Shown here piece by piece: positions 1 through 64,000 of a DNA stretch of 64,000 nt. The first letter of the stretch is position 1. Each line of letters opens with the position of its first letter. This DNA is from Rhizobium brockwellii (GTDB taxonomy: Bacteria > Pseudomonadota > Alphaproteobacteria > Rhizobiales > Rhizobiaceae). The notes beneath the pieces were generated by a model. The model had not been told where the DNA came from and made no database searches. It worked only from the letters and a program-made list of their open reading frames with translations. The DNA is taken from NCBI RefSeq assembly GCF_000769405.2, contig NZ_CP053439.1, positions 4,763,001-4,827,000 on the forward strand, written 5' to 3'. A program made the translations under genes and the position numbers.

Positions 1-870
1 AGAAGCGGAGCGTAGGCGGCGAGCCTGCCGGATACGAACTCCGTGAAGAGCCGGACGCGCTTCGTCTTGCGTGTCTCCCCCTGTGTGAGAAGCCAGAGCG
101 TTCCGTACATGTGCAGGTCGGTGCCCGGCACCCTCACCAGGTGGGGATCGGCATCTCCGACGAAGCACGGCAGCGTGGTGATCCCGAGCCCTTGCCGTAC
201 AGCAACGATCTGCGCCTCGCCGTCCGTGGTCCTGAACGGAACCCCCGTGGTGCGAACCTCGCCGTCGCGCACCCAGTCCGGGATGCCATGCATGCTTATG
301 ACGATCCACCGGATGGGATCCGGCGCGCCCGCACGCCACGCTGCCAGCAGATCGCGGGACATGTAGATACCGCCGAATATATCCGATCCCTTCAGGCCGT
401 GAAGATTGAGCGGCAGGGTCTTGCGGTCATAGACGACGCGGATCGCCACATCGGCCTCTCGGTTGGTCAGATTCGCCAGCTCGCCGGACGACACGATTTC
501 CATCTCGATATCAGGATGCAGACGCGCGAAATCGGCGAAGTCCGGCATCAGCAGGTGTGTCGCAAGGGTCGGTGCCAACGTCACCCGCAAAAGACCGCGC
601 ACGCTCTGGTCGCGGCCGAAGACGCGCGTCTCCAGCTGGTGCGACGAGGCTTCCATCTGCTCCGCGAGCTGGAGGACCTCCTCGCCCGCAGCCGTCAAGC
701 GGTAGCCCGAAGGCAGCTTTTCGAACATCTGCGCCCCGAGGCCGTTCCTCGAGCTGGGCGATGCGTCGCAGCACCGTCGCGTGGTTCACCCCGAGGCGCT
801 TGGCGGCAGCCCGCAATGAGCCTCCGCGCGCGGCGGCAAGAAAGTAGCGAACGTCGTCCCAGTCGATCAT
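1..870 (-). pseudogene. LysR-family transcriptional regulator, frameshifted and cut by window edge
   Basis: The N-terminus (MIDWDDVRYFLAAARGGSLR) is a typical LysR winged-helix that reads cleanly to ...RIAQLEER. One extra base near position 742-744 then shifts the frame. Skipping it restores a normal LysR reading (LGAQMFEKLPSGYRLTAAGE...), and that second frame stays open through the effector-binding domain to position 1 (TLPCFVGDADPHLVRVPG, then FTEFVSGRLAAYAP). All that is seen to be wrong is a single-base insertion, so it is either a recent pseudogene or a sequencing error. The start at 870 is chosen because the family begins there; an in-frame start at 948 would add an unrelated leader. 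It is divergent from the ABM/EthD/hydrolase/sigma cassette and was probably its regulator. Confidence 0.8.
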
Positions 871-1052
871 GGTGCATTCCCGCACCGAACGGTGCACGAC
901 CGCCAAGGGAGTCGGGCAGTCGCACTTGGCGTCGCAGACAGTCGGCAAACCGCACTCTACCGAGATGACCTCTCCAAAATTTTTCCAACGCCGCGATCCG
1001 TTTCCACCCGCCGTTTCGTCCTTGGTGTGTAAGTAACAGAAGAGGACCTACC

Positions 1053-1358
1053 ATGTCCGACGAACCCGTCGTTCTGATCAATCTGCTGAAGGTCGAACCG
1101 ACGAAACAGGAGGCGCTGATCGCTCTCTTGAAACAGAACACCGACACCGTGGTCAGCACGCTTGCCGGCTGGAAGTCGACCCGGCTGATCGCCGCCAGGG
1201 ACGGCACCAACATCGTCATATACTCCGAGTGGGAGACTCCCGACGCTGTCGTGACGATGCGCGATGACCCGCGCATGAAAGCCTTTTTCCCGAAGATCCT
1301 CGCGCTGGCGAGTGTCGACTCGTTCCTGGGCGCAGCAGTGTTGAGCAAGAGTCGGTGA
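1053..1358 (+). CDS. Antibiotic biosynthesis monooxygenase (ABM) domain protein
   Basis: A 101-residue single-domain protein with the ferredoxin-like ABM pattern: VVLINLLKVEPTKQEALIALL at residues 6-26, a central TLAGWKSTRLIAARDG and the strand IVIYSEWETPDA. Small dimeric proteins of this type are cofactor-free oxygenases or quinone/haem handling proteins; the substrate here is unknown. A Shine-Dalgarno (GAGGA) lies about 8 bases before the ATG. It is the first gene of a four-gene run (ABM, EthD, alpha/beta hydrolase, ECF sigma factor) and faces a LysR gene. The family is fairly sure, the function is not. Confidence 0.75.
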   Translation: MSDEPVVLINLLKVEPTKQEALIALLKQNTDTVVSTLAGWKSTRLIAARDGTNIVIYSEWETPDAVVTMRDDPRMKAFFPKILALASVDSFLGAAVLSKSR

Positions 1359-1411
1359 AGACCAACGCGAGAATAAGCCTTCGTCACGAAATTCGCAAAA
1401 GGAGAAGCGCA

Positions 1412-1726
1412 ATGGCTAAAATGGTCGTTGTTTACAAGAAGCCCGTTGACGTGAAAGCGTTCGAAAAGCACTATTTCGAGACGCACATACCTCTAGCTAA
1501 GAAGATTCCGGGTCTCAGAAAATACGAGATCAGCAACGGACCGATCACGGTGATAGCCGGACCGCCTGATGTTCACCTGATTGGGACGGTCTATTTTGAC
1601 GATATTAACGCGATGAAAAAGGGGTTTGCAAGCTCGGAGGGGCAAGCGGCTGGGGCGGATCGCCGACTTTATGCACCTGATGACTCGGGCGTTCAAATGT
1701 TCGTTTTCGACACCAGGGAAGTTTGA
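1412..1726 (+). CDS. EthD family protein
   Basis: A 104-residue protein starting MAKMVVVYKKPVDVKAFEKH, followed by FETHIPLAKKIPGLRKYE, the characteristic EthD pattern (YxxPxDxxxFxxHYxxxHxPLxxxxPGL). EthD proteins are small dimeric alpha/beta-barrel proteins associated with oxidative degradation clusters, first described with ethyl tert-butyl ether breakdown. The start at 1412 is preferred over the upstream in-frame GTG at 1355 because AGGAGAAGC sits just before it and the extra 19 residues are not conserved-looking. It lies 53 bp after the ABM gene and 60 bp before the hydrolase, so co-transcription is likely. Confidence 0.8.
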   Translation: MAKMVVVYKKPVDVKAFEKHYFETHIPLAKKIPGLRKYEISNGPITVIAGPPDVHLIGTVYFDDINAMKKGFASSEGQAAGADRRLYAPDDSGVQMFVFDTREV

Positions 1727-1785
1727 ACCGATCTATTGCGGCCGCGGGTCGCGAAGAGCGTAAATCGAACGAAAAAGGATCGTCG

Positions 1786-2700
1786 ATGTCGATGTCCAAA
1801 GCAGCTTTTGTCCTTGTTCATGGCGGTTGGCACAACCATTCGGCGTGGAACAAGGTTACACCAATACTTGAAGCCCAGGGCTTCGCGGCGTTGACCCTCG
1901 ACCTTCCCGGCGCCGGGGTAAATGCTATAGCGCCAACATCGCTCGGTCGTCGTCCGTTCGACCCCGCTGCGTTCGCCGCCGAGCAATCGCCTATCGCCGG
2001 CCTCACGCAGCGGGAACGGACGCAAGCGGTAGTCGCGTTGATAAAAGAAGCTGCATCATTCAGCGACGGCAAGGTCATCCTGGTCGGGCACTCAGCCGGC
2101 GGGATGACGATTTCGGGGGTCGCCGAGCAGGTTCCGAACCTGATTCTCGCGGTCGTATATATTGCGGGGTTCATGGCGCCGAACGGCATGCCGCTGCTGG
2201 CGATGCTCCAGCATGAAACCATGTCTTCGGCTCTGTCGCCTCGGCTGTTCGTGGGCGACCCCGCCTCCATCGGTGCGACAAGGATCAATGCTGGGTCGAC
2301 CGACGAAGCCTATAGATCGCTGCTCAAAGCTTCGTTTTATGGCGACGTGTCGGAGTCCGAATTCGAGCATGCGGCGTCGCAACTTCATTGCGACGAATCG
2401 AACGCTGGCGCACTGGCCCCATCGGAAATTACCCCTGAAAGATTTGGCACGGTGCCGCGCCATTACATCCGCTGCACACGGGATTGCGCGGTTCCGTTGC
2501 CCGGCCAGGATCACATGATTGCGATGGTTGACGGTGCCATCGGCGGCAAGACAATTACCCACACATTGGAAAGCAGCCACTCGCCATTCCTGTCACAACC
2601 GGCCAACCTGTCGAGGATTCTTATCGACATTGCTGTCCAATCCTTGGCGGAACAGAGCGCGGACGCGCCGCAGGTGGTCTCGATACATGAACACGGATGA
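1786..2700 (+). CDS. Alpha/beta fold hydrolase
   Basis: A 304-residue alpha/beta hydrolase. The oxyanion-hole motif HGG is at residues 12-14, the nucleophile elbow GHSAGG at 101-106 (Ser103), and a probable catalytic His in SSHSPFLSQP near the C-terminus. It resembles the EstC / salicylate-esterase-like group often annotated simply as alpha/beta hydrolase, which acts on small esters; no substrate can be named. There is no signal peptide, so it is cytoplasmic. The start is placed at 1786, after AAAGGATCG, rather than at the in-frame upstream start at 1723. Its 3' end overlaps the sigma-factor start by 14 bp, indicating translational coupling. Confidence 0.8.
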   Translation: MSMSKAAFVLVHGGWHNHSAWNKVTPILEAQGFAALTLDLPGAGVNAIAPTSLGRRPFDPAAFAAEQSPIAGLTQRERTQAVVALIKEAASFSDGKVILVGHSAGGMTISGVAEQVPNLILAVVYIAGFMAPNGMPLLAMLQHETMSSALSPRLFVGDPASIGATRINAGSTDEAYRSLLKASFYGDVSESEFEHAASQLHCDESNAGALAPSEITPERFGTVPRHYIRCTRDCAVPLPGQDHMIAMVDGAIGGKTITHTLESSHSPFLSQPANLSRILIDIAVQSLAEQSADAPQVVSIHEHG

Positions 2701-3544
2701 ATTCGAGGCTCGTCTCAGCGCGCTGCGGCCACGCCTTCATCGCTACTGCGCGCGGATGACGGGATCGGCGGTCGATGGCGAGGACGTATTGCAAGATACC
2801 CTCGTCAAGGCCCTTCACGCGCGAGCCGAGGGCGCCGGGGTGGACAATCTCGAGGGCTGGCTGTTTCGCATCGCCCACAATACGAGCCTCGACTTCCTGC
2901 GTCGAGGGACCCGGAATACCGTCGTTCCGCTCACCGAAGACGTGGAAGCGGCGCCGATGCCCGAGGCGGACATCGTTGCGGTCGGCTTCCAGACGTTTCT
3001 GCAACTGCCTGAACTTCAGCGCTGCGCGGTGATCCTAAAGGATGTGCTCGGCCATTCGGTCGAGGAGATCGCGAGCATAGCCGCGTGTACGCCGGCAGCC
3101 GCCAAATCGGCGCTTCAACGCGGCCGCGTGGCGCTGCGGCGACTCGCGCAGATGCCCACGGACACCCGGCTGCCTCTGATGCCCGATGCGGCCCGCCAGA
3201 AGATGGCTACCTTTGTCGATCTGTTCCGCACAGGAGATTTCGATGCGATCCGCGCCATGCTCGCCAACGACGTGAAACTCGAACTGGTGAACCGGCTCAA
3301 ATGGGAAGGGCGCGACAAGATCGCCCCCTATTTCACGCGCTATGCCGAAGAAACGAAATGGCGGTTCGCCTTCGGCGCCGTCGAGGGCCGCCCAGCCATG
3401 CTGGTCTTCGAAAGCGGTAGACCGATGGAGAAACCCGCGCATTTCGTGCTGGTCGATTGGCGGAATGACCGGATCGTGGCGATCCGCGATTTTCTGTTCG
3501 CTCCCTATGCACTCGAATTCGTGGACTGGGCTCGATTGGACTAA
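2687..3544 (+). CDS. ECF-type RNA polymerase sigma factor with C-terminal SnoaL-like domain
   Basis: A 285-residue sigma factor. Region 2 covers about residues 8-75 (VDGEDVLQDTLVKALHAR, LFRIAHNTSLDFLRR). Region 4 covers about 100-152 (LPELQRCAVILKDVLGHSVEEIASI). The remaining 120 residues resemble a SnoaL/NTF2-like domain (TFVDLFRTGDFDAIRAMLAND, MEKPAHFVLVDWRND). ECF groups with such tails (SigJ- or ECF41-like) often lack an anti-sigma factor and are controlled by the tail instead, and none is encoded next door. The start is the ATG inside the end of the hydrolase gene; the longer open frame upstream is a shadow of that gene. It may drive its own cassette in response to a compound handled by the upstream enzymes (inference). 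Confidence 0.85.
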   Translation: MNTDEFEARLSALRPRLHRYCARMTGSAVDGEDVLQDTLVKALHARAEGAGVDNLEGWLFRIAHNTSLDFLRRGTRNTVVPLTEDVEAAPMPEADIVAVGFQTFLQLPELQRCAVILKDVLGHSVEEIASIAACTPAAAKSALQRGRVALRRLAQMPTDTRLPLMPDAARQKMATFVDLFRTGDFDAIRAMLANDVKLELVNRLKWEGRDKIAPYFTRYAEETKWRFAFGAVEGRPAMLVFESGRPMEKPAHFVLVDWRNDRIVAIRDFLFAPYALEFVDWARLD

Positions 3545-3977
3545 CCGACTGGACATGCACCATCGTCCACCGAGCGCAACGCCCGCAAGTGGCTTGCCTC
3601 ATTTGGCTCTCCAAGAACATCTCAGGCGCCCAGATATCGAACACGAGCACGGGGACCGCCAGTCGCGACCCTCGCTCTTGACGAGGTGCGGTCCGATGCC
3701 CCCCGCCTGAACGGACAGCAGCTTTCGGGATCAACGCGATTGCGCGGATGCGAGCGGATGTGGGTGGAAGCAGACCCGCCCATGTGCACACTGCTCTATG
3801 CCACAGCTCTCTCACTCCCTGAAGCTGCATTACATCGTCCGAGCATTGGACGCAGATCGGGTTTGCGAATTTCGACAGGATATCAATGGCGCTCAGCGCG
3901 AGTGAGGAATAGACGTTTGGCGGCAGCACGGCAGCGCACATCGCCGCCTAAACTACGCTATTGCCGCCGACTGCCCC
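3545..3977. other. Intergenic region, no gene supported
   Basis: These 433 bases separate the sigma factor from the guaA stop codon. Short open frames exist on both strands, but none has a ribosome binding site or a recognisable protein pattern. A minus-strand frame around 3550-3940 reads LPPNVYSSLALSAIDILSKF, which looks somewhat protein-like and could be a decayed gene remnant, but I cannot identify it. I see no repeat or convincing terminator. Confidence 0.5.
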
Positions 3978-5540
3978 CTACTCCCACTCGATTGTGCCCG
4001 GCGGCTTGCTCGTCACATCATAAACGACGCGGTTGATGCCGCGCACCTCGTTGATGATGCGGGTCGCGGCGCGGCCGAGGAATTCCATGTCGTAGTGGTA
4101 GAAGTCCGCCGTCATGCCGTCGACGGAGGTGACGGCACGCAGCGCGCAGACGAATTCGTAGGTGCGGCCGTCGCCCATGACGCCGACGGTCTGGACTGGA
4201 AGCAGCACGGCGAAGGCCTGCCAGATGGCGTCGTAGAGACCCGCCTTGCGGATTTCGTCGAGATAGATCGCATCGGCTTCGCGGAGGATCTCCAGCTTTT
4301 CGCGGGTGATGCCGCCGGGGCAGCGGATGGCAAGGCCGGGGCCGGGGAAGGGGTGGCGGCCGATGAAGCTGTCGGGCAGGCCGAGTTCGCGGCCGAGCGC
4401 GCGCACCTCGTCCTTGAAGAGCTCGCGCAAGGGTTCCACGAGCTGCATCTTCATGCGCTCCGGCAGACCACCGACATTGTGGTGCGATTTGATCGTCACC
4501 GACGGGCCGCCGGTGAAGGAAACGCTTTCGATCACGTCGGGATAGAGCGTGCCCTGGCCGAGGAAGTCGGCGCCGCCGAGCTTCTTTGCCTCTTCCTCAA
4601 AGGTCTCGATGAACAGCCTGCCGATGATCTTGCGCTTGGTTTCCGGGTCGCTGACGCCTTCGAGCTCACCGATGAAACGATCGGCGGCATCGACGTGCAG
4701 CAGGTGCAGATTGTAGTGCTCGCGGAACATGGCGACGACGCCGGCCGCCTCGTCCTTGCGCATCAAGCCGTGGTCGACGAGGATGCAGGTCAGCTGGTCG
4801 CCGACGGCCTCGTGGATCAACAGGGCTGCGACGGAGCTGTCGACGCCGCCCGAAAGCGCGCAGATGACACGCTTGTCGCCCACCTGCGCGCGGATCTGCT
4901 CGACCGCCTTCTGCCGGTAGGCCGACATCGACCAGTCGCCCTTGATGCCGGCAATGTTGTGAATGAAATTACCGATCAGCTTGGCGCCATCAGGCGTATG
5001 CACGACCTCGGGATGGAACTGCACGCCGTAATATTTCCGCTTCTCGTCGGCGATGAAGGCGTAGGGCGCGTTGGAGGAGGTGGCGACCACCTCGAAACCA
5101 TCCGGCAGCGCGGTGACGCGGTCGCCATGGCTCATCCAGACCTGATGGCGCGAGCCGGAGGACCAGAGGCCCTCGAACAGCTGGCAGTCCCTGTCGACCT
5201 CGAGGAAGGCGCGGCCGAATTCGCGGTGATGACCGCTTTCGACCTTGCCGCCGAGCTGCATGCACATCGTCTGCTGGCCGTAGCAGATGCCGAAGACCGG
5301 CAGGCCGCTGTCGAAGATGATCTGGGGCGCTCGCGGCGACCCCTCGTCCACCGTGGAAGCCGGGCTGCCGGACAGGATCACGGCCTTCGGCTGCAGGCGT
5401 TTGAAAGCCTCTTCGGCCGATTGGAAGGGAACGATCTCGCAATAGACGCCGGCCTCGCGCACGCGCCGTGCGATGAGCTGGGTCACCTGGCTGCCGAAAT
5501 CGACGATGAGAACGGAGTCGGGATGTGCTGTCTGGGTCAT
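3978..5540 (-). CDS. guaA: GMP synthase (glutamine-hydrolysing)
   Basis: A 520-residue, full-length two-domain enzyme converting XMP, ATP and glutamine to GMP, the last step of guanine nucleotide synthesis. The N-terminal class I amidotransferase has the nucleophile Cys86 in GICYGQQ and His176/Glu178 in FHPEV. The ATP pyrophosphatase domain has the PP-loop SGGVDSS at 230-236, and the C-terminus ends in [11 protein letters not shown], the conserved dimerisation/XMP-binding tail. It stands alone on the minus strand. A long plus-strand open frame lies over it and is a GC-driven shadow. Confidence 0.98.
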
Positions 5541-5632
5541 GGCGAGGCTTTAATGAAAAGCGCTTCGCCTTGCAATCCGGGAAATCGGCGGCATCGGGTT
5601 TTTATTGTTCCAATTGTCCCGCATTCGGCGGC

Positions 5633-6271
5633 TCAGAACCAGAAAACCCCATCCTCCAGCGCCGTGAACAGGCTGTCGACGCCATAGGAGAGCTTGCGGT
5701 CGACGATGTGCAGATATTCGGTCCAGCCCGAAATATGCTGCAGCTCGACGGCGCCGTCTGAAATGCCGCGAAGGCCGATCAACGGCAGCTTGTAGCCCTG
5801 GCAGGCGCGCAGCACCGCATAGGTCTCCATGTCGACCATGTCGGCGTCGATATTGGTATAGGCGGCGCCCGAGATGATGTTGCCGCCGGTGGAAAGACTT
5901 GCTTCGGCAATGCCGGGAATGCGCAGCGGCAGTTCGAGCGTTGCCGGCAGGTCGAGAAAGGGTGTCTTGCCCTTTTCGAAGCCGAGCGGCGAGGCGTCCA
6001 TGTCGCGGTAGGAAACCGAGGTCACCTGATAGATTTCGGTCTGCTCCAGTTTCGCGGAGCCGGCCGAGCCGAGGGACACGACGAGATCGGGCAGCTCGTC
6101 GACGGCATCCAGCCGCGCCAATGTCTTGCTCAGCGCTATGGCGGCCTCGACCGGGCCGACGCCGGTCATCAGAGGTTCGATGCGCGAGCGCAGGAAGGGA
6201 CCATATTCGGCCTCCGCCGCCATGACGAAAAGGATGGATTTCCCCGCGACCGATTTCAGTTCGAACTTCAT
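5633..6271 (-). CDS. 5'-methylthioadenosine/S-adenosylhomocysteine nucleosidase-like protein
   Basis: A 212-residue nucleoside phosphorylase-fold protein. It has the N-terminal ILFVMAAEAEYGPF, the central glycine-rich LVVSLGSAGS, VDMETYAVLRAC (the Glu that contacts the ribose) and GISDGA (catalytic Asp), in the family order. MTA/SAH nucleosidases cleave adenine from methylthioadenosine and S-adenosylhomocysteine in methionine salvage and AdoMet recycling. It is slightly short for MtnN (about 230), so specificity within the family is uncertain. Its ATG overlaps the stop of the upstream thioesterase gene by 4 bp (ATGA), so the two are co-translated. Confidence 0.85.
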   Translation of the reverse strand: MKFELKSVAGKSILFVMAAEAEYGPFLRSRIEPLMTGVGPVEAAIALSKTLARLDAVDELPDLVVSLGSAGSAKLEQTEIYQVTSVSYRDMDASPLGFEKGKTPFLDLPATLELPLRIPGIAEASLSTGGNIISGAAYTNIDADMVDMETYAVLRACQGYKLPLIGLRGISDGAVELQHISGWTEYLHIVDRKLSYGVDSLFTALEDGVFWF

Positions 6272-6717
6272 CCCGTAATGCCCTCTCTACCGCGGATCAC
6301 CATCATCGTCCCGGTCATGGAGGCGATGAGTTTCGCCGGTCCGTCGCTGATCGCGTAGCCTCGTCCGTCGGCGACGATAATGGTGGAGCCGGGTTTGGTG
6401 ATTTCCCCGCGAAACAGGAAGCGATCGCCGCGCCCCGGCGACATGAGATTGACCTTGAACTCGATCGTCAGGATCGAGGCTTCCGGGTCGATGACGCTAT
6501 AGGCGGCAAAGCCACAGGCCGAATCGAGCGCTGCGGAAATGATGCCCGCATGCAGGATGCCGTGCTGCTGTGTCAGTTTGACGTCGAAGGGCAACTCGAT
6601 CTCGACGACGCCGTGCTCGACACGCGTCAGCTCCGCGCCGATCGTTTCCATCGCCGCCTGCCGCGCAAAATTGCGGCGGATTCGCGCGCGGAAATCGCCC
6701 CTGTCAGTCTCGCTCAT
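6268..6717 (-). CDS. PaaI-type hotdog-fold thioesterase
   Basis: A 149-residue hotdog protein with GILHAGIISAALDSACGFAAYSV at residues 53-75, the PaaI/4HBT signature (HxGxxxxxxDxxxGxAA), followed by TIEFKVNLMSPGRGDRF. Such enzymes hydrolyse acyl-CoA thioesters, often aromatic or medium-chain ones; the substrate cannot be read from sequence. The ATG at 6717 was chosen because the hotdog domain starts there; the long upstream open frame is antisense to the DUF2252 gene. It is the first gene of a two-gene operon with the nucleosidase. Confidence 0.85.
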   Translation of the reverse strand: MSETDRGDFRARIRRNFARQAAMETIGAELTRVEHGVVEIELPFDVKLTQQHGILHAGIISAALDSACGFAAYSVIDPEASILTIEFKVNLMSPGRGDRFLFRGEITKPGSTIIVADGRGYAISDGPAKLIASMTGTMMVIRGREGITG

Positions 6718-6987
6718 GTCTGCCCCTCTTGCAGCCGCGAAATTGGCATGGCGCGCCGCATTCGACAAGCTGGACATTGCTGAAATCGGTCCGGGCGGCG
6801 ATGGAAACCGGGGACCGTGTCGCCGGGGCAACCTTTCACCTTTGCGTCGCCGTGCAAGCCGGCCCAGCTGGCCGGTACCGCTGGCCAAATACCGCTGGAT
6901 CGTGGCGATCCGATGCGAAGACGATTGCAGCTTCGCGCGGCACGCGTATTCTCCGCACGGGTCGTGAAATGATGGAGTGCCGGCGGC

Positions 6988-8064
6988 ATGACGACGATAT
7001 CGCAATCGGTGCGGAATTTCGAGACCTGGCTGGCCGGTGAACTCGGCGACGATCTCGTCAAGGACGATCTCCGGGAGAAGCACGAGAAGATGCGAAGCGG
7101 CGATTTCGTCTTCCTGCGCGCCACCTATTGGCGCTGGTGCGAGATCATCCTCGATATCTGCCCCGAACTGACAGTCGCCCCTGAGGTGCTGGCGATCGGC
7201 GACACGCATCTGGAGAATTTCGGCACCTGGCGCGATGTCGAGGGCCGGCTCGTCTGGGGTATCAATGATTTCGACGACGCGGCGGTGATGCCCTATGCGT
7301 TGGATCTCGTTCGTATTGCGGCAAGCGCCGTCCTGGCGCGCGGCGACGACGGTCCCTCGGTTCGCATGATCGGCGAATTGATCTTGAGCGGCTATCGCAG
7401 GGGCCTCGAAAATCCATTGCCCGTCATCCTCGAGCGCGACCACAAATGGCTGCGCAAGGCGCTGCTGCTGCCGAATTCCGAACGGCGGGAATTCTGGGAG
7501 AAATACGAAATGTTGCTTCCCGGCAGCAAGCCGCCACCACTAGCCTATGTCAAGGCGCTCGCCGACGCGTTGCCGTCCGGGGCAGGATCCTTCGTGCCGA
7601 AGCCACGCAGCGGCGGCACCGGCAGCCTCGGCCGGCCGCGTTTCGTCGCCTATGCCGAATGGCAGGGTGGGCCGGTGCTACGCGAGGCGAAGGCGCTGCT
7701 GCCGTCCGCCTGGTCGCTTCGCCACAACCCGCAGGACGTGGCGATCCATGCCGAAGAGATCGCCAATGGGCGGGCGCGCTCAGCCGATCCGCACTACCGG
7801 GTCTCCGGCCGCATCCTCGTGCGCCGGCTCTCGCCGAACAGCTGCAAGATCGAAATCGACCGGAATCCGGAGATCCTGCTTTCGCCGACGATGCTGGAAC
7901 TGATGGGCTTCGAGATCGCCAATTGCCATTCCGACGATGCGGCGGCGGTTGCGGCGATCCTGAAGGACTTGGCGGTGCGGGGAAACGACTGGCTGCACGA
8001 GGCGGCAAGGGCCGCGGCATCGAGCGTCAGCGCTGAGCAGAAAGCCTATTCCCGCGCCGGCTAA
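6988..8064 (+). CDS. DUF2252 family protein
   Basis: A 358-residue protein matching DUF2252, a kinase-like-fold family of unknown function. Characteristic stretches are KHEKMRSGDFVFLRATYWRW near residues 30-50, IGDTHLENFGTW near 70-83 (resembling the catalytic-loop HxxN of aminoglycoside phosphotransferases) and WGINDFDDAAVMPYALDL near 90-107 (resembling the metal-binding Asp). These motifs suggest ATP- or metal-dependent phosphotransfer, which is inference. It is a single gene, divergent from the thioesterase/nucleosidase pair across 270 bp in which I see no clear site. Confidence 0.8.
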   Translation: MTTISQSVRNFETWLAGELGDDLVKDDLREKHEKMRSGDFVFLRATYWRWCEIILDICPELTVAPEVLAIGDTHLENFGTWRDVEGRLVWGINDFDDAAVMPYALDLVRIAASAVLARGDDGPSVRMIGELILSGYRRGLENPLPVILERDHKWLRKALLLPNSERREFWEKYEMLLPGSKPPPLAYVKALADALPSGAGSFVPKPRSGGTGSLGRPRFVAYAEWQGGPVLREAKALLPSAWSLRHNPQDVAIHAEEIANGRARSADPHYRVSGRILVRRLSPNSCKIEIDRNPEILLSPTMLELMGFEIANCHSDDAAAVAAILKDLAVRGNDWLHEAARAAASSVSAEQKAYSRAG

Positions 8065-8080
8065 GACTCTGCTTCCGTGA

Positions 8081-9160
8081 TTAGATCCGCACGATGTGCT
8101 GATCCCAGGCGACCTCACTGCGGGTCGACAGGAAATCGCCATCGTAGGAGGAAACGGCAAAGCCGCTTCTTGCCGGGGCGATGCCCGCCGCATCGGGAAC
8201 GACGGTCTCGGCCAGTACCTTGCCGGTCCTTGCGTCGATGGTCACCGAGGCGCCGCCCTTCGGCGAGGTGATGCCGACGAGACCTTCGCTGCGATTGACG
8301 GCGATCGCCCCGACGTAATTGGCGAGCCGGCGCGTCGTCTCCTCCGGCAGGTCGATGAAGGAAAGATCTTCGCCTTTGGCGAAATGGCCGACAAGCGGCG
8401 GCAAATCCTTGCGGTGGCCTTCATACTGGCAGGCGAACCAAATGCGGCCCGCGCCGTCGAGATCGACGTGGCGGGTGGAGAGTTCTGCCCATTCCGCCGG
8501 CAGCACATGTTTTTCGACCAGCGCCCCGGTCGCCGCATCGATCAGCGCCAGCGACGGCTGCATCTCGCCAAGATTGAGCTTGGTGCGGCCGAAATCCGGA
8601 TGCGTCTCGATGCCGCCATTGGCGACGATGAGCAGGCGCCCGTCATCGGACACCGTCATGTCGTGCGGACCGATGCCGTAGGTCTCGAATTCGCCGATGC
8701 GGGTGAAGCGGTCGGTGGCGTCGTAGAGGCCGATCATGCCGCGATTGCCGTCGAAGTCGTTCTCGCTGGCGTAGAGCAAACGACCGTCAGGAGAGAAGGC
8801 GCCGTGGCCGTAGAAATGCCGGTCCTCCCTGGAGCTGATGACGATCGGTTCGCTTTTGTTCCAGGGATCGAAGATCATTGCATAGGTGCCGGGCCGCCGT
8901 GCAAAGGCGACAGTCTTGCCGGTGGCAGCGCTGAAGGCCATGCCGTGGGCGCGGGCGGGAAGCGTTACCTGATCGACGATCTCGCCGCGCTCGGTCACGG
9001 TCGCGACGGCAAAGGAGCCGTCGGCTGCCCGAATGCCCGAGGCATAGACCGCATCGGTCCGCTCCACCGCCATCAGCGACCTTGGCGCCAAGGTTGCAAG
9101 GAAGCCAAGGCCGGCCGCCTTGACGAAGTTGCGTCGGTCGATCGCGGCACTTCGCATCAT
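8081..9160 (-). CDS. DUF1513 protein, Tat-exported beta-propeller
   Basis: A 359-residue protein beginning MMRSAAIDRRNFVKAAGLGF, a twin-arginine signal, followed by repeated short beta-propeller-like segments (HGAFSPDGRLLYASEND, GPHDMTVSDDGRLLIVANGG). DUF1513 proteins are predicted periplasmic and are usually encoded next to imelysins and DUF1111 di-haem proteins, exactly as here. The start is put at 9160, after GGAG, because the longer frame overlaps the upstream gene without need. It is the last gene of the four-gene operon, and its start codon lies only 4 bp beyond the stop of the imelysin-like gene. Confidence 0.85.
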   Translation of the reverse strand: MMRSAAIDRRNFVKAAGLGFLATLAPRSLMAVERTDAVYASGIRAADGSFAVATVTERGEIVDQVTLPARAHGMAFSAATGKTVAFARRPGTYAMIFDPWNKSEPIVISSREDRHFYGHGAFSPDGRLLYASENDFDGNRGMIGLYDATDRFTRIGEFETYGIGPHDMTVSDDGRLLIVANGGIETHPDFGRTKLNLGEMQPSLALIDAATGALVEKHVLPAEWAELSTRHVDLDGAGRIWFACQYEGHRKDLPPLVGHFAKGEDLSFIDLPEETTRRLANYVGAIAVNRSEGLVGITSPKGGASVTIDARTGKVLAETVVPDAAGIAPARSGFAVSSYDGDFLSTRSEVAWDQHIVRI

Positions 9161-9164
9161 CGTC

Positions 9165-10265
9165 TCAGTCTCCGTCCGAAAAGGAAAAGCCGGCCGAAAG
9201 GCCGATCGCCGCGCCATATTCGTCGCTGATCCTGGTGATCAGGTCGCGGCTGTCGGCAAGCAGCGTATCGAGCTTGGCCTTCTCCGCATCGCTTGTGGCG
9301 ACATCGATGTCGGGATTGAGCTTCGGCACGCTGTCGAGCAGCGATTTGAAGTCCTCGTCGATCGAGGCGGCAATCGGCTGCTTGTCCGCTGGCAGAAGCT
9401 CGGCCATGCCGGCCTTCTGCCAGAGCGTGCGCAGGCCCTCCAGATTGGCGGCCATCGATTTCCAGGTATTTTTGGAGCGCCAGTAGATCGCCATGCGCGG
9501 CCGTGGCGCGGTGTCTTTGCCCTTGTAGAACTGCTCCAGCCGCTGGTCGCGGACATTCTCCGCACCATGGACCAGAATGCCGAGCAGCGCCGTCACCGCT
9601 TCCTTGTTGTCCATGAAATCATTGCTCTGCGGGCCTGGGTGTTTCCAGCTCGCCTGCACGCCATCCGGCTTTTCCCAGGCGGCGACGACTTCGCCGGCCT
9701 CACGCTGGATATTACCGGCGACCGCCTCGCCGTAAAGGCAGCGGAAACTGCCCTTCTGCCCGACGAGATCGTCGGAGCCATTGCCATAAAGGACGTATTC
9801 CAGCGCCGTCAGGCCTTGCAACGCAACACTCTTGCCGGCGATCGCATCAACAGTCGCATCCTTCGGGTCGGCCTTGGCGATCAGCGCCTGCACCTGCTTG
9901 AGGCCAACGCCCTTGCGGTCGGGATAAAACAGGATGTGCTCGAAGAGATTGTCCTGAATAACAGGTCCGGTCTGGACGATCTCGATGATCGACCAATAGC
10001 GGATCGTATCGTCGAAGGTGGACTTCGCCTTGTCGAGGGTCTGCTGCGTGCCGTCGGCGCAAAGATCCTTCATCGCCGTCGTCAGCCGGGCGGCCGATTG
10101 CTGCATGTTGCGATAGCCGGGACGGATCACCTCGTCGACGGCGCGCTGCATGACGGCGGGAACGGCATCCTCGTTCAACCCTGCCGGGGGAGTGGCCGTC
10201 TGGGCGGCCGCTGATGTCGCGAGGCCGATCAGAGTGAGGCAGAGCAGGGGGTGCCAAAGGCGCAT
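9165..10265 (-). CDS. Imelysin-family periplasmic protein (second, shorter copy)
   Basis: A 366-residue secreted protein with signal peptide MRLWHPLLCLTLIGLATSAAA and helical imelysin-like sequence (MQRAVDEVIRPGYRNMQQSA). Where the first imelysin of this operon has GYHAIE, this one has GLTALEYVLYG, so the histidine of the GxHxxE motif is replaced by threonine. That suggests a diverged partner rather than a metal-binding duplicate (inference). The ATG at 10265 shares one base with the TGA of the DUF1111 gene (TGATG), a coupled start. Imelysins are iron-regulated envelope proteins whose exact role is unsettled. Confidence 0.85.
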   Translation of the reverse strand: MRLWHPLLCLTLIGLATSAAAQTATPPAGLNEDAVPAVMQRAVDEVIRPGYRNMQQSAARLTTAMKDLCADGTQQTLDKAKSTFDDTIRYWSIIEIVQTGPVIQDNLFEHILFYPDRKGVGLKQVQALIAKADPKDATVDAIAGKSVALQGLTALEYVLYGNGSDDLVGQKGSFRCLYGEAVAGNIQREAGEVVAAWEKPDGVQASWKHPGPQSNDFMDNKEAVTALLGILVHGAENVRDQRLEQFYKGKDTAPRPRMAIYWRSKNTWKSMAANLEGLRTLWQKAGMAELLPADKQPIAASIDEDFKSLLDSVPKLNPDIDVATSDAEKAKLDTLLADSRDLITRISDEYGAAIGLSAGFSFSDGD

Positions 10266-11803
10266 CAAAGTGACTCCAGGAATGTAATCAGGGCCGCCCT
10301 GTCGTCTTTCGGCAGGGAGGAGAAAGCGTTGCGGGCCTTTTCAGCTTCGCCGCCATGCCAGAGGATCGCTTCGGTGAGATCACGCGCACGGCCGTCATGC
10401 AGGAAAAAGCTGTGTCCGCTGACAGTTCGGGTCAGTCCTATACCCCATAGCGGCGGCGTGCGCCATTCACGTCCGCTTGCAAGACCAACCTGCTGCCCGT
10501 CGGCGAGCCCGTCGCCCATGTCGTGCAGAAGAAAGTCGGAATAGGGCCAGATCAGCTGGAAGGACTGCGCCTTGTCCGGCGTATCCCTCCGGGTGACGAA
10601 TTTCGGCACATGGCAGGAAATGCAGCGGCTTTCGTAGAAGATCCGCTTGCCCTGCAGGGTCTCGGCGAAGCTCGCCTTGCGCCGTGCGGGAACGGCGAGA
10701 TTTTCGGAATAGAAGGTGACGAGGTCGAGAATGGGACCCGGCGCTTCTTCTGCGCCCAGGCGTTTCTGCACCCCGGTCGGCATAGCAAGGCATTTCTCTT
10801 CCGCCTTGGTGCAATCGCCCTGTGCGTCCGGGTGATCGGGCGTCGAGATGCCGATATCGTTGGCAAAGGCGTCGGCACTCTGGTCGCGCACCGTGGCGTT
10901 CTGTGCCTTCCAGCCGAATCGTCCAAGCGCGATATTGCCGCTGCGATGGTCGCGCACGATTGCCGCCTTGCCGGAGATGCCGTCGCCGTCGGCATCATCA
11001 GGATCGGCGTGGGCCAGGATATCGGCCTCGGGAATGGCCTCGATCAGTCCGAGGCCGATCATCGCCGAGGCGACACGCGGCGAAATCGTCGTCGCGGGGT
11101 CGAGTGGTCCATAGCCAAGGTTCGTCACCGCATAACTCGGCCGGCGCAGCGATACTGTCTCGCCGTCGCCGAGCGTCACCCTCTCTTCGTGGTAGCTGAT
11201 CGCCATCTTTCCTTCGGCAGCAAGGCCGGGAACGGCGAGGTCCTGCAGCTGATGGCCGTAGACCGGATCGGGAAAATTGACGACATCGGCCCTCGCGACC
11301 GCCGTTTCTTCCTCCGGCGTCGTGGCGGCGCGGGAAAGCCGCAGGAACATCGAGGTGGCGCTTGGCCCCCCTTCCGGCGGTTTGCCGCGGCCGTCATTGA
11401 CATGGCAGCTCATGCAGGAGCGGGCGTTGAACAGCGGCCCGAGACCATCGGAAGCCTGCGTCGAGGAAGGAGCGGACACCCAGAGCTTGCGGAAGAGCGC
11501 GTTGCCGAGCTTGAAATTCTGCTCTTCCTCGAAGGGGATGTTGGCCGAAATATGCGAGAAGCTGTCCTCGGTGACAGGGTCGATCGAGGTCGTAGCCCCT
11601 GCCTGCATGGCTTCGTATTGTTCGGCCTTGGAAAAATCCGCTGTCGGCCTCGTTACATCGGCGACACGTTTCAGATCGGCCTCGGAGAGGTCGGTGCGTT
11701 TCCGCGGCAGATCGAAACCGGCGGCGATGCTGACGGAAAAACCGGCAATCGTGGCGCAGAGCGCTGCGCTGGCGAGAAATCGGCGGGCCGGGGCATGCGA
11801 CAT
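10265..11803 (-). CDS. Di-haem cytochrome-c peroxidase-like protein (DUF1111)
   Basis: A 512-residue exported protein with two c-type haem attachment motifs, CMSCH at residues 130-134 and CISCH at 393-397, and an N-terminal hydrophobic signal (ASAALCATIAGFSVSIAAGF). DUF1111 proteins are classed as di-haem oxidoreductases related to MauG/CcpA and are repeatedly found beside imelysins. Periplasmic electron transfer to or from iron is a plausible role for the cluster, but the substrate is unknown. DPDDADGDGISGKAA near 267-280 looks like a calcium-binding loop. It is the second gene of the operon, 47 bp after the first imelysin, with a hairpin in between. Confidence 0.9.
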   Translation of the reverse strand: MSHAPARRFLASAALCATIAGFSVSIAAGFDLPRKRTDLSEADLKRVADVTRPTADFSKAEQYEAMQAGATTSIDPVTEDSFSHISANIPFEEEQNFKLGNALFRKLWVSAPSSTQASDGLGPLFNARSCMSCHVNDGRGKPPEGGPSATSMFLRLSRAATTPEEETAVARADVVNFPDPVYGHQLQDLAVPGLAAEGKMAISYHEERVTLGDGETVSLRRPSYAVTNLGYGPLDPATTISPRVASAMIGLGLIEAIPEADILAHADPDDADGDGISGKAAIVRDHRSGNIALGRFGWKAQNATVRDQSADAFANDIGISTPDHPDAQGDCTKAEEKCLAMPTGVQKRLGAEEAPGPILDLVTFYSENLAVPARRKASFAETLQGKRIFYESRCISCHVPKFVTRRDTPDKAQSFQLIWPYSDFLLHDMGDGLADGQQVGLASGREWRTPPLWGIGLTRTVSGHSFFLHDGRARDLTEAILWHGGEAEKARNAFSSLPKDDRAALITFLESL

Positions 11804-11813
11804 TTCAGGGTCC

Positions 11814-11840
11814 GGGCCGCTCCGGCTTTCGAAGCGGCCC
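11814..11840 (-). other. Intercistronic stem-loop in imelysin operon
   Basis: GGGCCGCT (11814-11821) pairs with AGCGGCCC (11833-11840) around an 11-base loop, between the stop of the first imelysin and the start of the DUF1111 gene. Read in the operon direction there is no T-tract after the stem, so it is more likely an mRNA-stabilising or attenuating element than a full terminator. On the opposite strand the stem is followed by CTTTTTG. Confidence 0.5.
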
Positions 11841-11850
11841 GCCTTTTTGC

Positions 11851-13125
11851 TTATTTGAAGACGGCGTTAGGATTATCCAAGCTGTCGGAACCTTCAAGCT
11901 GAACCGTGCCGAGATCGAGTGCGGCAATAACGCGCTGCACCGATTTCGTTTGGTCGATCAGCCCATCGATGGCGGCCTGAACGACGGCGTTGCCTTCCTT
12001 GTTGCCTTCGCCGATCATCTGATCGTACTTTTCGACGGTCTCGCCGCGCGTTGCCATGGCATTCATCGCATCGAGCGTCTTGTTGAGCTTGCCTTCCACT
12101 TCGGCATCGAGCGCCTTGTCCTTGGCGGCCACGAGATCATGCAGCGACGGGCCGCTGAGCTTGGTGCCGTCGACGCGGGTATAGTTGCCGGTATAGGCGG
12201 CGGCGATGCCGATCGCGTCGTTGAGATGCGAGTTGTAGGTATTGTCCGAGAAGCAATCATGCTCTTCTTCCGGATCGTGCAGCAACAGGCCGAGCTTCAT
12301 GCGCTCGCCGGCGAGCTCGCCGTAGGAAAGCGAACCCATGCCCGTCAGGATCGCGACGAGGCCGGCCTTCGGATCGGCTTCGACGTTCTTCGTCGCAGCG
12401 CCGTCCGGCGTCCAGTTGTCGGTCATTTCCTGCAGGTCGGAAACCAGCAGGAAGGAGGCGGACTTCAGATATTCGGCGCGGCGGTCGCAATTGCCGTGCG
12501 TGCAGTTCTTGAGGTCGTAATCGGTTGCCGGACGATCGCCGGCGCCGGGACCCGTGCCGTTCAGATCCTGACCCCAGAGCAGGAATTCGATGGCGTGATA
12601 GCCGGTCGCGACATTGGCTTCGATGCCGCCGGCCTCAGCCAGCGTGCCGGAGAGGAATTCCGGCGTCAGCTTGGAGGCGTCGACATCCTTGCCGTCGATC
12701 TTGATCGTCTTGTTGGCGATGACATTTGCCACATAGAGAGAATTTTCGTCGCTCTCGGTGCCGTAGGAAGCATCGACATAGTCGATCAGGCCTTCATCGA
12801 GCGGCCACGCATTGACCTTGCCTTCCCAGTCGTCGACGATCGGATTGCCGAAGCGATAGACTTCCGTCTGCTGGTAGGGGACGCGCGCCTTGATCCAGGC
12901 CTCCCTGGCGGCCTTGAGCGTCGCGTCGGTCGGCGCCTTCAGGAAGGCGTCGATCGCGGCGTCGAGCGCCTTGGCCGTCGTCAGCGAGTCTTCGTATTTT
13001 GCATGCGCCACGTCGGCATAGTGTTTCACCACGCTAGCAGCATCGGTCGCGGCATGCGCAGGAAGGGCGAGCAGGGCGGCGGGGGCAATCGCCAGCACGG
13101 CTGCGCGGAATGTGTTGAGCTTCAT
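11851..13125 (-). CDS. Imelysin-family iron-regulated periplasmic protein
   Basis: A 424-residue protein with a clear signal peptide (MKLNTFRAAVLAIAPAALLA, cleavage near AHA-AT) and the imelysin signature GYHAIEFLLWGQD at residues 175-187, containing GxHxxE (His177, Glu180). It is similar in size and content to the IrpA-type iron-regulated proteins. It is first in the operon imelysin, DUF1111, imelysin-like, DUF1513. The start at 13125 follows AGGAGAGGATC; the frame extends 24 residues further upstream without support. An Irr-box-like palindrome lies about 80 bp upstream, consistent with iron control. Confidence 0.9.
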   Translation of the reverse strand: MKLNTFRAAVLAIAPAALLALPAHAATDAASVVKHYADVAHAKYEDSLTTAKALDAAIDAFLKAPTDATLKAAREAWIKARVPYQQTEVYRFGNPIVDDWEGKVNAWPLDEGLIDYVDASYGTESDENSLYVANVIANKTIKIDGKDVDASKLTPEFLSGTLAEAGGIEANVATGYHAIEFLLWGQDLNGTGPGAGDRPATDYDLKNCTHGNCDRRAEYLKSASFLLVSDLQEMTDNWTPDGAATKNVEADPKAGLVAILTGMGSLSYGELAGERMKLGLLLHDPEEEHDCFSDNTYNSHLNDAIGIAAAYTGNYTRVDGTKLSGPSLHDLVAAKDKALDAEVEGKLNKTLDAMNAMATRGETVEKYDQMIGEGNKEGNAVVQAAIDGLIDQTKSVQRVIAALDLGTVQLEGSDSLDNPNAVFK

Positions 13126-13206
13126 GATCCTCTCCTGTGACGGGATTTTCCGTCTAATCGGGCTCCGTCTCTTCGCGCAAAAGCAAACTGGTGTCAAACA
13201 CTCTAG

Positions 13207-13223
13207 TTTGGAATGATTTTAAG
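13207..13223. promoter_or_regulatory. Candidate ICE/Irr-type iron-responsive box
   Basis: TTTGGAATGATTTTAAG is an imperfect match to the inverted-repeat ICE motif bound by the rhizobial haem-sensing regulator Irr (TTTAGAA-N3-TTCTAAA as I recall it). The left arm matches 6 of 7 and the right arm 5 of 7 bases. It lies about 82-98 bp before the imelysin start codon, where a promoter should be. The match is imperfect and judged by eye. Confidence 0.4.
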
Positions 13224-13307
13224 AATGGACAGGCGTGGCTAACCGGTCATTTTTGAACGGCATTTGCTTGAAAAACCGGCAGTTGCGGAGGCCTCCGCTA
13301 AGTCGCG

Positions 13308-14597
13308 TCAGCCCTTCCGCTGCATGCGGCAGAAGAAGAAGCCGTCTGTATCGGTGGAGGCGGGGGTCAGAGTCACCGACAGGCCGTCGGAAGAGTGCGG
13401 ACGCGGGGCGTGCTTTCCAAAGAGCTGATCCCAGGCAGGCAGGGCACTGACGATCTGAAAGCCGGGATTGTCAGCCGTGAAGCGGCGCGCCTGTTCCTCG
13501 TTCTCCTGGGGCAGGACCGAGCAGGTCACATAGATCAGATCGCCGCCTGGCTTGACGAAGCCGCTCGCCTGCGCCAGCGCGTCCTGCTGCTGGGCGGTGC
13601 GTTCGTCGAGGTTCTTCGCCGTCAGCCGCCATTTCGTATCGGGGCGCCGCCGCCATGTGCCGGTGCCGGTGCAGGGCGCGTCGACCAGCACCTTGTCGCA
13701 GCGTCCGGCAAGGCCGGAGAGCTGTCTGGCGTCGTCATGCACCTGGACATTGCGCGTGCCCGCCCGCTTCAGCCGCTCGATAATCGGCGCCAGCCGCTTG
13801 CGATCGGCGTCATAGGCGTGAACCTGTCCCTTATTCTGCATGGCCGCCGCCATGGCGAGCGTCTTGCCGCCGCCGCCGGCGCAATAGTCGAGAACCTGTT
13901 CGCCATCATGGGCGAGCACCAGGTCGGCGACGATCTGCGATCCCTCGTCCTGAACTTCGAACCAGCCTTTTTGGAACGAAAGCTCGGCTGTCACGTTGGG
14001 AAGACGCGAGGCGCCTTCGCCGGCGGCAATCCGGATACCGTGGCGGGCGATCTTCGCAGCATGCGCGTTGGCTCTTTCGAGCGCCTTGACGACCTTGTCG
14101 CGGGAGGCTTTGAGCAGGTTGGCGCGCAGATCGAGCGTCGGTCGGGCGGCAAGTGCCTGTGCCTCGGCAAGCCATCCGGCGCCGAAGGCCTGTTCGAAGG
14201 AGGGTTGGACCCATTCGGGAATATCGCCGCGGATATGCGGTGGCGCATCGTCGAGCGAGCGGGTTTGAAAGGCCGCAACAGCGTCGGCCGAAAGCGGTGC
14301 CGGCGCGAACTTGTCATCCGCCAGCTCAGTGGCAAGGCTGTCTGATGTGAAACCCCATTGGCGGAACATGACGGCATGGGCAATGGCAGCAGGACTGTCG
14401 TCATCCATCAGCCAGGCATGGGAAAGCCGCATGCGCAGTGCGTCATAGACGATGTTGCCGATCGCAGCACGATCGCCCGAGCCGGCGAAGCGGTGCGCAA
14501 GGCCCCAGTCCTTCAGCGCGTCGGCGACAGGCCGCTTGCGGGCATCGATGTCCGCGAGCACAGAAATCGCCCCTTCGAGGCGGCCGCCCAGACGCAT
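13308..14597 (-). CDS. RsmB/NOP-family class I SAM-dependent RNA methyltransferase
   Basis: A 429-residue methyltransferase. The SAM-binding motif I is VLDYCAGGGGKTLAMAAAM near residues 235-253. The two cysteines typical of RNA m5C methyltransferases are present in VDAPCTGTGTWRRRPD (motif IV) and YVTCSVLPQENEEQ (motif VI, catalytic Cys). The N-terminal part is a NusB-like RNA-binding region. It most likely makes 5-methylcytosine in 16S rRNA, as RsmB does at C967 in E. coli; the exact target in rhizobia is not shown by sequence. It is a single gene on the minus strand. Confidence 0.9.
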   Translation of the reverse strand: MRLGGRLEGAISVLADIDARKRPVADALKDWGLAHRFAGSGDRAAIGNIVYDALRMRLSHAWLMDDDSPAAIAHAVMFRQWGFTSDSLATELADDKFAPAPLSADAVAAFQTRSLDDAPPHIRGDIPEWVQPSFEQAFGAGWLAEAQALAARPTLDLRANLLKASRDKVVKALERANAHAAKIARHGIRIAAGEGASRLPNVTAELSFQKGWFEVQDEGSQIVADLVLAHDGEQVLDYCAGGGGKTLAMAAAMQNKGQVHAYDADRKRLAPIIERLKRAGTRNVQVHDDARQLSGLAGRCDKVLVDAPCTGTGTWRRRPDTKWRLTAKNLDERTAQQQDALAQASGFVKPGGDLIYVTCSVLPQENEEQARRFTADNPGFQIVSALPAWDQLFGKHAPRPHSSDGLSVTLTPASTDTDGFFFCRMQRKG

Positions 14598-14711
14598 TCA
14601 CATGTCTCCTATTGCCGTGGCGTGTGAACGATCAGCGCAAACGCGAGTGTTACGCAGTCGTTTGTTCACAAGTCTCAACCGGGTGGTAACCGCGATTGAC
14701 GGCAAGAGCAA

Positions 14712-14727
14712 GCGCCGCTTCCGGCGC
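14712..14727 (-). terminator. Possible terminator of the rlpA-like gene
   Basis: GCGCCG (14712-14717) and CGGCGC (14722-14727) form a 6-bp GC stem with a 4-base loop just past the rlpA-like stop codon. On the minus strand the stem is followed by TTGCTCTT, a weak T-rich tail. It is short, so confidence is modest. Confidence 0.4.
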
Positions 14728-14741
14728 AGTCAGTGATGGCC

Positions 14742-15134
14742 TCAGCTGACGACCTGGTAGCAGACCTTCGCAGTGCCGGAGCTTACCATGCCGATATTCT
14801 GCGCGGCGGCGCGCGACAGGTCGATCACGCGACCACGGATGAACGGACCACGATCGTTGATACGAACGACGACGGTGCGGCCATTGTTGCGGTTGGTGAC
14901 CTTCACCTTGGTGCCGAAAGCAAGCGAACGATGTGCGGCAGTCAAGATGGCAGGGTTCATACGTTCCCCGGAAGCAGTTTTGGAGCGAAGTGCGTACCAT
15001 GAAGCACCGCCACAACCATTGCCAGCAAAACCCTCCGCCGGAAGCATGGAAGAACAGGCTGCAATAGTTACAGCGGCGATAATAGAACGACGTATGTTCT
15101 TCAAAACAGAGTATCCCTCAACTATTGAACTCAC
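14742..15134 (-). CDS. RlpA-like double-psi beta-barrel septal ring lipoprotein/lytic transglycosylase
   Basis: A 130-residue exported protein. The domain [40 protein letters not shown], then [11 protein letters not shown] and [13 protein letters not shown], is a complete RlpA/DPBB domain. RlpA cleaves denuded peptidoglycan glycans at the septum. There is no SPOR domain, so this is a short single-domain family member with a signal peptide ([16 protein letters not shown]). The first codon of the longest frame is GTG at 15134 with a poor ribosome site. A TTG at 15104 sits 9 bases after GAGGGA and may be the true start. Confidence 0.85.
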
Positions 15135-15367
15135 GCCCTTGCAGGCGGCGGGGCTTAAATCTGTGAAAAAGTGGCGAAAAAGTGCCGCTGCTGTTCACGG
15201 AATATTACAATCGGTAACATTCGTGAGTGTGATGTCGGGATTCCAGGAATGTGCGCGACGCCGAAGCGTGGAAAAAACCTAATAAAATCAGTTAAAATCC
15301 GAACGAATTTTCCGAAGGGATAGTTAACGCCATGGCGTTCACGAAAATCGCGAAAATATTTTTCCGA

Positions 15368-15432
15368 TTTCGCCATATTTACTGCCACATTTGGGCAAAT
15401 TCAAAGGCCGTTAACCATAAGATATGGCGAAA
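15368..15432. repeat. 11-bp perfect inverted repeat
   Basis: TTTCGCCATAT (15368-15378) and ATATGGCGAAA (15422-15432) are exact inverted copies separated by 43 bases, in the non-coding region upstream of the rlpA-like gene. They could form a long-loop hairpin in RNA or be paired protein-binding sites. Confidence 0.6.
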
Positions 15433-15440
15433 ATTGTCCG

Positions 15441-15479
15441 CCCAAAGCGGGAAAGTAGGAATTTCCTACTCATTTTGGG
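15441..15479. repeat. Nested dyad (possible structured RNA or operator)
   Basis: Outer arms CCCAAA (15441-15446) and TTTGGG (15474-15479) enclose inner arms GTAGGAA (15455-15461) and TTCCTAC (15463-15469), which are separated by one base. No T-tract follows, so a simple terminator is unlikely. Confidence 0.55.
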
Positions 15480-15510
15480 TGAGCGTATCCGTCGCAAACA
15501 GGACTGAGTT

Positions 15511-16383
15511 CTACTCCCCACGCCAGCGTCCATCCCGCCATAATTGCGCAAGCGACATGGGATAGTTCGGGAAGGAGAATTCGAAGCCGGCGGCCTTCAG
15601 TTTCGCGTTCGAAACCCGTTTGTTCTCGCCGTAGAAAGTGCGCGCCATCGGCGTCAGTTCGGCGGTCTCGAACGCCTGCTCCGGCGGCGGTTCGACGCCC
15701 ATCAGGCGGGCTGCCTCGACGATCACATCCTGCGGCGGGCCGGGCCGGTCGTCGGTGACATTATAGATGCCGCCGAGGCTGTGCTCCGACAGAAAGCGTG
15801 TCGCAGCACCAATATCCTCGACGCGGATGCGGTTGAACACCTGGTCATTCTTGATCAGCCGTCGCGCCGTGCCCTTGTCCAGATTGCAGAAGGCGTTGCG
15901 GCCCGGCCCATAGATGCCGGAAAGGCGAAGCACCGCCGCCGGCGCGTCGCGCTCCCGGCCCATCGCCAGCCAACCCTCTTCCGCCTCGAGCCGCTCCGTC
16001 GATCGCCCGGAAACCGGCAGGCACGGCGTTTCCTCGCTCACCCAGGCGCCCTGGTGATCGCCATAGACGCCGACGGTGGAGAGATAACCGATCCACTCGA
16101 GCTTCGGCAGCAGGCATGCGCCGTCTTTATCAAGTAGCCGCAGCAGCGGGTCGGCTTTTCCAGGGGCAATCGACTGGACCAGATGGGTGACGCCTTCCAA
16201 AGCCTGGCGAAGCCCCTCTTCCAAGCTCTCGCCGTCGAAAAGGAATGCTTCAATGCCGTTCCGGCGGAGCGCTTCGACTTTGTCTGGCGAACGCGTGGTG
16301 CCGGAAACCCGCACGCCGTCGCCGGCAAAGGCCTTGGCGATTGCTGTGCCGGAATAACCGCAGCCAAAGATCATCACATGCAT
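15511..16383 (-). CDS. NAD(P)-binding SDR/epimerase-family protein (YeeZ-like)
   Basis: A 290-residue extended-SDR-like protein with the N-terminal Rossmann motif MIFGCGYSGTAIAKAF (GxGxxG form), then GTTRSPDK, IGYLSTVGVYGDH and LRLSGIYGPGRNAF. The usual YxxxK catalytic pair is not evident, as in YeeZ-type atypical SDRs, so it may be a non-classical oxidoreductase or a binding protein. The start at 16383 shares one base with the queG stop codon (TGATG), so it is translationally coupled to queG; the upstream in-frame start would lie inside queG. Confidence 0.8.
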   Translation of the reverse strand: MHVMIFGCGYSGTAIAKAFAGDGVRVSGTTRSPDKVEALRRNGIEAFLFDGESLEEGLRQALEGVTHLVQSIAPGKADPLLRLLDKDGACLLPKLEWIGYLSTVGVYGDHQGAWVSEETPCLPVSGRSTERLEAEEGWLAMGRERDAPAAVLRLSGIYGPGRNAFCNLDKGTARRLIKNDQVFNRIRVEDIGAATRFLSEHSLGGIYNVTDDRPGPPQDVIVEAARLMGVEPPPEQAFETAELTPMARTFYGENKRVSNAKLKAAGFEFSFPNYPMSLAQLWRDGRWRGE

Positions 16384-17540
16384 CAACCCACTCCCGCCAA
16401 TCGCCATTCGTTCAGGACGTCGTCATCTCTCTCATTCGCCCTTTGTGCGGCAAAGGCCGCAAATTCGCCAGCCTCCATCAGCCGGGAAAGCGCCCAGACC
16501 GCCATGCCGCGCACCACGGGCGAGGGATCGACCGAAAGCGCGCGACATTGCCCGATGAGCGCCGTCTCGCCGGAATTGCCGGCGGCGATCAGCACATTGC
16601 GGACGAAGCGGTCGCGGCCGATCCGCTTCACCGGCGAGCCGCTGAAGAAGCCACGGAAGGCGACATCGTCGAGTGTCAGCAGAAAGGCGATCGACGGCTC
16701 CTTCAGATCTTCCCGCGCCTGCAGCTTCATCTCGGAGGCGGAGCTTGCGAACTTGTTCCAGGGACAGGCGGCAAGACAGTCGTCGCAGCCATAGATTCGA
16801 TTGCCGATCAGCACGCGCAAATCGGCGTCGATCGGTCCCTTGTGCTCAATGGTGAGGTAGGAGATGCAGCGCCGCGCGTCGATCTGGTAAGGCGCCGGAA
16901 AGGCAGCCGTCGGACAGATGTCGAGACAGGCGCGGCAGGAGCCGCAATGATCGGTTTCTGGCGCGTCGACGGCAAGATCGGCGGTGGTGAACATCGTGCC
17001 GAGGAACAGCCAGGAGCCATGAACGCGGCTGACGAGATTGGTGTGTTTGCCTTGCCAGCCAAGCCCGGCTGCCTCTGCCAGTGGTTTCTCCATGACAGGC
17101 GCCGTATCGACGAAGACCTTCACATCGGCGCCTGCCCGCGCCGCAAAGCGCGTGGCGATTTCCTTCAGCCGGCCCTTGATGACGTCGTGATAGTCGCGGT
17201 TGCGGGCATAGACCGATATCGCTGCCTTGTCCGGCTTGTCGAGGATAGCGCGGGGATCTTCTTCCGGGGCGTAATTCAGGCCGAAGACGACGACGGAGCG
17301 CACCTCGCTCCAGAGTGTGCGGGGATCGCCGCGCCGGTCGCGCGTCTCCGCCATCCAGTCCATCGTCCCGTGGCGCCCGGCATCGATGAACTGGCCGAGA
17401 CGCTCTTTGGCTTGCGGGATCGCGTCCGGGCGGGTGATGCGGCAGAGATCGAAGCCCTTGGCGGCAGATTCCGCCCGGACGAACTCGGTCAAATTGTCGC
17501 GGCGGCGGCGCTCTTTGTCGTCATTGTCAGGTTCGGGCAT
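16383..17540 (-). CDS. queG: Epoxyqueuosine reductase QueG
   Basis: A 385-residue cobalamin- and iron-sulfur-dependent enzyme that reduces epoxyqueuosine to queuosine in tRNA, the last step of queuosine synthesis. Two 4Fe-4S cluster motifs are seen: [16 protein letters not shown] and, further on, [14 protein letters not shown]. The N-terminal region ([35 protein letters not shown]) matches the QueG cobalamin-binding half, and a HEAT-like tail ([13 protein letters not shown]) follows. The length is typical. It overlaps the SDR gene downstream and lies 12 bp after the GST gene. Confidence 0.96.
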
Positions 17541-17552
17541 GAAGAGCCCTCG

Positions 17553-18245
17553 TCAGAAATCCAGATCGGCATAGTGTGAAACTGGCGTCAGGCCGCGCAC
17601 GCGCTCGGTCAGCATCGGCCGGAAGGAGGGACGCGACTTCAGCCGCTGGTACCAGTCCTTGACGACGGGCGAATCCGCCCACTCGATCTCGCCGAGATAA
17701 TCGAGGATCGAGATCGAGGCGGCGGCGGCAAGGTCGGCATAGCTCATCCGCTCGCCAGCCAGCCACTGACGCGAGCCGGCAAGCCAGGTGAGATAACGCA
17801 TATGCTGGCGGATATTTGCGCGGGCCGTGCGTAAAACCTTCGAATCCGGCGCTCCGCCGCCCTGATCGGCGGTCATCTGCAACTTGTAGACACGCTCGCG
17901 GGCGAGCGGCTTGGTCACGTCGTTTTCCATCTTCTGCATGAACCATTCGGTCAGCCGGCGGATTTCCGCCCGCTGGAAAGGGTCTTCGGCGAGCAGCCGC
18001 CGGTCGCGCTTCAAGACGCCGTGCGTCTCGTCCAGATATTCGGAAATGACGCTCGCGCCACAGAGCGCGCGCATGCTGTCGTCGACATAGACCGGCAGCG
18101 TGCCGGCCGGATTGAGCGCCAGGAAATCCCGGCGCTTCTCCCATGTCTGCTCCTCGATCAGATCCGCCTGATAGCCGTATTCTGCCAAGATCAACCGGAC
18201 GAAGCGAGATGCGGATGACATGGGATGATGATAAAGCGTGGGCAT
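17553..18245 (-). CDS. Glutathione S-transferase family protein
   Basis: A 230-residue two-domain GST. The thioredoxin-like N-terminal domain (MPTLYHHPMSSASRFVRLIL) has a serine-rich G-site (PMSSAS), then NPAGTLPVYVDD with the cis-proline and EYLDE binding glutathione. The all-helical C-terminal domain holds MSYADLAAAASISILDYLGEI, the GST N-capping box. It is probably a cytosolic detoxification or stress enzyme. It is first in a GST-queG-SDR run; these three are probably one transcript. Confidence 0.9.
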   Translation of the reverse strand: MPTLYHHPMSSASRFVRLILAEYGYQADLIEEQTWEKRRDFLALNPAGTLPVYVDDSMRALCGASVISEYLDETHGVLKRDRRLLAEDPFQRAEIRRLTEWFMQKMENDVTKPLARERVYKLQMTADQGGGAPDSKVLRTARANIRQHMRYLTWLAGSRQWLAGERMSYADLAAAASISILDYLGEIEWADSPVVKDWYQRLKSRPSFRPMLTERVRGLTPVSHYADLDF

Positions 18246-18477
18246 CGATACTCGGGCTTTGTGATTGCTGTTACAGGACTGTGTGGCAGCTCGATTATAG
18301 CGCCCTAGTCATGACTCGTTGGTTGAAGCTATAGGAGTTTGGCCCCGCCAATACAAGCGAATCGGATTTTTCAGGCCATCTGATAGTGGCGAAACACGCT
18401 CTAACGAACGAATGGAAGCGGCAGCCTGATCGACCCAAGCGCTCAGGCCCGACCGAACTTTAAACCGGAGACAATGT

Positions 18478-19275
18478 ATGGATTATATAAATGCTGCAAT
18501 TCTCGGTGTCATAGAGGGGATCACCGAATTTCTGCCGATCTCGAGCACCGGCCACCTGATCATTGCCGAGCAATGGCTCGGACATCGGTCGGATATGTTC
18601 AACATCGTTATTCAGGCGGGCGCCATCCTCGCCGTCACCATCATCTACTGGCGCCGTCTGCTGGATCTGGTGCTCGGCTGGCGCGATCCGGTCAATCGCG
18701 ATTATGCCGCCAAGCTGATCGTCGCCTTTCTCATCACCGCAATTCTCGGACTTATCGTCAAGAAGCTCGGCTTTGAACTGCCGGAGACCGCAACACCGAT
18801 CGCCTGGGCGCTCATCATCGGCGGTATCTGGATGATCTTTGCCGAATGGGCCGCCGCTCGCCGCCCGCCTCATAAAGAGATCACCTGGCTTGTCGCCATC
18901 CTGGTCGGTATCGCCCAGATCGTTGCCGGCGTCTTCCCAGGAACGTCGCGCTCCGGCGCCACGATCTTCGTCGCCATGCTGGCAGGCACGGGCAACCGCG
19001 CAGCGGCAACGGAATTTGCCTTTCTCGTCGGCATACCCACAATGTACGCCGCCAGCGGCTATGAATTGCTGAAGACGTTTAAGGATGGCGGAGCGGCAGG
19101 CGAAGACTGGACGGCGCTCGGCATCGCCTTCGTCGTCTCCACGGTCGTCGCTTTCATCGCCGTCAAATGGCTGCTTGCCTATATCCGAAGCAACCGGTTT
19201 ACGCTGTTTGCCATCTACCGCATCATTCTCGGTGTCTTGCTGCTCGGCATGGCCGCCACCGGCTTGATTGCCTGA
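18478..19275 (+). CDS. uppP: Undecaprenyl-diphosphatase UppP (BacA)
   Basis: A 265-residue integral membrane enzyme that dephosphorylates undecaprenyl diphosphate to recycle the peptidoglycan lipid carrier; it also gives bacitracin tolerance. Both signature motifs are present: EGITEFLPISSTGHL at residues 13-27 and PGTSRSG at 154-160, with about eight hydrophobic helices. A CGGAG ribosome site precedes the ATG. The 230-base gap upstream holds no gene. A 10-bp GC hairpin follows the stop. Confidence 0.97.
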   Translation: MDYINAAILGVIEGITEFLPISSTGHLIIAEQWLGHRSDMFNIVIQAGAILAVTIIYWRRLLDLVLGWRDPVNRDYAAKLIVAFLITAILGLIVKKLGFELPETATPIAWALIIGGIWMIFAEWAAARRPPHKEITWLVAILVGIAQIVAGVFPGTSRSGATIFVAMLAGTGNRAAATEFAFLVGIPTMYAASGYELLKTFKDGGAAGEDWTALGIAFVVSTVVAFIAVKWLLAYIRSNRFTLFAIYRIILGVLLLGMAATGLIA

Positions 19276-19292
19276 AACATCCGTCCCGCATT

Positions 19293-19320
19293 GCATTCGC
19301 GCAACTCCCGGCGCGAATGC
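19293..19320 (+). terminator. Hairpin after uppP
   Basis: GCATTCGCGC (19293-19302) and GCGCGAATGC (19311-19320) form a perfect 10-bp stem with an 8-base loop, 18 bases past the uppP stop. There is no T-tract, so it may end transcription inefficiently or protect the 3' end. Confidence 0.5.
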
Positions 19321-19518
19321 ACATGCTCCGTCGGACTTCGCGAACAAGCATCGATTACCAGCAAGGCGCCGATCTTTCAGATATGCAATATTGAGAGGAT
19401 ACGCCGCCGCGGTTTTTGATGCAGGCGAGACTGAACGTTCATTGTGGAGCGCCCTGTTTCAGGCGATCCGATCGACTGCTTGTTTGGAGCAGGATGCCGG
19501 CGCAGGGCCGGGCTTTCG

Positions 19519-19671
19519 TCAATGGATGATCGAAGCCGTAGAGCAAGGATCGACGCCGTAGGCCGGCGAGCAATCGCCCTTTACCGCCGCGACCGAACCG
19601 GGCGCAACGAAAGAGCCTGCAAGAATAACCAGCGCCGCACACGCAAACAGGAGCGCGATTGACTTGCCCAT
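19519..19671 (-). CDS. Small exported hypothetical protein
   Basis: A 50-residue ORF starting MGKSIALLFACAALVILAGS, a good signal peptide, followed by a short mature part with two cysteines (KGDCSPAYGVDPCSTASIIH). AAAGG lies 9 bases before the ATG at 19671; the frame continues upstream but the leader does not look like protein. Two cysteines in a 20-25 residue mature peptide suggest a disulfide in the periplasm. I do not recognise a family. It stands alone in a 680-base gap between uppP and the NDUFA9-like gene, and the rest of that gap holds no other gene I can support. Confidence 0.6.
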   Translation of the reverse strand: MGKSIALLFACAALVILAGSFVAPGSVAAVKGDCSPAYGVDPCSTASIIH

Positions 19672-19900
19672 CGAGAATTGCCTTTCACAGTGATTGCCGC
19701 GCGCGACCGCAGGCGTTGAGTCCGTTGGAAGACGCGCGGGTTTGGTAGTCAGTGGAATGGCAAATAGCAATAAACGTTCCTGCTAAATTTCGCGTTAATT
19801 CCACAAAAATTCCGATGCGTCTTTTATGCAACGCAACTCAATGTGGTGGACAGCAAAACACCTCAGGCTTGCGCCGGGCTTTGCAGGACACGGCAACGCC

Positions 19901-19932
19901 AAAAGGCCGCCTACGGGGATCCGCAGACGGCC
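19901..19932 (-). terminator. Rho-independent terminator of the NDUFA9-like gene
   Basis: On the minus strand, GGCCGTCTGCGG pairs with CCGTAGGCGGCC around a 4-base loop, with two mismatches in 12, followed by TTTT. It lies about 26 bases past the stop codon at 19958. Confidence 0.75.
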
Positions 19933-19957
19933 AAATCTCATCGGTTGGAAAAGATGG

Positions 19958-20938
19958 TCAGGCGGCCTTGCCGGTGCCGGTGTATTGGCCGTGCGGACGG
20001 TAGTGCACCAGATAGGAGCCGAGCACCGATGCCACCATCGTGGGCGCAATGCCGAGGCCCTTCAGCGTGCGGCCTTCCGCCTCGGCTTCCTTGGAGACGA
20101 CATTGTCGCGCTTCAGCATGCGCACCTGATCCGGCGTGATCGGCGGCGTTATGAAGGGGATCAGCGAGGCGATGCTGCCGATCATCGAAGCGATGCCGAA
20201 GGGCAGGGATACCAGCGGGTTCTTGCGACACGTTACCCTCAGCATCGTCTCGAGACATTCGCGGAAGCTCAGCACCTCAGGCCCGCCAAGCTCATAGACC
20301 TTGCCGCCGGCAACCTTGCCGTCGACGGCGCGGGCGACGGCCTCGGCGACATCCTCGACATAGACAGGCTGGAATTTCGTCTTACCGCCGCCAACAAGCG
20401 GCAGGATCGGCGACATGCGCGCCATCTCGGCGAACTTGTTGAAGAAACTGTCCTCCGGTCCGAAGACGATCGACGGACGGAAGATCACGGCATCGGGCTT
20501 GACCGAGAGGATGGCCGTTTCGGCGCGGCCCTTGGTGCGGCCATAGTCGGAATCGGATTTCGCGTCGGCGCCGATCGCCGAAATATGCGTCAGCGTCGCA
20601 CCTGCGCCGCGCGCCGCCTCGGCAATCGCACGAGCGCCGAATTCCTGCACGGCGTCGAATGTGTTGCGGCCGGTCTCGTGCAGAATGCCGACGCAGTTGA
20701 CGACATGGCTTGCCCCGTCGACGGCGCGGTCGATCGAGCTTCGGTAGCGCAGGTTCGCCTGCACGAAGGAGATCTGGCCGACATTGCCGAGCGGCTGCAG
20801 GAAGCCGGCGAGATCGGGACGGCGCACGGCGACGCGGATGTTGTAGCCGCGCTTGGCGAGCGCCCGAACCACGTGCCTGCCCACGAAACCGGAGCCTCCG
20901 AACACGGTAACGAGCGGCGGCAGGTTGGCAAGGGTCAT
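19958..20938 (-). CDS. Complex I NDUFA9-subunit-like NAD(P)-binding protein
   Basis: A 326-residue atypical SDR with the N-terminal VTVFGGSGFVGRHVVRALAKRG (GxxGxxG), SAIGADAKSDSDYGRTKGRAE (YxxxK present as YGRTK) and FRPSIVFGPEDSFFNKFAEMAR, all typical of the bacterial homologues of mitochondrial NDUFA9. These are thought to accompany NADH dehydrogenase, though in alphaproteobacteria they are usually encoded away from the nuo operon, as here. It is monocistronic with its own terminator. Confidence 0.9.
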   Translation of the reverse strand: MTLANLPPLVTVFGGSGFVGRHVVRALAKRGYNIRVAVRRPDLAGFLQPLGNVGQISFVQANLRYRSSIDRAVDGASHVVNCVGILHETGRNTFDAVQEFGARAIAEAARGAGATLTHISAIGADAKSDSDYGRTKGRAETAILSVKPDAVIFRPSIVFGPEDSFFNKFAEMARMSPILPLVGGGKTKFQPVYVEDVAEAVARAVDGKVAGGKVYELGGPEVLSFRECLETMLRVTCRKNPLVSLPFGIASMIGSIASLIPFITPPITPDQVRMLKRDNVVSKEAEAEGRTLKGLGIAPTMVASVLGSYLVHYRPHGQYTGTGKAA

Positions 20939-21051
20939 GGCAGGCTCCTCGAAAGGCTTTGCGGGATGCTGAATTGGCTCTCGTCTTAGCCGAATCCCGG
21001 CGCGACGGGAAGGCCCATCACGCCGTCAGTTTTTTGCGAATGCGAGGGCGC

Positions 21052-21339
21052 TCAGACGCCTTCGACGACGACCATTTCCGCATCCGCGACTTCCTGGCGG
21101 ATTTTCGCGGCTATCTGGTATTCCGGCGAATTATAGCAGTCGACCGCATGCTGCATCGACGGGAATTCGATCACCACGTTGCGCACACGCGCCTTGCCCT
21201 CCAGTTCGGTAAAGGCGCCGCCGCGCGCCAGGAAATTCGCGCCATATTTTTCGAAGGCCGGCTTGGCCGCCGCGACGTAATCCTTGTAGCGCTCGGCATC
21301 GCGAACGTCGACGCGGGCGATCCAATATCCCTTGGCCAT
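21052..21339 (-). CDS. DUF1330 domain protein
   Basis: A 95-residue protein with the DUF1330 pattern: KGYWIARVDVRDAERYKDYV at the start, FEKYGANFLARGG, VVIEFPSMQHAVDCYNSPEYQ and a final VVVEGV. It is a ferredoxin-like dimeric alpha/beta fold of unknown function related to ABM-type small proteins. It lies 28 bp after pyrF on the same strand and is probably co-transcribed with it. Confidence 0.88.
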   Translation of the reverse strand: MAKGYWIARVDVRDAERYKDYVAAAKPAFEKYGANFLARGGAFTELEGKARVRNVVIEFPSMQHAVDCYNSPEYQIAAKIRQEVADAEMVVVEGV

Positions 21340-21367
21340 GGTCTTCTCCCTTTTGTCGTTGAAACTA

Positions 21368-22075
21368 TTAGCGGTTTGCCGGCCAGAGTGCGCTCACCAT
21401 CTCGCTGAGGATCGCACGGGCGGCATCTCGGGGATCCGGCGCCCTGACGACAGGCCGGCCGACAACGAGATGCGTCGCTCCCGCCTTCAGCGCGTCGAAA
21501 GGCGTCATCACCCGCTTCTGGTCGCCCTTGTCGCTACCATCAGGGCGAATGCCGGGGGTGACGATCGCCATGTCGGGTCCGACGATCTCGCGCACCGCTG
21601 TCGCTTCCTCCGCCGAGCAGACGATACCGCCCATGCCGGCCGCGCGCGCCTGTTCGGCGCGGCGCAGCACCAGGCTGTGCGGATCCTGGCTATAGCCGGC
21701 ATCGGCAAGGTCGTCCGCATCCATCGAGGTCAGCACGGTCACGCCGAGCAGGCAGAGGCCGGAGCCGGCCGCGGCCTCGACCGCCGCCTTCATTGCTTTC
21801 GGATAGGCATGCAGCGTCAGCATCGACATGCCCATCTTGGCGATGTTCTCGACGCCGGAGGCCACGGTGTTGTCGATGTCGAGCAGCTTCATGTCGAGAA
21901 AGATCTTCTTGCCGCTAGCGGCAAGATCGCGGGCGAATTCCAGGCCGCCGGCAAAGACCAGCTGATAGCCGATCTTATAGAAGAGAATGTCGTCGCCGAG
22001 CGTGGAAACCAGTCTTTCCGCCTCCCCGATCGTTGGAACATCCAGGCCGACGATCAACCGCTCGCGTGCGTCCAT
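21368..22075 (-). CDS. pyrF: Orotidine 5'-phosphate decarboxylase
   Basis: A 235-residue TIM-barrel enzyme converting OMP to UMP, the last step of de novo pyrimidine synthesis. The catalytic tetrad motif is seen as [12 protein letters not shown] (Asp61, Lys63, Asp66). Substrate-binding segments are LIVGLDVP at 7-14 and [17 protein letters not shown] near 190-205. It is part of a minus-strand run pmtA, phosphatase, pyrF, DUF1330 with small gaps. Confidence 0.97.
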
Positions 22076-22081
22076 CTGAAG

Positions 22082-22663
22082 TCACCCCTGCCAGTCTTCG
22101 ATGGGTGTCCAGTCGCATGATAAGCGGTGATCCGCAAGACCGAAAGCATAGAGATTGCCGCCGCCGCCCGGCTGGTCGCGGTCGCGCGCGATCGGGCTGC
22201 CCGCCAGATGGCATTTGAGCAGCGTGCCGACGCCGCCATGGCCGACAAAGGCGATCGGCGCCGTCGCATCATGCGTGGCAAGAACGGCGTTCACGGCCTC
22301 GACGATGCGGGCCTGCGCATCGACGGCGCGCTCCCAGCCTTTGAAGCTCTGCTCCGGATGGGCGAAGAACCAGTTGGCCGCCTCTTCGAATTGCGGCGGC
22401 GGCAGGAAGCCGGTGGCCGAGCGGTCGTTCTCGTGCATGGCGTGGACGATCTCCACGGTCACACCGGAAGCTTTTGCCAAAATTTCGGCCGTCTCGATCG
22501 CCTTCGTCTCGTCGCTGGAGACGATGCGCCGCAACTGCCTCGCCCAGCCGCTCTCTGCCGCTTTGCGCGCGCGCGCCGCACCAACATCCGAAAGCCCCCA
22601 TTTCGGCACGGGCACGTTGGCGTCGATCCTGACCTGCGGATGAGTGATATAGAGCCCGAACAT
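22082..22663 (-). CDS. Histidine phosphatase (phosphoglycerate mutase-like) family protein
   Basis: A 193-residue protein of the branch 1 histidine phosphatase fold. It has an unusual N-terminus, LYITHPQV, where classical members have RHG, so the usual Arg of the RHG motif is absent but the putative phospho-acceptor His remains. Later motifs SSDETKAIETAEIL and IAFVGHGGVGTLL (second catalytic His) fit the family. The start at 22663 is one base past the pmtA stop codon; longer frames run into pmtA. The role is unknown; proximity to pyrF (6 bp) suggests only co-transcription. Confidence 0.75.
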   Translation of the reverse strand: MFGLYITHPQVRIDANVPVPKWGLSDVGAARARKAAESGWARQLRRIVSSDETKAIETAEILAKASGVTVEIVHAMHENDRSATGFLPPPQFEEAANWFFAHPEQSFKGWERAVDAQARIVEAVNAVLATHDATAPIAFVGHGGVGTLLKCHLAGSPIARDRDQPGGGGNLYAFGLADHRLSCDWTPIEDWQG

Positions 22664-22664
22664 C

Positions 22665-23264
22665 TCAGCCGCGCTTATAGATCCAGAGTTGCGCCGGCGG
22701 AATGTTGCGCATGACGAAGTCGAAATGCTGGATATGGTAGCGGTCGGGATTGGCGGCGATCGGCGAGATCGCACCATAGGAAATCTGCACCATTGGCCGG
22801 CCGGCCGGCAGGCGATCGAGCAGGCTTTCGAGCAGCGAGATGCGCTTCGCCATCGGGAAATTCAGCAGCGGAATGCCCGAGACGACGGAATCGAAGGTGA
22901 GACCGCTGAAATTGCCAAGGGTGGCCTGAAGATCGAAGGCATCGCCGTTGATGAACTGCACGCCGGGATAGGTCCGCTGCAGATGTTTATGAAAATCCGT
23001 CGAATATTCGATTGCGACGAGATTTTCCGGACGGACGCCGCGGCCGAGAATGGCCTTGGTGATAGCGCCCGTGCCCGGTCCGAGTTCAAGCACCGGCAGC
23101 CCGGAATGGATATCGACGACGCTTGCCATGCGCTTGGCCGTGATCGAGGAGGTCGGCACGATCGAGCCCACCGTCTTCGGCCCCTGCATCATGCCCCGGA
23201 AGAAGCGGATCTCGTCGTCGAACCTCTTGCCCAACCGTTCCTTCACTTTGACCCGTAAGCTCAT
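22665..23264 (-). CDS. pmtA: Phospholipid N-methyltransferase PmtA
   Basis: A 199-residue SAM-dependent methyltransferase with motif I VLELGPGTGAITKAIL near residues 58-73 and the long conserved segment DSVVSGIPLLNFPMAKRISLLESLLDRLPAGRPMVQISYG. This matches, from memory, the Sinorhizobium-type PmtA that methylates phosphatidylethanolamine stepwise to phosphatidylcholine, a lipid important for rhizobial membranes and symbiosis. The N-terminus (KRFDDEIRFFRGMMQGPKTV) is also typical. It is distinct from the Rhodobacter type. Rhizobia often hold several pmtA copies, so this may not be the only one. Confidence 0.85.
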   Translation of the reverse strand: MSLRVKVKERLGKRFDDEIRFFRGMMQGPKTVGSIVPTSSITAKRMASVVDIHSGLPVLELGPGTGAITKAILGRGVRPENLVAIEYSTDFHKHLQRTYPGVQFINGDAFDLQATLGNFSGLTFDSVVSGIPLLNFPMAKRISLLESLLDRLPAGRPMVQISYGAISPIAANPDRYHIQHFDFVMRNIPPAQLWIYKRG

Positions 23265-23359
23265 TCTCCACCCATCCGCATGTTGATCGAATGCCTTAAT
23301 ATGCCGCTTGTCGCTTAAGGGACAAGGATTTTCGCAACAAGGACATCGGCATCAACAGT

Positions 23360-24271
23360 TCATGCAGCTTCGGGGGCTGAACGAGGCATGAGATCGGCGA
23401 GCCTTTGGCTCAGGTGATCGGCATCGACAGGCGCGCGCAGCTTCACATCGGTATTGTCGAAATAGAGATAGACATCGCGGCCCTTGTTGCGCACCGGCAC
23501 GGGCGCCAGCACTCGCGTCGCATTCTCAGCTTCCCCACCCGTGGCCCAGGCGCGGATGCGTTGCGCCCATATGTCGAGCGCTTCGTCCTCGTAGCCGCTG
23601 ACATAGAGCTTTTCCGAGCCATGCAGTCGGCAGTAGACGAAATCGGTGGTGACATCCATCAGCAGCGGCCATTTCACCGTATCGGCGCAGACGAGCGCGA
23701 CCTTGTGCCGCCTGAGCATCTCGATGAAGGCGGGTGAGCGGAAGCTCTCGTGGCGAATCTCCAGCGCATGCCGGATCGGCTGGTGCCCGTCGCATTTAAG
23801 CCAGGCCGGTCCCTTGATATGCCAGTCGTGACGCTTCGCAAGCGCTATCGCTGCGTCGCGGTCGTGCGGCAGCAGCGACAAAAAGCTCTCGAAAAGGGAT
23901 GGGTCGAAGACCATGTTCGGCGGGAATTGCCAGAGGATCGGTCCGAGCTTGGGGCCAAGCCGCAGCAGGCCCGAGGCGAGAAAATTGGCGAGCGCCGTCT
24001 GGATATTCTGCAGCCGCAGCATATGGGTGATGAAGCGCGGCCCCTTGACGGCAAAGATGAAATCACCCGGTGTCTCATCGCGCCAGCGGCCGAAGCTTTC
24101 GGGCCGCTGCAATCCGTAGAAGGTGCCGTTGATCTCGATTGACCGGAAGTGCCGGGCGGCGAAGGAAAGCTCCTGCTTCTGCGGCAGGTCCTTCGGATAG
24201 AATTGGCCGCGCCAGGGCGCATAGGTCCAGCCGGATATGCCGATGCGCACCGTTCCCGCCTTTTTGGTCAT
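23360..24271 (-). CDS. DUF72 domain protein (YecE-like)
   Basis: A 303-residue TIM-barrel-like DUF72 protein. Signature parts are RIGISGWTYAPWRGQFYPKDLP near the start, FRSIEINGTFYGLQRPESFGRW, FIFAVKGPRFITHM, and near the end VYCRLHGSEKLYVSGYEDEAL followed by VYLYFDNT. The family is widespread and of unknown function. The ATG has GGAGGATCCC upstream. It lies 54 bp after dnaN on the same strand. Confidence 0.9.
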   Translation of the reverse strand: MTKKAGTVRIGISGWTYAPWRGQFYPKDLPQKQELSFAARHFRSIEINGTFYGLQRPESFGRWRDETPGDFIFAVKGPRFITHMLRLQNIQTALANFLASGLLRLGPKLGPILWQFPPNMVFDPSLFESFLSLLPHDRDAAIALAKRHDWHIKGPAWLKCDGHQPIRHALEIRHESFRSPAFIEMLRRHKVALVCADTVKWPLLMDVTTDFVYCRLHGSEKLYVSGYEDEALDIWAQRIRAWATGGEAENATRVLAPVPVRNKGRDVYLYFDNTDVKLRAPVDADHLSQRLADLMPRSAPEAA

Positions 24272-24325
24272 GGGATCCTCCGTTTTGACAGGAGGAAAAA
24301 CGGCAAGCGGTCGCCTTCGTTCCCG

Positions 24326-25444
24326 TCAGACGCGCATCGGCATCAGCACGTAGAGCGCATCGTCGCCCGCCGTGTCGCGGATCAGTGTCGGCGAGCCGGC
24401 ATCGGCAAGCAGGAAGATCGCTTCCTCGCCGGAAAGCTGGGCGGTGATGTCGAGCAAGTATTTGGCGTTGAAGCCGATTTCCATCGCATCCGTGTCGTAG
24501 CCGACGGCAACTTCTTCCGTCGCGCTGCCGGAATCGGGATTGTTGACGGTCAGCATCAACTGCCCCTCGGAAAGCGCCAGCTTGACGGCGCGGCCGCGCT
24601 CGGAGGAGATCGTCGAGACGCGGTCGACGGCCTGTGCGAAACTCGTGCAGTCGACCCGCATTTCCTTGTCGTTGCCTGTCGGGATGACGCGCTGATAATC
24701 CGGGAAGGTGCCGTCGATCAGTTTCGAGGTCATGACGATCGAGCCGATGGTCAGCCGGATCTTGGCGTCGGAGACCTCGACGGTCACCGTCGTTTCGGGA
24801 TTGTCGACCAGCTTCTGCAACTCGCCGACCGTCTTGCGAGGAATTATGATGCCGGGCATGCCCTCGGAGCCGGAGGGCGCATCGACATCGGCGCGCGCCA
24901 GCCGGTGGCCGTCGGTCGCAACCGCCCTGAGCTTCAGCTGGCCATTGCTCTCGATCGTGTGAAAGAAGATGCCGTTGAGATAATAACGCGTCTCTTCCGT
25001 CGAGATCGCGAACTGCGTGCGGTCGATCAGCATCTTGAGATCGGTCGCCTTCAGCTTGAAGGAGTGCGTGAAGGTGCCGGCTGTGAGATCAGGGAAGTCC
25101 GATTCCGGCAGGCACTGCAGCGAGAATTTCGAGCGGCCGGACTGCACGGTCATCGCGCCGCCATCGGGGCTGGTGGCAAGCAGCACCTCCGAGCCGTCGG
25201 AAAGCTTGCGTACGATATCGTAGAGAAGATGCGCGGGAACGGTGGTGGCGCCGGGCTGCTCGACGCTAGCCGGTGTCGCCTCGGTGATTTCGAGGTCGAG
25301 GTCGGTCGCCTTCATGTCGAGCTTCTGGCCGTCGGCCTTGAGCAATACGTTGGACAGGATCGGGATCGTGTTGCGACGTTCGACCACGCGGTGGACGTGG
25401 TTCAGCGATTTCAACAGGTTTGACCGCTCAATAGTAATACGCAT
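24326..25444 (-). CDS. dnaN: DNA polymerase III beta subunit (sliding clamp)
   Basis: A 372-residue protein, normal for DnaN, starting MRITIERSNLLKSLNHVHRVVERRNTIPILSNVLL, which is nearly canonical for alphaproteobacteria, and ending in the conserved VLMPMRV. The three repeated clamp domains are visible (GSEVLLATSPDGG, QKLVDNPETTVTVEVSD). It forms the ring that holds polymerase III on DNA. It is not next to dnaA here, as is usual for rhizobia. It is divergent from rsmI. Confidence 0.98.
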   Translation of the reverse strand: MRITIERSNLLKSLNHVHRVVERRNTIPILSNVLLKADGQKLDMKATDLDLEITEATPASVEQPGATTVPAHLLYDIVRKLSDGSEVLLATSPDGGAMTVQSGRSKFSLQCLPESDFPDLTAGTFTHSFKLKATDLKMLIDRTQFAISTEETRYYLNGIFFHTIESNGQLKLRAVATDGHRLARADVDAPSGSEGMPGIIIPRKTVGELQKLVDNPETTVTVEVSDAKIRLTIGSIVMTSKLIDGTFPDYQRVIPTGNDKEMRVDCTSFAQAVDRVSTISSERGRAVKLALSEGQLMLTVNNPDSGSATEEVAVGYDTDAMEIGFNAKYLLDITAQLSGEEAIFLLADAGSPTLIRDTAGDDALYVLMPMRV

Positions 25445-25504
25445 GGGATGCTACCGCTTTCGACCGTGACTGTCCGGGCGCGTCGAGCACCCGAAGAATG
25501 CTGT

Positions 25505-25521
25505 CCCGGCTTGAGGCCGGG
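25505..25521. repeat. Short palindrome in dnaN-rsmI intergenic region
   Basis: CCCGGC (25505-25510) and GCCGGG (25516-25521) form a 6-bp stem around TTGAG, extending with flanking G/C. It lies in the 260-base gap between the divergent genes, with no T-tract. Similar CCCGGC-N-GCCGGG units are common between alphaproteobacterial genes, so it may be one copy of a dispersed repeat. Confidence 0.4.
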
Positions 25522-25703
25522 GGAGTGGACGGGCAAAATGGCAGACTTCAGCATTGCTTTGCAAGAGGCATGGACGCCGGCACCCCCGCAATTGAGGTTT
25601 TCCAGAGCAATGCTCACAGAAATCCGAACCCTTGCCGAAGCGGTGCGGCTCGCCCATAAGGGTTCGATGCTGGCGACGAGCCGGCGGGACGAAAGCAAAT
25701 GGC

Positions 25704-26610
<907 letters not shown>

Positions 26611-26621
<11 letters not shown>

Positions 26622-26979
26622 TGATCTCACCGCCATCAGGAGGAAGGCGCTGCGCCGGGGCCGTATGTCGGAATATGTCGCGGCTGCCTTCCTGATGCTG
26701 AAGGGCTATCGCATCCTGGCGCTGCGCCACCGCACCCGGCTCGGCGAGATCGATATCATCGCCCGCAAGGGCGATCTCGCCGTCTTCGTCGAGGTCAAGG
26801 CTCGCCATGGCGAGGCCGCGGCGGTCGATGCCGTCTCTGTCGCCGCGCAGAAGCGGATACGGGCGGCAAGCGATCTCTGGCTCGCCCGCCAGGCGGATCA
26901 GGCTCGCCTTTCCCAGCGCTATGATATCGTGGCGATCATGCCGGGCCGACTGCCGCGGCACTTTATTGATGCCTTCTGA
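26611..26979 (+). CDS. yraN: YraN family (UPF0102) putative endonuclease
   Basis: A 122-residue protein of the restriction-endonuclease-like fold. RLGEIDIIARKGDLAVFVEVKAR (about residues 45-67) gives the PD-(D/E)xK-type Glu-Asp...Glu-x-Lys core of the UPF0102 family. The biochemical role is unclear; the family is often linked to DNA processing. The ATG lies inside the end of rsmI. In many related genomes gshB follows directly; here a sugar-transport cassette separates them. Confidence 0.92.
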
Positions 26980-27086
26980 CCCATCGGATTTCCGGATCGT
27001 TAAACTTTTAGTCCCCGCGTGAACGAGGTTCTTACGACTCTCTGCTACGTCAAATCTCGGTAGGGATAACAATTGGGGATTGTTTC

Positions 27087-27590
27087 ATGGCCTGGAAGCT
27101 GATGCTTGCAAGTGCGGTCGCCATGGCCGCGCGCTCGGTGCCTTATGCCGTGGCGAAGCCGGCCGGAAAATCCTTCGTCGCGCATGCGAGCGGTCTGCTG
27201 CCGCTGAAATCCTCGCCGATCAATCCGGACTGGATTATCAGCGGCAATCCGCAGGCCCGCACCGCCGAACATTCGCGCGGTCATGACGAAGCATCGCTGA
27301 CGGCGATCTGGGATTGCACGGCGGGCGAATTCCGCTGGCGCTTCGGCTGGGACGAGACGGTGATGATCCTCGAAGGCGAGGTCCATATCACCGCCGAGGA
27401 CGGCACCGAACGAACCCTGCGCGCCGGCGACGTCGCCTTTTTCGCCGGTGGAACCTGGGCAAGCTGGCGGGTCGACAATTACGTCCGCAAGGTCGCCTTC
27501 CTGCGCAAACCCTTCCCGAAGCCCTTGGCGATCGCCTACCGTCTCCGCAACATGCTGCGCAACAGCGGCAACCAGGGCATCGCCGCCTGA
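27087..27590 (+). CDS. Cupin domain protein
   Basis: A 167-residue protein with a central RmlC-like cupin: GEFRWRFGWDETVMILEGEVHITAED (about residues 76-101) then RTLRAGDVAFFAGGTWASWRVD. It resembles the (S)-ureidoglycine aminohydrolase-like cupin_3 group, which lacks some of the metal-binding histidines; only Glu residues are clearly in place. The N-terminus is mildly hydrophobic but not a convincing signal. Function unknown. GGGGAT precedes the ATG by 6 bases. It sits between yraN and the LacI gene, convergent with the latter. Confidence 0.75.
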   Translation: MAWKLMLASAVAMAARSVPYAVAKPAGKSFVAHASGLLPLKSSPINPDWIISGNPQARTAEHSRGHDEASLTAIWDCTAGEFRWRFGWDETVMILEGEVHITAEDGTERTLRAGDVAFFAGGTWASWRVDNYVRKVAFLRKPFPKPLAIAYRLRNMLRNSGNQGIAA

Positions 27591-27615
27591 CGACTTCGAT
27601 GTTCGGGCCTATGGG

Positions 27616-28635
27616 CTAATCGGGCTGAGGCGGAGCGGTTGTTTCGCCCTTCAAGATCTCGCAGGCAAATAGGATCGGATTGTCGAGGTCAGGCGCGGTT
27701 TGCTTGTTCAACAGAACGGCCACCGCTGCTGCGGCTATGTCTTGAATCGGCTGTTTCACGGTCGTCAGGCGTGGCGTTGTCATGCTTGCGAGCGGGATGC
27801 CGTCGAAGCCGAGGATCGAAAGGGCTGCAGGTATCGGAATTCCCAGATCATGCGCTGCCCGCATGCAGCCGATGGCCTGCTGGTCCGAACTTGCAAAGAT
27901 CGCCGTCGGCCGCTCGTTTCGTGCGCGTGCCAGCAGATAATTTCCCGCGGAACGGCCGCTCTCGTAGTCGAAGGCCGCTTCGGCGATCAGTGGGGGTCCC
28001 GCCGTTCGCGTGTCGCCCGCCTGCTCCCCCGCCTGCTCGATTGCATCGAGATAACCTCTGAGGCGATCGTTGGCGGGGACGGAGTGCCCAGGCCCCGAGA
28101 TGAAGCCGATGCGGCGATGACCGAGCTGCAAAAGATGTTCGACGCCAAGACGAACGCCATCGCGGTGATCGGCGGCAATGCCGGAATATCCCGGCATCAG
28201 ACGGTCGACGACGACGATCGGCAATCCCTTCGGCAGCTTGAGTGTGTGGAAATCATTGCTGGGAACCAGCATGATGCCGTCGACCTTTCGGCTTGTCAGC
28301 TGTTTGATGCGGTCAGCCTCCTTGGCCGCATGATCGAACGACGTCATCACGATGATATTATAGCCGTGATTTGCCGCCGCTTGTTCCGCCGATTGGACAA
28401 GTTCCGCGAAGAAGGGATTGGTCAGATCCGGAATGACGATGCCGATGAGCCGGCTGACCTTGCCGCGCATGCTTCGCGCCGACGGGTCGGGTGTATAGCC
28501 GAGGTCTTTGATGATCGCTGCGACGCGCGCCCGCAATTCCTTCGTCACGGAGGGATGATCATTCAAAACCCGCGAAACGGTCCCGGTGGAAACTCCCGCA
28601 AGCTTGGCAACCTCTCGAATCCCGACCTTTGACAT
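27616..28635 (-). CDS. LacI-family transcriptional regulator of the sugar ABC transporter
   Basis: A 339-residue repressor. The N-terminal helix-turn-helix GIREVAKLAGVSTGTVSRVLNDHPSVT is at about residues 4-30, with the hinge region following, and the C-terminal part is a periplasmic-binding-protein-like effector domain (IGIVIPDLTNPFFAELVQSAE, LGHRRIGFISGP). It is divergent from a ribose-type ABC operon and probably represses it until the sugar binds. Two copies of TGGAAACGGTTCA, with the central CG of LacI-type operators, lie between the genes. Confidence 0.92.
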   Translation of the reverse strand: MSKVGIREVAKLAGVSTGTVSRVLNDHPSVTKELRARVAAIIKDLGYTPDPSARSMRGKVSRLIGIVIPDLTNPFFAELVQSAEQAAANHGYNIIVMTSFDHAAKEADRIKQLTSRKVDGIMLVPSNDFHTLKLPKGLPIVVVDRLMPGYSGIAADHRDGVRLGVEHLLQLGHRRIGFISGPGHSVPANDRLRGYLDAIEQAGEQAGDTRTAGPPLIAEAAFDYESGRSAGNYLLARARNERPTAIFASSDQQAIGCMRAAHDLGIPIPAALSILGFDGIPLASMTTPRLTTVKQPIQDIAAAAVAVLLNKQTAPDLDNPILFACEILKGETTAPPQPD

Positions 28636-28789
28636 AACGGAAACAGTGGCCCTTTCTCTGCGCCCTCGGAAGACACCGAAGGGCGCCTGATCGAAGCTTC
28701 CAGCTAATGGTCTTTACCGCCCTCGTCAAAGGGCTGCATCTCAATTTTGACCGCCAGTCTGCATAGCACGAGCGCGGGCCAACGCTCAA

Positions 28790-28802
28790 TGGAAACGGTT
28801 CA
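28790..28802. promoter_or_regulatory. LacI-type operator, upstream copy
   Basis: TGGAAACGGTTCA, centred on CG as in LacI/GalR operators. An identical 13-bp copy lies 115 bp downstream at 28905. This copy lies upstream of the candidate -35 box and is the one nearer the regulator gene. Confidence 0.7.
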
Positions 28803-28868
28803 CTGCATGTGCACAGATACGAGCCAAAAGGAGGAATCGAAGCTGACGTTTGGTGCTATTTCGGCGGC

Positions 28869-28874
28869 TTGACA
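28869..28874 (+). promoter_or_regulatory. Candidate -35 box of the sugar ABC operon
   Basis: A perfect TTGACA lies about 100 bp before the binding-protein start and between the two operator copies. The expected -10 region reads TGATACC, a weak match at 15-16 bp spacing, so only the -35 is persuasive. Confidence 0.45.
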
Positions 28875-28904
28875 ATTTTTAAGGGCGTGATACCCAGATG
28901 CCGT

Positions 28905-28917
28905 TGGAAACGGTTCA
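28905..28917. promoter_or_regulatory. LacI-type operator, downstream copy
   Basis: TGGAAACGGTTCA, identical to the copy at 28790, placed just downstream of the candidate promoter where repressor binding would block initiation. The 115-bp centre-to-centre spacing is close to 11 helical turns, so both sites face the same side of the DNA. Confidence 0.75.
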
Positions 28918-28970
28918 TTGCCGCAGGCAACTCAGGTGGAGCTGAGCCCAGGGCCGTTCGGGAGGAAAAA

Positions 28971-29957
28971 ATGTCCAATTCTATGAAGCGTGAATCCGTC
29001 TTGATCAATGCGCCGCGCCGTGCGGCATTGAAGCTTGGACTTGCCGGCACCTTGGTGCTTGCGCTGTCCTGCGGCGTGTCGCCCGCCTTTGCGGCCGGCA
29101 AGCCGAAGGTCGGCCTGATCATGAAATCCTTGTCCAATGAGTTCTTCAAGCAGATGAAGGCCGGCGCCGACAAATATGCGGCCGAGAACAAGGATAAGTT
29201 CGACTTCAAGGCCGTCGGCATGAAGGACGAGCGTGATTTCGCGTCCCAGGTCGATGCCGTCGAAAACTTCGTCACGCAGAAATACGATATCATCGTTGTC
29301 GCGCCGGCCGATTCAAAGGCCATGGCAACCCCGCTGGCAAAGGCAGTCAAGGCTGGCGTCAAGGTCATCAACATCGACGTGCCGCTCGATGCCGATGCGA
29401 AGAAGAAAGCCGGTATCGATCTCGCTTTCTTCGGGCCTGACAATAAGGGCGGGGCGACGCTTGCGGGCGACGCGCTTGCCAAGGATCTGGGACCTGGCGC
29501 CAAGGTCGTCATCCTCGAGGGTAACCCCGAGGCCGACAATGCCAAGGAGCGCAAGGAAGGCTTCATGGACTCCGTCAAGTCTGGCAAGCTTGAGCTTCTC
29601 GACAGCAAGACGGCCCATTGGGAGACGGAAGAAGCCAATACCGTCATGACGAATTTCCTGACGAAGTATAAGGATATTCAGGGCGTGATGGCAGCCAATG
29701 ACTCGATGGCCCTCGGCGTTGTCAAGGCGCTCGATGCGGCCGGCCAGAGCGGCAAGATCAAGGTTGTCGGCTTCGACAATATTCCGCCGGTTCAGCCGCT
29801 GATCAAGGATGGCAAGATGCTTGCCACCGTCGAACAGTATGGCGCGCAGATGGCGGTCCTCGGCATCCAGTATGGCATGCGTGAACTTGCCGGCGAGACA
29901 TTCACCGGCTGGGTCAAGACCGACATCAAGCTGGTCACCGCAGCGGATCTCAAATAG
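28971..29957 (+). CDS. Sugar ABC transporter substrate-binding protein (ribose/RbsB type)
   Basis: A 328-residue periplasmic binding protein with an N-terminal export signal (RRAALKLGLAGTLVLALSCG, twin-arginine-like but also Sec-compatible). The mature part KPKVGLIMKSLSNEFFKQMKAGADKYA is typical of the RbsB/peripla_BP_4 family, with IDVPLDADAKKKAGIDLAFFGPDN and VVGFDNIPPVQPLIKDGKMLATVEQ. The sugar cannot be named. The start at 28971 has GGAGG 5 bases upstream; the open frame extends 54 codons further through the operator and is not coding. First gene of the operon. Confidence 0.92.
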   Translation: MSNSMKRESVLINAPRRAALKLGLAGTLVLALSCGVSPAFAAGKPKVGLIMKSLSNEFFKQMKAGADKYAAENKDKFDFKAVGMKDERDFASQVDAVENFVTQKYDIIVVAPADSKAMATPLAKAVKAGVKVINIDVPLDADAKKKAGIDLAFFGPDNKGGATLAGDALAKDLGPGAKVVILEGNPEADNAKERKEGFMDSVKSGKLELLDSKTAHWETEEANTVMTNFLTKYKDIQGVMAANDSMALGVVKALDAAGQSGKIKVVGFDNIPPVQPLIKDGKMLATVEQYGAQMAVLGIQYGMRELAGETFTGWVKTDIKLVTAADLK

Positions 29958-29973
29958 TCGGGATCGCCCGCAT

Positions 29974-29995
29974 CGCGCGTCTGAAAAGACGCGCG
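29974..29995 (+). other. GAAA-tetraloop stem-loop between binding protein and ATPase genes
   Basis: CGCGCGTCT (29974-29982) and AGACGCGCG (29987-29995) form a perfect 9-bp stem capped by GAAA, 17 bases after the binding-protein stop. No T-tract follows. Such stems in ABC operons protect the upstream mRNA so that the binding protein is made in excess (known for other operons, inferred here). Confidence 0.65.
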
Positions 29996-30137
29996 GCAGT
30001 GTGCAGGAAGCGTCGGCTGCGGCCGGCGCTCACCGCTACCAACCGATTGACGCGTTGATCGCTTCAGGGGAGGCTCGTTTCCGAGTTCCTGGGATGCGTG
30101 CTGCGTGGAGTTCGAACAGAGCGTGCATGAGGTCGCC

Positions 30138-31658
30138 ATGTCAGACGCAGCAGACGACGACATTTTGAGGCTGGATGGGATCGGCAAGCGCTTCCCGGGC
30201 GTCGTGGCGCTCAAGGATGTCTCCATGCGGATCGGCCGCGGCAAGGGGCACGTTCTTCTCGGCGAAAACGGTGCTGGAAAGTCGACCCTGATCAACCTGC
30301 TCGGCGGTGTCTTCAGGCCGGATGACGGTCACATCCTGTTTGACGGCAAGCAATACCATCCGTCCTCGCCGCTGGAGGCATTCAAGGCGGGCATCCGGGT
30401 CATTCACCAGGAGCTGCACCCCCTTTCCAACCTCACGGTGGCGGAAAACCTGCTGTTTGAGCATCTGCCGCGCCGATACGGCCTGGTGAACTACAAGGAA
30501 ATGAACAGCAGAGCGGCGGAACTCCTGGAAGAGGTCGGCCTCGACGTCGCCCCGACGACACTGGCGAGCCGCCTCAGCGTCGCCCAACTTCAGCTGGTCG
30601 AGATCGCCAAGGCGCTTTGCTACGAAAGCAAGCTTCTCGTTCTCGACGAACCGACGGCAACCTTGACCTCCAAGGAGGTCGATCGCCTTTTTGAAATTCT
30701 CAAGCGGTTGAAGCGGCGTGGCGTGACCACGCTCTACATATCGCACAGGCTGGAAGAGATCTTTGACGTCGGCGACGATGTGACGGTGCTGCGCGATGGC
30801 CAGCATGTGATCACGCGTCCGCTGGCCGGACTTGCTATTCCTGACATCGTCGAACTCATGGTTGGGCGGAAGCTTTCGGATCATGGCATTTTTCGCAGCG
30901 ACAGCACCGTCTCCGGCGAGGCGCTCGGCGTGTCCGGCCTGAAGGTGACGCGCAATAGCCCGGAACTGTCATTTTCCGTGGCAAAGGGGGAAATCGTCGG
31001 CATTGCCGGCCTTGTCGGCAGCGGCCGGACGGAGGCGGTTCGCGCCATATTCGGCGCCGATGCCAAAGCGGCCGGCGAAATTCGGGTGAATGGCGAGCCG
31101 GTTGAGATCCATTCGCCGAAAGAAGCCGTGGCTGCCGGCCTCTGCCTGGCAACCGAAGACCGCAAGATGCAGGGCTTGATGCTCGACATGAGTTGCGCTG
31201 AAAATGCCACCATAACCGATCTCGCCAAGATCTCCCGCAACGGCTTGATCATGCGAAGGGCACAGGACGATCATTCGCGGCGCCTCGTGCGCGAACTGCG
31301 CATCAAGACCCCGTCGATCCATCAGGCGGTCAGGACCTTTTCCGGCGGCAATCAGCAAAAAGTCGTCATTGCAAAATGGCTGTTCCGCGGCCCCAAGGTG
31401 CTGATTTTCGATGAGCCGACCCGTGGAATCGACGTCGGTGCGAAGGCCGAGATTTACGAGCTTCTGTGGAAGTTTGCGGCCGAAGGAAAAGGCGTTCTGG
31501 TCGTATCGTCGGATCTGCCGGAGCTCATGGGCATTTGCCATCGCATCATCGTCTTCTCCGACGGCAAGATATCGGGCGAAATAGTTCGGGAACAGTTTGA
31601 CGAGAGCAGGATCCTTTCGCTCGCCTACAAGGAGTACAGTCGTGTCCGCCAACATTGA
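30138..31658 (+). CDS. Sugar ABC transporter ATP-binding protein (RbsA/MglA type)
   Basis: A 506-residue protein with two fused ATPase domains, as in RbsA. The first has Walker A GENGAGKST (near residue 40), signature LSVAQLQLVEIAKAL and Walker B LLVLDEPTA. The second has a degenerate Walker A GLVGSGRTE, signature FSGGNQQKVVIAKWL and Walker B VLIFDEPTRGIDVG. It powers import of the sugar bound by the upstream protein. The start at 30138 follows GAGG; the in-frame start at 30105 is less likely. It overlaps the permease start by 17 bp. Confidence 0.95.
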   Translation: MSDAADDDILRLDGIGKRFPGVVALKDVSMRIGRGKGHVLLGENGAGKSTLINLLGGVFRPDDGHILFDGKQYHPSSPLEAFKAGIRVIHQELHPLSNLTVAENLLFEHLPRRYGLVNYKEMNSRAAELLEEVGLDVAPTTLASRLSVAQLQLVEIAKALCYESKLLVLDEPTATLTSKEVDRLFEILKRLKRRGVTTLYISHRLEEIFDVGDDVTVLRDGQHVITRPLAGLAIPDIVELMVGRKLSDHGIFRSDSTVSGEALGVSGLKVTRNSPELSFSVAKGEIVGIAGLVGSGRTEAVRAIFGADAKAAGEIRVNGEPVEIHSPKEAVAAGLCLATEDRKMQGLMLDMSCAENATITDLAKISRNGLIMRRAQDDHSRRLVRELRIKTPSIHQAVRTFSGGNQQKVVIAKWLFRGPKVLIFDEPTRGIDVGAKAEIYELLWKFAAEGKGVLVVSSDLPELMGICHRIIVFSDGKISGEIVREQFDESRILSLAYKEYSRVRQH

Positions 31659-32664
31659 AAAACAGACCGAGGCGAAAGAGGTGAGCGTCTGGGACAAGCT
31701 TGTCCGGATCTCGCTGAAGGAGGCAGGCGTCGCCATTGCCCTCATTCTGATCCTGGCGTTTTTCTCGGCGACGGCGCCTTATTTCGCAACGCCGGAGAAC
31801 TTCCTGAAGATCTTCGTGCAGATTGCCATCAACACCGTGCTTGCTGCCGGCATGACCTTCGTCATCCTCGTTGGCGGCATCGATCTCTCGGTCGGGTCGC
31901 TGCTTGCCCTTTGCACGGTGATCGGTGCGACGATCATGATCAATCCGGCGTTTTCGCCATGGCAGGCGATTGTTCTCGCATGTCTTGCGTCGATGGGCAC
32001 GGGTGCCATCCTTGGCGCCGTCAACGGGTGGATTTGCGAGAAGTGGAAGCTTCCGTCCTTCATCGTCACCCTTGGCATGCTGAACGTCGCCAGCGGCCTG
32101 GCGCGCGTGGTCAGCGACAATTCCACCATCACCGGCCTGCCTCAGCCTTTCGTCGATTTCGGCAACCTGATCTTCTGGGGCATATTTCCGTCTATCTTTC
32201 TGATTGCGATCGTCGTCGTCCTCATCGGCTGGTTCGTGCTGCGCTACACCGTCTTCGGGCGCTTCGTCTTCGCGATCGGCACCAATGAAGAGGCTGTCCG
32301 GCTGTCGGGGCACGAGCCGAAACGGTACAAGATTGCGGTCTTCACGATCTCAGGGCTGACGGCCGGCATTGCAGCCATGGTCTATCTGCTCCGTCTCAAT
32401 GTCGGCAGCCCGGTTGCCGGCATCGGCTATGAGTTGAATGCGATCGCCGCCGTCATTATCGGCGGAACCAGCCTTTCGGGCGGCAAAGGCTCGATTGTCG
32501 GCACGCTGGTCGGCGCCTGCATTCTGCAGGTGCTGTCGACGGGATTGCAGCTCTTGGGCGCTGACGACAATATCAAGCCGATCGTTATCGGCGCCGTTAT
32601 CGTGCTCGCCGTCATTCTCGACAGCTATCGCGGCCGGTTGATGCGGAAACTCGAAACGCGGTGA
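31642..32664 (+). CDS. Sugar ABC transporter permease (RbsC type)
   Basis: A 340-residue membrane protein with about 8-10 hydrophobic helices and the BPD_transp_2 signature (FVILVGGIDLSVGSLLALC, NGWICEKWKLPSFIVTLGMLNVASG, NEEAVRLSGHEPKRYKIAVFTISG). It translocates the sugar with the RbsA-type ATPase. The start is GTG at 31642, with AAGGAG 8 bases upstream and inside the ATPase 3' end; the ATG-started frame at 31597 would begin deep inside that gene. Last gene of the operon, followed by a dispersed-repeat hairpin. Confidence 0.94.
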   Translation: MSANIEKQTEAKEVSVWDKLVRISLKEAGVAIALILILAFFSATAPYFATPENFLKIFVQIAINTVLAAGMTFVILVGGIDLSVGSLLALCTVIGATIMINPAFSPWQAIVLACLASMGTGAILGAVNGWICEKWKLPSFIVTLGMLNVASGLARVVSDNSTITGLPQPFVDFGNLIFWGIFPSIFLIAIVVVLIGWFVLRYTVFGRFVFAIGTNEEAVRLSGHEPKRYKIAVFTISGLTAGIAAMVYLLRLNVGSPVAGIGYELNAIAAVIIGGTSLSGGKGSIVGTLVGACILQVLSTGLQLLGADDNIKPIVIGAVIVLAVILDSYRGRLMRKLETR

Positions 32665-32667
32665 AAA

Positions 32668-32711
32668 GCAATTCCAGCAAATGTGTGCAGCGGTTTTGCG
32701 TCTGGAATTGC
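32668..32711. repeat. Rhizobial intergenic palindromic repeat, copy A
   Basis: GCAATTCCAG (32668-32677) and CTGGAATTGC (32702-32711) form a perfect 10-bp stem. The loop carries GTGTGCAGCGGTTTTG, a core also found at 33901 and, inverted, at 58513. It directly follows the permease stop, so it may also serve as a weak 3' end. I recognise this type of sequence as a common intergenic repeat of rhizobia (from memory). Confidence 0.65.
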
Positions 32712-32810
32712 GCAAAAGCAAAAATGCTCCAGTGCCGGAAGCCCTTGATTGACCGTTGCGTTTGATATCTGGCCGACCTACATCTGTCCGGCATTCAGCG
32801 AGGGATGGAA

Positions 32811-33758
32811 ATGGCCAAGATCACCAATGTAGCGGTCCAGATGGACCATGTCGCAGGCATCAATATCGCAGGTGATTCCACCTTCGCCATGAGCCTGGAA
32901 GCCCAGGCGCGCGGCTACAAGCTCTTCCATTATACCCCCGACCGCCTGAGCTTCCGTGACGGCAAGCTCTATGCCAGCGTCGAGCCGATGGTGCTGCGCG
33001 ACCTCAAGGGCGATCACTACGAGCTTGGCGCGCCGGAGCGCGTCGATCTCGCGACCATGGATGTCGTGCTGCTGCGCCAGGACCCGCCCTTCGACATGGC
33101 CTATATCACCTCGACGCATCTGCTCGAGCGCATCCATCCGAAGACGCTCGTCGTCAACGATCCGGCCTGGGTGCGCAATTCGCCGGAGAAGATCTTCGTC
33201 ACCGAATTCTCCGATCTGATGCCGAAGACGCTGATCACCAAGGATGCCGCCGAGATCCGCCGTTTCCGCGACGAGATGGGCGACATCATCCTCAAGCCGC
33301 TTTACGGCAATGGCGGCGCCGGTGTCTTCCATTCGACCCGCGACGACCGCAATCTCTCTTCGCTGCTCGAAATGTTCGGCCAGCTGTTCCGCGAGCCCTT
33401 CATTGCCCAGCAATATCTGCCCGACGTGCGCAAGGGTGACAAACGCATTATCCTGGTCGACGGCGAATTCGCCGGCGCCATCAACCGCGTGCCGGCCGAA
33501 CACGACAGCCGCTCCAACATGCATGTCGGCGGCCGCGCCGAGGCGACCGAGCTGACGGCGCGTGAACAGGAAATCTGCGCCCGCATCGGCCCGGCGCTGC
33601 GGGAGCGCGGCTTCCTGCTCGTCGGCATCGATGTGATCGGCGATTACATGACCGAGATCAACGTCACGTCGCCCACCGGCATCCGCGAGGTCAAGAAATT
33701 CGGCGGCGCCGATATAGCAAGCCTGCTTTGGGATGCGATCGAGCGCAAGCGCGGCTGA
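32811..33758 (+). CDS. gshB: Glutathione synthetase
   Basis: A 315-residue ATP-grasp enzyme joining gamma-glutamylcysteine and glycine. Typical stretches are [27 protein letters not shown] at the N-terminus, [38 protein letters not shown] (glycine-rich ATP loop) and [22 protein letters not shown] (metal-binding Glu/Asn). The start MAKITNV at 32811 has GAGGGA 6 bases upstream; the ATG two codons earlier would touch the ribosome site. Glutathione supports stress defence and symbiosis in rhizobia. Confidence 0.97.
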
Positions 33759-33900
33759 GCCAGCCGGCCATGACCGTTCTGGTCCCGCGACCGAGCACAA
33801 CCAAGGTCACAGCGGATACCTGACTCCGTTCTTTGATTGTTCTTGTTTTATTCCTGCGTCCATGCCAGATTGCAACCGCTGGCCTTAATGCATGTCGCCC

Positions 33901-33922
33901 AAAAGTGTGCAGCGGTTTTGGG
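33901..33922. repeat. Rhizobial intergenic repeat, copy B
   Basis: AAAAGTGTGCAGCGGTTTTG followed by GG, matching copy A at 20 of 22 positions and the inverted copy C at 19 of 22. It lies in the 230-base gap between gshB and yifB. The rest of the gap holds no gene. Confidence 0.65.
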
Positions 33923-33990
33923 AACACGACATGCCTCGAATAAAGGCAGCAGGGCGGTATGGTAGAGTTTGCGGGACAAGGGATGGGCAT

Positions 33991-35523
33991 ATGGTCGCGC
34001 GTGTCAGTACGGTTGCATTTCAGGGTATCGAAGGTGTGCCGGTCGAGGTCCAGGTCATGGTCGCTCCCGGCAAGGTCGGGATGCAGATCGTCGGCCTGCC
34101 TGACAAGGCGGTTGCCGAAAGCCGCGAGCGCGTGCAGGCTGCCCTCCACGCCTCCGGCCTGGCGCTGCCGGCCAAGCGCGTGACCGTCAATCTGGCGCCT
34201 GCCGACCTGCCGAAAGAGGGCTCGCATTTCGATCTGCCGATCGCCCTTGCGCTGATGGCCGCCCTCGGCGCCATTCCCGCCGATGCGCTGTCGGATTTTG
34301 TCGTCGTCGGCGAGCTCAATCTCGACGGGACGATCGCCGCCATCTCAGGCGCGCTGCCGGCCGCGATCGGCGCCAATGCGCTCGGCAAGGGGCTGATCTG
34401 CCCGGCCGAAAGCGGCGCCGAAGCCGCCTGGGCGGGTTCGGACGTCGATATCCTCGCACCCCGTAGCCTGATTGCCCTCGCCAATCATTTCCGCGGCACG
34501 CAGGTCCTGTCGCGGCCGGAGGCGTCGATCCGCGCCAATGCCGCAAACCTGCCGGATCTTGCCGAAATCAAGGGCCAGGAAAGCGCCAAGCGGGCGCTCG
34601 AGGTGGCAGCCGCCGGCGGTCATAACCTCTTGATGGTCGGCCCTCCGGGCTCCGGCAAGTCGATGCTGGCGGCCAGGCTGCCATCGATCCTGCCGCCGCT
34701 TTCGGCCGCCGAGCTGCTTGAGGTGTCGATGGTCCATTCGATCGCCGGCCAGCTCTCCGGCGGCAAGCTTTCCGATCGAAGGCCCTTCCGCACCCCGCAT
34801 CATTCCGCCACCATGGCGGCCCTCGTCGGCGGCGGCCTGCGCGCCCGTCCGGGCGAAGCCTCGCTTGCCCATCACGGCGTGCTCTTTCTCGACGAGTTTC
34901 CCGAATTCACGCCGCAGGCGCTCGATGCGTTGCGCCAACCGCTCGAAGGCGGCGAATGCGTCATTGCGCGTGCCAATCACCGCGTCTCCTATCCGGCCAA
35001 ATTCCAGCTGATCGCGGCGATGAACCCCTGCCGCTGCGGCATGGCGGGAGAGCCCGGCCATACCTGCGCCCGCGGCCCGCGCTGCATGAGCGATTACCAG
35101 GCCCGCATCTCCGGCCCGCTGATGGACCGCATCGATATCCGCATCGATGTGCCGGCCGTCTCCGCTGCCGATCTCATCCGGCCGATGGCGGCCGAAACCA
35201 GCGCCGACGTCGCCCGCCGCGTCGCCCGCGCCCGCGATATCCAGCAGGAGCGCTTCGAAAGCACCGGCGCAAAGGGCATCGGCACCAATGCCCGCTGCTC
35301 CACCGCGATGATCGAGAAACTGGCCGAGCCCGATGCTCCTGGCCTGCAGCTGCTGCGCGATGCCGCCGAAAAGATGAAATTCTCCGCCCGCGGTTACCAC
35401 CGCGTCCTGAAGGTCGCCCGCACGCTGGCCGATCTCGACGGCAAGCCCACGGTCGGCCGCATCCATCTCGCCGAAGCGATCTCCTACAGGATCGCGGGTG
35501 AGAGGTTGACGGCGGCGGCGTAA
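33991..35523 (+). CDS. yifB: YifB/ComM family Mg-chelatase-like AAA ATPase
   Basis: A 510-residue intact protein. It has the N-terminal ChlI-like domain (VEVQVMVAPGKVGMQIVGLPDKAVAESRERV), Walker A GPPGSGKSM near residue 216, Walker B LFLDEFPEF, the MNPCRCG zinc-finger-like cysteine motif followed by CARGPRC, and a C-terminal lid. ComM in naturally competent bacteria is a helicase promoting branch migration of incoming DNA. The start at 33991 is where homology begins. Homologous comM genes are known integration sites for genomic islands, which fits the rearrangement just downstream. Confidence 0.93.
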   Translation: MVARVSTVAFQGIEGVPVEVQVMVAPGKVGMQIVGLPDKAVAESRERVQAALHASGLALPAKRVTVNLAPADLPKEGSHFDLPIALALMAALGAIPADALSDFVVVGELNLDGTIAAISGALPAAIGANALGKGLICPAESGAEAAWAGSDVDILAPRSLIALANHFRGTQVLSRPEASIRANAANLPDLAEIKGQESAKRALEVAAAGGHNLLMVGPPGSGKSMLAARLPSILPPLSAAELLEVSMVHSIAGQLSGGKLSDRRPFRTPHHSATMAALVGGGLRARPGEASLAHHGVLFLDEFPEFTPQALDALRQPLEGGECVIARANHRVSYPAKFQLIAAMNPCRCGMAGEPGHTCARGPRCMSDYQARISGPLMDRIDIRIDVPAVSAADLIRPMAAETSADVARRVARARDIQQERFESTGAKGIGTNARCSTAMIEKLAEPDAPGLQLLRDAAEKMKFSARGYHRVLKVARTLADLDGKPTVGRIHLAEAISYRIAGERLTAAA

Positions 35524-35534
35524 GAAAAGGGGCA

Positions 35535-35833
35535 ATTGTCGGACTGTTTGACAAGGCGGTTGCCGAAAGCCGCGAGCGCGTGCAGGCCGCCCTCCACGCC
35601 TCCGGCCTGGCGCTGCCGGCGAAGCGGGTGACGGTCAATCTGGCGCCTGCCGACCTGCCGAAGAAAGGCTCGCATTTCGACCTGCCGATCGCCCTTGCCC
35701 TGATGGCTGCCCTCGGCGCTATTCCCGCCGATGCACTGTCGGATTTTGTCGTCGTCGGCGAGCTCAACCTCGACGGAAGGATCGCCGCCATATGAGGCCC
35801 ACTGCCAGGCTACGATCGGCGCCAATGCGCTCG
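35535..35833 (+). pseudogene. Partial second copy of yifB (N-terminal part)
   Basis: This stretch is collinear, at a constant offset of 1449 bp and with no net indel, with 34086-34384 of the intact yifB, covering roughly codons 32-131 (VGLPDKAVAESRERVQ... through NANALG). Identity is high, around nine in ten bases by eye. Near the end it has an in-frame TGA where yifB reads TCA (ATATGA versus ATCTCA), and homology stops abruptly at 35833. It begins 12 bases after the intact gene ends, so it is a tandem partial duplication and non-functional. Confidence 0.85.
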
Positions 35834-35940
35834 TGGTTAGTTAGCCCATGACGTGCAGGTCGCCGATCTATCAATTTGAGCGTTCAGAATTTATGGATGT
35901 GGGTCGCCGTCACCGGTCGTTTCGCGGCGAGATAATTTGT

Positions 35941-36939
35941 ATGCGGAGATTCAGTGTGGAACCCGAGGAATATGAACTGCTCAAAGCGGCATGCGAAGCC
36001 ACGGCAGCCAGTCACCCTGATTTACAAAGGAGCCAACGAGAATCCCCAGACGAGAGTGCAAAATCAATTGAAGATGAGATATCGGGTTTCCTCGGAGCGA
36101 TATGGCAGGATCGTAAAACCGTCTATGATTCCGCTGAACAAGCGCTACAGCCCCTGTGCCTCCTATATGATTTGGCGCTGTTGCAGGTCTGCGACCTGTC
36201 ACACTTTGGGCTGAAGAATGCACATCATCGAAGCCGAGTGATATGGCCAGAAGCCCAATTACCAGTCCAGCCATCTCCTAATGCCGTTTTCTATGTTTTG
36301 GCCTCCAACCTAGCCCAATCCATGCAGGCCTTTCGTCTACTGGTTCTTCATGGATTCGAATGGCAGGCCCGAGCAGCCTTCAGAGGAGTGATCGAGACTG
36401 CGGACTTGCTGATTATGGTCTTGGCAAGTGAAGCGACGTATCGAGAATTCATAAAGTCCTTTGAAGACCCTAACGAGAGCTACAAACACTGGAGAAGCCA
36501 TCTATCTCCATCGAAAATTAGGGCTGCCGTTTCGCTGCTGGAAGACGACGATCCGCTTTCCATCCCAATCGATCAGACGCCGAACGAAGTCAGAAAGGAT
36601 ATGTATCAGTGGCTTTCCAACTTCGTTCATGTGAATTTTGTTGCTCACATTGTTGCCGCTCATCCAGAAGATTTTGCTGGAAACTCTCGACCGCTCGCGA
36701 TGCTCGGAGACGTAGGTGAGGCGTCGAGGGCGACACTTGCCCACGGCCTGCTATACCTTTGGATTACCTTGCTGAGGATTGAGAAATTGCTTTGGGAACA
36801 GCATTGCTGGAAAGGTTTCCGGGGAAAGCGCTCCCGAAAATGGTTCAAATATCGCTGCCGTGCATTGGACGAACTGTTCCTGTCCTATCTGCCGACGTAT
36901 TGGGAAAAGAACCCTGTAGCTGGCACGCAGTCCATATAG
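35941..36939 (+). CDS. Hypothetical protein, possibly DUF5677-like
   Basis: A 332-residue predicted cytoplasmic, mostly helical protein, not firmly recognised. The middle (SMQAFRLLVLHGFEWQARAAF, then GVIETADLLIMVLASEATYREF) resembles DUF5677-type proteins. It uses AT-rich codons unlike its neighbours and lies between the two broken ends of a second yifB copy, so it was probably acquired. The start is placed at 35941 after GAGAT; in-frame ATGs at 35893 and 35848 are possible. It could be cargo of a small island, for example a defence or toxin-like gene, but nothing in the sequence proves that. Confidence 0.65.
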   Translation: MRRFSVEPEEYELLKAACEATAASHPDLQRSQRESPDESAKSIEDEISGFLGAIWQDRKTVYDSAEQALQPLCLLYDLALLQVCDLSHFGLKNAHHRSRVIWPEAQLPVQPSPNAVFYVLASNLAQSMQAFRLLVLHGFEWQARAAFRGVIETADLLIMVLASEATYREFIKSFEDPNESYKHWRSHLSPSKIRAAVSLLEDDDPLSIPIDQTPNEVRKDMYQWLSNFVHVNFVAHIVAAHPEDFAGNSRPLAMLGDVGEASRATLAHGLLYLWITLLRIEKLLWEQHCWKGFRGKRSRKWFKYRCRALDELFLSYLPTYWEKNPVAGTQSI

Positions 36940-37025
36940 GCGGCCCGGGACGATTTCATCGAGAACCCTCCGGTGGACCCCTCCATGATCGGGGAGGCCA
37001 AAACGCGGATGAGCAGGCCGAGATT

Positions 37026-37199
37026 TGCCAAGCGGCGAGCGATGCGAGGTATGCAATCAAGGCTATCATCTACTTCACCGCGTCCGAGCTGGTGAGGGTG
37101 AAGGCCATCCTCAACAGGCTTGGTTTGGAGGATAATACGGATGTGGTTTTGCTCGATGCACGACGTGACAATAAGCCATCCGTCTCCAAGGCCGCATGA
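37026..37199 (+). pseudogene. Protein-like C-terminal fragment at the island border
   Basis: In the frame ending at 37199 the last 50 or so codons read like a real protein end: RYAIKAIIYFTASELVRVKA, LNRLGLEDNTDVVLLDARRD, then NKPSVSKAA and stop. Upstream the frame soon becomes non-protein-like and overlaps the end of the preceding gene. It ends exactly where yifB-like sequence resumes. It is most likely the remnant of a gene truncated by the rearrangement; the family is not recognised. The gap 36940-37025 holds nothing I can name. Confidence 0.4.
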
Positions 37200-37254
37200 C
37201 AGAAGCGGTCACCTACCGCATCGCCGGCGATACAGACTGACGGCTGTGGCGTAG
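37200..37254 (+). pseudogene. Degraded yifB 3' end (second copy tail)
   Basis: Translation gives TEAVTYRIAGDTD then stop, against the intact yifB end AEAISYRIAGERLTAAA. At DNA level GAAGCG, ATCGC and CTGACGGC, GGCGTA blocks align in order with the last 50 bases of yifB, at roughly three in four identity, clearly more diverged than the N-terminal fragment at 35535. Together the two fragments bracket the insert. Confidence 0.7.
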
Positions 37255-37326
37255 CAAATAGGCGCGCCAAAGCGCCCCTAGACTCTGCGAAGATGAACGT
37301 CCGGGACCCCCGGTCAAAGCCCTGCC

Positions 37327-38289
<963 letters not shown>

Positions 38290-38434
38290 GGGTGCTCTCC
38301 CTTTGAAATCCTGCTCCTGAAATCGAGGGGGAGAATAGGGTCAAAGGCCCGTCTAGGCCAGACCGCGTTCGACCTGGAGGAGCGATCAAGAGAGAAAAAA
38401 ACCTTTGAAAACCGTTTCTTGCCGAATGTTTATT

Positions 38435-39052
38435 TCAGGCCGCCCGCGTGGCGATGAAGGCGGCCGTGCCGGCGAGGATGCCTGATGCAACCCGGTTCAG
38501 CGCCTGCAAGGCCCGCGGCTGCTTCAGCATCGTGCGGGCCCGCGAGGCAAGCAGCATATAGGGCACGAGCACGACGATCAGCACCACGAAGGTGGTGGTG
38601 AGCAGGAGCGCATAGTCTCGCAGGCCGATATTGCCGATATCGATCAGCGTCGGCACCAGGGCGACATAGAAGAGCATCGTCTTCGGATTGCCGAGCGTCA
38701 CCAGCAGGCCGGAGAGGAAGGATAGGCCGATATTGGTGGATTTCCGCGCCGCGATATCCTGCGGCAACAGCCCCGCCGTCCAGAGTTTCCAGGCGATGTA
38801 ACCGAGATAGAGGACGCCGGCGATCTTGATGGCGATGAACACCTCGGTAAAGGTCTGCGCCACGAAGGCAAGGCCGAGAATGACCGACGTGAGATAGGTC
38901 ATGTCGCCGAGCACCAGGCCGAGACCCATGAAGAAGGTCTCGCGGAAATTCGAGCCGAGCGCCCGTGCGACGATCGCGGTAATCCCGGGTCCCGGAATGG
39001 CCGCGGCGATGAACAGCGCTCCGGCATAGGTCAGCAAGGCGGCAAGGCTCAT
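38435..39052 (-). CDS. LysE family translocator (RhtB-type exporter)
   Basis: A 205-residue inner-membrane exporter with about six helices and the family start LTYAGALFIAAAIPGPGITAIVARAL, in which the PGPG motif is diagnostic. LSFLSGLLVTLGNPKTMLFY is the second conserved segment. It probably exports an amino acid or derivative such as homoserine or threonine; the substrate is unknown. The start at 39052 is where homology begins; a 30-codon upstream extension has no support. Confidence 0.9.
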   Translation of the reverse strand: MSLAALLTYAGALFIAAAIPGPGITAIVARALGSNFRETFFMGLGLVLGDMTYLTSVILGLAFVAQTFTEVFIAIKIAGVLYLGYIAWKLWTAGLLPQDIAARKSTNIGLSFLSGLLVTLGNPKTMLFYVALVPTLIDIGNIGLRDYALLLTTTFVVLIVVLVPYMLLASRARTMLKQPRALQALNRVASGILAGTAAFIATRAA

Positions 39053-39284
39053 CTTCTTAACCCTCAGGGGTTCCACCGCCCATCTATAGGCAAGCGCCGC
39101 TTCCTCATCAATGCTTTGGCGCTGATCGGTCCATAACCACAAGGAATAGGTCTGCTAGACCATGATCCACTTGGAAAGCGACCCGGCCTTGCTATTTCTC
39201 TTTGTGCAAATGCGCGATCAGCGCGGCCCGCCGCGTTTTCCCGGCCGGTGGCGCTAGAGATTTTCATCACCAAGGAGAGATTAA

Positions 39285-39803
39285 ATGTCCCATACGCCAG
39301 CCGAAACCCGCAGGCTTTCGCCACTCAAGACGCCGTCCAGCCTGTCGACCAACGCCACTACCGATATTTCGGCGGCGCTGACCGCGCTGCTCGCCGATGT
39401 CTTTACGCTTTATGTGAAGACCAAGAATTTCCATTGGCACATGTCCGGCCCGCATTTTCGCGATTATCATCTGCTGCTCGACGAACAGGCGGAGCAGATC
39501 TTCGCGATGACCGACGACATTGCCGAGCGTGCCCGCAAGATCGGCGGCACGACGCTGCGCTCCATCGGCCAGATCGCTCGTCAGCAGCGCCTTTTGGACA
39601 ATGACGCGGATTTCGTCACGCCCGAGGACATGTTGTCGGAACTGCGCGAGGATAACGTTCAGCTCGTTTCGCTGCTGCGCGAGGTGCATGGCCTTTGCGA
39701 CGAGCATAATGACGTCGCAACCGCCAGCCTGATCGAGAACTGGATCGACGAGGGCGAGCGCCGCACCTGGTTCCTGTTCGAAACGACGCGCCCGCAGAAA
39801 TAA
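39285..39803 (+). CDS. dps: Dps family DNA-binding ferritin-like protein
   Basis: A 172-residue ferritin-like dodecamer subunit. LYVKTKNFHWHMSGPHFRDYHLLLDEQAEQIFAMTDDIAERA (about residues 42-83) contains the ferroxidase-centre His, His, Asp and Glu ligands shared across the subunit interface. The N-terminal tail is longer than in some Dps proteins and carries Lys/Arg for DNA contact. It stores iron and protects DNA from peroxide. AAGGAGAG precedes the ATG. A strong bidirectional hairpin follows. Confidence 0.93.
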   Translation: MSHTPAETRRLSPLKTPSSLSTNATTDISAALTALLADVFTLYVKTKNFHWHMSGPHFRDYHLLLDEQAEQIFAMTDDIAERARKIGGTTLRSIGQIARQQRLLDNDADFVTPEDMLSELREDNVQLVSLLREVHGLCDEHNDVATASLIENWIDEGERRTWFLFETTRPQK

Positions 39804-39812
39804 CATCGGCAG

Positions 39813-39837
39813 ACCGGGCATGTCCGTCATGCCCGGT
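39813..39837. terminator. Bidirectional terminator between dps and EamA gene
   Basis: ACCGGGCATG (39813-39822) and CATGCCCGGT (39828-39837) form a perfect 10-bp stem with a 5-base loop in the 36-base gap between two convergent genes. TCTT follows on the plus strand. Confidence 0.75.
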
Positions 39838-39839
39838 TC

Positions 39840-40742
39840 TTAGCTCTCCAGCGCCCGCGGCCGCAGCCAGCGCGGCGTCCAGCCGAGATTCATGCCGGCG
39901 GCGGCAAGGAGAATGATCGCCGCGCCGGCGATCTGCATCGGCTGCAGTGCGTGGCCGAAGGCCAGCCGGTCGACGAGGATTGCCGCGATCGGATAGATGA
40001 ACGACAGGGCGCCTGTGAGATGCGTCGGCAGCCTCTGGATCGCGCCGTAGAGCAGCACATACATCAGTCCGGTATGGACGACGCCGACGGTCACCAGGAT
40101 CGCCCAGGACCTGACATCGCCGGGCGGATGCGAAAAGTCCGTCATCGGCGCCAGCATCAGCATGCCGGTTGCGACCTGGATGAGCGCGATCAGATGCGGC
40201 GGCGTGCCTTTCAGCCATTTCGCGGCAAGGGCTGCGAGCGCATAGAAGAAGGCCGCACCGAGCGCCATCAGGATGCCGAGGCCGTATCCGTCAGATGTCG
40301 CCCCGCCTGTCTCCGGTTTTGCCTCGACGATGGCAATCATGCCGGCGAAGGCGAGTGTCAGCCAGAACAGCTTGGTGGCGGTGATCTTCTCGCCGAGGAA
40401 GAGCGCGCCGAGCACGAGCAGCATGAAAGGCTGGGTGTTATAGACAGTGGTCGCGATCGAGATCGTCGCATGCGAATAGGAGGCAAACAGCAGCAGCCAG
40501 TTCAAGACGATGGCGATGCCGCCGAAAATGGCGATGCCGAAGGCGCGCAGCGTGATGATGCCGGGCCGCAGCAGACCGAGAGCGCCGCAGATGACGAGCA
40601 AAGTGAGCGCGCCGAACACGCAGCGCCAGAAGACCACGCCGCTGACGGGTTGGCCCGACATGACGACGAACCAGCCGATCGTCCCCGAGATCAGCATCGC
40701 TGCCGTCATTTCCGCCGTGCCTCTTTTGATGTCGCTGCCCAT
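39840..40742 (-). CDS. EamA/DMT family transporter
   Basis: A 300-residue drug/metabolite transporter with ten predicted helices in two EamA repeats (TAAMLISGTIGWFVVMSGQP, then later ALGAAFFYALAALAAKWLKG). The second repeat ends GALSFIYPIAAILVDRLAFGH, a conserved DMT motif. It probably exports a small metabolite. The start at 40742 has GGAGG 5 bases upstream; the ATG at 40754 would overlap that site. It is divergent from an Lrp-type regulator, 111 bp away, which probably controls it. Confidence 0.9.
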   Translation of the reverse strand: MGSDIKRGTAEMTAAMLISGTIGWFVVMSGQPVSGVVFWRCVFGALTLLVICGALGLLRPGIITLRAFGIAIFGGIAIVLNWLLLFASYSHATISIATTVYNTQPFMLLVLGALFLGEKITATKLFWLTLAFAGMIAIVEAKPETGGATSDGYGLGILMALGAAFFYALAALAAKWLKGTPPHLIALIQVATGMLMLAPMTDFSHPPGDVRSWAILVTVGVVHTGLMYVLLYGAIQRLPTHLTGALSFIYPIAAILVDRLAFGHALQPMQIAGAAIILLAAAGMNLGWTPRWLRPRALES

Positions 40743-40853
40743 GATTGCCTCCATTTCGGTGACATAAGAATATTGCGTCCAGAGGCGATTTTATATAAGG
40801 ATAAGAAGGAAGATGATGGGTACGGCCTAATCATAAGAGGAGAATGTCTCGCT

Positions 40854-41318
40854 GTGGCTAATGATGTGCAATCGCTCGACGAAATCGATCAGGCCATTCT
40901 GGAGGCGCTGGCCGGCAATGCGCGGATCTCGCTGAAGGAACTGGCCCAGCAGGTCGGCCTGTCCTCGCCGAGTGCCGCCGAGCGCCTGCGCCGGCTGGAG
41001 GAGCGCGGCGTTATCAAGGCCTTCACCATCGACCTCGATCCCGCCGCCGTCGGTTATCCTCTGCAGGCCATCGTGCGCGTGCGTCCGCTGCCGGGACAGC
41101 TGCACATCGTCGAGCGGATCATCCAGGAAATTCCCGAAATCATCGAATGCGACAAGGTGACGGGTGATGATTGCTTCATCGCCCGCCTGGTCATCCGCTC
41201 CATGGCCGACCTCGACGGCATCCTCGACCGGGTTGCCGAAAGGGCGGAGACCAACACCGCGATGATCAAAGCCTCGCCCGTCAAGCGCCGCCTGCCGCCG
41301 CTTTCCCGCCGGAAATAG
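40854..41318 (+). CDS. Lrp/AsnC family transcriptional regulator
   Basis: A 154-residue regulator with an N-terminal helix-turn-helix (LDEIDQAILEALAGNARISLKELAQQVGLSSPSAAERLRRLEERG) and a C-terminal RAM ligand-binding domain (PLQAIVRVRPLPGQLHIVERI, VTGDDCFIARLVI). The start is a GTG at 40854 with AGGAG 12 bases upstream, the only sensible start for this domain; the open frame running in from 39951 is antisense to the EamA gene. Divergence from the exporter suggests it senses the exported amino acid or derivative. Confidence 0.9.
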   Translation: MANDVQSLDEIDQAILEALAGNARISLKELAQQVGLSSPSAAERLRRLEERGVIKAFTIDLDPAAVGYPLQAIVRVRPLPGQLHIVERIIQEIPEIIECDKVTGDDCFIARLVIRSMADLDGILDRVAERAETNTAMIKASPVKRRLPPLSRRK

Positions 41319-41324
41319 GGGGGT

Positions 41325-42224
41325 CTAGAATTCCGCCATCGGCGACAACATCGCCGGAAAATCCGGGGTGGCATCGCTGAGCCCGCGCAGCATCAGCCTC
41401 GTGCCGCTTTCCAACTGATGTGGAACACCCTCCCAGCTGAGCTTGTCGGGACGGAACAGCACCTCGACGGAGGCGGGCACGATCTCCAGTCCGCCAAGGA
41501 TCGCGGCAAGCGAGGGCATCTCCGCCGCCACGACGTCGAGAAGGCTGAAGCGGCCCGCCTCATCGATCTTCCAGGCAATCACCGCCTGTTTGTCTTCCAG
41601 GAAGCTGATGCGGACATCGGGATCGAGTTGGGTGTTGATCAGAAACATCGCTGCATTGTCCGTGACCGCCAGCGACGTCGAAACCGGGCTTCTTGCCTTC
41701 AGCAGCGATTGCAGCAAGGCAAGGTCATCCGCGTTTGTCGGCAAAAGCGGCCGGGCCGGTGCGGCGGAAGCTGAAGGGGCGGGTGCTGCTCCCTCGTATC
41801 GGTGCAGCGGTATCGCGTGGAAACCATAGGGCTCGTAGAGCGACGGCTTGTCGGTATAGAGGATGACGGCTTCAAAATCTTGCTGCTCGCACCAGTCGAG
41901 CGCTTTTACCGTCACGTCGCGATAGAGCCCGCGGCCGCGCCATGGTGGCCGGACAGCACCCGATTGCAGCCCGGCGGCATGGACGATCCTGCCATTGAGG
42001 ACGAAGGGCAGTGCAAAGGCCGAAATATTGGCCGTAAGCCCACCTTCGGCATCAAACCAGCCGAACGGCATGCTGGTGGGGTCGGGTCCGCCGAGTTGTT
42101 GCAGCGGTCCGATATCGATGCCGAAAATATCCTTGAGCAGGCAGACCAGTGCCGCCCAGCCGGCGGGGTCGCCGAAATAGTCCTGCCGGAAGGTCAGGCC
42201 AGCGCTGTCGAGGCGCTCTGCCAT
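41325..42224 (-). CDS. GNAT family N-acetyltransferase
   Basis: A 299-residue protein with an N-terminal GNAT domain (AAGLQSGAVRPPWRGRGLYRDVTVKALDWCEQQDFEAVILYTDKPSLYEPYGF), where VRPPWRGRGL is the acetyl-CoA pyrophosphate-binding loop and LYTDKPSLYEPYGF the motif B end. The C-terminal half is a second domain as in Eis-like enhanced-acetyltransferase proteins. The substrate is unknown. The ATG shares one base with the dut stop codon (TGATG), so it is coupled to dut. Confidence 0.85.
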   Translation of the reverse strand: MAERLDSAGLTFRQDYFGDPAGWAALVCLLKDIFGIDIGPLQQLGGPDPTSMPFGWFDAEGGLTANISAFALPFVLNGRIVHAAGLQSGAVRPPWRGRGLYRDVTVKALDWCEQQDFEAVILYTDKPSLYEPYGFHAIPLHRYEGAAPAPSASAAPARPLLPTNADDLALLQSLLKARSPVSTSLAVTDNAAMFLINTQLDPDVRISFLEDKQAVIAWKIDEAGRFSLLDVVAAEMPSLAAILGGLEIVPASVEVLFRPDKLSWEGVPHQLESGTRLMLRGLSDATPDFPAMLSPMAEF

Positions 42225-42694
42225 CAGACGCCGGTGGAGCCGAAGCCGCCTGCGCCGCGCATCGTTTCGCTTGCCGCGGTGATCTCCGCCACCCGCGCCT
42301 GGGTCACCGGCGCGATCACCATCTGGGCGATGCGCATGCCGCGCGAAATGACGAAGGCTTCGTCGCCGAGATTGGCGAGCAGCACCTTCACTTCACCGCG
42401 ATAGTCGCTGTCGACGGTGCCCGGCGAATTCAGGCAGGTGATGCCGTTTTTGAAGGCCAGGCCGGAGCGCGGCCGCACTTGTCCCTCGAAACCTTCGGGG
42501 ATCTCGAAGATGAAGCCGGTCGGCACCAGCGCCCGTTTGCCGGGCAGAAGCGTCAGCGGTGCTGTCTCGTCGACGGCAGCGCGCAGGTCCATGCCGGCCG
42601 CTCCCTTGCTTTCATAGGCGGGTAGGTCGAGGCCTTCGCCATTGGCTAAGCGGATGAGGTTCAGCGTCGGGCGCGTATCGTGATGAATGGTCAT
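42224..42694 (-). CDS. dut: dUTP diphosphatase
   Basis: A 156-residue trimeric dUTPase that hydrolyses dUTP to dUMP and keeps uracil out of DNA. All five motifs are visible, among them [19 protein letters not shown] (motif III, giving the uracil pocket), [24 protein letters not shown] and the C-terminal [11 protein letters not shown] arm closing over the active site. It is upstream of and overlaps the GNAT gene. Confidence 0.96.
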
Positions 42695-42785
42695 GGCCCA
42701 TTACTTTGCGCCGGAAGGCCCGAGGTCAATTGCAATGCCGGGCTTTAATCGCTAGATACGCGGCAATTCCACAGGATTCACAAGC

Positions 42786-44369
42786 ATGGCCGAAAGTCTC
42801 GCCGAGGCGGTCTCCCGCCGCCGCACATTCGCTATTATCGCCCACCCGGACGCGGGTAAGACGACGCTCACCGAAAAGCTGCTGCTGTTCGGCGGCGCCA
42901 TTCAGCTTGCCGGCGAAGTCAAGGCGAAGAAGGATCGCATGCAGACGCGCTCCGACTGGATGAAGATCGAGCGCGAACGCGGCATCTCCGTCGTCACCTC
43001 GGTGATGACCTTCGAATATAACGACAATGTCTTCAACATCCTCGACACGCCGGGTCACGAGGATTTCGCCGACGACACCTATCGCACGCTGACCGCCGTC
43101 GACGCCGCCGTCATGGTCATCGATGCCGCCAAGGGCATCGAGCCGCGCACGCTGAAGCTCTTCGAAGTCTGCCGCATGCGCGATATCCCGATCATCACCT
43201 TCATCAACAAGATGGATCGCGAAAGCCGCGATCCCTTCGAGATCCTCGACGAGGTGGAAGAGAAGCTGGCGCTGGATACCGCGCCGATCACCTGGCCGAT
43301 CGGCCGTTCCAAGACCTTCTGCGGTTCCTACAATATCGCCGCCAACACGGTGCGCGGTTCGGATACCGAAATCGAGGGAACGCCGGTCAACGGCCCGCAA
43401 AGCGTGGCCGGCAGGCTGCCGGAAAACGAGCGCCAAGTCTTCGTCGAGGAGACGGAGCTGGCGATCGAGGCCTGCCGTCCGTTCAACCGCGAATCCTTCC
43501 TGGAGGGCCATATGACGCCTGTCTTTTTCGGCTCGGCGCTACGCAATTACGGCGTTCGCGACCTCATCAACGCGCTCGGCGATTTTGCGCCGCCGCCGCG
43601 TGACCAGGTCGCCGATACCAGGATCGTGCACGCGACCGACGACAAGATGACGGCGTTCGTCTTCAAGATCCAGGCCAACATGGATCCCAACCACCGCGAC
43701 CGCATCGCCTTTGCCCGCATCTGCTCCGGCAAGCTCGAGCGCGGCATGAAGGCAAGGCTTGCCCGCACCGGCAAGCAGCTCGGCCTGACGGCGCCGCAAT
43801 TCTTCTTCGCCTCGCAGCGCCAGCTCGCCGACACCGCCTATGCCGGCGACGTCGTCGGCATTCCCAACCACGGGACGCTCCGGATCGGCGATACGCTGAC
43901 CGAAGGTGAATCGCTGGTCTTCCAAGGCGTGCCGAACTTCTCGCCGGAGATCCTGCGGCGCGTGCGCCTGGAAGACGCGATGAAGGCGAAGAAGCTCAAG
44001 GAAGCCCTGCAGCAGATGGCCGAAGAAGGCGTCGTCCAGCTGTTTTCGCCGGAAGACGGCTCGCCGGCGATCGTCGGCGTCGTCGGCGCCCTGCAGCTCG
44101 ACGTCTTGAAGGAGCGGCTGATGGCCGAATACGGCCTGCCGGTCTCCTTCGAAATGTCGCGTTTCTCCGTCTGCCGCTGGATCTCGGCCGATCAGCCGGC
44201 CGATCTGGAAAAATTCCTCACCGTCAAGCGCGGCGATATCGCCCGCGATCTCGACGGCGATCCGGTCTTCCTCGCCCAGGATGGTTTCTCGCTGCGTTAC
44301 GAGTCCGAGCGCCATCCGGCGATCAAGATGGTCGCCATCAAGGAATATCACGCCGCCAAGGCGGCGTGA
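42786..44369 (+). CDS. prfC: Peptide chain release factor 3
   Basis: A 527-residue translational GTPase that recycles RF1/RF2 from the ribosome. G1 is AHPDAGKTT (residues 19-27), G3 DTPGH (87-91) and G4 NKMD (141-144); RGISVVTSVM is switch I. The RF3-specific C-terminal domain follows (FFASQRQLADTAYAGDVVGI, GALQLDVLKERLMAEYG). The length is normal. It stands alone on the plus strand. Confidence 0.96.
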   Translation: MAESLAEAVSRRRTFAIIAHPDAGKTTLTEKLLLFGGAIQLAGEVKAKKDRMQTRSDWMKIERERGISVVTSVMTFEYNDNVFNILDTPGHEDFADDTYRTLTAVDAAVMVIDAAKGIEPRTLKLFEVCRMRDIPIITFINKMDRESRDPFEILDEVEEKLALDTAPITWPIGRSKTFCGSYNIAANTVRGSDTEIEGTPVNGPQSVAGRLPENERQVFVEETELAIEACRPFNRESFLEGHMTPVFFGSALRNYGVRDLINALGDFAPPPRDQVADTRIVHATDDKMTAFVFKIQANMDPNHRDRIAFARICSGKLERGMKARLARTGKQLGLTAPQFFFASQRQLADTAYAGDVVGIPNHGTLRIGDTLTEGESLVFQGVPNFSPEILRRVRLEDAMKAKKLKEALQQMAEEGVVQLFSPEDGSPAIVGVVGALQLDVLKERLMAEYGLPVSFEMSRFSVCRWISADQPADLEKFLTVKRGDIARDLDGDPVFLAQDGFSLRYESERHPAIKMVAIKEYHAAKAA

Positions 44370-44457
44370 TACCGAGGCAATTATCCGCTAAGGGATTGCA
44401 AAAGCGGCCTGAATAGCATGGTTATCGCGCCCCTGCGGCGCGGCGGCCGATCTGCCG

Positions 44458-44844
44458 TCAGCCGGCGGCGATGATCTCGATCTCGACCAGCCAGTCATCG
44501 CGCAGCGTTTCGACGATGATGGCCGTGGTCGGCACGGCGCGGCCGCCAAGCGCCCGAAGGCGGGCATTCTGGTTCGCTTCCACAAAGGCGCCGTCGCTGA
44601 GATAGCTCGTCAGCCGCACGATATTGTCCACCGTCATATCGGCGGACGTGAGGATGGCCCGCAGATTGGACCAGATGAGTGCCAGCTGTCCTTCCAGATC
44701 GGTCGCCGCCATTCCATCTGGATCGAGTCCCATCGTACCGCTGACGAAGAGCAGCCGGGACGGATGCCTGACCTCCAGTGCATGGATGTAATCAGGGCTG
44801 GCCGCATAGATCCCGTTTGCTGGATTGTGCGCGATCATCTCCAT
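44458..44844 (-). CDS. RidA family protein
   Basis: A 128-residue YjgF/YER057c/UK114 fold protein. LLFVSGTMGLDPDGMAATDLEGQLALIWSNLRAIL and VPTTAIIVETLRDDWLVEIEIIA are typical; the Arg that binds the carboxylate in true RidA deaminases is not clearly in place, so imine-deaminase activity is uncertain. GAGGAG lies before the ATG at 44844. It is divergent from an Lrp-type regulator 80 bp away, which suggests a role tied to amino-acid metabolism. Confidence 0.85.
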   Translation of the reverse strand: MEMIAHNPANGIYAASPDYIHALEVRHPSRLLFVSGTMGLDPDGMAATDLEGQLALIWSNLRAILTSADMTVDNIVRLTSYLSDGAFVEANQNARLRALGGRAVPTTAIIVETLRDDWLVEIEIIAAG

Positions 44845-44860
44845 GAAACACTCCTCTTCC

Positions 44861-44899
44861 GAATATTCTATTGAATAATGGCAGTATCGGCGATTATTC
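44861..44899. promoter_or_regulatory. AT-rich dyad, probable Lrp-type operator
   Basis: GAATATTC (44861-44868) is a palindrome, and GAATAAT (44873-44879) with ATTATTC (44893-44899) form an inverted repeat, all within the 80-bp gap between the divergent ridA-like and lrp-like genes. The spacing and AT-rich character suit an Lrp/AsnC octamer binding site. Confidence 0.5.
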
Positions 44900-44924
44900 T
44901 TCGGCAGAAAGGGGATTTTGCGGA

Positions 44925-45452
44925 ATGGCGAAAAATACAGAGGATCTTCGGCAAAGGCGCCCACAGCAGCCGGTCATCGATGCATTCGACCGAAGAATAT
45001 TAGCCGCCCTCGCCGCCGACAGCAGCCAGAGTTATGCCAGGCTTGGCGAAGCGGTCGGCCTCTCGGCGCCGGCCGTGCATGAGCGTGTGCGCCGCCTGAG
45101 ACAATCCGGCGCCATCAAGGGCGTGCATGCCGCGCTGGATGGCGCAGCGCTCGGCAAGCCGCTGCTTGCCTTCGTGCATGTGGAGGCGGCGGGCTGGGGC
45201 AAGAGCGAGCGGCTGATGCAGGTCCTGCAGTTTCCCGAGGTCGAGGAGATGCATTCGGTCGCCGGCGACGCCAGCGTTCTCTTCAAGGTCCGCACCGCCA
45301 GCCCGCAGGCCTTGGAGGCTTTTCTGGCGCAGATCCACGCCGTTCCCGGTGTCACCGGCAGCCGCAGCTATATTGCGCTTTCCACCTATCTGGAGCGTCC
45401 GGTACAGGCCGGCGTCACCGATAGTTGGCCGGACATGCCTCTGCCGGAATAA
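44925..45452 (+). CDS. Lrp/AsnC family transcriptional regulator
   Basis: A 175-residue regulator. The helix-turn-helix is in VIDAFDRRILAALAADSSQSYARLGEAVGLSAPAVHERVRRLRQSG (about residues 17-62), followed by the RAM effector domain (PLLAFVHVEAAGWGKSERLMQVL, VAGDASVLFKVRTAS). The start at 44925 has AAGGGG upstream; a TTG at 44871 in the same frame lies inside the operator and is rejected. It is divergent from the RidA gene and probably controls it and itself. Confidence 0.9.
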   Translation: MAKNTEDLRQRRPQQPVIDAFDRRILAALAADSSQSYARLGEAVGLSAPAVHERVRRLRQSGAIKGVHAALDGAALGKPLLAFVHVEAAGWGKSERLMQVLQFPEVEEMHSVAGDASVLFKVRTASPQALEAFLAQIHAVPGVTGSRSYIALSTYLERPVQAGVTDSWPDMPLPE

Positions 45453-45478
45453 AGGCGGGATGTTAAGCCGGCGTCAGC

Positions 45479-45880
45479 CTAATCCTCGCCCTCGAAGCGT
45501 GGCAGCGTTTCGATATTCTCCACCCCGGGCAAAGCCGAGCGGCACCATATCTGCTTTTTCGGCGTCAGTTCCCGCCGCTGGTCGATGCCGCCGACGCGGA
45601 TGCCGATCGCGCCGCCTTCGCCGTCCGTGCGGTAGAGCGGCGATCCGCAATTCGGGCAGAAAAACTGACGGCTGAGACCGCCGCTGTCGCCATATTTTGC
45701 ATAGCCTCTCGGCTCGCCTGATAGGAGTGTGAAACTTCCCGGTCGCGCCGGTGCGGTGACGCGATAGGCCGAGCCCGTCAACCGCTGGCAATCGGTGCAA
45801 TGGCAGATCGAGATCCGCTCCGGATCGATCTCCGCCTGATAGCGGATCGCGCCGCAATGGCATCCCCCAGTGATATGCAT
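45479..45880 (-). CDS. GFA family protein (glutathione-dependent formaldehyde-activating enzyme-like)
   Basis: A 133-residue zinc-binding protein with the GFA cysteines: GGCHCG (Cys7, Cys9), CHCTDC (Cys26, Cys28, Cys31) and CPNCG (Cys75, Cys78), the complete two-zinc pattern. Only some members act on S-hydroxymethyl-glutathione; most have unknown substrates. GAGGAATCGCCG precedes the ATG at 45880. It is 10 bp past the S10 peptidase gene on the same strand. Confidence 0.9.
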   Translation of the reverse strand: MHITGGCHCGAIRYQAEIDPERISICHCTDCQRLTGSAYRVTAPARPGSFTLLSGEPRGYAKYGDSGGLSRQFFCPNCGSPLYRTDGEGGAIGIRVGGIDQRRELTPKKQIWCRSALPGVENIETLPRFEGED

Positions 45881-45890
45881 CGGCGATTCC

Positions 45891-47423
45891 TCAGTCCGCC
45901 GGCTGAGCGGCCGGGTGTGTGGCGTAAAACGCCTTCGCATCCGCCGTGAAGGCGGCCCGCTGATCGGCTTTCGTATAGAACATATGGCCGCCGCGATAAA
46001 GCTTTAGCCCGACGCGGCCGCCGGCGAGCGAGGGCGGCAGGTGGTCGACGACGTAGCGGCTGACGCTGTAAGGCGTCACCAGATCGCTGTAGCCATGCGC
46101 GATCAGCAGATGGAATGCCGGGTTCGAGGCGAGCAACTGCCTGACGTCGTCGGTGGCGCTGGCCTGGAATCGCGATCCGCCGCCGCGCCCGCCGCCCCAT
46201 TCCCAGCGTCGGCTGATATCGCCGTCGAGCAGCGAATAGGTCATCTCGGTCTTGAAGCCGAGCTCGTTGCGGGCGTAGTCGGCAAAGGCGCCGCCATAGG
46301 CGCGGGTGAAGCCGTCGAGGATTGCGTCGTCGCCGCGGTCGTAATCCGATTCCGGATAGGGATCGGGTGCTGCAAAGGAGGCGTCGTATGAGCTCATCAC
46401 CTCGCCGCTGCCCGCGTCCGAATGTTTGACGAAGGAACTGCCGAGGAAGCCGCGGTTGCGGGTGACGATATCCTCGGGAATGCCGGTCAATGCGGCGATC
46501 CTTCCATAGAAGGCGGCGGCGTCGGCACCCGTCGGCGGCGGCCCGGCCAGCGTCGTCAGATAGTCCCCGAGCGCGAAGCTCTCGGCCGCCTTCTGCTTCT
46601 CTTCGTCAAAGGCCTTGTGCCGGTCGAGTTCGGCGGCGGCGAGCGACGGCAGCTCCAGCGCGGCGCCGAGCGGGAACTGATCGGCATTGAACATCAGCTG
46701 GCCCTCGAGCAGCGGTGAGAGCATGACAGCGCCGGCGACGATGATGCCCTGGCTTTCCTGCAGCGCCGAGGCGACCTTGGCGGCGCGGAAGCCGCCATAA
46801 CTTTCGCCGAGAAGATATTTCGGCGAGTTGGAGCGGTTGTTATGCGCGACATAGAGCGCGATCGCCTTGGCGATGCTCTCAGCATCGGCACTGACGTTAT
46901 AATAATTGGAGGCGTCGTCGGCCTTCGCCGTCCGGCTCCAGCCGGTGCCGATCGGATCGATCAGCACGAGGTCGGTGAAATCGAGCCAGCTCTGTGGGTT
47001 GTCGACGAGTTTCGCATTGGCGCCGTCGCGTCCGTCCGGCCCGAAATCGAGCACCTTCGGCCCGACCAGCCCGAGATGCAGGAAGGCGGAAGCAGCACCC
47101 GGCCCGCCGTTGAACGCAAAGGTCAGAGGCCGGTTCGCCCCGCTATCCCTTGCGACATAGGCGGTGTAGAAGATCGCGCCGGTCTGCGCCCCGTCCTGGC
47201 CGAAAAGATCCAGCGTGCCGGCAGTCGCGGTATAGGCAATCTTCCGGCCGCCGATCGTCGAGGCGTGCTCGGTGACGGAATCGGCCGGCAGAAGCTTCAG
47301 CACGCCGTCGCGTGCGCCGCTCTGGACATTCGCCCTCGGTGGATCGCTTTCCTGCGCATGGGAAAGGGCAGGTGCCAGCGACGCCATAATCGTAGCGAGC
47401 AGAAACAGGGTTCGTATGCGCAA
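45891..47423 (-). CDS. Peptidase S10 (serine carboxypeptidase-like), exported
   Basis: A 510-residue protein with a signal peptide (LFLLATIMASLAPALSHAQE) and the S10 catalytic layout: FNGGPGAAS at 104-112 (oxyanion hole), GESYGG with Ser208, HGYSDLVTP (Asp) and YRGGHMFY (His). Bacterial S10 peptidases are periplasmic or secreted and remove C-terminal residues. The start codon is TTG at 47423, with GGAGGA 6 bases upstream and no ATG alternative in a sensible position. Confidence 0.9.
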   Translation of the reverse strand: MRIRTLFLLATIMASLAPALSHAQESDPPRANVQSGARDGVLKLLPADSVTEHASTIGGRKIAYTATAGTLDLFGQDGAQTGAIFYTAYVARDSGANRPLTFAFNGGPGAASAFLHLGLVGPKVLDFGPDGRDGANAKLVDNPQSWLDFTDLVLIDPIGTGWSRTAKADDASNYYNVSADAESIAKAIALYVAHNNRSNSPKYLLGESYGGFRAAKVASALQESQGIIVAGAVMLSPLLEGQLMFNADQFPLGAALELPSLAAAELDRHKAFDEEKQKAAESFALGDYLTTLAGPPPTGADAAAFYGRIAALTGIPEDIVTRNRGFLGSSFVKHSDAGSGEVMSSYDASFAAPDPYPESDYDRGDDAILDGFTRAYGGAFADYARNELGFKTEMTYSLLDGDISRRWEWGGGRGGGSRFQASATDDVRQLLASNPAFHLLIAHGYSDLVTPYSVSRYVVDHLPPSLAGGRVGLKLYRGGHMFYTKADQRAAFTADAKAFYATHPAAQPAD

Positions 47424-47523
47424 GATATCTCCTCCGGCGGTCGGGATGAGAGGCTGAGATAGCGTAGCATCCGCGGCCGACGACCGGCATCAAGAGATGG
47501 TGATGGATAGGTGAGCGAACGGC

Positions 47524-48816
47524 TCAGCCGTCTTTTTCGACCGCATGGACATTGATCTCCACCGCCCGGCCGGCCTTCCAGCCGTTGATCGCCGCGCCCA
47601 GCCCGAGCGCGACGAAGAGGGCCGCGCACCAGGAAAAACTTCCGGTCCAGCCGCGGATGAGGCCGACGATGAGCGGGCCGATGGCGGCGAGCAGGTAACC
47701 GACACATTGCGCCATGCCGGAAAGATGGGCGGCGACATCGGGATCGCGCGAGCGCAGTACGATCGTCGTCATAGCCGCCGCGATCAGTCCCCCCTGGCCG
47801 ATGCCCTGCAGCACCGCCCACAGCCAGACCGTCGAAAGCGGCGCGAAGAGCAGGCCGAGCAGGGCAATGACGGCGACGCCGCAGAGGCTCGCATTGATCA
47901 GCCGCTGGTCCCGTCCGCGCACGGCGATATGCGGCACGATCAGGCAGGATGCCGCCTGCACCATCACCGACAGGGAAACGATCGCCCCTGATGTGACGCC
48001 GTCGAGCCCGCGTTCGCGCAAGATCGGAACCAGCCAGCCGAAGACGCAATAGGCAAGTGCCGATTGCAGCCCCATGAACAGCGTCACCTGCCAAGCGAGC
48101 CGGTCGCGCCAGAGGCCTTTGACGTGGAAGCCGTTTCGTCTTGCCTGGCTGCCGCTGCGAAGAACCTCAGGCAGCCAGAGCAGGCTGACGGCGAGCGCCG
48201 GCAGCGCCCAGACGGCGAGGGCGCCCTCGAGAGAGCCGCCGAGCCCATGCTCGATCGGCAGCGTCAGCCCGGCGGCACTTGCCGCCCCGGCGCAGAGCGC
48301 CATCGTATAGAAGCCGGTCATCAGCGCCGCGCGCCCGGCGAAATCCCGCTTCACCAGCCCCGGCAGCAGCACGTTGCCGACGGCGATGCAGGCGCCCGCA
48401 AGGGCAGTGCCGATGAAGAGCAGCGGCACGGAAGAAAGCCCGCGCAATGCGGTGCCGAGGGCCAGAAGCAGGAGAACGCCGAGCAGCGTGCGTTCGGTGC
48501 CGAAGCGCTGGGCAAGACGAGGCGCAAGCGGCGAGAAGGCGCCGAGGCAGACAACCGGCAGCGTCGTCAGCAGGCTGGCGCCAAGCGCACTGAGGCCGAG
48601 CTCCGAGCGGATTTCCGGCAGCAGCGCCGAGGCGCTGGAGAAGACCGGGCGCAGGTTGAAGGCGATCAGCACCAGGCTTGCACCCAGCAGAAAACGATCC
48701 GCAACTCCCCGCACCGGCGTTGCCTGCGGCGGCGGAAGGCTGCCGGCCTCGGCGTCTACAAGCAGTTCGTCGGCCGCCTCCAGCGTGCTGGCGGCATTGT
48801 TGGACGGCGTGTTCAT
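47524..48816 (-). CDS. CynX/NimT family MFS transporter
   Basis: A 430-residue major facilitator with 12 predicted helices. LGASLLTTLPVVCLGAFSPLAPRLAQRFGTERTLLGVLLLLALGTALRG is the CynX-type N-terminal segment, and the long hydrophilic N-terminus is usual for this group. Members carry cyanate, nitroimidazole-like or other small anionic compounds; the substrate is not known. Its ATG overlaps the stop of the FadR-type regulator (ATGA), so the regulator and transporter form one operon. Confidence 0.9.
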   Translation of the reverse strand: MNTPSNNAASTLEAADELLVDAEAGSLPPPQATPVRGVADRFLLGASLVLIAFNLRPVFSSASALLPEIRSELGLSALGASLLTTLPVVCLGAFSPLAPRLAQRFGTERTLLGVLLLLALGTALRGLSSVPLLFIGTALAGACIAVGNVLLPGLVKRDFAGRAALMTGFYTMALCAGAASAAGLTLPIEHGLGGSLEGALAVWALPALAVSLLWLPEVLRSGSQARRNGFHVKGLWRDRLAWQVTLFMGLQSALAYCVFGWLVPILRERGLDGVTSGAIVSLSVMVQAASCLIVPHIAVRGRDQRLINASLCGVAVIALLGLLFAPLSTVWLWAVLQGIGQGGLIAAAMTTIVLRSRDPDVAAHLSGMAQCVGYLLAAIGPLIVGLIRGWTGSFSWCAALFVALGLGAAINGWKAGRAVEINVHAVEKDG

Positions 48817-49502
48817 GACAGGATCATCCGGTCGAGCGCGGCAAGAACGGGCGCCATGAAGCGGCGCACCGCCGCATCCGCCTTGTCGGGATCGCCGGTT
48901 TCGATGGCGTCGACGATATCGGCATGCGCCTGCATATCTGGCTCCGGAATGTCCTTGCCGAGCGTCGCGGCAATGGTGTCGGCGATCGACGCCGAGAAGA
49001 AATCGTAGATCTCGATCATCGCCCGGTTGCCCGAAGCGGCGATGATGGCCTTGTGAAAGGCAAGGTCGCGTTCGATGAAGGCGGCCTGGTTGCCGCCGTC
49101 GTAATTGCCGCGCTCGGCAAGCAGCCTGCGAAGCCCGGCAACCGTTTCCGGCGTCTTGCGGATCGCCGTCAGCCGGGCTGCCTCGACGTCGAGCGCCAGG
49201 CGCGCCTCGAACTGGTCGCGCAGGCTGGCGCGCCGCGCCATCGTCAGCGGCCGGCCGGCATCGCTGGTGGCGCGGACATAGGTTCCCGAACCCTGCCTTG
49301 TTTCGAGATAACCCTGGGAGGCGAGAACGCGCACCGCCTCGCGCACCGTGCCCCGGCTGACGGACAGCATGGCCGACAGCGAGGCTTCATTCGGCAATTT
49401 CTCGCCGACCGCCCAGCGTTTGCCGAGAATGTCGCCGCGGATCGCCTCGATCGCCTCATCGGCGAGATTGGTCTTGCTGAGCGCTCGCATCCCATTACGC
49501 AT
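48813..49502 (-). CDS. FadR/GntR family transcriptional regulator
   Basis: A 229-residue regulator with an N-terminal winged helix (AIEAIRGDILGKRWAVGEKLPNEASLSAMLSVSRGTVREAVRVLASQGYLETRQGSGTYVR) and a C-terminal all-helical FCD domain (ARLTAIRKTPETVAGLRRLL, AFHKAIIAASGNRAMIEIYD) with likely metal-binding His/Asp. It probably controls the MFS gene it overlaps. The ATG at 49502 lies inside a 43-bp perfect palindrome; a second ATG at 49490 follows it. Neither has a clear Shine-Dalgarno, so translation may depend on the palindrome. Confidence 0.88.
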   Translation of the reverse strand: MRNGMRALSKTNLADEAIEAIRGDILGKRWAVGEKLPNEASLSAMLSVSRGTVREAVRVLASQGYLETRQGSGTYVRATSDAGRPLTMARRASLRDQFEARLALDVEAARLTAIRKTPETVAGLRRLLAERGNYDGGNQAAFIERDLAFHKAIIAASGNRAMIEIYDFFSASIADTIAATLGKDIPEPDMQAHADIVDAIETGDPDKADAAVRRFMAPVLAALDRMILS

Positions 49503-49533
49503 AAAGTCATCTGATGACTTTATGCGTAATGGG
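49491..49533. promoter_or_regulatory. 43-bp perfect palindrome over the GntR gene start
   Basis: Arms of 21 bases (49491-49511, starting CCCATTACGC, and 49513-49533, ending GCGTAATGGG) are exact inverted copies separated by one base. It covers the start codon at 49502. It may be the regulator's own operator, or an RNA hairpin that hides the start. Confidence 0.75.
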
Positions 49534-49556
49534 ATTTCGATCTTTCGTCAACGCCT

Positions 49557-49590
49557 GACATCAAGACAATAAAGACATCAAGACAATAAA
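49557..49590. repeat. Two tandem 17-bp direct repeats
   Basis: GACATCAAGACAATAAA occurs twice, back to back (49557-49573 and 49574-49590), between the GntR palindrome and the terminator hairpin. The A-rich end of the second copy supplies part of the terminator T-tract on the minus strand. Confidence 0.75.
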
Positions 49591-49614
49591 AAAGGGCCGC
49601 CTCAGCGACCCTTT
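49588..49614 (-). terminator. Strong rho-independent terminator of the micro-ORF transcript
   Basis: On the minus strand AAAGGGTCGC pairs with GCGGCCCTTT (one G-T pair) around TGAG, followed by TTTTTT. It ends transcripts coming from the micro-ORF or pirin side, before the GntR gene. Confidence 0.85.
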
Positions 49615-49672
49615 CCATGAGTTTGGCCTCAAACTGGCCTGGACTGTCTATGCAGCCCTAGGAAGGTGGGGA

Positions 49673-49744
49673 TTAGAGCGAGGGCTGCCTCGCCTTCATC
49701 ACCTCTTCCATGCCCGTTACGAGGTCCGAAATCTCATTAGACAT
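49673..49744 (-). CDS. 23-residue micro-ORF with near-perfect extended Shine-Dalgarno
   Basis: A short ORF, MSNEISDLVTGMEEVMK then ARQPSL and stop. Immediately before it lies GAAAGGAAGGTGATCC, which matches the complement of the 16S rRNA 3' tail (AGAAAGGAGGTGATCC) with one extra A, an unusually strong ribosome site two bases from the ATG. A strong terminator follows 59 bases after the stop. The peptide is helical and acidic in the middle, with no signal sequence. It lies 78 bp downstream of the pirin gene. No family recognised; it could be a structural micro-protein, a precursor peptide or a regulatory leader. Confidence 0.6.
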   Translation of the reverse strand: MSNEISDLVTGMEEVMKARQPSL

Positions 49745-49822
49745 TGGATCACCTTCCTTTCGTTCTGTTGCTGATGACTTAAAGTTAGGCCGATTCTTCG
49801 CAGATGCAAGAGAGAAATGCGT

Positions 49823-50734
49823 TCAGTGCGCAGCTTTGATGAAGGTGCCGTTCTGCAGTTCGCGCATCGCCTGCATGATTTCCTCGCGCGAATTCATCAC
49901 GATCGGGCCGTGCCAGGCAACCGGCTCCTCGATCGGCTTGCCGGAGACAAGCAGGAAACGGATGCCCTGGTCGCCTGCCTGCACCGTCACTTCGTCGCCG
50001 CTGTCGAAGACCACGAGCGTGCGGTTGCCGGACATGTCGCGGATATTCAATTCCTCGCCGTCGACTTCCTTCTCGACGCGCACGCCGAAGGGTTTCGATG
50101 CATCGCGGAAGGTGCCGGAGCCGGCGAAGATATAGGCGAAGGCATTGCGGTAGGTATCGACCGGCAGGCGCTTCTTCCGGCCGGGCGGCACCGAAACGTC
50201 GAGATAGATCGGCTCGGCGGCGACGCCATCGACCGGACCGGCCTTGCCCCAGAAATCGCCGCAGATCACCCGCACCGCCGTGCCGTCATCATCGACGACG
50301 ACAGGAATATCGGTGGATTTGACGTCCTGGTAGCGCGGCGCCGTCATCTTCAGCGAGGAGGGCAGGTTCGCCCAGAGCTGGAAGCCGTGCATACGGCCGG
50401 CAAAATCGCCCTTCGGCATTTCCTGGTGCATGATGCCGCTGCCGGCTGTCATCCACTGGATGTCGCCGGCGCCGAGCAGGCCGCTATTGCCCAAGCTGTC
50501 GCCGTGCTCGACGGTGCCGGCGAGCACATAGGTGATCGTCTCGATGCCGCGATGCGGATGCCAGGGAAAACCGCGGATATATTCCGCCGGATTGTTGTTG
50601 CGGAAATCATCCATCATCAGGAAGGGATCGGTCATCGCGGGATCGCCGAAGCCGAAGACGCGGTGCAGCTTGACGCCGGCGCCTTCCATGGTCGGTGTGG
50701 CAGTACTTTCGTGCTTGACGGGGCGGATCGACAT
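49823..50734 (-). CDS. Pirin family protein
   Basis: A 303-residue bicupin. The N-terminal cupin contains MMDDFRNNNPAEYIRGFPWHPHRGIETITYVLAG, giving the pirin metal ligands (His, His and a later His/Glu in MTAGSGIMHQEMP). The C-terminal cupin follows with PVAWHGPIVMNSREEIMQAM at the end. Pirins may have quercetinase activity or act as redox-sensing regulators; the role here is unknown. Confidence 0.93.
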   Translation of the reverse strand: MSIRPVKHESTATPTMEGAGVKLHRVFGFGDPAMTDPFLMMDDFRNNNPAEYIRGFPWHPHRGIETITYVLAGTVEHGDSLGNSGLLGAGDIQWMTAGSGIMHQEMPKGDFAGRMHGFQLWANLPSSLKMTAPRYQDVKSTDIPVVVDDDGTAVRVICGDFWGKAGPVDGVAAEPIYLDVSVPPGRKKRLPVDTYRNAFAYIFAGSGTFRDASKPFGVRVEKEVDGEELNIRDMSGNRTLVVFDSGDEVTVQAGDQGIRFLLVSGKPIEEPVAWHGPIVMNSREEIMQAMRELQNGTFIKAAH

Positions 50735-50990
50735 GGCGTCCTCCTAGAGGTTCAACTTGGCGGCGACTATAGCCGCCCGGCTGCCGGGCGCGAAGTCTGC
50801 GGGGCAGACAACGCAGTGTTCACAAAAGAACACAGCGTTTCGCCGAATTTGAAGAGGTCAGGCGTCAAGAAATCGTCATGTTTCACTTGCAAACCGGCCG
50901 GGCGTTAAGCTGTTATTAGCGACGACATTCGACAATTCAGTTGCGTTTCAGCATTTCCCGCCGATGCGGCGGGTTCCGGAGCAAAGAGCC

Positions 50991-51803
50991 ATGTGTCGCT
51001 GGGCAGCCTATCGCGGAGACCCCCTCTATCTCGAGGAGTTGGTATCCTCGCCCGCCCATTCCCTGATCGAGCAGTCGCATTGCGCCACCCGCGCCAAGAC
51101 CGCGACGAATGGCGATGGCTTCGGCATTGCCTGGTATGGTGATCGGCCAGAGCCCGGCCGCTACCGCGATATCCTACCCGCCTGGTCGGATTGCAATCTG
51201 AAGAGCCTGGCGCGGCAGATCCGTTCGCCCCTCTTCCTCGCCCATGTCCGCGCTGCCACAGGCGGCGGCACGCGCCGCGACAACTGCCACCCCTTCACCC
51301 ATGGCATCTGGTCCTTCATGCATAACGGCCAGATCTCCGGCTTCGAGCGCCTGCGCCGGCCGATGGAGGCGATGCTCGACGACGAGTTGTTCAATGCCCG
51401 CGGCGGCACGACCGATTCCGAGCTGATGTTCCTGCTGGCGCTGCAGTTCGGTCTGCGCGAGGCGCCGGTCGCTGCGATGGCGGAAATGATCGGCTTCATC
51501 GAGGACCTCGCGGAAAACACCATCGGCTCGGTGCTGCTGCGCTTTACCGCTGCCTTCTCCGACGGCAAGGCGCTTTATGCCATCCGCTATGCGACCGATC
51601 GCAAGGCGCCGACGCTTTATGCCTCGCCGGTCGGCAAGGGCTATTGTCTTGTGTCGGAGCCGCTGAACGACGATGGCGATGCCTGGGCGGAGATCCCGAA
51701 CGGCAGCGCCGTCACGGTCGGCGTGGGAGGAATCGACGTCGCGGATTTTCGACCGGGCAAACGGGCGGCCGTCAAACCGCAGCGCGTCGTCGTTCCAGCC
51801 TGA
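50991..51803 (+). CDS. Class II glutamine amidotransferase (YafJ/EgtC-like)
   Basis: A 270-residue Ntn-hydrolase. The initiator Met is followed by Cys2 (MCRWAAYRGDP), the nucleophile, and further motifs are GDGFGIAWYG, HVRAATGG and HNGQISGF, the class II amidotransferase set. It is a stand-alone glutaminase-like domain; the family includes EgtC of ergothioneine synthesis and YafJ of unknown role. Upstream codons from 50964 are rejected because Cys2 must become N-terminal. It is a single gene, convergent with coaBC. Confidence 0.9.
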   Translation: MCRWAAYRGDPLYLEELVSSPAHSLIEQSHCATRAKTATNGDGFGIAWYGDRPEPGRYRDILPAWSDCNLKSLARQIRSPLFLAHVRAATGGGTRRDNCHPFTHGIWSFMHNGQISGFERLRRPMEAMLDDELFNARGGTTDSELMFLLALQFGLREAPVAAMAEMIGFIEDLAENTIGSVLLRFTAAFSDGKALYAIRYATDRKAPTLYASPVGKGYCLVSEPLNDDGDAWAEIPNGSAVTVGVGGIDVADFRPGKRAAVKPQRVVVPA

Positions 51804-51813
51804 TCCCTCGGCT

Positions 51814-53019
51814 TTAGCTGAACTGCTTGGCGATCAGCGCTGCCAGCCGTTCCGCCACCTCTTCCTTCGCCAGGTCAGGCCATTGCTCGACGCCGTCGCG
51901 GCGAATGAGTTTGACGCTGTTGCGGCTGCCCCCCATGATGCCGGTCGCGGGAGAAACGTCATTGGCGACGATCATGTCGGCGCCTTTCCTTTCGAGTTTC
52001 GCCTTCGCATTGCTTTCGACGTCCTGCGTCTCGGCGGCAAAGCCGATCACCAGCTTCGGCCGCATCGTATGATGGCCGACGGTTTTCAGGATGTCCGGAT
52101 TCTCGGTCAGCGCCAGCGTCGGAATGGATTCGCCGGGATGTTTCTTCAGCTTCTGGTCGGCCGCCGAGGCGACGCGCCAGTCCGCCACGGCTGCGACCAT
52201 CACGGCGATGTCGGCCGGCAGCGCCGCAAGCACGGCATCACGCATTTCCTCCGCCCGCTCGACATGGACGACATTGACGCCGACAGGGTCGGCGATCGTC
52301 ACCGGCCCCGATACCAGCGTCACCTCCGCCCCGAGCTTCGCCAGGGCTGCGGCAATCGCATGCCCCTGCCGGCCGGAGGAGCGGTTGGCGATATAGCGCA
52401 CCGGATCGATCGGCTCATGCGTCGGTCCTGACGTCACGATCGCCTTGCGTCCCCTCAGCGGCTTTTCTCCATCGTCGAGCATGGTTTCGGCAGCAGTGAC
52501 GATCTCCAGCGGTTCCGCCATCCGGCCAAGCCCGGCCTCCCGGCTTTCCGCCATCTCGCCGGCCATCGGCCCGATGAAGCGGATGCCGTCGGCTCGGAGC
52601 ATCGCGGCATTCCGCCGGGTCGCCGGATGCGCCCACATGGCGGGGTTCATCGCCGGTGCGGCAAGCACCGGCCTGTTCGTCGCCAGAAGCACGGTCGAGG
52701 CGAGATCGTCGGCAAGCCCGTTCGCCATCTTCGCCATCAGATCTGCGGTGGCAGGAGCGATCAGCACGAGGTCGCAGTCGCGCGCCAGGCGGATATGGCC
52801 GATATCCTGTTCGTCCTGGCGCGAAAACAGATCGAGATAGACATGGTCCGCCGCGAGTGCACCGACGGCAAGCGGCGTGACGAATTCCTGGGCGCCTTTG
52901 GTCATCACAGGGCGCACGCTCGCGCCGCGCTCGCGCAGCCGGCGGATCAGATCCAGGCTCTTATAGGCCGCGATGCCGCCCGAGATGATGAGGAGGATGC
53001 GTTTGCCGCTGAGAGCCAT
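51814..53019 (-). CDS. coaBC: Bifunctional phosphopantothenoylcysteine decarboxylase / phosphopantothenate-cysteine ligase
   Basis: A 401-residue two-domain enzyme of coenzyme A synthesis. The N-terminal FMN-dependent CoaC has GGIAAYKSLDLIRRL, His75 and the substrate motif PAMNPAMW (Asn125). The C-terminal CoaB has VTSGPTHEPIDPVRYIANRSSGRQGHAIA. Near residues 154-169 the sequence is GEMAESREAGLGRMAE, so the cysteine expected in the ACGE-type clamp of E. coli Dfp is not present. It stands alone on the minus strand. Confidence 0.94.
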   Translation of the reverse strand: MALSGKRILLIISGGIAAYKSLDLIRRLRERGASVRPVMTKGAQEFVTPLAVGALAADHVYLDLFSRQDEQDIGHIRLARDCDLVLIAPATADLMAKMANGLADDLASTVLLATNRPVLAAPAMNPAMWAHPATRRNAAMLRADGIRFIGPMAGEMAESREAGLGRMAEPLEIVTAAETMLDDGEKPLRGRKAIVTSGPTHEPIDPVRYIANRSSGRQGHAIAAALAKLGAEVTLVSGPVTIADPVGVNVVHVERAEEMRDAVLAALPADIAVMVAAVADWRVASAADQKLKKHPGESIPTLALTENPDILKTVGHHTMRPKLVIGFAAETQDVESNAKAKLERKGADMIVANDVSPATGIMGGSRNSVKLIRRDGVEQWPDLAKEEVAERLAALIAKQFS

Positions 53020-53148
53020 GGCCTTCTACCCGTTGCCTTTTCTGACCGCCCTCGACCCTAAGCCTTTGGCGGAGAACATGCAATCGCGCCGACGCCATGC
53101 CGAAGCCGGCAAGCAGCGCGGCAGCTGGTCTCCGCCGCGCTCGTGGGT

Positions 53149-53898
53149 TCAGAGGTTACTCATCCCGCCGTCGATGATGAGTTCGCTGCCGACGATATAG
53201 GCGGCCTCATCGGAGGCGAGAAAGACGATCGTCTTGGCGACTTCGCTGGGATTTCCGAAGCGTCCGACCGGGATCTGAGCCTGGATCTGCTCGGTCATCG
53301 CCTTCGATTGGGCTTCCGAAGCGCCGAGCTTGCTGTAAAGCGGCGTGGCGATCGGGCCCGGGCTGACGGCGTTGACGCGGATGCCGCGGCCGATGAGTTC
53401 GCCCGACAGGGTCTTGGCAAGCGTCAGCAGCGCGCCCTTCGTCAGCGAATAGACGCTGGAGTTCGGCATGCCGATATGGGCGTTGATCGAGGTGTTGAGC
53501 ACGATCGCGGCCTGCTTCGAAAAAATCGGCAACAGTGACTGAATCAGGAAGAACGGTCCTTTGACGTTGATATCAATCGACTTGTCGAAGGCGGCTTCGC
53601 TCCACTGTTCCAGCGGCCCGAATTCGGCGACCCCGGCGTTGACGAAAAGGATGTCGAGCGTGCCGAAAGCCTCTCTCACGCTATCGGCGACGGCCTTCTG
53701 GCCGGCCGCATTGCCGGCATCGGCCTGGATGACGGTGGCTTTGCCGCCAAGTTCGGCCCGGGCCGCCTCGACGCTTGCCGCGCTGCTGCCGGTAACGACG
53801 ACGCGGGCGCCCTCGGCGATGAACTGGCGGGCGGTTTCGAGACCGATGCCGCTGGTGCCGCCGGTGATGAGGGCTGTCTTGTTCTGCAGGCGTGACAT
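53149..53898 (-). CDS. SDR family oxidoreductase
   Basis: A 249-residue classical short-chain dehydrogenase with TGGTSGIGLETARQF (cofactor TGxxxGxG), NAGVAEFG, and a catalytic YSLTK (Tyr and Lys), then PGPIATPL. After the first beta strand the residues VVVTGSSA leave no acidic residue for NAD, suggesting NADP preference. The substrate is unknown. It is followed upstream on the same strand by a second SDR after a 135-bp gap. Confidence 0.92.
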   Translation of the reverse strand: MSRLQNKTALITGGTSGIGLETARQFIAEGARVVVTGSSAASVEAARAELGGKATVIQADAGNAAGQKAVADSVREAFGTLDILFVNAGVAEFGPLEQWSEAAFDKSIDINVKGPFFLIQSLLPIFSKQAAIVLNTSINAHIGMPNSSVYSLTKGALLTLAKTLSGELIGRGIRVNAVSPGPIATPLYSKLGASEAQSKAMTEQIQAQIPVGRFGNPSEVAKTIVFLASDEAAYIVGSELIIDGGMSNL

Positions 53899-54033
53899 GA
53901 TGACGTTCCTTTGATCGAATGCTAGGCCGCGACCCGTTGTTGTTCGATGGGAGAATGCTCTGAAAAAAGCGGCGCGATAAGCCGGCGCGTTGAAGGATGA
54001 TCAACCCGCAGCGGATAATCGTGCCGCGCCATT

Positions 54034-54798
54034 TCAGGTGCGGGTGATCGAAGCGCCACCGTCGACCAGCGAGGCCGTGCCGGTGACGAAGCTCGCATCG
54101 TCGGAGGCGAGATAGAGAACCGAGCGGGCGAGTTCTTCGGGCGTCGCGACACGCTTCAGCGCATGCAGATTGGTGACGAAGGCCTGCTTCTCAGGCGTGT
54201 CGTTCATGTCCCGATACATGTCGGTATCGACAGCACCCGGCAGGATGGCATTGACGCGCACGCCCTGCTGGCCGAATTCGGCGGCAAGCGCCTGCGTCAG
54301 GCCGATCAGCCCGGATTTGCTTGCGGCATAGGCGGCAACACCCGGAAAGGCGAAGCTGTAGCCGACGAAGGTCGAGGTGAAGATCACCGAGCCGCCGCCA
54401 CTTTCCACCATCGCCCCGATCTGGTGCTTGGCGGCGAGGAAGGAGGCCGTCAGATTGATCGCCAGCGCCTCGCTGAAGCCTGCTTCCGAAACGGCGGTGC
54501 TCGGACCGGCTTCGCCGAGCGTGCCGGCATTGTTGAAGGCGATGTCGAGCTTGCCGTAATTCGTCACGGCGGCCGCGACCAGCGCCTTGTGATAATCTTC
54601 CGAGCGCACGTCGCCGGCAATGGCGATGGCGTCGCCGCCCTCTGCCTTGATCTCGGCGACGAGACTGTCGAGTTCGCTCTGGCGGCGGGCGCCGACGACG
54701 ACCTTGGCGCCTTCGGCGGCAAAGAGCTTTGCCGTGGCGCGGCCGATGCCGGAGCTTGCGCCGGTGACGATCGCGACCCTGTTGTTCAAGCGGTTCAT
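54034..54798 (-). CDS. SDR family oxidoreductase (glucose 1-dehydrogenase-like)
   Basis: A 254-residue classical SDR: TGASSGIGRATAKLF at the N-terminus, VVVGARRQSEL (Arg, suggesting NADP), NNAGTLGEAGPS, catalytic YAASKSGLIGLTQAL, and a C-terminal SDDASFVTGTASLVDGGASI. The length and features fit the glucose 1-dehydrogenase / 3-oxoacyl reductase-like group. It is divergent from a LysR gene 126 bp away, which is a likely regulator of it. Confidence 0.92.
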   Translation of the reverse strand: MNRLNNRVAIVTGASSGIGRATAKLFAAEGAKVVVGARRQSELDSLVAEIKAEGGDAIAIAGDVRSEDYHKALVAAAVTNYGKLDIAFNNAGTLGEAGPSTAVSEAGFSEALAINLTASFLAAKHQIGAMVESGGGSVIFTSTFVGYSFAFPGVAAYAASKSGLIGLTQALAAEFGQQGVRVNAILPGAVDTDMYRDMNDTPEKQAFVTNLHALKRVATPEELARSVLYLASDDASFVTGTASLVDGGASITRT

Positions 54799-54924
54799 GG
54801 TTCCATCTCCTGCGTTTAAGGTGAGGCGGCCCCTGCCGTCCCTTTCGATGAGTGGAAGATGGCATTTTCCATTCGTTCGGATTAGTCTTCAGATCGGGGA
54901 ACTCGAATTCGGAAAAGCCGAACA

Positions 54925-55830
54925 ATGATCAGGATCGAAGGTATTGCGGCTTTCGTCGCCGTGGTTGAGGCGGGCTCGGTCAGCGAGGCGGCCCGGCGGC
55001 TGCGGCTGTCCAAATCCGTCGTCAGCGAAAGGCTGGCGGAATTGGAAAAGTCGCTGGGCGGCATGCTGCTGCATCGAACGACCCGCAAGCTCACTTTGAC
55101 GGAGGATGGCACGGTCTTCCTCGAGCGTGCCGCGCGCATCGTGCGCGAGATCGAGGAAGCCGCTGCCGATATGGCGGAGCGGCGCGGAACGCTGTCCGGC
55201 CCGATCCGCATCGCCGCCCCCGTCACCTTCGGCCGCATGCATCTCGGTCCGGCGCTTTATCCGTTTCTTGCCGAACATCCCGAGATCGAATTGACCCTCG
55301 ACATCGATGACCGGCGCGTCGATGCCGCCTCGGACGGCTACGATGCCATTATCCGCAACGGCCCGATCGCCGATAGCCGGCTGGTCGCCTGGAAACTCAC
55401 GCGCAGCCGCCGTCTTCTCTGCGCGTCGCCGGATTATCTCGCGCGCCAGGGAATTCCGTCGTCGCTGGCTGATCTCAACAGCCATCGCGGCATCTTCTAC
55501 ACCAATCGAGGCGTTGCCGACTGGCGCTTCCAGACGCCCGACGGGGCGATCGTCGTCCGCGCGAAACTGGCGCTCGGCATCAACAATGGTGACATGCTCC
55601 GCGACGCCGCGATTGCCGGGCTCGGCATCGCGCTGCTGCCTGCCTTCATCGCCGGCCCGGCCATCCGCGAGGGCCGGCTTGCCGAAATCGATGTCGGCCA
55701 CAGGCCGGAGGCCGAATTCATCTATATGGCCCATCCCGAAGGCCGAAATCCCTCCGCCAAGCTCCGTGCCATCGCCGACCACCTGAAGAAGAGTTTTGGT
55801 GATCCGCCCTATTGGGATCCGGTGGGCTAA
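54925..55830 (+). CDS. LysR family transcriptional regulator
   Basis: A 301-residue LTTR. The N-terminal winged helix is RIEGIAAFVAVVEAGSVSEAARRLRLSKSVVSERLAELEKSLGGMLLHRTTRKLTLTEDG, of the CrgA-like group in which the recognition helix reads KSVVSERL. The effector domain follows (GPIRIAAPVTFGRMHLGPAL, DVGHRPEAEFIYMAHPEG). It is divergent from the SDR pair and convergent, with a 4-bp gap, with the next LysR gene. Confidence 0.92.
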   Translation: MIRIEGIAAFVAVVEAGSVSEAARRLRLSKSVVSERLAELEKSLGGMLLHRTTRKLTLTEDGTVFLERAARIVREIEEAAADMAERRGTLSGPIRIAAPVTFGRMHLGPALYPFLAEHPEIELTLDIDDRRVDAASDGYDAIIRNGPIADSRLVAWKLTRSRRLLCASPDYLARQGIPSSLADLNSHRGIFYTNRGVADWRFQTPDGAIVVRAKLALGINNGDMLRDAAIAGLGIALLPAFIAGPAIREGRLAEIDVGHRPEAEFIYMAHPEGRNPSAKLRAIADHLKKSFGDPPYWDPVG

Positions 55831-55834
55831 TTCA

Positions 55835-56710
55835 TCAGTTCAGCAAGCTGATCAGGTTCTCGGTGACCGGCGAGCGATGTGTTTTCAGGATTGCCAGCGC
55901 CAGGCGCGCGACGGCCGGCGGCCCCTCGATCGGCCGGTAGGCCACACCTTCGAGCTTGATCTGCGAAATTGAAGCCGGCACGATCGAGACGCCGAGATCG
56001 GCCGCCACCAGATTGACGACCGAGGAAATCTGCGGTGCCTCCTGTGCCACGGTCAGCTCGAATCCGGCCTTGCGGCAGGCAAGCACGACATCGTCGTAGA
56101 GGCTCAAGCCCACGAGCCGCGGAAAGAGGATGAAGGGTTCTTCCGCCAGCGCCGCAAGCGGCACGCTACTGCGCCGTGCCAAGGGATGGCTGGCGGGTAG
56201 GGCGATCACCATCGGCTCATCCGGCAGCCGCCGCAGTCTTATGCCCGTGGGATCGTCGAGGCTGGGGCGCATGAAGGTGGCGTCGAGTTCTCCACGTTCC
56301 AGCTTCTGCATCAGCGCCAGCGTATTCATTTCCGTCAGCGATAGTTGCACCTCCGGCCAGCGCGCGCGAAACCGGCGGATCGACGTGCTGACCACGGGGT
56401 TGAAGGCGGAGGAGGCGGTGAAGCCGAGCGACAGCCGGCCGGTCTCGCCGCGATTGGCGCTTTGCGCCGCAAGTTTTGCCTTTTCCGCAGCCGCCAGCGA
56501 AGCCTTTGCCTCGCCGAGGAAGGCCGCGCCCGCTGCCGTCAATTCGGCCCCATGCGGCACGCGGTGAAACAGCGCCGCGCCCACTTCCCTTTCCAGGTCG
56601 CGGATCTGCTGGCTGAGCGGCGGCTGCCCGATGCCGAGCTTGCCGGCGGCACGGGTGAAATTGCCTTCTTCCGCCACCGCGAGAAAATATCTCAAATGCC
56701 GCAGCTCCAT
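55835..56710 (-). CDS. LysR family transcriptional regulator
   Basis: A 291-residue LTTR beginning MELRHLRYFLAVAEEGNFTR, the typical BenM/CatM-like start, followed by HTH AAGKLGIGQPPLSQQIRDLER and an effector domain (GRLSLGFTASSAFNPVVSTS). GGAG lies 6 bases before the ATG at 56710; two in-frame ATGs slightly upstream overlap it. It is divergent from the MFS/VOC operon 91 bp away and probably activates it. Confidence 0.92.
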   Translation of the reverse strand: MELRHLRYFLAVAEEGNFTRAAGKLGIGQPPLSQQIRDLEREVGAALFHRVPHGAELTAAGAAFLGEAKASLAAAEKAKLAAQSANRGETGRLSLGFTASSAFNPVVSTSIRRFRARWPEVQLSLTEMNTLALMQKLERGELDATFMRPSLDDPTGIRLRRLPDEPMVIALPASHPLARRSSVPLAALAEEPFILFPRLVGLSLYDDVVLACRKAGFELTVAQEAPQISSVVNLVAADLGVSIVPASISQIKLEGVAYRPIEGPPAVARLALAILKTHRSPVTENLISLLN

Positions 56711-56801
56711 CGCCATCTCCAAAACCTATCGAAATCGCCAGTGTCATATATTGGACAAATGGAGCGGCGTTGACTAGATCGGAGGTTGGAAGGATGAAAA
56801 T

Positions 56802-58435
<1,634 letters not shown>

Positions 58436-58512
58436 GGTGGCGAAGCCAAAGTGTGGCGCATCGAATTGGATCTAAGCCGCACGCTTATCTTTTATCTGAT
58501 GGCTGTCGCGGT

Positions 58513-58534
58513 CCCAAAACTGCTGCGCATTTTT
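58513..58534. repeat. Rhizobial intergenic repeat, copy C (inverted)
   Basis: Read on the minus strand this is AAAAATGCGCAGCAGTTTTG then GG, matching copy B at 19 of 22 positions. It starts 12 bases past the antitoxin stop codon, where a vapC toxin gene would be expected. Confidence 0.6.
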
Positions 58535-58545
58535 GGATGTCTGGA

Positions 58546-58764
58546 TCACTCCTGCCCAGCAGGCTGTTCTTCCACCGCTGTTGCAAAATCGGGATCGACC
58601 GGACCGGCCACGTCGACAAGCCAGTCCCAATCATCGGAAATCGGCTCAAGAATGATCGCACGCCCCTGCCGTCGAATGGCGACGCTGTCGCCGTCGAAAC
58701 GGAATTCCTTGGGCAGCAGGACGGCTTGAGAGCGCCCCGACCAGAAGATCTTCGTTGTTTCCAT
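58546..58764 (-). CDS. VapB/AbrB-type antitoxin, apparently orphan
   Basis: A 72-residue protein starting METTKIFWSGRSQAVLLPKEFRFDGDSVAIRRQGRAIILEP, a typical SpoVT/AbrB-type VapB swapped-hairpin domain, with the C-terminal toxin-binding tail WDWLVDVAGPVDPDFATAVEEQ. It ends in PAGQE, shorter than usual for the group. No vapC frame overlaps or follows; the expected position is filled by a dispersed intergenic repeat. The antitoxin is therefore an orphan and may be only a remnant. The start at 58764 is where homology begins. Confidence 0.8.
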   Translation of the reverse strand: METTKIFWSGRSQAVLLPKEFRFDGDSVAIRRQGRAIILEPISDDWDWLVDVAGPVDPDFATAVEEQPAGQE

Positions 58765-58811
58765 GCCACGGCTCCCGATGAGATGTGACGAGGATATACA
58801 GCAAATTTTGA

Positions 58812-60473
58812 TCAACCAAGCCGGATATAGGGCACGTCCTTCTTCGCCACCTCGTCCAGCGCCTCCTCGTAACCGGCGTCGGCGTAGCGCATGACGCCAA
58901 GCGCCGTATCGTTGGTCAGCGCATGGTCGAGCCGTTCGTCGGCGGCATCCGTGCCGTCGGCGACGACGGTGACACCACAGCTGGTCATGTAGCCGGCATA
59001 GCCGCCGCCGCCGGAATGGACGACGACCAGATCGGCCATCGACGAGCAGAGCATCATCGCATCGATCAGCGGCCAGTCGGCGATCGCATCGGAGCCGTCC
59101 TTCATCCCCTCGGTCATGATATTCGGATGCGCCATGGCGCCGGCGTCGAGATGGTCACGGGAGAAGGCAACCGGACCTTTCAGTTCGCGGCTTGCCACCA
59201 GCGTGTTGACGCGCCTTGCGAGTGCCGTGCGTTCGCCATGGCCGAGCCAGGCGATGCGCGCCGGCAGCCCTTCGAAGGGCACATGCTCGCGCGCCAGCCG
59301 GATCCAGTTGGTGATGATCTTGTTGTCAGGGAACATTTCGAGCAGCAGATCGTCGATCCGGGCGATATCGCTCTCCTCGCCTGACAGAGCCATCCAGCGG
59401 AAGGGGCCGATCGCCCGCGCAAACAGCGGCCGGAGATAGGCTTCGGTGAAGATCGGAATGTCGAAGGCATTGGCGATACCGCCCTCTTTGGCCTGCGTGC
59501 GGATCAGATTGCCGTTGTCGAAGACTTCCGAGCCACGCTTCTGGAATTCCAGCATCGCCGTCACATGGTCGACGATCGAGGCCCGGCTTGCCGCCATCAA
59601 TTGCCCCTGGCCGTCGTCGCGCAGGCCCTTGACCTGCTCGAGGCTCATGCCCTTCGGCACGTAACCGTAGACGAGGTCATGCGCCGAGGTCTGGTCAGTG
59701 ACGATGTCGGGCACGATGCCGCGCCGGGCGATCTCGGGATAGACCTCCGCCGCATTGCCGACGAGGCCGACGGAAAGCGCCCGCTTGTCCTTCACCGCCG
59801 CATCGATCATCTGAAGGGCGGTGTCGAGATCGGGCGCGATTTCCTGGAGGTAACCAATCTGCTGGCGCTTGCGGGCGCGCTCCGGATCGATGTCGATGCA
59901 GAGGATCGCAGCGCCTGCCATGCGGCCGGCGAGTGGCTGCGCCCCGCCCATGCCGCCGAGGCCGGCCGTCAGCACGAACCGGCCGAGGAGATCGCCGCCG
60001 AAGCGCCGCTCGGCAATGCGCATGAAGATCTCGTAGGTACCCTGGATGACGCCCTGGCTGCCGATATATTGCCAGGCGCCGGCCGTCAGCCCGCCCCAGC
60101 AGATCAGTCCCTTGCGCTGCAGCTCGTAGAACACTTCGGCCTTTGCCCATTGCCCGACGATATTGCAGTTCGCCATGATGACCAGCGGCGCCTTGGCATG
60201 CGTTCGAACGAGCCCGATCGGCTTGCCGGACTGGATGAGTAGCGTCTGGTCCTCCTCCATCTCGGTCAGCGCCTTGACGATGCCCCCGTGCGCCGCCCAG
60301 TTGCGGGCCGCCTTGCCGAGAGCAGCATAGACGATCAGATTGTCGGGATCTTCGCCGACGGAGAGCACGTTTTCGAGCAGCCGCAGCAGCGCCTCCTGCC
60401 GCCAGCCCTTGGCCCGCAGTTCCGGCCCGCCCGGAATCGGAAATTTCGGATGACGTGGATTGGCCTTCGGCAT
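58812..60473 (-). CDS. Urocanate hydratase (HutU)-family protein, probably acting on (S-methyl)thiourocanate
   Basis: A 553-residue full-length urocanase-fold protein. The order GGLTAGAWQYIGSQGVIQGTYE, VLTAGLGGMGGAQPLAG (NAD-binding) and RDHLDAGAM is typical. Two places differ from ordinary HutU as I know it. The active-site ARICWxG is ARIAWLG here (residues 405-411, with Ala408 in the cysteine position), and the usual HHGGGVGMGYSQHSG reads HSGGGGYAGYMTSCG (486-500). It therefore probably acts on a urocanate analogue. It shares an operon with a DUF917 protein, a carbamoylase and a hydantoinase-type enzyme, with no hutI or hutH in view. Confidence 0.85.
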   Translation of the reverse strand: MPKANPRHPKFPIPGGPELRAKGWRQEALLRLLENVLSVGEDPDNLIVYAALGKAARNWAAHGGIVKALTEMEEDQTLLIQSGKPIGLVRTHAKAPLVIMANCNIVGQWAKAEVFYELQRKGLICWGGLTAGAWQYIGSQGVIQGTYEIFMRIAERRFGGDLLGRFVLTAGLGGMGGAQPLAGRMAGAAILCIDIDPERARKRQQIGYLQEIAPDLDTALQMIDAAVKDKRALSVGLVGNAAEVYPEIARRGIVPDIVTDQTSAHDLVYGYVPKGMSLEQVKGLRDDGQGQLMAASRASIVDHVTAMLEFQKRGSEVFDNGNLIRTQAKEGGIANAFDIPIFTEAYLRPLFARAIGPFRWMALSGEESDIARIDDLLLEMFPDNKIITNWIRLAREHVPFEGLPARIAWLGHGERTALARRVNTLVASRELKGPVAFSRDHLDAGAMAHPNIMTEGMKDGSDAIADWPLIDAMMLCSSMADLVVVHSGGGGYAGYMTSCGVTVVADGTDAADERLDHALTNDTALGVMRYADAGYEEALDEVAKKDVPYIRLG

Positions 60474-60502
60474 CGTGGGTTCCTCGTTTTGCTCTCTGCT
60501 TT

Positions 60503-60527
60503 CCCTTCTCCCCGCTGGGGAGAAGGG
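60503..60527. repeat. Perfect 11-bp palindromic unit inside the operon
   Basis: CCCTTCTCCCC (60503-60513) and GGGGAGAAGGG (60517-60527) pair perfectly around GCT, in the 70-base gap between the TfoX-like gene and the urocanase gene. It resembles a common intergenic palindrome of rhizobia and relatives. No T-tract follows, so it is more likely an RNA-stability element than a terminator. Confidence 0.7.
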
Positions 60528-60543
60528 GGAATGGCATCGTTCG

Positions 60544-60873
60544 TTATTTGCTGGGCAGCGATTCCACATAGGCGAGCGCCGCATCGAGCAAACGTCGTCT
60601 CAGGGCATCGTCGCCGTAAACCTCGGCACCACCTCGCACCCAGCCATGCATCACCCGCTCGCCCGACAGCATCTGGATCACGCCCGGCAGTGCCAGCGCC
60701 CAGCCGTCATTGCCCTTGCCGAGACGGATCAGCATGCCGTCATGGCGCGCGCAGCAGAGAAGATTGCCGTTCAGCATGAAGGCCCAGCCGCCGAACATGG
60801 ATTTTTCGGCAAGGCCCGGCCGATCGCCGAGTTCCTCACGCATCAGTTCTTCGAGACCGGGATCGCGCGCCAT
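60544..60873 (-). CDS. TfoX/Sxy N-terminal domain protein
   Basis: A 109-residue single-domain TfoX_N protein: DRPGLAEKSMFGGWAFMLNGNLLCCARHDGMLIRLGK is the family core, followed by GVIQMLSGERVMHGWVRGGAE. It lacks the C-terminal domain of the competence regulator Sxy, so that role should not be assumed. It sits between the DUF917 gene (3 bp away) and the urocanase gene in the same orientation; why it is in the operon is unknown. Confidence 0.88.
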   Translation of the reverse strand: MARDPGLEELMREELGDRPGLAEKSMFGGWAFMLNGNLLCCARHDGMLIRLGKGNDGWALALPGVIQMLSGERVMHGWVRGGAEVYGDDALRRRLLDAALAYVESLPSK

Positions 60874-60876
60874 GGT

Positions 60877-61974
60877 TCAGGCCTTCGTCGCCAGTGCATA
60901 GCGTGCGATCTCGATCCCCATCGCCTTTTCGACGACGGGATAGACGGTCGGATCGAGCACGCTTGCCGACAGCGGAATGATATCCATCGGCACATGCAGG
61001 ATGAAGACATGCATGCCCTCCTTGAGCTGGCCGACGCTGAGCGGCTCACCCTCCGGTGAAAGCGTGGTGATGACGGCGGGAAAGGTCGCTAGCCGCCCGC
61101 CATCCGCGTCGTCCACCGCCATATATTCGTTCATCACATGCAGCGTCACCGATGTTCCGCCCGAGCCGACGGTGATCGTGCCGATGTCGAAGGCTTCCTT
61201 GGTGTAGACGACGTCCTTGCGGGTAATGATGCCCTCGGCAAGGATATGTCCGCCCGTCGTCTTGCAGATCGCGTCGATGACAGCAGATCCGCCGCGCTTC
61301 TCCGCCGCGATGATTGCCTCGCCGAGCGCAAGCGCCATCGAGATGCCGCCGAGTGCTGCATGGCTGCGGACATAGGAGGCTCGGAGCGGATTGCGGCAAC
61401 TGGCGATGAAGCCGCCGGATTGATCGGCGGCAGCCCGCAGCACCGGTGAGATCTTCGCCGTCGCCCCCTTCACCACCAGTTCGATATAACGATTCTCGGA
61501 GCGATTGCCGCCGACGGCGGTCTGGATCATCTGCTCGGGCGATCCGGCCATGCCGATCGAGCCCATGTCGCCTGTGGGATGCGCGCGGATATCGCCGACC
61601 GCGTCGACCACCTTGGTGCCGAGGATCGCCGAGGGCAGCCAGCCGTTCAGCGTTGAGGATTTGCCGTTCTGGCCGATGATCAGCCCGGAAAGCTTTTCGC
61701 CCAGCGCCTCCTGCAACAGTTGCACTGATTTCACATAGTCGATGCCCTGCATTTCCCAGGGGGTGGTGGAGGCCGGCGCGCCGATCGCGGCCGCAGTCGC
61801 AATCCAATCCTCGTCCTTCAGCTCGTCGATCGAGACCAGCTCGGGCTTGCCGACATTGACGGCGGCTAGCCCAAGCATCCGTCCGTGATCGGCCCAGCCG
61901 CCGCCGCCGGCGGCATAGACGGAGCCGCCCCTGACGGCAGCTTCCACGTCCTTCTCAACGAGTATGCGTCCCAT
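60877..61974 (-). CDS. DUF917 / S-methyl thiohydantoin desulfurase family protein
   Basis: A 365-residue DUF917 protein: N-terminal DVEAAVRGGSVYAAGGGGWADHGRMLGLAA, then TPWEMQGIDYVKSVQLLQEA, GRDLxx-like IGQNGKSSTLNGWLPSAI, and a C-terminal domain with GGTSVTLHVMNEYMAVDDADG. The family is described as desulfurases acting on the S-methyl-thiohydantoin made from S-methyl thiourocanate, giving the hydantoin. That role fits the neighbouring genes. The ATG has AGGAGAAGGCG upstream and overlaps the M20 gene by 20 bp. Confidence 0.85.
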   Translation of the reverse strand: MGRILVEKDVEAAVRGGSVYAAGGGGWADHGRMLGLAAVNVGKPELVSIDELKDEDWIATAAAIGAPASTTPWEMQGIDYVKSVQLLQEALGEKLSGLIIGQNGKSSTLNGWLPSAILGTKVVDAVGDIRAHPTGDMGSIGMAGSPEQMIQTAVGGNRSENRYIELVVKGATAKISPVLRAAADQSGGFIASCRNPLRASYVRSHAALGGISMALALGEAIIAAEKRGGSAVIDAICKTTGGHILAEGIITRKDVVYTKEAFDIGTITVGSGGTSVTLHVMNEYMAVDDADGGRLATFPAVITTLSPEGEPLSVGQLKEGMHVFILHVPMDIIPLSASVLDPTVYPVVEKAMGIEIARYALATKA

Positions 61975-63235
61975 TCGCCTTCTCCTGATTCAAGCTCTTG
62001 TCCATTTCGCGCACCGCTTCGAAAAGAACGGCGGCGCCGAGCGCGATATCGTCGTTCTCAGCCCACTCGTCGGCCGAATGGCTGCGGCCTTCCCGGCAGG
62101 GCACGAAAATCATCGCCGCCGGCGCCATCTTGGCGATCCAGGCCGTGTCGTGCCCGGCGCCGGAGGCCATGCGCCGGTGTTTCGCGCCGACCCGCTCGCA
62201 GGCAGCCTCCAAGGTCGACAGCAGCCCGGCATCAGCAGGCGTCGGCTGATTGTCGGAAACCCGGTTCGGCGTCTTGATCGTCACGCCATAGGCCCCCGCC
62301 AGCTTTTCGACATGGCCGTCGAGCCAGCGGCAGAATGCCTCCATGTCGGCACGGATTTCGGCACGGCCATCGATCAGCAGCACCACCTTCGACGGCACGA
62401 CATTGGCGGCATTCGGCTCGATCCTGAATTCGCCGACCGTCGCTGCAAAATGGCCCGGCGTTTTGGCAAGTTCGGCGGCGGCGTTGCGGATGTCGAGCAC
62501 CAGCTGCGATGCCGCCACCAACGCATCCGCCCGCCGGTCCATCGGCGTCGTGCCGGCATGGTCGGCCCGCCCTTCGACGGTGATCTCGATCCGGGTGATG
62601 CCCGAGATTGCGGTGACGACGCCGATATCCTCCTTTTCGGCTTCGAGCACCGGCCCTTGTTCGATATGAAGCTCCAGAAAGCCTGCTATATCGGGCCTGT
62701 TCTGCCGCATCAGCACATCGGGTCGGCCACCAATCTGCGCGATGCCCTCGGCCAGGTCGCGCCCGTCGCTGACGCGCGAAAGCCAGGCCGCCGGCAGTTG
62801 GCCGGTCATGCCGCGGCTGCCGATGCAGGACACGCCGAAGATGCTCACCTCCTCGGCAAGGAAATCGACGATTTCGAGATCGTGATCGAGTTCGATATCC
62901 TGATCGCGTAGCGCGCGCGCCACCTCCAGCGCCGCGATTACCCCGGCAATGCCGTCGAAGCGGCCGCCGTCCGGCACCGTGTCGGAATGCGAGCCGACCA
63001 TGATCGTGCCGAGCCAAGGCTTCCGGCCTGTCCGCCGGCCGACCAGATTGCCGGCGGCATCGATCCGCGTTTCCAGTCCCGCCGCCTTCATCCGCGCTTC
63101 GATATAGGCCCGGCCCTCGAGAAATAGCGGCGAGAAGGCTCGCCGCGTCCAGGGATGCCCCGGCTCGGTAATCCCGGCCAGCGCCTCGATATCTCCAGCG
63201 ATCCGGCCGGCATTGACGGGAAGATTGCGGCTCAT
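61955..63235 (-). CDS. Zn-dependent M20 hydrolase (N-carbamoyl-L-amino-acid hydrolase / allantoate amidohydrolase family)
   Basis: A 426-residue M20-type amidohydrolase. Metal ligands are visible in GSHSDTVPDGGRFDG (His, Asp), LAEEVSIFGVSCIGSR (Glu), ELHIEQGPVLEAE (His, Glu) and a C-terminal SGAGHDTAWIAKMAPAAMIF. DHAGTTPMDRRADALVAAS is the dimerisation/substrate loop. The family removes carbamoyl groups; here N-carbamoyl-glutamate is the suggested substrate. It overlaps both neighbours by a few bases. Confidence 0.9.
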   Translation of the reverse strand: MSRNLPVNAGRIAGDIEALAGITEPGHPWTRRAFSPLFLEGRAYIEARMKAAGLETRIDAAGNLVGRRTGRKPWLGTIMVGSHSDTVPDGGRFDGIAGVIAALEVARALRDQDIELDHDLEIVDFLAEEVSIFGVSCIGSRGMTGQLPAAWLSRVSDGRDLAEGIAQIGGRPDVLMRQNRPDIAGFLELHIEQGPVLEAEKEDIGVVTAISGITRIEITVEGRADHAGTTPMDRRADALVAASQLVLDIRNAAAELAKTPGHFAATVGEFRIEPNAANVVPSKVVLLIDGRAEIRADMEAFCRWLDGHVEKLAGAYGVTIKTPNRVSDNQPTPADAGLLSTLEAACERVGAKHRRMASGAGHDTAWIAKMAPAAMIFVPCREGRSHSADEWAENDDIALGAAVLFEAVREMDKSLNQEKANGTHTR

Positions 63236-64000
63236 GCTTCAGCTCCCGCAATGACCTGGCGCGGCAGCGGCCGCACGAACCGGCCGGTGCCGGGCTCGGC
63301 CAGCACCTTCGCGCCCTCGGCGATCTTTTCACCGCGCAGATAGGTGGCCGAGACGGTCCAGGGCAGGCGGATGCCATTATAGGGGCTCCAGCCGATGACG
63401 TTGTTGCCGCTTGCCGATGCATCATAGACGCTGTCGCGCGGCTCGAGCACGACGATATCGGCATCCTTGCCCGGGGTCAGCGCCCCCTTGATATGGTCGA
63501 GTCGGAAATGCTTCGCCGGGTTCTCCGCCATCAGCCTGGCTGCCCAGGTCAGCGGAATGCCGCGTTCGATGGCACCTTTGACGAAAAGCGGCACCATCAC
63601 TTCGAGACCGGGAACGCCGGAGGCGTTGGCGAGCATGTCGGGATTGGTCTTGCGGTTTTCCGACCAGCTGACGTGATCGGTCGAGACCAGCCAGACATCG
63701 CCCTCCGCCACCTTCCGCCAGAGCCTCTCCACCTCGGCGCGCGGCCGCACCGGCGGATTGATCTTCGCCTTGCCGCCGAGCCGCTTCACGTCGTTTTCCT
63801 CGTCGAGCGTCAGGTAGTGGATGCAGCATTCCACCGTCGCCGCAAAGCCATCGCGGCGATAGGCGCGCGCGATATCGTAGCCGCGCCCGAGCGAGCAGTG
63901 CACTACATGCGCCGGGCAACCGGTATGAGCACCGGTCTCGAAGATCGTGTGCATCGCCAGCAGTTCGGTGATCGGCGGCCGCGACAGGCCGTGCGCCCGC
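63232..64000 (-). CDS. Dihydroorotase/hydantoinase-type cyclic amidohydrolase (5' end beyond window)
   Basis: The C-terminal 255 or so residues of a longer amidohydrolase, open to the window edge. Seen are RAHGLSRPPITELLAMHTIF, PAHVVHCS (metal-binding His), CCIHYLTLDEEND, VSTDHVSWSENRK (Asp/His) and the end FRLDHIKGALTPGKDADIVVLEP, typical of hydantoinase, allantoinase and dihydroorotase-like enzymes. It would open a hydantoin ring to the N-carbamoyl amino acid. Its stop overlaps the M20 start (ATGA). The remaining part and probably more of the operon lie beyond 64000. Confidence 0.88.
   Translation of the reverse strand, partial: RAHGLSRPPITELLAMHTIFETGAHTGCPAHVVHCSLGRGYDIARAYRRDGFAATVECCIHYLTLDEENDVKRLGGKAKINPPVRPRAEVERLWRKVAEGDVWLVSTDHVSWSENRKTNPDMLANASGVPGLEVMVPLFVKGAIERGIPLTWAARLMAENPAKHFRLDHIKGALTPGKDADIVVLEPRDSVYDASASGNNVIGWSPYNGIRLPWTVSATYLRGEKIAEGAKVLAEPGTGRFVRPLPRQVIAGAEA

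Follow-up and report, generated by a model that had tools for sequence, protein, structure and literature searches.

Fungi and actinobacteria make ergothioneine, a much-studied antioxidant whose consumers in soil are, to our knowledge, poorly known. A five-step bacterial pathway for its catabolism was reportedly set out by Beliaeva, Leisinger and Seebeck in 2021, and a separate pathway for oxidised ergothioneine, reported from Agrobacterium, is said to start with a trimethylamine lyase of the ErtA-type fold. A 2026 paper (PMC13405746) describes ergothionase as restricted to few genera but cautions that divergent homologues may be missed, and PMC9732360 presents EgtU as the ergothioneine importer of Streptococcus pneumoniae. 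A literature search, covering titles and abstract openings with most subscription journals outside its reach, contained nothing on Rhizobium ergothioneine catabolism or on any LysR regulator for it among the matches listed. Here, we describe a Rhizobium operon that we read, at a probability of roughly 0.8, as encoding five-step ergothioneine catabolism, most likely switched in this genus by a distant tandem-HTH LysR that also controls an OsmF-type importer, the presumed ergothioneine importer. The route itself is already known; the new part is its probable control.

The window, a 64,000-nucleotide stretch of DNA, comes from a Rhizobium leguminosarum-type soil bacterium. Five adjoining genes were verified at its end, all on the minus strand and with families confirmed by Pfam and NCBIfam, in agreement with the initial annotation of five same-strand genes, most overlapping or nearly so. 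The window stops inside a six-gene operon, the sixth gene of which, ertA, lies beyond 64000 (L003:7758-9329) and upstream of ertD, preceded by a candidate operator (L003:9485-9506, likewise beyond the window). The gene for the hydantoin-5-propionate amidohydrolase ErtD (63232..64000) is cut by the window edge and measures 459 aa in full (L003:6233-7612); it overlaps by 4 bp the gene for ErtE, an M20-family N-carbamyl-L-glutamate amidohydrolase (61955..63235). ErtE in turn overlaps by 20 bp the gene for a thiohydantoin desulfurase (60877..61974), assigned to the non-methylated subfamily of the DUF917 / S-Me-THD superfamily, and a 3-bp gap separates the latter from the gene for a 109-aa TfoX_N protein (60544..60873; PF04993, 33.4 bits against a cut-off of 30.1). 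The minus-strand spacer that follows (60474..60543), read directly, carries an inverted repeat, TTCTCCCC-AGC-GGGGAGAA, and a ribosome-binding site, and leads to the gene for the urocanase homologue, a predicted thiourocanate hydratase (58812..60473). A gene for an MFS transporter (56802-58052, plus strand) lies close by and is convergent with the operon.

For the urocanase homologue, the family call of the initial annotation stands, and its start is revised: translation most likely begins at 60473 rather than 60584, because alignment to the NCBIfam models sets in at residues 51-55 of the longer open reading frame, the start codon ATG at 60473 is served by a GAGGA ribosome-binding site, and relatives align along the whole 553 aa from that ATG. 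With this start, 70 bp separate the TfoX_N and hydratase genes, inverted repeat included. Gene order is conserved in 21 loci and in 76 of the 80 named loci, which rules out chance. Three named loci (L136, L138 and L139) possess ErtA without the remaining pathway nearby.

Family calls rely on NCBIfam equivalog models at curated cut-offs, together with Pfam. The hydratase reaches 1053 bits against the thiourocanate hydratase model NF058530 (cut-off 930), the desulfurase 599 against NF058529 (cut-off 440), full-length ErtD 780 against NF058538 (cut-off 600), and ErtE 637 against NF058540 (cut-off 520), with ErtE scoring more on a generic Zn-dependent hydrolase model (NF009531; 846, cut-off 486). 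These four equivalog models, all over cut-off, bear out the thiourocanate-to-glutamate pathway proposed at the outset, and an ergothionase-type gene, sought beyond 64000, is present as the next gene upstream. Its product, ErtA, belongs to the aromatic-lyase family, and its best solved relative is the ergothionase 6s7j (E 1e-48). The MIO-forming Ala-Ser-Gly is lost in all 17 ErtA rows, and K381 is common to ErtA and the Treponema denticola ergothionase and missing from the HutH of the Rhizobium genome itself. ErtA received no ergothionase name from NCBIfam, and databases name the Rhizobium proteins 'histidine ammonia-lyase' or 'aromatic amino acid lyase'. At E<=1e-80, 31 of the 297 family genomes carry ErtA, and all of them belong to the 40 with a desulfurase over cut-off.

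Predicted from the observed gene content, gene order, family membership at curated cut-offs, MIO loss and co-occurrence, the chemistry would proceed in five steps. ErtA would eliminate trimethylamine from ergothioneine to give thiourocanate, which the urocanase homologue would hydrate to thiohydantoin-5-propionate. The DUF917 enzyme would then strip the sulfur, yielding hydantoin-5-propionate, whose ring would be opened by ErtD to N-carbamyl-glutamate, from which ErtE would free glutamate.

Three other substrates have to be weighed against ergothioneine. The operon might degrade S-methyl-ergothioneine or S-methyl-thiourocanate and release methanethiol rather than the free thione, as the initial annotation allowed and as the naming of the DUF917 Pfam superfamily after S-methyl thiohydantoin desulfurase would suggest. 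We regard this variant as very improbable: the hydratase and desulfurase fall below the S-methyl models NF058531 (733, cut-off 880) and NF058532 (281, cut-off 450) while passing both non-methyl models, among solved structures the hydratase is nearest to 7ned (815 bits), well ahead of 8q9u (559 bits), which we take to be an S-methyl enzyme, and the proposed thiol methyltransferase has no counterpart by family among the six operon genes. An oxidised substrate such as the sulfonate, degraded through the Agrobacterium pathway, would also enter by way of a trimethylamine lyase of this fold; yet the four downstream families fit the thiourocanate/thiohydantoin route over cut-off and the six operon genes include no reductase family, making this substrate, too, a highly unlikely one.

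That the genes form a second histidine-utilisation operon acting on histidine and urocanate is hardly credible, despite the presence of urocanase and HAL folds and a hydratase score above the HutU cut-off (691 against 375), since the NF058530 score is far higher, 24 thiourocanate-hydratase-type sequences show fixed differences from 3 HutU sequences at 42 positions, the MIO triad is missing from ErtA, and desulfurase and hydantoinase genes play no part in hut. The plain hut operon (hutI, hutG, hutH and hutF) is separate and sits on contig C3 rather than immediately beyond the window, where its presence would have spoken against the initial annotation. The combination that marks hut membership, an MIO-bearing HutH, a HutU equivalog and linked hutI/hutG or hutF, is not found in the ert operon. 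A search of the same genome (E<=0.001) placed urocanase- or HAL-fold relatives at C1:4821815 (the hydratase gene), C3:96329, C1:4827760, C3:98895, C1:4154236 and C3:108238, with none in the window besides the hydratase gene.

Synthesis genes were likewise considered. The class II amidotransferase at 50991, initially called EgtC-like, corresponds to a gene at 50964-51803 that scores 174 bits against the EgtC cut-off of 219 and is no EgtC equivalog. A search of the genome for EgtD returned no match, a result to be read beside 14 control genomes that also gave none over cut-off and so supplied no positive control. From the failed EgtC cut-off and the EgtD result, no ergothioneine synthesis is inferred, and given the separate hut operon and the lack of an EgtD match, the bacterium should consume ergothioneine, not make it.

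Of the 80 named loci, 76 hold a full operon, and 68 of these include the TfoX_N gene, as do 7 of the 21 loci. Its absence from 8/76 and 14/21, respectively, led us to reject it as an essential pathway enzyme. Across 13 pairs, in some of which dS is saturated, its dN/dS of 0.06-0.36 indicates purifying selection, and its fold model is confident (pLDDT 93.8), with no solved structure matched by sequence. TfoX_N is an optional passenger and, because of this selection and the confidently predicted fold, a functional accessory gene.

Control of the operon is suggested by a shared bipartite site, TGTTC-N9-GATATCCC, with two perfect copies in the 7.1-Mb genome and none elsewhere (reversed control, 0). 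One precedes ertA; the other lies at a distant locus across the contig ends, where it is flanked by the gene for a tandem-HTH LysR and that for an OsmF-type ABC importer, ~136 kb from the ert operon on the assumption of a circular contig C1. These two sites had been compared before the motif positions were picked, and the own-genome shuffle test by itself gave 20 of 2000. A perfect site is present in 74 of 80 named ertA upstream regions, and R. johnstonii 3841 has both sites, 149 kb apart. Exactly two sites occur in 23/27 Rhizobium handles and, in an overlapping set of 148 genus genomes with sites counted regardless of location, in 106 (none in 14, one in 10, three or more in 18; reversed control, 4 hits overall). 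One motif site, on another contig of genome G178 (L173), adjoins a multicopper-oxidase gene, read as nitrite reductase, and was taken as chance. In the LysR-importer gap of 10 loci, no 22-bp window varies less than the site, which ties with a one-base shift of itself; 19/22 of its positions are invariant, against 116/498 elsewhere.

Of 20 loci from other genomes, 12 have a LysR of the same family next to ert genes. The core TGGGATAT is found in all 13 loci with LysR beside ertA or ertD and in none of the four testable non-Rhizobium loci without this LysR; L055, whose sequence stretch starts inside ertA, was left out of the motif test before ertA. With an ert-linked LysR (L043) as query, the sole relative in the Rhizobium genome (E<=1e-10, 127 candidates scored) adjoins the OsmF-type transporter, and both proteins have tandem HTH domains; identity of the Rhizobium LysR to ert-linked LysR proteins is only 31-36%. 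We infer that both promoters answer to this LysR: through the shared site, it would switch the ert operon and the divergent importer, which would bring ergothioneine into the cell. No betaine transporter, which the initial annotation had suggested seeking, lies in the operon, and the distant locus supplies a likely importer with its regulator instead.

In another explanation, the distant LysR and transporter are there for the uptake of betaines or osmoprotectants in general, the shared site reflects sensing of a common betaine, and ergothioneine enters otherwise, for instance through the nearby MFS protein. The binding protein carries the NCBIfam name OsmF, passing the glycine-betaine model at 488 (cut-off 400), and importer relatives are common in genomes without ErtA: at 1e-80, the 266 family genomes lacking ErtA include 68 with a match and the 31 with ErtA only 19, so that simple co-occurrence, with the importer restricted to ErtA-bearing genomes, is unsupported. 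An MFS gene lies close to the operon at 49 of the 80 named loci, and its product is an alternative candidate for the transporter; against it, no such gene was seen near ert genes outside Rhizobium-type loci. In the binding-protein tree, however, a long branch of its own (0.52; support 100/100) sets the Rhizobium copy apart, and among 18 importer loci examined, LysR lies beside the importer in 3/3 from Rhizobium and 0/15 from other genera. These 15 loci, where every site has two mismatches or more, also weigh against the regulon model. The association of this LysR family with ert genes in other genomes also argues against general uptake, which we consider doubtful. At 2 of the 20 other loci (L041 and L055), an OsmF-type ABC transporter is within the ert cluster itself; the L055 copy groups with the Rhizobium copies, but this group also takes in two copies from ErtA-negative genomes and leaves out the one from L041. 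On balance, it is somewhat probable that an undescribed LysR, the OsmF-annotated importer and the distant ert operon form a dedicated two-promoter ergothioneine regulon in Rhizobium, in which an importer of betaine-system origin has been recruited to ergothioneine.

If true, legume symbionts feed on a compound from soil fungi and actinobacteria. The MIO-less lyase and downstream pathway occur in 31/297 family genomes and in many named Rhizobium species, in the latter concealed by database names, and the two-site operator makes it possible to test regulator, importer and substrate directly and cheaply in R. johnstonii 3841, a genetically tractable symbiont that fixes nitrogen.

Compared with the hut operon, the ert operon shares a homologous lyase and hydratase with parallel chemistry, but has desulfurase and hydantoinase steps and lies apart from hut in the same genome. 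ErtA, a predicted ergothionase, shares with T. denticola ergothionase (6s7j) the aromatic-lyase fold, the missing MIO triad and the K381 and E409 positions, at an identity of only ~27%. The Rhizobium binding protein belongs to the same betaine-type ABC family as EgtU of PMC9732360 (7txl, E 6e-30), but OsmF proteins are much nearer to it (4wep, E 4e-105). All four NCBIfam-named downstream steps of the five-step pathway are present over cut-off, with an ergothionase-type first gene in the same operon; the Rhizobium version differs in adding TfoX_N, in drawing its lyase from a diverged subgroup, and in having its proposed regulator and importer encoded elsewhere in the genome.

The operon, composed of five same-strand genes in the initial annotation, is confirmed by ORFs and family matches, with all five on the minus strand and the urocanase homologue most likely starting at a revised position of 60473. 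The window spans G000:C1:4763001-4827000 in a genome of 7.1 Mb. A stretch of contig C1 reaching past the window edge (L003, C1:4820000-4835120; window coordinate = L003 position + 56999) completes the amidohydrolase ErtD (L003:6233-7612, minus strand, 459 aa), followed by an aromatic-lyase gene, ertA (L003:7758-9329, same strand, 523 aa), and then ubiB. The ergothionase-type gene suggested for a search beyond 64000 is thereby located, as ertA stands next upstream of ErtD and its best solved relative is an ergothionase. No hut operon follows the window: hutU, hutG, hutH, hutI and hutC (NCBIfam), together with hutF (Pfam), form a separate operon on contig C3.

The four enzymes acting after ErtA pass their NCBIfam equivalog models: thiourocanate hydratase (1053 bits, cut-off 930), thiohydantoin desulfurase of the DUF917 family (599, cut-off 440), ErtE (637, cut-off 520; 846 on a generic Zn-hydrolase model) and ErtD (780, cut-off 600). 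Of the proposed (S-methyl-)thiourocanate route, the thiourocanate reading is supported and the S-methyl reading is not, with the S-methyl models of hydratase (733 vs 880) and desulfurase (281 vs 450) both below cut-off. Being a urocanase homologue, the hydratase predictably also exceeds the HutU cut-off (691 vs 375). Among solved structures it is closest to 7ned, and 42 alignment positions are fixed differently between 24 hydratases of the thiourocanate type and three HutU sequences. Another contig of this genome carries a tandem pair of more distant DUF917-family genes (G000:C2:75953-78002), both scoring far under the desulfurase cut-off; tandem pairs of this kind recur in the family.

ErtA draws only names of HutH-type and related lyases from NCBIfam, none over cut-off, and is 99-100% identical to lyases of several Rhizobium leguminosarum-complex strains. 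The closest solved structure is the Treponema denticola ergothionase (6s7j, E 1e-48), about 27% identical, a lysine of which aligns with K381. The Ala-Ser-Gly of HutH that forms the MIO cofactor is replaced in 17/17 ErtA-type proteins of the examined loci, by Cys-Ala/Gly in 16 rows and by Glu-Ala, one residue shorter, in the diverged row of locus L039. K381 is kept in all 17 rows and is absent from HutH of the same genome; K381 and E409, which we take to be active-site residues, are invariant across a 10-row alignment. The diverged lyase (L039:3586-5268) is closer to the T. denticola ergothionase (36%) than to ErtA described here (29%), and its N-terminus resembles a signal peptide; by sequence, it is possibly a periplasmic ergothionase.

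In a family sample of 297 genomes, the desulfurase exceeds its cut-off in 40, and ErtA is present in 31 at a threshold of 1e-80 that overlooks the L039 lyase, all 31 falling among those 40. The desulfurase exceeds cut-off in 6/398 genomes of a phylum sample overlapping the family sample. Wider stretches of 21 loci, this one and those of 20 of the 40 genomes picked to span genera, carry desulfurase and hydratase adjacent or with TfoX_N between (21/21), ErtE (20/21), ErtD (20/21), ErtA (17/21) and TfoX_N (7/21). Among named genomes with ErtA, the best 80 of 256 stretches encoding a relative include 76 full operons, 68 of them with TfoX_N; of the others, L092 is truncated, and L136, L138 and L139 encode ErtA with the rest not nearby. 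In these three, ErtA occupies the ubiB position (8001-9539), no desulfurase or hydratase genes are nearby, and the upstream motif discussed below is recognisable with 1-2 mismatches.

Three ert operons without ErtA nearby (L040, L042 and L047) are followed by genes of one TRAP-transporter cluster, three in L040 and L042 and the first only in L047, with DctP and DctM confirmed in L040; what is imported at these loci may thus be thiourocanate instead of ergothioneine. Flanking genes include an MFS transporter, overlapping a glyoxalase-fold gene (window 56802-58435, plus strand) and convergent with the operon. An MFS gene occurs on the opposite strand within 49 of the best 80 named stretches, including the three with ErtA alone, and in 4/21 loci, namely the four of genus Rhizobium. 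Directly behind the hydratase lies a VapB/MazE-type antitoxin gene (window 58546-58767, minus strand), found likewise in 17 of the best 80 named loci; the ORFs listed for the window include no VapC gene next to it. EgtD gave no match in this genome, in a search run without a positive control. The class II amidotransferase adjoining coaBC (window 50964-51803, plus strand) resembles EgtC, as initially annotated, and is unlinked to ergothioneine here; it scores under the EgtC cut-off.

In 12/20 other-genome loci, a LysR regulator, each time from the same family, is encoded divergently to the first ert gene, and that of L043 possesses two tandem HTH_1 domains. This family is absent from the operon described here. 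Its relative in the same genome, also tandem-HTH, lies at C1:130612-131646 (36% identical to the L043 LysR; single match at E<=1e-10 among 127 candidates scored). It is oriented divergently to the four genes of an ABC transporter, whose binding protein scores above the OsmF cut-off. In two other genera, the ert cluster itself contains an OsmF-type transporter (L041 and L055). The LysR adjoins the importer in 3/3 Rhizobium loci vs 0/15 loci of other genera. The Rhizobium binding protein forms a long separate branch, its nearest group comprising one ert-linked copy and two from genomes without ErtA; the second ert-linked copy lies elsewhere in the tree.

Alignment of 18 ertA upstream regions exposes a conserved block whose ends recur, equally spaced, between the distant LysR and importer. 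The genome contains exactly two perfect copies of the motif, TGTTC-N9-GATATCCC. One spans C1:4829484-4829505, starting 156-177 bp ahead of ertA, and the other occupies C1:130540-130561, in the gap separating LysR from the importer. Searching with the reversed motif as a control gives 0, and seven one-mismatch sites indicate the background. Each site is close to a different end of the 4,835,120-base contig. Were the contig circular, about 136 kb would separate them; in R. johnstonii 3841 the distance is 149 kb. Simple arithmetic on 13 specified bases predicts about 0.2 perfect sites per genome by chance; since these positions were picked after both sites had been seen, the match in this genome alone is weak. 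In gap shuffles, 20/2000 reach the observed 17/24 identity.

Further support for the regulon comes from conservation of the site across genomes. Upstream of ertA in the best 80 named loci, the motif is perfect in 74, with one mismatch in 4 and two in 2. Among 27 Rhizobium genome entries (one genome counted twice), perfect sites number exactly two in 23, three in 3 and one in 1; of three entries from other genera, two have a single site each and the third has none. Across all 30 entries, the reversed control gives 1 hit. Thirty of the 58 sites were fetched: 17 are at ertA and 11 in the interval separating LysR from the importer, and the remaining two lie between LysR and ertD (G237) and at a gene of unrelated function (G178). 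Across 148 genus genomes, a sample overlapping these 30, 106 have exactly two sites anywhere and 18 have at least three; a single site occurs in 10 and no site in 14 (reversed control, 4 hits in all). Over 10 LysR/importer gaps, no 22-bp window is more invariant than the site, which ties with the window shifted by one base (19/22 positions vs 116/498 elsewhere). Outside the Rhizobium type, the first ert gene is preceded within 200 bp by the core TGGGATAT in 13/13 LysR-adjacent loci (the 12 and L137) vs 0/4 testable loci without adjacent LysR (L039, L040, L042 and L047), three of which also lack ErtA nearby.

In the proposed scheme, the OsmF-type system would import ergothioneine and ErtA, from its fold, motif and context, would release trimethylamine. 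Hydration, desulfuration, ring opening and decarbamoylation, predicted at the family level, would then yield glutamate, releasing sulfide and ammonia along the way. The LysR would sense ergothioneine or thiourocanate and act at both promoters. The importer substrate and the role of TfoX_N are the weakest links. The literature searched, with most subscription journals outside its scope, yielded no paper describing the split regulon or the tandem-HTH LysR proposed to control it. A bacterial ergothioneine catabolic pathway was reportedly described in a 2021 paper. Both the route and the enzyme families behind it are already known; the operon described here is a new member.
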